Assembly: GCA_016209865.1 (NCBI GenBank)
Contig: JACQVL010000052.1
Coordinates: 1-13,884 of the forward strand
Direction: 5' to 3'
Length of the DNA stretch: 13,884 nt
Source of the DNA: Candidatus Latescibacterota bacterium
GTDB taxonomy: Bacteria; JAAXHH01; JACQVL01
In this document: piece by piece, positions 1 to 13,884 of the stretch
How the letters are laid out: each line of letters opens with the position of its first letter
Position numbering within the stretch: position 1 is the first letter of the stretch
Translations under genes and position numbers: made by a program
Notes under the pieces: generated by a model
Told to the model about the DNA's origin: nothing
What the model saw: the letters and a program-made list of their open reading frames with translations, nothing else
Databases searched by the model: none

Positions 1-372
1 GGGGACATGCTGTCGTCCGTGCGCTGCGGCCTCCGGGCGACGCCGCCGGACAGGCCGGTGCTGATCGCCTTAGGCGACCAGCCGCTCATCACGCCAGAGT
101 TGGTTGACCGTCTCATCGAGACGTTCGAGCAGGGGCATCGAGGGATGGTTATTCCGGTGTACCAGGGAAAACGCGGCCATCCGGTCATCCTCGACGCCCG
201 GTACCGGGATGAAATTCTGACGTTGCACGGGGAAGGCGGACTGAAGCAGCTCCGCGACCGTCATCCGGACGAGGTGTCGGAAGTGCCGGTCGAGACGGAC
301 GCGGTGTTGATCGACCTGGATGATCCCCAGGCGTACCAGGCGGCGTTGAAACGGCTTTCCACCGGGAGTTGA
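1..372 (+). CDS. MobA/MocA-like nucleotidyltransferase, 3' part
   Basis: This is the C-terminal part (about 123 residues) of a MobA-like NTP transferase. The reading frame is open from the first base, so the gene starts outside the window and the N-terminal nucleotide-binding signature (LAGGxSxRxG type) cannot be seen. Visible family marks are the LGDQPL segment, where the Asp binds the metal-nucleotide, the GKRGHPV segment, and the closing DLDDPQAY segment that resembles the DIDTPEDY end of MocA/CoxL-associated proteins. Known members transfer CMP or GMP to molybdopterin and often serve xanthine or CO dehydrogenase-type enzymes, so molybdenum-cofactor cytidylyltransferase is the likeliest role. 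No molybdoenzyme gene is visible here, so the substrate is inference. The next gene starts 3 nt after its stop and has its ribosome site inside this gene, so the two are probably cotranscribed. Confidence 0.85.
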   Translation, partial: GDMLSSVRCGLRATPPDRPVLIALGDQPLITPELVDRLIETFEQGHRGMVIPVYQGKRGHPVILDARYRDEILTLHGEGGLKQLRDRHPDEVSEVPVETDAVLIDLDDPQAYQAALKRLSTGS

Positions 373-375
373 ACG

Positions 376-1353
376 ATGAGCACTAACGTCTACGTCACAC
401 GGCTGCTCCCCCCGGACTCGATGCGTCTGCTCGACGCGGCCTGCGAGGTCGTCGAGGTGAACCCGCACGACCGGACGCTGACGCGGCCGGAATTGCTCGA
501 CGCGGTGCGCGGGCGGGACGGTCTCCTGTGCCTGCTCACGGACACGATCGATGAGGAGGTGCTCGCCGCGGCGGCGGGGATCAAGGGAATTGCGAACTAC
601 GCGGTCGGGTACAACAACATCGATGTCGCGACGGCCACGCGACGCGGGATTCCGGTCTCCAACACCCCCGGCGTCCTGACAGAGACGACGGCGGACATGG
701 CCTGGGTGCTGATGTTCGCGGTCGCGCGGCGGGTGGTGGAAGGGGACCGGTTCGTCCGGGCTGGAAAGTTCACCGGGTGGGGCCCGATGCTCCTCCTCGG
801 CTCGGATGTCCACGGGAAGACGCTGGGCATCGTCGGGGCCGGACGCATCGGCACGGCGGTCGCCGCCCGGGCGGCCGGGTTTTCGATGCGGGTGGTCTAC
901 ACGGATGAGGTGCGAAGCGAGGCGCTGGAAGCCCTCGGAGCCCGGCGTCTCGCCCTGGACGACGTGTTGCGCGAAGCCGATTTCATCTCCCTCCATGTGC
1001 CGTTGATGCCGGAGACCCACCATCTGATCGGGGAGCGAGCGCTGGACCTGATGAAGCCGACCGCGTACCTGATCAACACCTCCCGTGGGCCGGTGGTGGA
1101 TGAAAAGGCACTCGTCAAGGCGCTCCAGGACAAACGAATCGCCGGAGCCGGGCTGGATGTGTTCGAGCAGGAACCGGCCCTGGCGCCGGGGCTGGTCGAC
1201 CTGGACAACGTCGTCATCGTGCCTCACATCGCCAGCGCGACGGTCGAAACCCGGACGAAGATGGGCAACATGGCGGTCACGAACTTGCTGGCGATGCTCC
1301 GGGGGGAGGATCCTCCTAACTGTGTGAACCCGGAGTGGCGGCAGCAGCGGTGA
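376..1353 (+). CDS. D-2-hydroxyacid dehydrogenase (glyoxylate/hydroxypyruvate reductase type)
   Basis: A 325-residue NAD(P)-dependent D-isomer-specific 2-hydroxyacid dehydrogenase, a cytosolic enzyme that interconverts 2-oxoacids and D-2-hydroxyacids. The Rossmann motif GAGRIG lies at residues 154-159. The catalytic set is complete: Arg237 in NTSRG, Glu266 in FEQEP and His284 in PHIAS. The substrate-side segment NYAVGYNNID (74-83) and the NTPGVLTETTAD segment (97-108) are typical of the glyoxylate reductase/D-glycerate dehydrogenase branch. Length is normal for the family. The ATG is preceded by GGGAG 7 nt upstream, inside the end of the preceding gene. The FAH-family gene that follows suggests small oxoacid metabolism. 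Exact substrate is not provable from sequence: glyoxylate, hydroxypyruvate or a related acid all remain possible. Confidence 0.9.
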   Translation: MSTNVYVTRLLPPDSMRLLDAACEVVEVNPHDRTLTRPELLDAVRGRDGLLCLLTDTIDEEVLAAAAGIKGIANYAVGYNNIDVATATRRGIPVSNTPGVLTETTADMAWVLMFAVARRVVEGDRFVRAGKFTGWGPMLLLGSDVHGKTLGIVGAGRIGTAVAARAAGFSMRVVYTDEVRSEALEALGARRLALDDVLREADFISLHVPLMPETHHLIGERALDLMKPTAYLINTSRGPVVDEKALVKALQDKRIAGAGLDVFEQEPALAPGLVDLDNVVIVPHIASATVETRTKMGNMAVTNLLAMLRGEDPPNCVNPEWRQQR

Positions 1354-1382
1354 TTTTGGATTTTAGATTTTGGATTTTGGAT
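1352..1382. repeat. 7-bp tandem repeat (GATTTTG-type)
   Basis: Directly after the dehydrogenase stop, the unit GATTTTG/GATTTTA occurs four times in a row with a strict 7-bp period. The stretch is far richer in A+T than the flanking genes. It has no coding value. The same 7-bp period, with a different unit, recurs in the gap at 2334-2450. Confidence 0.8.
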
Positions 1383-1427
1383 CAATGAGGAGATGGGCGG
1401 ACTATTCCATATTACACCCGGTGTCAG

Positions 1428-1443
1428 TCCCGCGAAAGCGGGA
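1428..1443. repeat. GAAA-capped hairpin, probable interspersed repeat
   Basis: TCCCGC and GCGGGA form a perfect 6-bp stem closed by the tetraloop GAAA (1434-1437), which is a GNRA loop. It lies 29 nt before the FAH-family start codon. The wider string around CCCGCGAAAGCGGG resembles a short palindromic repeat that I recall from many bacterial genomes. Being a dispersed repeat is therefore inference from memory. It could also affect mRNA stability or stop upstream transcription, but no T-run follows the stem. Confidence 0.6.
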
Positions 1444-1472
1444 ATCCATTTCTTTCCATAAGGGAGCTCAGG

Positions 1473-2333
1473 ATGAAACTCGTCTCATTCGGAGAATACG
1501 GACATGAACGGGTTGGCGTGGTCGTGGAGGATGACATCATCGACCTGAACGCGGCGGAGCCGGAACTGCCGTCGACGATGATCGAACTCCTGGCCGGGGA
1601 TTACTTAGGGGCGGCGGAACAGGGCGCGCGCGGCGCGGCCGCCCTCGGTCCGGACGTGCGATTCAAGCTGGGAAGCGTTCGCTTAGGCGCGCCCGTTCCC
1701 CGTCCATCGAAGGTCGTCTGTCTGGGCCTCAACTACCGCGACCACGCGGAAGAGCAGAACACGCCCCTGCCGGAACGACCGCTCCTCTTCTCGAAGGCGT
1801 CCTCTTGTGTGATCGGTCCCTCCGACGACATCGTCCTGCCGGCGGACAGCCAGCAGGTCGACTACGAAGTGGAGTTTGCGATCGTCATCGGCCACACGGC
1901 AACGAAGGTGTCGGTGGAGGCGGCGTACGAGTACATCGCCGGGTACACGGTGATGAACGACGTGAGCGCGCGGAATGTCCAGTTCGAGCAGAAACAATGG
2001 CACCAGGGCAAGAGCTACGACACGTTCGGCCCGATGGGGCCGTACCTGGTCACGCGGGATGAGATTCCCCATCCCCACACCCTCAACGTCCGGCTCGTCC
2101 TGAACGGCCAGACGATGCAGAACAGCACCACGTCAAACCTGATCTTCAACGTCCCCTACCTTGTCTCCCACATCTCGAAGATCATGACTCTCTACCCCGG
2201 CGATGTGATCTCGACCGGCACCCCGGCCGGCGTCGGCGTATTCCGGAAACCGCCCGTCTTCCTCAAGCCTGGGGACGTGGTGGAGACGATCATCGACGGC
2301 ATCGGAACGATGGGGAATAGAGTAAGAAGATAA
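1473..2333 (+). CDS. Fumarylacetoacetate hydrolase (FAH) family protein
   Basis: A 286-residue FAH-family enzyme. Family members hydrolyse acylpyruvates, decarboxylate oxaloacetate or isomerise 2-hydroxyhepta-2,4-diene-1,7-dioate, using a divalent metal in the cytosol. The catalytic entry motif LNYRDHAEE has His91. Metal ligands are Glu132 and Glu134 in DYEVE and Asp163 in MNDVSARN. Lys180 lies in QGKSYDTFGP, and the closing loop is STGTPAGVG. The N-terminal 70 residues form the usual small FAH N-domain. AGGGAG sits 6 nt before the ATG. The gap to the dehydrogenase contains repeats, so cotranscription is possible but not certain. Substrate is open: acylpyruvase/oxaloacetate decarboxylase (FAHD1-like) and homoprotocatechuate-type isomerase are the main options. 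Confidence 0.9.
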   Translation: MKLVSFGEYGHERVGVVVEDDIIDLNAAEPELPSTMIELLAGDYLGAAEQGARGAAALGPDVRFKLGSVRLGAPVPRPSKVVCLGLNYRDHAEEQNTPLPERPLLFSKASSCVIGPSDDIVLPADSQQVDYEVEFAIVIGHTATKVSVEAAYEYIAGYTVMNDVSARNVQFEQKQWHQGKSYDTFGPMGPYLVTRDEIPHPHTLNVRLVLNGQTMQNSTTSNLIFNVPYLVSHISKIMTLYPGDVISTGTPAGVGVFRKPPVFLKPGDVVETIIDGIGTMGNRVRR

Positions 2334-2450
2334 GGACAAAGGACGAAGGACGAAAAAGAAAAGAGCGAACATAAAATACTGTTCTTTTCGTCCTTTGTAC
2401 TTCAGCCTTCGTCCTTGCTTTTTTCGTCCTTTGTCCTTCGTACTTCGTCC
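2334..2450. repeat. Inverted array of 7-bp units (GGACGAA / TTCGTCC)
   Basis: The gap between the FAH and pentapeptide genes begins at the base after the stop codon with GGACAAA, GGACGAA, GGACGAA (2334-2354). After an A-rich centre come the same units in the opposite orientation: TTCGTCC, TTTGTAC, TTCAGCC, TTCGTCC (2387-2414), then TTCGTCC, TTTGTCC, TTCGTAC, TTCGTCC (2423-2450). The two arms can pair over about 21 bp in more than one register, so RNA from here can fold into a long hairpin. The array may act as a terminator or mRNA end, but its origin is unknown. Confidence 0.8.
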
Positions 2451-3024
2451 TTACAAAAGAGGTGAATCATGGCTCAGTTGACACGAGACGACGTGTTGCG
2501 TCGAGCGGAGAAGACGAAAGACCTGACCGGACTCGACCTCAGCGGGATTGATTTTGAGGGCGCGAGCCTGGTCCGGGTGAACTTCCGGTCGGCCATCCTC
2601 GATGGGGCGGTCTTCCGTGGAGCGGACCTGACGGAAGCCGAGTTCCGGGATGCCCGGCTCGTCAACGCTGACCTGCGCCGGGCGAAGCTCCGGCACGCGG
2701 TGTTGATCGGAGCGAACATCGAGGGGGCGAACTTCGAGGACGCGGATATGTTAGGCGCGTTCCTGAACGGCACACACGCGGCTGGGGCGAACTTCAAGCG
2801 CGCCGACCTCCGGGCGGCCCGGATCGGCGTCCCGACGTTCCAGCCGGCCGACCCGTTCGGGTCGGTGACGACGTTCGAGGGGGCGAACCTGGAGTGGTCG
2901 CTCTTCGGTGGAGTGGATTTGACGGGCGTGGATTTTCGCGGGGCGAACCTGTCCCATGCTCATCTGTATGAGGCGGAGATTCGCGGGGCGCTGCTCGACG
3001 GCGCCACTCTGACGGGGGTTCGAC

Positions 3025-5115
<2,091 letters not shown>

Positions 5116-5128
5116 CGGGCACTCCTCT

Positions 5129-5800
5129 CTATCGCTCGCGCGCCAGGACAACACGCGCTCTCGTTTGTGCGCCCATGCGCCGGACCGTCCCCGCCCGGAG
5201 TAACGCCACGTCGCCGGGCGATAATTCGACCTCCAGCCCGTCGACGGAGAGATGGACGGTTCCCTCCAGCACGCACCAGTGTTCATGACACGGGAGAGGT
5301 GTTTCGGCCAGTTCCGACCCGGCGGCGAAGACGACGTGCCGCAGTTCGCTCAACGGACACCGGGGGCCGGGGTCCGGGAACGGGCCGGCGTTGCGCTCGC
5401 CAGGGATGACGAACCCGGCGACGGTCGGCACCGGCGGGCCGTCCTCCTCCACCAGGATATGCGTCGGACGTTTCTGCCGTTCGAGTCGAGTGACGAGGGC
5501 GTTGTTCTCGTAATCCGTGAACATCTGAAACCGGTGGACGACCCCCATCGGGGTGTAGACAGCGGTGTTGGGGGTCACGTCAAACCGCTCCCCGTTCAGC
5601 CAGACCTCGCCCCGTCCGGCGGTGAACAACCAGATCTCGTCGTTGTCGTGGTAATGCGGCTCCACGCCCGTGCCCCGCGTCTGCTGAAACCCTCCACGAA
5701 ACACGCTGATGACCGTCCATTCCGGGTACACCCCCTGCTCCCAGTAGATGGCGTTCGAGTTCTGCGAACGGATCATGCAGCGGTCAGTCGTGATGACCAT
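5129..5800 (-). CDS. Bicupin (two cupin domains)
   Basis: A 223-residue protein with two cupin folds. The first (about 28-100) has a complete metal-site pattern: His49, His51 and Glu55 in EPHYHDNDE, and His89 in PMGVVHRF. The second (about 155-215) has CHEHW (His172, His174) and the Glu179-Gly180 turn, but the last His is replaced: AGTVRRMG reads Arg where PGTxH is usual. The second domain therefore probably binds metal weakly or not at all. Cupins include dioxygenases, isomerases and sugar-binding regulators; the ligand here is unknown. GGGAGG for this gene lies in the final codons of the kinase gene upstream, which suggests translational coupling. It is followed 13 nt later by the DUF255 gene. 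Confidence 0.85.
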
Positions 5801-5806
5801 CGTGCT

Positions 5807-7414
5807 TCATCCTCCCGCGCCGTCCGGCAGACCCAGTGTCGGCTGAGGAGCATCTAAGATGTTGCGCACCGTCCGCAGCAGGGTATCCGGGGTGAAGGGT
5901 TTCTGGAGCAACGCCGCCCCTGTCCTCAGCACCCCGCGCTGGAGAATGGCGCTGCGAGTGTACCCGGACATGTAGAGGATCCGCACCTCTGGATGGATGT
6001 GGACGAGACGTTCAGCCAGCTCCAGACCGGTCATGTACGGCATGACGATATCGGTGACGAGGAGGTGGATCGGTCCCTCGTGCTGCTCTCCGAGATGGAG
6101 CGCCTCCTGACCGTGATTGGCGACCAGCATCTGATAGCCTCCCATACTGAGGCTGTGGGCCATGAGAAGCCGGACGGTGGCGTCGTCTTCGACCAGCAGG
6201 ATCGTCTCAGTGCCCCGTGGCGGGGTCGTCGGTGTCGTGATCTGTGTCGGTAACACCGCCTCCGGGACTCGCGGGAGCGAGATGGTGAACGTCGTCCCCT
6301 GGCCCTGGACGCTGTCCACCTCGATCAACCCGCCGCTCTGCGTGACGATCCCGTAGACGATAGACAATCCCAGGCCCGTGCCTTTTCCCGCTTCCTTGGT
6401 CGTGAAGAACGGCTCGAAGATATGCGCCTGAGTCTCCTCATCCATCCCGTACCCGGTATCGCGGACGATGAGCCGCACGTACGCCCCGGCCTGGGCGCCC
6501 ACGTGCCGCCGGGCCTCCTCCTCGCTCAGTGCTCTGTTCTCAGTCTGGATCGTGAGCGTCCCGCCCCGTGGCATCGCATCGCGGGCGTTGACGGCTAAGT
6601 TCAGCAGCACCTGCTCGACCTGTCCGGGATCGGCCTTGACCCGTCCCACGTCCGGGGCGAGCACGGTCTCCAACTGGATGTCCTCCCCGATCAACCGGTA
6701 CAGCATCTTGTTCAGGTCGGTGACGACCGTGTTGAGGTTGAGGACCTGGAGCTGCATCACCTGCCGGCGGCTGAACGCTAAGAGTTGGCGGGTCAGGGCC
6801 GCGGCCCGCTCTCCCGCTTTCTTGATCGCTTCGAGCTCCTTGCGGATGGGATCGCCAGGACTGAGGTTGCGCAGGATCATCTCGCTGTAGCCCATCATGA
6901 TCATCAGCAGGTTGTTGAAATCGTGAGCGATCCCGCTCGCCAGCCGGCCCATCGCTTCCATCTTCTGGGCGTGCCGGAGCTGCGCCTCGCTCTCCTGGAG
7001 CGCCGCCTCCATCCGCTTGTGCTCGGTGATATCCGTCAGGAGTCCCGTGAAGCCCACTAAATGACCCTCTTCGACCTGGGGGCGACTCGACGTCCGCACA
7101 TGCCGGATCGTCCCGTCCTGGTCGACCACGCGGAACTCATGAGGTTCGACGTGACCGGCGCGGGTCCGCTCCAGGCTGGCCTGGAGGCCGGAGCGGTCTG
7201 CAGGATAGACGAAACGGGAGAACGGCTGGCCGACCAGGTCGTGCGTTGTGTAGTGAAACAGGCGTTCGATGACCGGACTGATATACGTGATCAGTCCCTG
7301 GCCGTCGAGCGTGAAGAGCACATCGTTGATGTTCTCGACCAGTGCCCGGTACCGTTCCTCCGACTGTTGCAGCGCCGCCTCAGCCGGCTGGGGTTTCCTG
7401 CGATCGTGGCTCAC
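5807..7414 (-). CDS. PAS hybrid sensor histidine kinase with C-terminal receiver
   Basis: A 535-residue cytosolic hybrid kinase with no membrane segment or signal peptide. Order of domains: PAS/PAC (about 18-132), HisKA dimerisation with phospho-acceptor His164 in GIAHDFNNLL, HATPase_c (about 255-382) with N-box Asn276, DTGYGMD (G1), FFTTKEAGKGTGLGL (F and G2), then a receiver domain (about 402-520) with acidic pair Asp410-Asp411, phospho-Asp455 in VTDIVMP and Lys505 in LQKPF. The HDFNNLL type is common in soluble PAS kinases. The receiver lacks an output domain, so the phosphate is either passed on or used as feedback. The GTG start has AGGAG upstream, 18 nt after the enolase-superfamily gene stop. 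A kinase inside a metabolic operon suggests that the cluster responds to its own signal. Its partner regulator is not evident here. Confidence 0.93.
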   Translation of the reverse strand: MSHDRRKPQPAEAALQQSEERYRALVENINDVLFTLDGQGLITYISPVIERLFHYTTHDLVGQPFSRFVYPADRSGLQASLERTRAGHVEPHEFRVVDQDGTIRHVRTSSRPQVEEGHLVGFTGLLTDITEHKRMEAALQESEAQLRHAQKMEAMGRLASGIAHDFNNLLMIMMGYSEMILRNLSPGDPIRKELEAIKKAGERAAALTRQLLAFSRRQVMQLQVLNLNTVVTDLNKMLYRLIGEDIQLETVLAPDVGRVKADPGQVEQVLLNLAVNARDAMPRGGTLTIQTENRALSEEEARRHVGAQAGAYVRLIVRDTGYGMDEETQAHIFEPFFTTKEAGKGTGLGLSIVYGIVTQSGGLIEVDSVQGQGTTFTISLPRVPEAVLPTQITTPTTPPRGTETILLVEDDATVRLLMAHSLSMGGYQMLVANHGQEALHLGEQHEGPIHLLVTDIVMPYMTGLELAERLVHIHPEVRILYMSGYTRSAILQRGVLRTGAALLQKPFTPDTLLRTVRNILDAPQPTLGLPDGAGG

Positions 7415-7432
7415 GATGGTCTGCTCCTGGCT

Positions 7433-8647
7433 CTACTCGATGAACGGTCCTTCCTTCTCGACACGCTCGTAGACCTGCGCGAACTCCGGCGACCCGTCGT
7501 CATCCCATACATCGAGGCCGATCCCGCGGATGTTTCCTTCGAGGAAGCCGGTCAGACGGCTGACGCTGGGGAAGGAGTGCGTGTAGAGGGTGTGGCCGCC
7601 GGGCAGCTTCAAGACGCCCAGATGCCGGGGAATCTCCGTGGGCGGGTTGTCGGCGATCCGGGCCAGGGCGTCTTCGTCGACCTCGACGCCCAGGCCTGGC
7701 CCCTCGGGCACGGGGGAACTCCCCTCACAGACCTCGATCCGCCCGCCGGTGACGTCTTCCTCGTACTGGTCGTCCAGGTTGGTGGAGTGCGACACGTTGG
7801 GCAGCACCGCGCCTAAGTGCAGGGCCATCGCCTTGCACAACGTGCCGCCCGTCAGTTGAATCACCGTGGAGACGTTCGCCTCGGCGCACGCGAACCCTAA
7901 ACGGATACTCCGACCGATGCCGATCTCCCCGACCATGTAGAGGTCGGCGCAGCCGTGGATGATCTCCGGGCCGCCGCCCAACGGAGGGACGTGCATCAGG
8001 AGGGGCAGGTGTGTCTTCTGGCGCAACAGCCGCCAGCCGTCGATATCACGCAACAGCAGCGGGTCTTCGATGAACCCCACGACCGGGGACTTCTCCAGTT
8101 CCTGGATGATCCGCAGCACCGCCGTCAAGGGGCGGTTGTGGTTGAAATCGTAGTGCATCTTGAACCCGGCGGGCGCGACGGCCTCGACCGCGCGAGTCTG
8201 CTCGAAGACGTCATAGTGCTCGCAGGTGTGGATCTTGAAGATCCTGTAGCCCTCGGCGGCGGCGCGCTGGACTTCGCTGGCCAGGTCACTGGGCGAGGCC
8301 GGACGGGTCCAGGCGGCCACGGGGACGCGGTCGCGCACCTTCTGGCCGATGAGCTTGTAGGCGGGGACCTCCAGATGCTTGCCCATCACGTCGTAGAGCG
8401 CGCCCATCAGGCCGGAGGGTAGGTCGGCGCCGAGAAAGTCGAACGGGGTGCGGTCGATGAGGGGTTCGAGGCTCGACGCCGGCATCGTGACGTGGCCGCG
8501 CGAGTCGCCGTACCCGACGATCCCGTTGTCGGTCGTGACCCTGAAGATCGTCTGGGTGTCGATACCACTGAAGCGGGCCTTCTGATCGGCGTTCCGCGCC
8601 GCAAGACGCGGGTTGATGGGCATGACCTCGATATCGATGATCTTCAC
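7433..8647 (-). CDS. Enolase-superfamily (mandelate racemase/muconate lactonizing enzyme) protein
   Basis: A protein of about 404 residues in the mandelate racemase/muconate lactonizing family. These enzymes abstract a proton next to a carboxylate on a Mg-bound substrate. An N-terminal capping domain (about 1-125) is followed by a TIM barrel. FKIHT resembles the end of the second barrel strand, HYDFN offers the first metal Asp, and FIEDP the second metal Glu. About 25 residues later, where MGE normally gives the third carboxylate ligand, this protein has MHV, so the site may be altered. Reaction is unknown: dehydratase, racemase or cycloisomerase cannot be told apart. I prefer the GTG at 8647 because AAAGGAG sits 6 nt upstream. 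An ATG 15 nt further up (8662) overlaps the radical SAM stop as ATGA but has no ribosome site. Confidence 0.85.
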   Translation of the reverse strand: MKIIDIEVMPINPRLAARNADQKARFSGIDTQTIFRVTTDNGIVGYGDSRGHVTMPASSLEPLIDRTPFDFLGADLPSGLMGALYDVMGKHLEVPAYKLIGQKVRDRVPVAAWTRPASPSDLASEVQRAAAEGYRIFKIHTCEHYDVFEQTRAVEAVAPAGFKMHYDFNHNRPLTAVLRIIQELEKSPVVGFIEDPLLLRDIDGWRLLRQKTHLPLLMHVPPLGGGPEIIHGCADLYMVGEIGIGRSIRLGFACAEANVSTVIQLTGGTLCKAMALHLGAVLPNVSHSTNLDDQYEEDVTGGRIEVCEGSSPVPEGPGLGVEVDEDALARIADNPPTEIPRHLGVLKLPGGHTLYTHSFPSVSRLTGFLEGNIRGIGLDVWDDDGSPEFAQVYERVEKEGPFIE

Positions 8648-8658
8648 GCGTGCTCCTT

Positions 8659-9645
8659 TCATGGAGAGAACGAATTGCCAGGCATCTTCGAGACGATCTT
8701 CCCGACTCGCTCTGACAGGTCGTACAGCGACTTCACTGGGACAATGCCCAGCAGACGATGATCACTCACCGCCTTGATCACGGCGGACGCCGCGCAGCCG
8801 CATCGGGAGCAATCGGGACTGCCGCCGAGTTGGCAGGGGGTAATCCTGCTGTGTAAATCGGCCGTAACGCTCACCGTCGTCCGGGCGAACAGACATTCGT
8901 CGGGCGATTGAGGGGGATGAGACAGTCCGTCGAGGACGGGATCGGGCAATCGCAATTTCGGGAAGGCCGGACGCAACCGGGCCAGTTCTTCCAGCACGGC
9001 GGCCCGTTCGGACGGCGAGAGTGTTTCCTCGTCATCCGCGCCCACCTGAGGAGTAAACAGACTGATCCAGATCTTCCTCACCTCAGGCTGGCTCGACCAG
9101 AACGAGAGGAATTCCTCAAAGGCGTTCGGATGGCTCGCCATCTGGCGTGTCACCGTGCAGTGCACGCGGATCGCATGTCCCTCGATGTTCTTGAGGATTC
9201 GCTCATAGGTGGCGGGCGCTCGTCTCCGGTCATGCTCAGGCTGCAGGCCGTCGATGGACACCGCGATGTGCAGGTCCTTGATGCGATTCCAGTCCCGTGG
9301 AATTTCACGGACTGCGCTGGTGACGAGAAGCACCTCGATGCCCATCTCACTCAGGCATGGCAACAGCACGTCCAGCTCTCGGAACCGTACCAGGGGTTCG
9401 CCGCCCACGATCGAGATGTGGACCGGACGCTGCCGGTGCACCAGACTCAGCATCCGGTCGATCAATTCCTGCCCTTTGTAGTCGGCCAGGGTTCGCAGCG
9501 GCCCAATCTGGCCGAGGTGTTCGGGCTCGTAGGCATAACACCCCGGGCAGCGGAGCGGACACTCCCGCGTAATCTCAATCGACAAGAACGGAGGCGACCC
9601 GCGCAGAATGTGCCCCCAGACTCGGAAGAGATCGCGTTTGTTCAT
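8659..9645 (-). CDS. Radical SAM protein with Cys-rich C-terminal region
   Basis: A 328-residue radical SAM enzyme. The [4Fe-4S]-AdoMet motif CPLRCPGC (Cys29, Cys33, Cys36) sits at the end of the first barrel strand in FLSIEITREC. VGGEPLVR supplies the SAM-contacting GGE, and VSIDG marks a later strand. The C-terminal third has a second Cys set: Cys251, Cys271, Cys279, Cys282 and Cys284, in PCQL and CSRCGC. This resembles a short SPASM/twitch region that binds an auxiliary cluster, as in peptide-modifying or dehydrogenase-type relatives. The substrate is unknown. No short precursor peptide gene was found next to it. AGAGG precedes the ATG. It is the first gene of the five-gene minus-strand cluster and faces the mer-like operon across a 237-bp divergent gap. 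Confidence 0.88.
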   Translation of the reverse strand: MNKRDLFRVWGHILRGSPPFLSIEITRECPLRCPGCYAYEPEHLGQIGPLRTLADYKGQELIDRMLSLVHRQRPVHISIVGGEPLVRFRELDVLLPCLSEMGIEVLLVTSAVREIPRDWNRIKDLHIAVSIDGLQPEHDRRRAPATYERILKNIEGHAIRVHCTVTRQMASHPNAFEEFLSFWSSQPEVRKIWISLFTPQVGADDEETLSPSERAAVLEELARLRPAFPKLRLPDPVLDGLSHPPQSPDECLFARTTVSVTADLHSRITPCQLGGSPDCSRCGCAASAVIKAVSDHRLLGIVPVKSLYDLSERVGKIVSKMPGNSFSP

Positions 9646-9691
9646 AAGAGCCTCTGTCCAGCTCCCGGTGCGCCAGGACTTGTATGGTGTA

Positions 9692-9725
9692 TTTATGAAT
9701 AAACGTTAATAGACTGATATGTCAA
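9692..9725 (-). promoter_or_regulatory. Candidate promoter and palindrome before the radical SAM cluster
   Basis: On the minus strand, a perfect TTGACA (-35, plus-strand 9720-9725) is followed 17-18 nt later by a weak -10 (TTATTC or TATTCA). The -10 region overlaps the palindrome TTTAT-GA-ATAAA (9692-9703). A protein bound there would block the promoter. The -10 is poor, so the promoter could be weak or activated. Confidence 0.4.
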
Positions 9726-9798
9726 TAATTTTAAGAGCGTGTCAGGCTCGACCTCGGACTTCTCATTTTTGCCCCTTTCAAGAAAAAATCTCGTGCGT

Positions 9799-9866
9799 GG
9801 GAACCATACAGGGTATCCCATCGTTTAATTAACAGATTGCTTAAATAGTGAAATTATGGGATATCC
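9799..9866. promoter_or_regulatory. Candidate operator set upstream of the arsR-family gene
   Basis: Three related motifs surround the presumed promoter: TGGGAACC (9799-9806), GGGTATCCCAT (9811-9821) and ATGGGATATCC (9856-9866). The last two are inverted copies with one mismatch, separated by 34 nt of AT-rich DNA. The first two form a tighter inverted pair. ArsR-family repressors commonly bind such dyads over their own promoters. Assignment to this regulator is inference. TAAATA at 9842-9847 could be a -10, but I see no good -35. Confidence 0.4.
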
Positions 9867-9882
9867 ACGACAAGGAGGAACG

Positions 9883-10260
9883 ATGTCCGACACCAAATGT
9901 ATCCGCAAGTTCGTCGAACCGGCGAAGATTCGGGCGCTCCGTAACCTCGTGCGGACGGGCGCAGAACCGATCGAAACCCTTGCCGGGACGTTGCAGGCTA
10001 CCGGGAATGAGACCCGGCTGATGATCCTCTGGTTGCTCACGATCGAGTCTGAACTTTGTCCATGCGACCTGGCCGATGCCCTCGGTCTCTCGGTTCCGGC
10101 GGTCTCGCAGCAACTCCAGAAGTTGCGGGCCCAGCGACTCGTAACCCGGCGGCGTGACGGGGTGACGATCTACTACGCCCTCGCGGATACGCCGTTCACC
10201 GCCGTCTTACGGCAGCTTCTGGACACGCAGGTCCCGGCGTTGCTCACGGTTCAACGTTAG
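9883..10260 (+). CDS. ArsR/SmtB-family metal-sensing repressor
   Basis: A 125-residue winged-helix repressor of the ArsR/SmtB family. ESELCPCDLADALG contains Cys59 and Cys61 in the recognition-side helix, equivalent to the ELCVCD metal site of ArsR and CadC. Cys6 in the N-terminal arm may be an additional thiol ligand, as in CadC. The DNA-reading helix is SVPAVSQQLQKLR, followed by the beta-wing VTRRRDGVTIYYAL. Family logic: the apo-protein binds the operator and soft metals (As(III), Cd, Pb, Hg) release it. The ATG at 9883 has AAGGAGG just upstream; an in-frame ATG at 9856 lacks a ribosome site and falls in a candidate operator. It starts the operon with the MerTP-like gene 36 nt downstream. 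An ArsR-type regulator of mer genes is less usual than MerR. The ligand, probably Hg(II) or another thiophilic metal, is inferred from the neighbours. Confidence 0.92.
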   Translation: MSDTKCIRKFVEPAKIRALRNLVRTGAEPIETLAGTLQATGNETRLMILWLLTIESELCPCDLADALGLSVPAVSQQLQKLRAQRLVTRRRDGVTIYYALADTPFTAVLRQLLDTQVPALLTVQR

Positions 10261-10296
10261 TCACCCGCTCACCCTTGTCAAGAGGAGGACATCCGT

Positions 10297-11166
10297 ATGC
10301 AGAAGTCCACACTTCCCACCGTCGGCGCGGTCGTTTCCGCCGTGCTCGCGTCCCTGTGCTGTCTTGGGCCGATCGCACTCGCTGCGTTCGGGCTGGTCAG
10401 TCTGGGGGGCGTAGACCTTGTGACCACCGTGTTCAACCCATACCGACCGTACCTGATCGGCATCACCGTCGCTCTGCTCGGTGCCGGGTTCTTCGTGACC
10501 TACCGGAAGAAAGACGAGACCTGTCAAGAAGGCACCGCCTGCGCCGTTCCTCGTGTGCGCAAGGTGCAGAAAGTCGGGCTCTGGGTGATCGCCGGCATCA
10601 CCGGCCTGGTGCTGGCGGTGCCGTATCTTCCATGGGCGTCGAGTGCCTCGGCACCGGCCACCGGGCCGACCGAGGTTGCGTATTTCACGGTCAACGGAAT
10701 GGACTGCGCGGCGTGTGCATCGGGCATTGCGGCTTCACTGACGCGCTACGACGGCATTGCAGACGCCCAGATTGATTATGAAAAGGGGGAAGCAAAGGTC
10801 ACATACACGCCCGGGACGATCACACCCGAGCAGATCGCCCAGCGCATTACCGAGCAGGGCTTTCCTGCCACTCCCGTGAAGAAACCAATCAGCCAGACGA
10901 ATGCAAAGTCGGATACGTCGCTGGCGACGGTGACGCTGCGCGTCACTGGCATGACGTGAGGGGGGTGCGCTACCTCAGTGCGGGACGCACTGACCGCCGT
11001 GAAAGGGGTCAAGACTGCCGACGTCAGCCTCGAACAAAAGCGGGCCGTGGTGACGTACACATCGAAGAAGGTGAAGCCCGTCCAACTCATCAAGGCTGTC
11101 GAAGAAGCAGGGTTCAAAACTCAAGTGGAAGAACCCAGCAAGCGTCCATCAGAAAGGAGTATTTGA
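10297..11166 (+). CDS. merTP: MerT-MerP-MerP fusion mercuric transporter, probable selenoprotein (UGA at codon 221)
   Basis: Read through one in-frame TGA, this is a 289-residue inner-membrane metal importer. Residues 1-115 are MerT-like: Cys21-Cys22 in the first helix (LCCLGP), a second helix at about 52-68, the loop Cys pair Cys76/Cys82, and a third helix at about 93-113. A first HMA domain (about 126-195) has GMDCAAC (Cys137, Cys140). A second (about 208-280) has GMT-UGA-GGC, with the UGA at codon 221 where the first metal Cys belongs and Cys224 intact. After the UGA the frame continues as ordinary HMA sequence (GVKTADVSLEQKRAVVTYT) to a TGA at 11164-11166. In known Mer systems MerP thiols catch Hg(II) and pass it to MerT for entry. 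A Sec-Cys pair would bind Hg even more tightly. GAGGAGG precedes the ATG. If UGA is not recoded, the product ends at residue 220 with one intact HMA. Mutation or sequence error is the alternative. Confidence 0.85.
10957..10959 (+). other. Probable selenocysteine-inserting UGA codon
   Basis: TGA lies in frame between ACG (Thr220) and GGG-GGG-TGC (Gly-Gly-Cys). It replaces the first Cys of the HMA motif GMTCxxC. Sec for Cys at a metal- or redox-active Cys is the standard pattern in bacterial selenoproteins. Codon identity, intact downstream frame and the following hairpin agree. The selA/selB/selC/selD genes are not in this window. Confidence 0.75.
10976..10992 (+). promoter_or_regulatory. SECIS-like hairpin after the UGA
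   Basis: CAGTGCG (10976-10982) and CGCACTG (10986-10992) form a perfect 7-bp stem with a GGA loop. If the top C-G pair opens, the loop is GGGAC on a 6-bp stem. The apical loop begins 23 nt after the UGA. Bacterial SECIS elements lie in the coding region just downstream of UGA, with a small loop carrying a G in its first bases at about this distance. The element is inside the HMA2 coding frame (residues 227-232). A bulged U below the loop, as in E. coli fdhF, is not evident. Confidence 0.65.
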
Positions 11167-11684
11167 TGTCCAACTGTTGCACTGTGCCAACGACGACCCC
11201 AGAGTGTTGCGTCACAGTGAGTGGCGATGCGGACGCCAGTCCTGTCTGTCGAATCTGCGGGCAGAAGGCGAAGCCGGTGGATCGCATCACCCCGGAACAT
11301 CTGCTGAAACCCGAGGCCGCAGTCCAGCTCAGGGGCACCGTCTACCACTTCTGCGCCACCCCGACCTGTGACGTGGTGTATTTCTCCAACGCCACCGGGC
11401 AATACTTTCATAAGGGTGACGTGACAGTCCGGGTTGGGATGAAAGAGATCGAGGATCCTATCCCGATCTGCTACTGTTTTGACTACACCGTCCGACACAT
11501 TGAGGATGAGATACGGACGACGGGCGCGACCACGATCCCGGAGCGCATCCGAGCAGAGGTGAAGGCCGGGCATTGCCGATGCGAGGTGATGAATCCTCAG
11601 GGCACCTGCTGCCTGGGGAACGTCGCCCGGACGGTGAAGAAGGCGATGGCTGCGGTACAGATTCCGGTAGGAATAGGAGGGTGA
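11166..11684 (+). CDS. CopZ-like Zn/[2Fe-2S] Cys-rich protein, without HMA domain
   Basis: A 172-residue Cys-rich soluble protein resembling the N-terminal domain of Archaeoglobus-type CopZ, which carries a zinc ion and a [2Fe-2S] cluster. The first block has CRICG (Cys28, Cys31) and YHFCATPTCDVVYF (Cys63, Cys68). The second has ICYCF (Cys102, Cys104), CRCE (Cys137, Cys139) and NPQGTCCLG (Cys148, Cys149). The N-terminus adds two CC pairs (Cys4-Cys5, Cys14-Cys15). The C-terminal HMA domain found in full CopZ is absent; the fused transporter next door carries HMA domains instead. It probably receives or reduces metal inside the cell, but this is inference. Its ATG overlaps the last base of the transporter stop (TGATG) and AAAGGAG lies upstream. 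Translation of this gene may therefore depend on ribosomes that pass the UGA. Confidence 0.85.
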   Translation: MSNCCTVPTTTPECCVTVSGDADASPVCRICGQKAKPVDRITPEHLLKPEAAVQLRGTVYHFCATPTCDVVYFSNATGQYFHKGDVTVRVGMKEIEDPIPICYCFDYTVRHIEDEIRTTGATTIPERIRAEVKAGHCRCEVMNPQGTCCLGNVARTVKKAMAAVQIPVGIGG

Positions 11685-11689
11685 TCATT

Positions 11690-12058
11690 ATGGCCAAACT
11701 CGGTGCACATCTCGACAAGTTTGGGGCAGTGGGATCGGCATTCGCCGCGCTCTGCTGTCTGGGAACTCCGGCGTTGCTTTCATTGCTGTCTGCCATCGGC
11801 CTGGGCTTCCTGATCAACGACGCAATCTAGTTAACGCTCATGTACGTGTTCCTGGCCCTCAGCGTGATCGGGCTGTCCCGGTCGTGTGCGCGGCATCGGA
11901 AGCCCTACCCGCTCGTGTTGGGTGTCCTGAGCGCGATTGGCTTGCTGACCGGAATCCTGTTCCTCTCACAGACGCCGTTTGCGTACGTCAGTCTTGCCGG
12001 TCTCATCGGCGCGTCCGTGTGGGATCTCATGACCAAGCGATCCTGTGCGGTCGGGTAG
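11690..12058 (+). pseudogene. MerC-like membrane protein gene interrupted by an in-frame TAG
   Basis: The first 46 codons (from ATG 11690, with AGGAGG 9 nt upstream) encode a MerC/MerF-like helix pair with vicinal Cys22-Cys23 in AALCCLGTPALL, followed by SAIGLGFLIND. TAG stands at codon 47 (11828-11830). The same frame stays open for 75 more codons and encodes CARHRKPYPL and two further hydrophobic helices, ending with TAG at 12056-12058. Together the pieces give about 122 residues and four helices, the size and shape of MerC-type inner-membrane mercury transporters. The ATG at 11840 has no ribosome site, so separate translation of the second piece is doubtful. A single T-to-A or G-to-A change (from TTG or TGG) would explain the stop. 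Sequence error, amber suppression or a real short MerF-like product are the alternatives. Confidence 0.7.
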
Positions 12059-12130
12059 CCGTTTCTTGATGGGCTTGGACTGCTCCGTGTCAAGGAGCGG
12101 CAGCCGATCGGCCAGACCGGGAGGGCAATC

Positions 12131-12775
12131 ATGATGCCTCATAGGAGACTCATGCCGATCTGGGCCTGGATGAGCCTCTGGCTCCTGATCGGGTGCAGCA
12201 GCCCGACGGGTTCAGGTCGTCCGACGGCAGTGACGACCGGGGCTATCGTCGGCACGGTGGCGACCGGGGGGACGGATGCAATCGTGGAAGCCCAGCGTGC
12301 GGATTTGACAAGCCGGATGGCACGGGTGGACCAGGCCGGGCGGTACACCATCGAGGGCCTCATCCCAGGGTCCTACCGCCTCGTCGCGACTGCACGGGGA
12401 TACAGCCGATCTTCATTGGGTGACCCGGTCGCGGTGCTTGCCGGACAGACAACCACAGTTCAGGGCCTCGTTCTCACCTGGACCGGCGTCGGGGTTCCCA
12501 CGGGGACGCTCACGGGCACGGTCATCGGTGTCGCAACAGGCCAGCCCATCGAGGGTGTCTATCTGCAAGTGGCGTGTAACCCGCGGGAGATCATCTGTTT
12601 GGGACGGACGGCCTACACCGATGAGAACGGCCGGTACACGATTCCGTCGATCCCTCCAGGGTTTGTCTTTGACCTGTATGTGGCGAAGCCAGGCTATCCT
12701 GATCGGTTCGTCCGTGGACAGGTCATCGGAGGTAATCAGACGCAGACGCTGGATGTGCGCATCGGGAGCCCCTAA
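12131..12775 (+). CDS. Lipoprotein with two carboxypeptidase-regulatory-like domains
   Basis: A 214-residue predicted lipoprotein. The n-region HRR, a hydrophobic stretch (about 7-20) and the lipobox LIGC place the lipidated residue at Cys22. Ser at +2 favours the outer membrane in Gram-negative sorting. Two Ig-like CarboxypepD_reg domains follow: about 36-120, with GRYTIEGLIPGSYRL, and about 128-213, with GRYTIPSIPPGFVFDL. Such domains occur in surface and transport proteins and are not enzymes by themselves. No specific function can be named. The ATG at 12131 has GGGAGGG upstream; the Met at residue 8 also has an AGGAG, but starting there would lose the basic n-region. It follows the MerC-like remnant by 72 nt, and whether it belongs to the metal operon is unclear. 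Confidence 0.75.
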   Translation: MMPHRRLMPIWAWMSLWLLIGCSSPTGSGRPTAVTTGAIVGTVATGGTDAIVEAQRADLTSRMARVDQAGRYTIEGLIPGSYRLVATARGYSRSSLGDPVAVLAGQTTTVQGLVLTWTGVGVPTGTLTGTVIGVATGQPIEGVYLQVACNPREIICLGRTAYTDENGRYTIPSIPPGFVFDLYVAKPGYPDRFVRGQVIGGNQTQTLDVRIGSP

Positions 12776-12869
12776 ACCGCGAGATAAAGAACGATGTTGA
12801 TCGCTGCTATTGATCGCAGTGTTGGAGATGGACTGGGTATTGACCAGGCCAACACCTGGAGGCCGTGCT

Positions 12870-13884
12870 ATGGCCAATGCGCACGTGTTGATCATTGACG
12901 ATGAAGAGCATATCCGGCGGACCCTCTCGATTCTCCTCCGTAGTGTAGGCTACGAGGTTCAGGCGGTGGACGGCGGGGCGCAGGGGATCAGCGCGCTGCG
13001 GGAGATGGAATATGATGTCATCCTCTGCGACCTCCGGATGCCTGCCCCGGATGGGTTTGACGTCCTGCGAGCGGCCAAGGCGTCCAGTCCGGACACCATG
13101 GTGATTCTCATCACTGCCTACGCGGAGGTGGAGACCGCGGTGCAGGCGATGCGAGAAGGAGCGTACGACTATCTCGCCAAGCCATTCGAGCCGGATCACA
13201 TGCTGCTCACCGTGCAGAAGGCGATGGAGCGCAAGACGCTCATCCAGGATGTCCGACTGTTCCGGCAGGAGGTCGGGGTCCGGTATGATTTCTCCAGCAT
13301 GATTGGAGGCAGTCACGCCATCCAGGATGTCCTCCTACTGATGAAGAAGGCAACGATGATGAAAGCCCCGGTCTTGATCACCGGGGAGAGTGGGACGGGC
13401 AAAGAACTGGTGGCGAAGGCGATCCACTACAACAGCCCACGAAGCCCCCGACCGCTGATCACGGTCAACTGCGGGGCGATTCCGGAGCATCTGGTGGAGA
13501 GTGAGCTGTTCGGGCACACCAAGGGAGCGTTCACCGGGGCAGTCAAGGCGAAAACCGGGCTGTTCGAGGAGGCGAACGGGAGCAGTCTGTTCCTGGACGA
13601 GATCGGCGAGCTGAACCTCGACGTGCAGGTGAAGCTCCTCCGGGCGATCGAGACGGGGGAAATCCGGCGGGTGGGGGATACCCGGACGAGCACTCTCGAC
13701 ATCCGGATCATCGCAGCAACTAACCGCGACCTTGAGCACGAGGTCGAGCAAGGTCGGTTCCGGGAGGATCTCTATTACCGGCTGAACGTGCTCAGGATTC
13801 ATGTCCCACCCCTGCGAGAGCGTCGGTCGGACATCCCGCTGCTCGTCCGGTATTTTCTGAAGAAGTACGCCGGGCTCTATGGGA
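12870..13884 (+). CDS. NtrC-family sigma-54 response regulator, 5' part
   Basis: The first 338 codons of an NtrC-type regulator; the gene runs off the window, so the C-terminal DNA-binding (Fis-type) domain is not seen. The receiver domain (about 4-118) has acidic residues Asp10-Asp11, phospho-Asp54 in CDLRMP and Lys104 in AKPFEP. The AAA+ domain starts at about 142, with Walker A GESGTGKE (172-179), the sigma-54 contact loop GAFTGA (219-224), Walker B LFLDEIGE (Asp243-Glu244) and [11 protein letters not shown], which carries the arginine-finger region. When phosphorylated it would hydrolyse ATP to open sigma-54 promoters. GGAGG lies 7 nt before the ATG. No kinase is adjacent on the visible side; it may lie beyond the window edge. 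No clear GG-N10-GC sigma-54 promoter was seen nearby. Confidence 0.95.

Follow-up and report, generated by a model that had tools for sequence, protein, structure and literature searches.

The DNA analysed here, hereafter the window, is a stretch of 13,884 nucleotides from a metagenome-assembled genome (MAG) of a Candidatus Latescibacterota bacterium, and its forward strand carries a likely operon of metal-related genes. This comprises an ArsR/SmtB-type metalloregulator (9883–10260; NF033788, 85 bits, above the cut-off), likely the regulator of the operon, a MerTP-like importer gene (10297–11166), a putative [2Fe-2S] CopZ-type metallochaperone (11166–11684; NF047645, 125.5 bits, cut-off 100) and a MerC-like transporter gene (11690–12058; PF03203, 71.8 bits on read-through). 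The MerC-like frame, which starts about 730 bases past the UGA codon described below, contains an in-frame TAG at 11828–11830; apart from this codon it shares 50% identity with MerC of strain NT-25, and the TAG falls at a Leu column of that homologue. This TAG may be a nonsense mutation, a sequence error or another form of recoding, and because it breaks the frame, an error in the operon or its decay is a possibility.

The MerTP-like frame runs from an ATG at 10297 through codons ending at 11163 to a TGA stop at 11164–11166, the last base of which is also the first base of the following gene's start codon (TGATG). Translated with TGA as U, it begins with a MerT transmembrane part (10309–10629; PF02411, residues 5–111, 67 bits) that has the usual Cys pair, C21 and C22, as well as C76 and C82. 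Two HMA domains follow: HMA1 (10684–10863; PF00403, 45.4 bits) has an ordinary GMDCAAC site and is free of stops, and HMA2 (10933–11118) has a GMT-U-GGC site with one TGA inside, at 10957–10959, which corresponds to residue 221 (U221). Between this UGA and the terminal TGA lie 68 sense codons. The NCBIfam MerTP profile NF033556 (MerTP_fusion) scored 148.6 bits, below its curated cut-off of 180, so that the predicted protein is MerTP-like in architecture and not an equivalog by this profile. The earlier note on this DNA had described a TGA at the first Cys of a second HMA motif, behind a domain with GMDCAAC and ahead of 68 sense codons of HMA sequence leading to a stop that overlaps the next gene, and each of these observations was confirmed.

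Read through the TGA, HMA2 outscores HMA1 in PF00403 (60 vs 45.4 bits), and with C put for U the whole protein scored 124.6 bits with NF041115, above the curated cut-off of 95, the best stretch being HMA2. Homology is present on both sides of the UGA, which is aligned with the Cys of homologues. In alignments and PDB sequence matches U221 pairs with the first Cys of the CxxC in copper-ATPase HMA domains, and HMA2 matches MerP (1afi, 1osd) over residues 210–278 with no difference in length. With tblastn there were 181 alignments in which both ligand columns are Cys; at the UGA column the window and the Sec homologues have UGA. The motif G-M-x-UGA-x-x-C occurs once in the window against 0.01 expected from shuffles. 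Were the TGA a true stop, the product would be a MerT plus single-HMA protein, with HMA2, if made at all, arising separately by re-initiation. An in-frame GTG start at 10978 would permit this, and locus L139 has just one HMA behind its MerT part; however, re-initiation at 10978 would leave HMA2 without its CxxC and its first beta strand, and the frame through the UGA scores as one intact HMA domain, which makes a true stop very improbable.

An altered genetic code that reads TGA as sense throughout would likewise keep the frame open, but the MerTP-like gene and the next gene both terminate in TGA, the window is tiled by long open reading frames under table 11, and the genome has a dedicated tRNA-Sec with a UCA anticodon. 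The endings of the neighbouring genes led us to reject a general change of code, which we regard as the least credible of the explanations weighed here. The genome bin, of 3.75 Mb with 83% completeness and 1.7% contamination, holds all of selA, selB, selC and selD: selB and the tRNA-Sec adjoin each other on contig C14, selA lies on C80 and selD on C19. A second match above the tRNA-Sec cut-off, also on C19, was found to be a tRNA-Ser. The selD gene has its own in-frame TGA, within GAGUACK, the known Sec site of SelD, at which SelD is often a selenoprotein. The window contig is consistent with the rest of the bin in GC content (0.62 vs 0.61–0.65) and in tetranucleotide profile (r 0.98 against the other contigs).

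Downstream of the UGA, on the forward strand, is a SECIS-like hairpin, UCAGUGCG-GGA-CGCACUGA (10975–10993), with its GGA loop 23 nt after the UGA, a stem of 8 bp and an energy of −10.8 kcal/mol. The published model of the bacterial SECIS (bSECIS) has a loop of 3–9 nt with G at the first two positions, a stem of 4–16 bp, a distance of 16–37 nt from the UGA and an energy of at most −7.5 kcal/mol (PMC13188914), and the hairpin agrees with every one of these constraints. The TGA of selD is also followed by a hairpin that fits the model (−14.8 kcal/mol, loop GGU). An equally stable hairpin follows 2.3% of 2825 background TGAs in the sequence of this genome, and a model-fitting hairpin is by itself only suggestive of a Sec insertion signal. 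A search of the window against Rfam gave no match, and in an unconstrained fold of the 54 nt from the UGA the energy was ordinary (z −1.05), so the case for a SECIS rests on the constrained hairpin together with its conservation.

Conservation was assessed among HMA genes with V..AL residues. Because these residues partly fix the bases of the hairpin, the 26 Sec genes of this kind, the window included, were compared with 46 Cys-type homologues carrying identical V..AL residues. At least six of the seven pairs were kept in 25 of the 26 Sec genes and in 3 of the 46 Cys genes, and all seven pairs in 17 and none, respectively. The Fisher p of 5e-15 for pair retention was calculated with relatedness left in, and overstates independence since most of the Sec genes are closely related to one another. 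The window comes from a different phylum, and its match to the hairpin register is an independent one. Furthermore, two stem pairs are altered on both sides, giving a covariation score of 0.205 against at most 0.07 in slid-register controls. The register, with its loop 23 nt after the UGA, is shared neither by the UxxU genes of G088 and G097, two genomes from a different phylum, nor by a UGLU gene of Bacterium HR08. The Sec-HMA gene of G109 (L186, 1540–1581) has a TAG inside the hairpin stem, where the codon in most relatives is one for Gln or Arg.

A recent nonsense mutation or an assembly error, turning TGC or TGT into TGA and leaving a pseudogene or a gene truncated after HMA1, would also place a TGA at this site. 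The UGA is one step from a Cys codon, the same operon has the TAG in its MerC-like gene, and the genome is an incomplete draft MAG. Since 14 other codons of the MerTP-like gene, 7 of them Cys, are also one step from TGA, the position of the UGA alone is weak evidence. A mutation or error would nevertheless have to fall on precisely the column that carries Sec in HMA domains of the NF041115 type, in a genome with the full Sec machinery, and would need a chance bSECIS hairpin, of the stability found at few background TGAs, in the register of other Sec-HMA genes, and we consider it unlikely. The frame stays open across the UGA, Cys or Sec is paired with it in homologues, the bin holds the Sec machinery, and the hairpin covaries; given this computed support, the UGA at 10957–10959 very probably encodes Sec in the second HMA domain of a MerTP-like importer. 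The earlier note had proposed looking for the four sel genes, for Cys or UGA at this column in homologues and for a bacterial SECIS, and all three checks came out in favour of Sec: the genes are present, the homologues run past the column with Cys (HR08) or UGA (the phylum of genome G054, and G088 and G097), and the hairpin that fits the model is common to other UxxC-HMA genes.

The nearest full-length relative found is the MerTP of Bacterium HR08 (L052), with 38% identity in the best segment. As in the window, a MerT part and two HMA domains are followed by a [2Fe-2S] CopZ-like gene, which is also present in L061; unlike the window, HR08 has Cys in both HMA sites, with GMTCAGC at the UGA column. 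Another HMA gene of HR08, which stands on its own and has a product that looks secreted, lies about 600 bases upstream of this Cys-type MerTP and has a UGLU metal site (L052, ~3830–4440). When the phylum of G054 was searched with NF041115, many HMA genes with one TGA came up. The U-x-x-C site of the window recurs in L155, L186 and L216–L242, most of which have the hairpin in the same stem register, with its loop 23 nt from the UGA. Those from the phylum of G054 (L155, L216–L242) have a GMTU(G/A/S)xC site, about 50% identity to HMA2 and, in most, the hairpin 23 nt after the UGA, but are short separate proteins with a lipoprotein-like N-terminus and without a MerT part. At L155 (1372–2212) two such HMA genes are neighbours, with one UGA each (GMTUASC, GMTUSDC). 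The same order yielded no close orthologue, its best matches being other HMA proteins, and viral contigs searched with the protein held no relatives.

The MerT-HMA genes of G088 and G097 have UxxU at the UGA site of the window and a further UGA upstream. This third UGA of the two genes (L171 and L170, respectively), in ALPxUG, lies between the MerT part and the following MSRR... segment; alternatively, it may terminate a MerT gene that is separate. A MerT-like open reading frame (L138, minus strand, 2989–3327), some 820 bases upstream of the UxxU gene of G088, has two adjacent UGA codons (PNIUUILP) at the Cys pair of the first MerT helix, and is possibly a double-Sec MerT.

The earlier note had left it uncertain whether the family was already catalogued as a selenoprotein, and it is. 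NF041115 (metal-binding (seleno)protein, UxxU_metal_bind), above whose cut-off the protein scored, likewise has Sec in the HMA CxxC, although the site in the window is UxxC rather than UxxU and its domain comes after a MerT part and a Cys-type HMA in one chain. NF045683 (MerT/CopZ fusion-like heavy metal transport selenoprotein) by its name also joins a MerT part to a CopZ-like HMA, whereas the window has two HMA domains and scored 101.8 bits against a cut-off of 375. A selenoprotein list in a 2026 review contains PF02411 with C/SxxU, NF041115 with UxxU and an E1-E2 ATPase with UxxC (PMC13188914). MerP and a putative mercuric transport protein, which are the same kinds of protein as in the window, were tabulated as selenoproteins in the 2008 Global Ocean Sampling survey (PMC2398784), the table of which gives no motif and does not describe the fusion architecture. 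In view of these entries, the gene of the window belongs to a selenoprotein class already catalogued and adds to it a member with its own arrangement of domains.

If Sec is inserted, SelB and Sec-tRNA-Sec would recognise the hairpin just downstream of the UGA, and translation would continue as far as the stop at 11164, which overlaps the start codon of the [2Fe-2S] CopZ-like metallochaperone gene. The C-terminal HMA2 would then bind metal through a Sec-Cys pair (U221, C224), and metal may be exchanged between the HMA domains and the Cys pair of MerT. As a matter of general chemistry, selenolate has the advantage over thiolate in metal binding, and the selenolate of HMA2 would be expected to capture the metal more tightly. 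By family membership, the protein probably has a role in metal uptake or trafficking, and its ligand may be Hg(II) or another soft metal. The earlier note had proposed a mercury or soft-metal domain with a Sec-Cys pair; the pair is supported, and mercury is plausible as a substrate, although no MerA above the cut-off was found in the 83% complete bin (best match 343 bits, cut-off 454) and the regulator is of the ArsR type. That best match is dihydrolipoyl-dehydrogenase-like, judging from its CLNWGC site.

HMA2 shares about 52% identity with the UxxC lipoprotein-like domains of another phylum, which have the same hairpin register, 48% with HMA2 of HR08 and 36% with its own HMA1. Its greater closeness to the lipoprotein-like domains than to HMA1 raises the tentative idea of a portable cassette, made up of the Sec-HMA domain with the hairpin inside it, that was joined to the end of an ordinary importer of the MerT-HMA type to give a two-site Cys-Cys/Sec-Cys metal relay of graded affinity; we hold this to be possible rather than probable. 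A tree of HMA domains (172 rows, 66 columns) neither supports nor rejects a single origin of the Sec domains and leaves the origin of HMA2 unsettled; the nearest row to HMA2 by path is L186, a Sec row, in a topology that is likewise unsettled.

This gene is a further, well-supported example of a Sec that serves as metal ligand and not as redox catalyst, here in an importer of heavy metals, and an annotation that ends at the UGA would miss its second metal site. The Cys-type HMA domain within the same chain is an internal control for the Sec-type HMA2 and, given a hairpin register that is common across phyla, the UxxC-HMA genes would make a good test set for the evolution of the SECIS.
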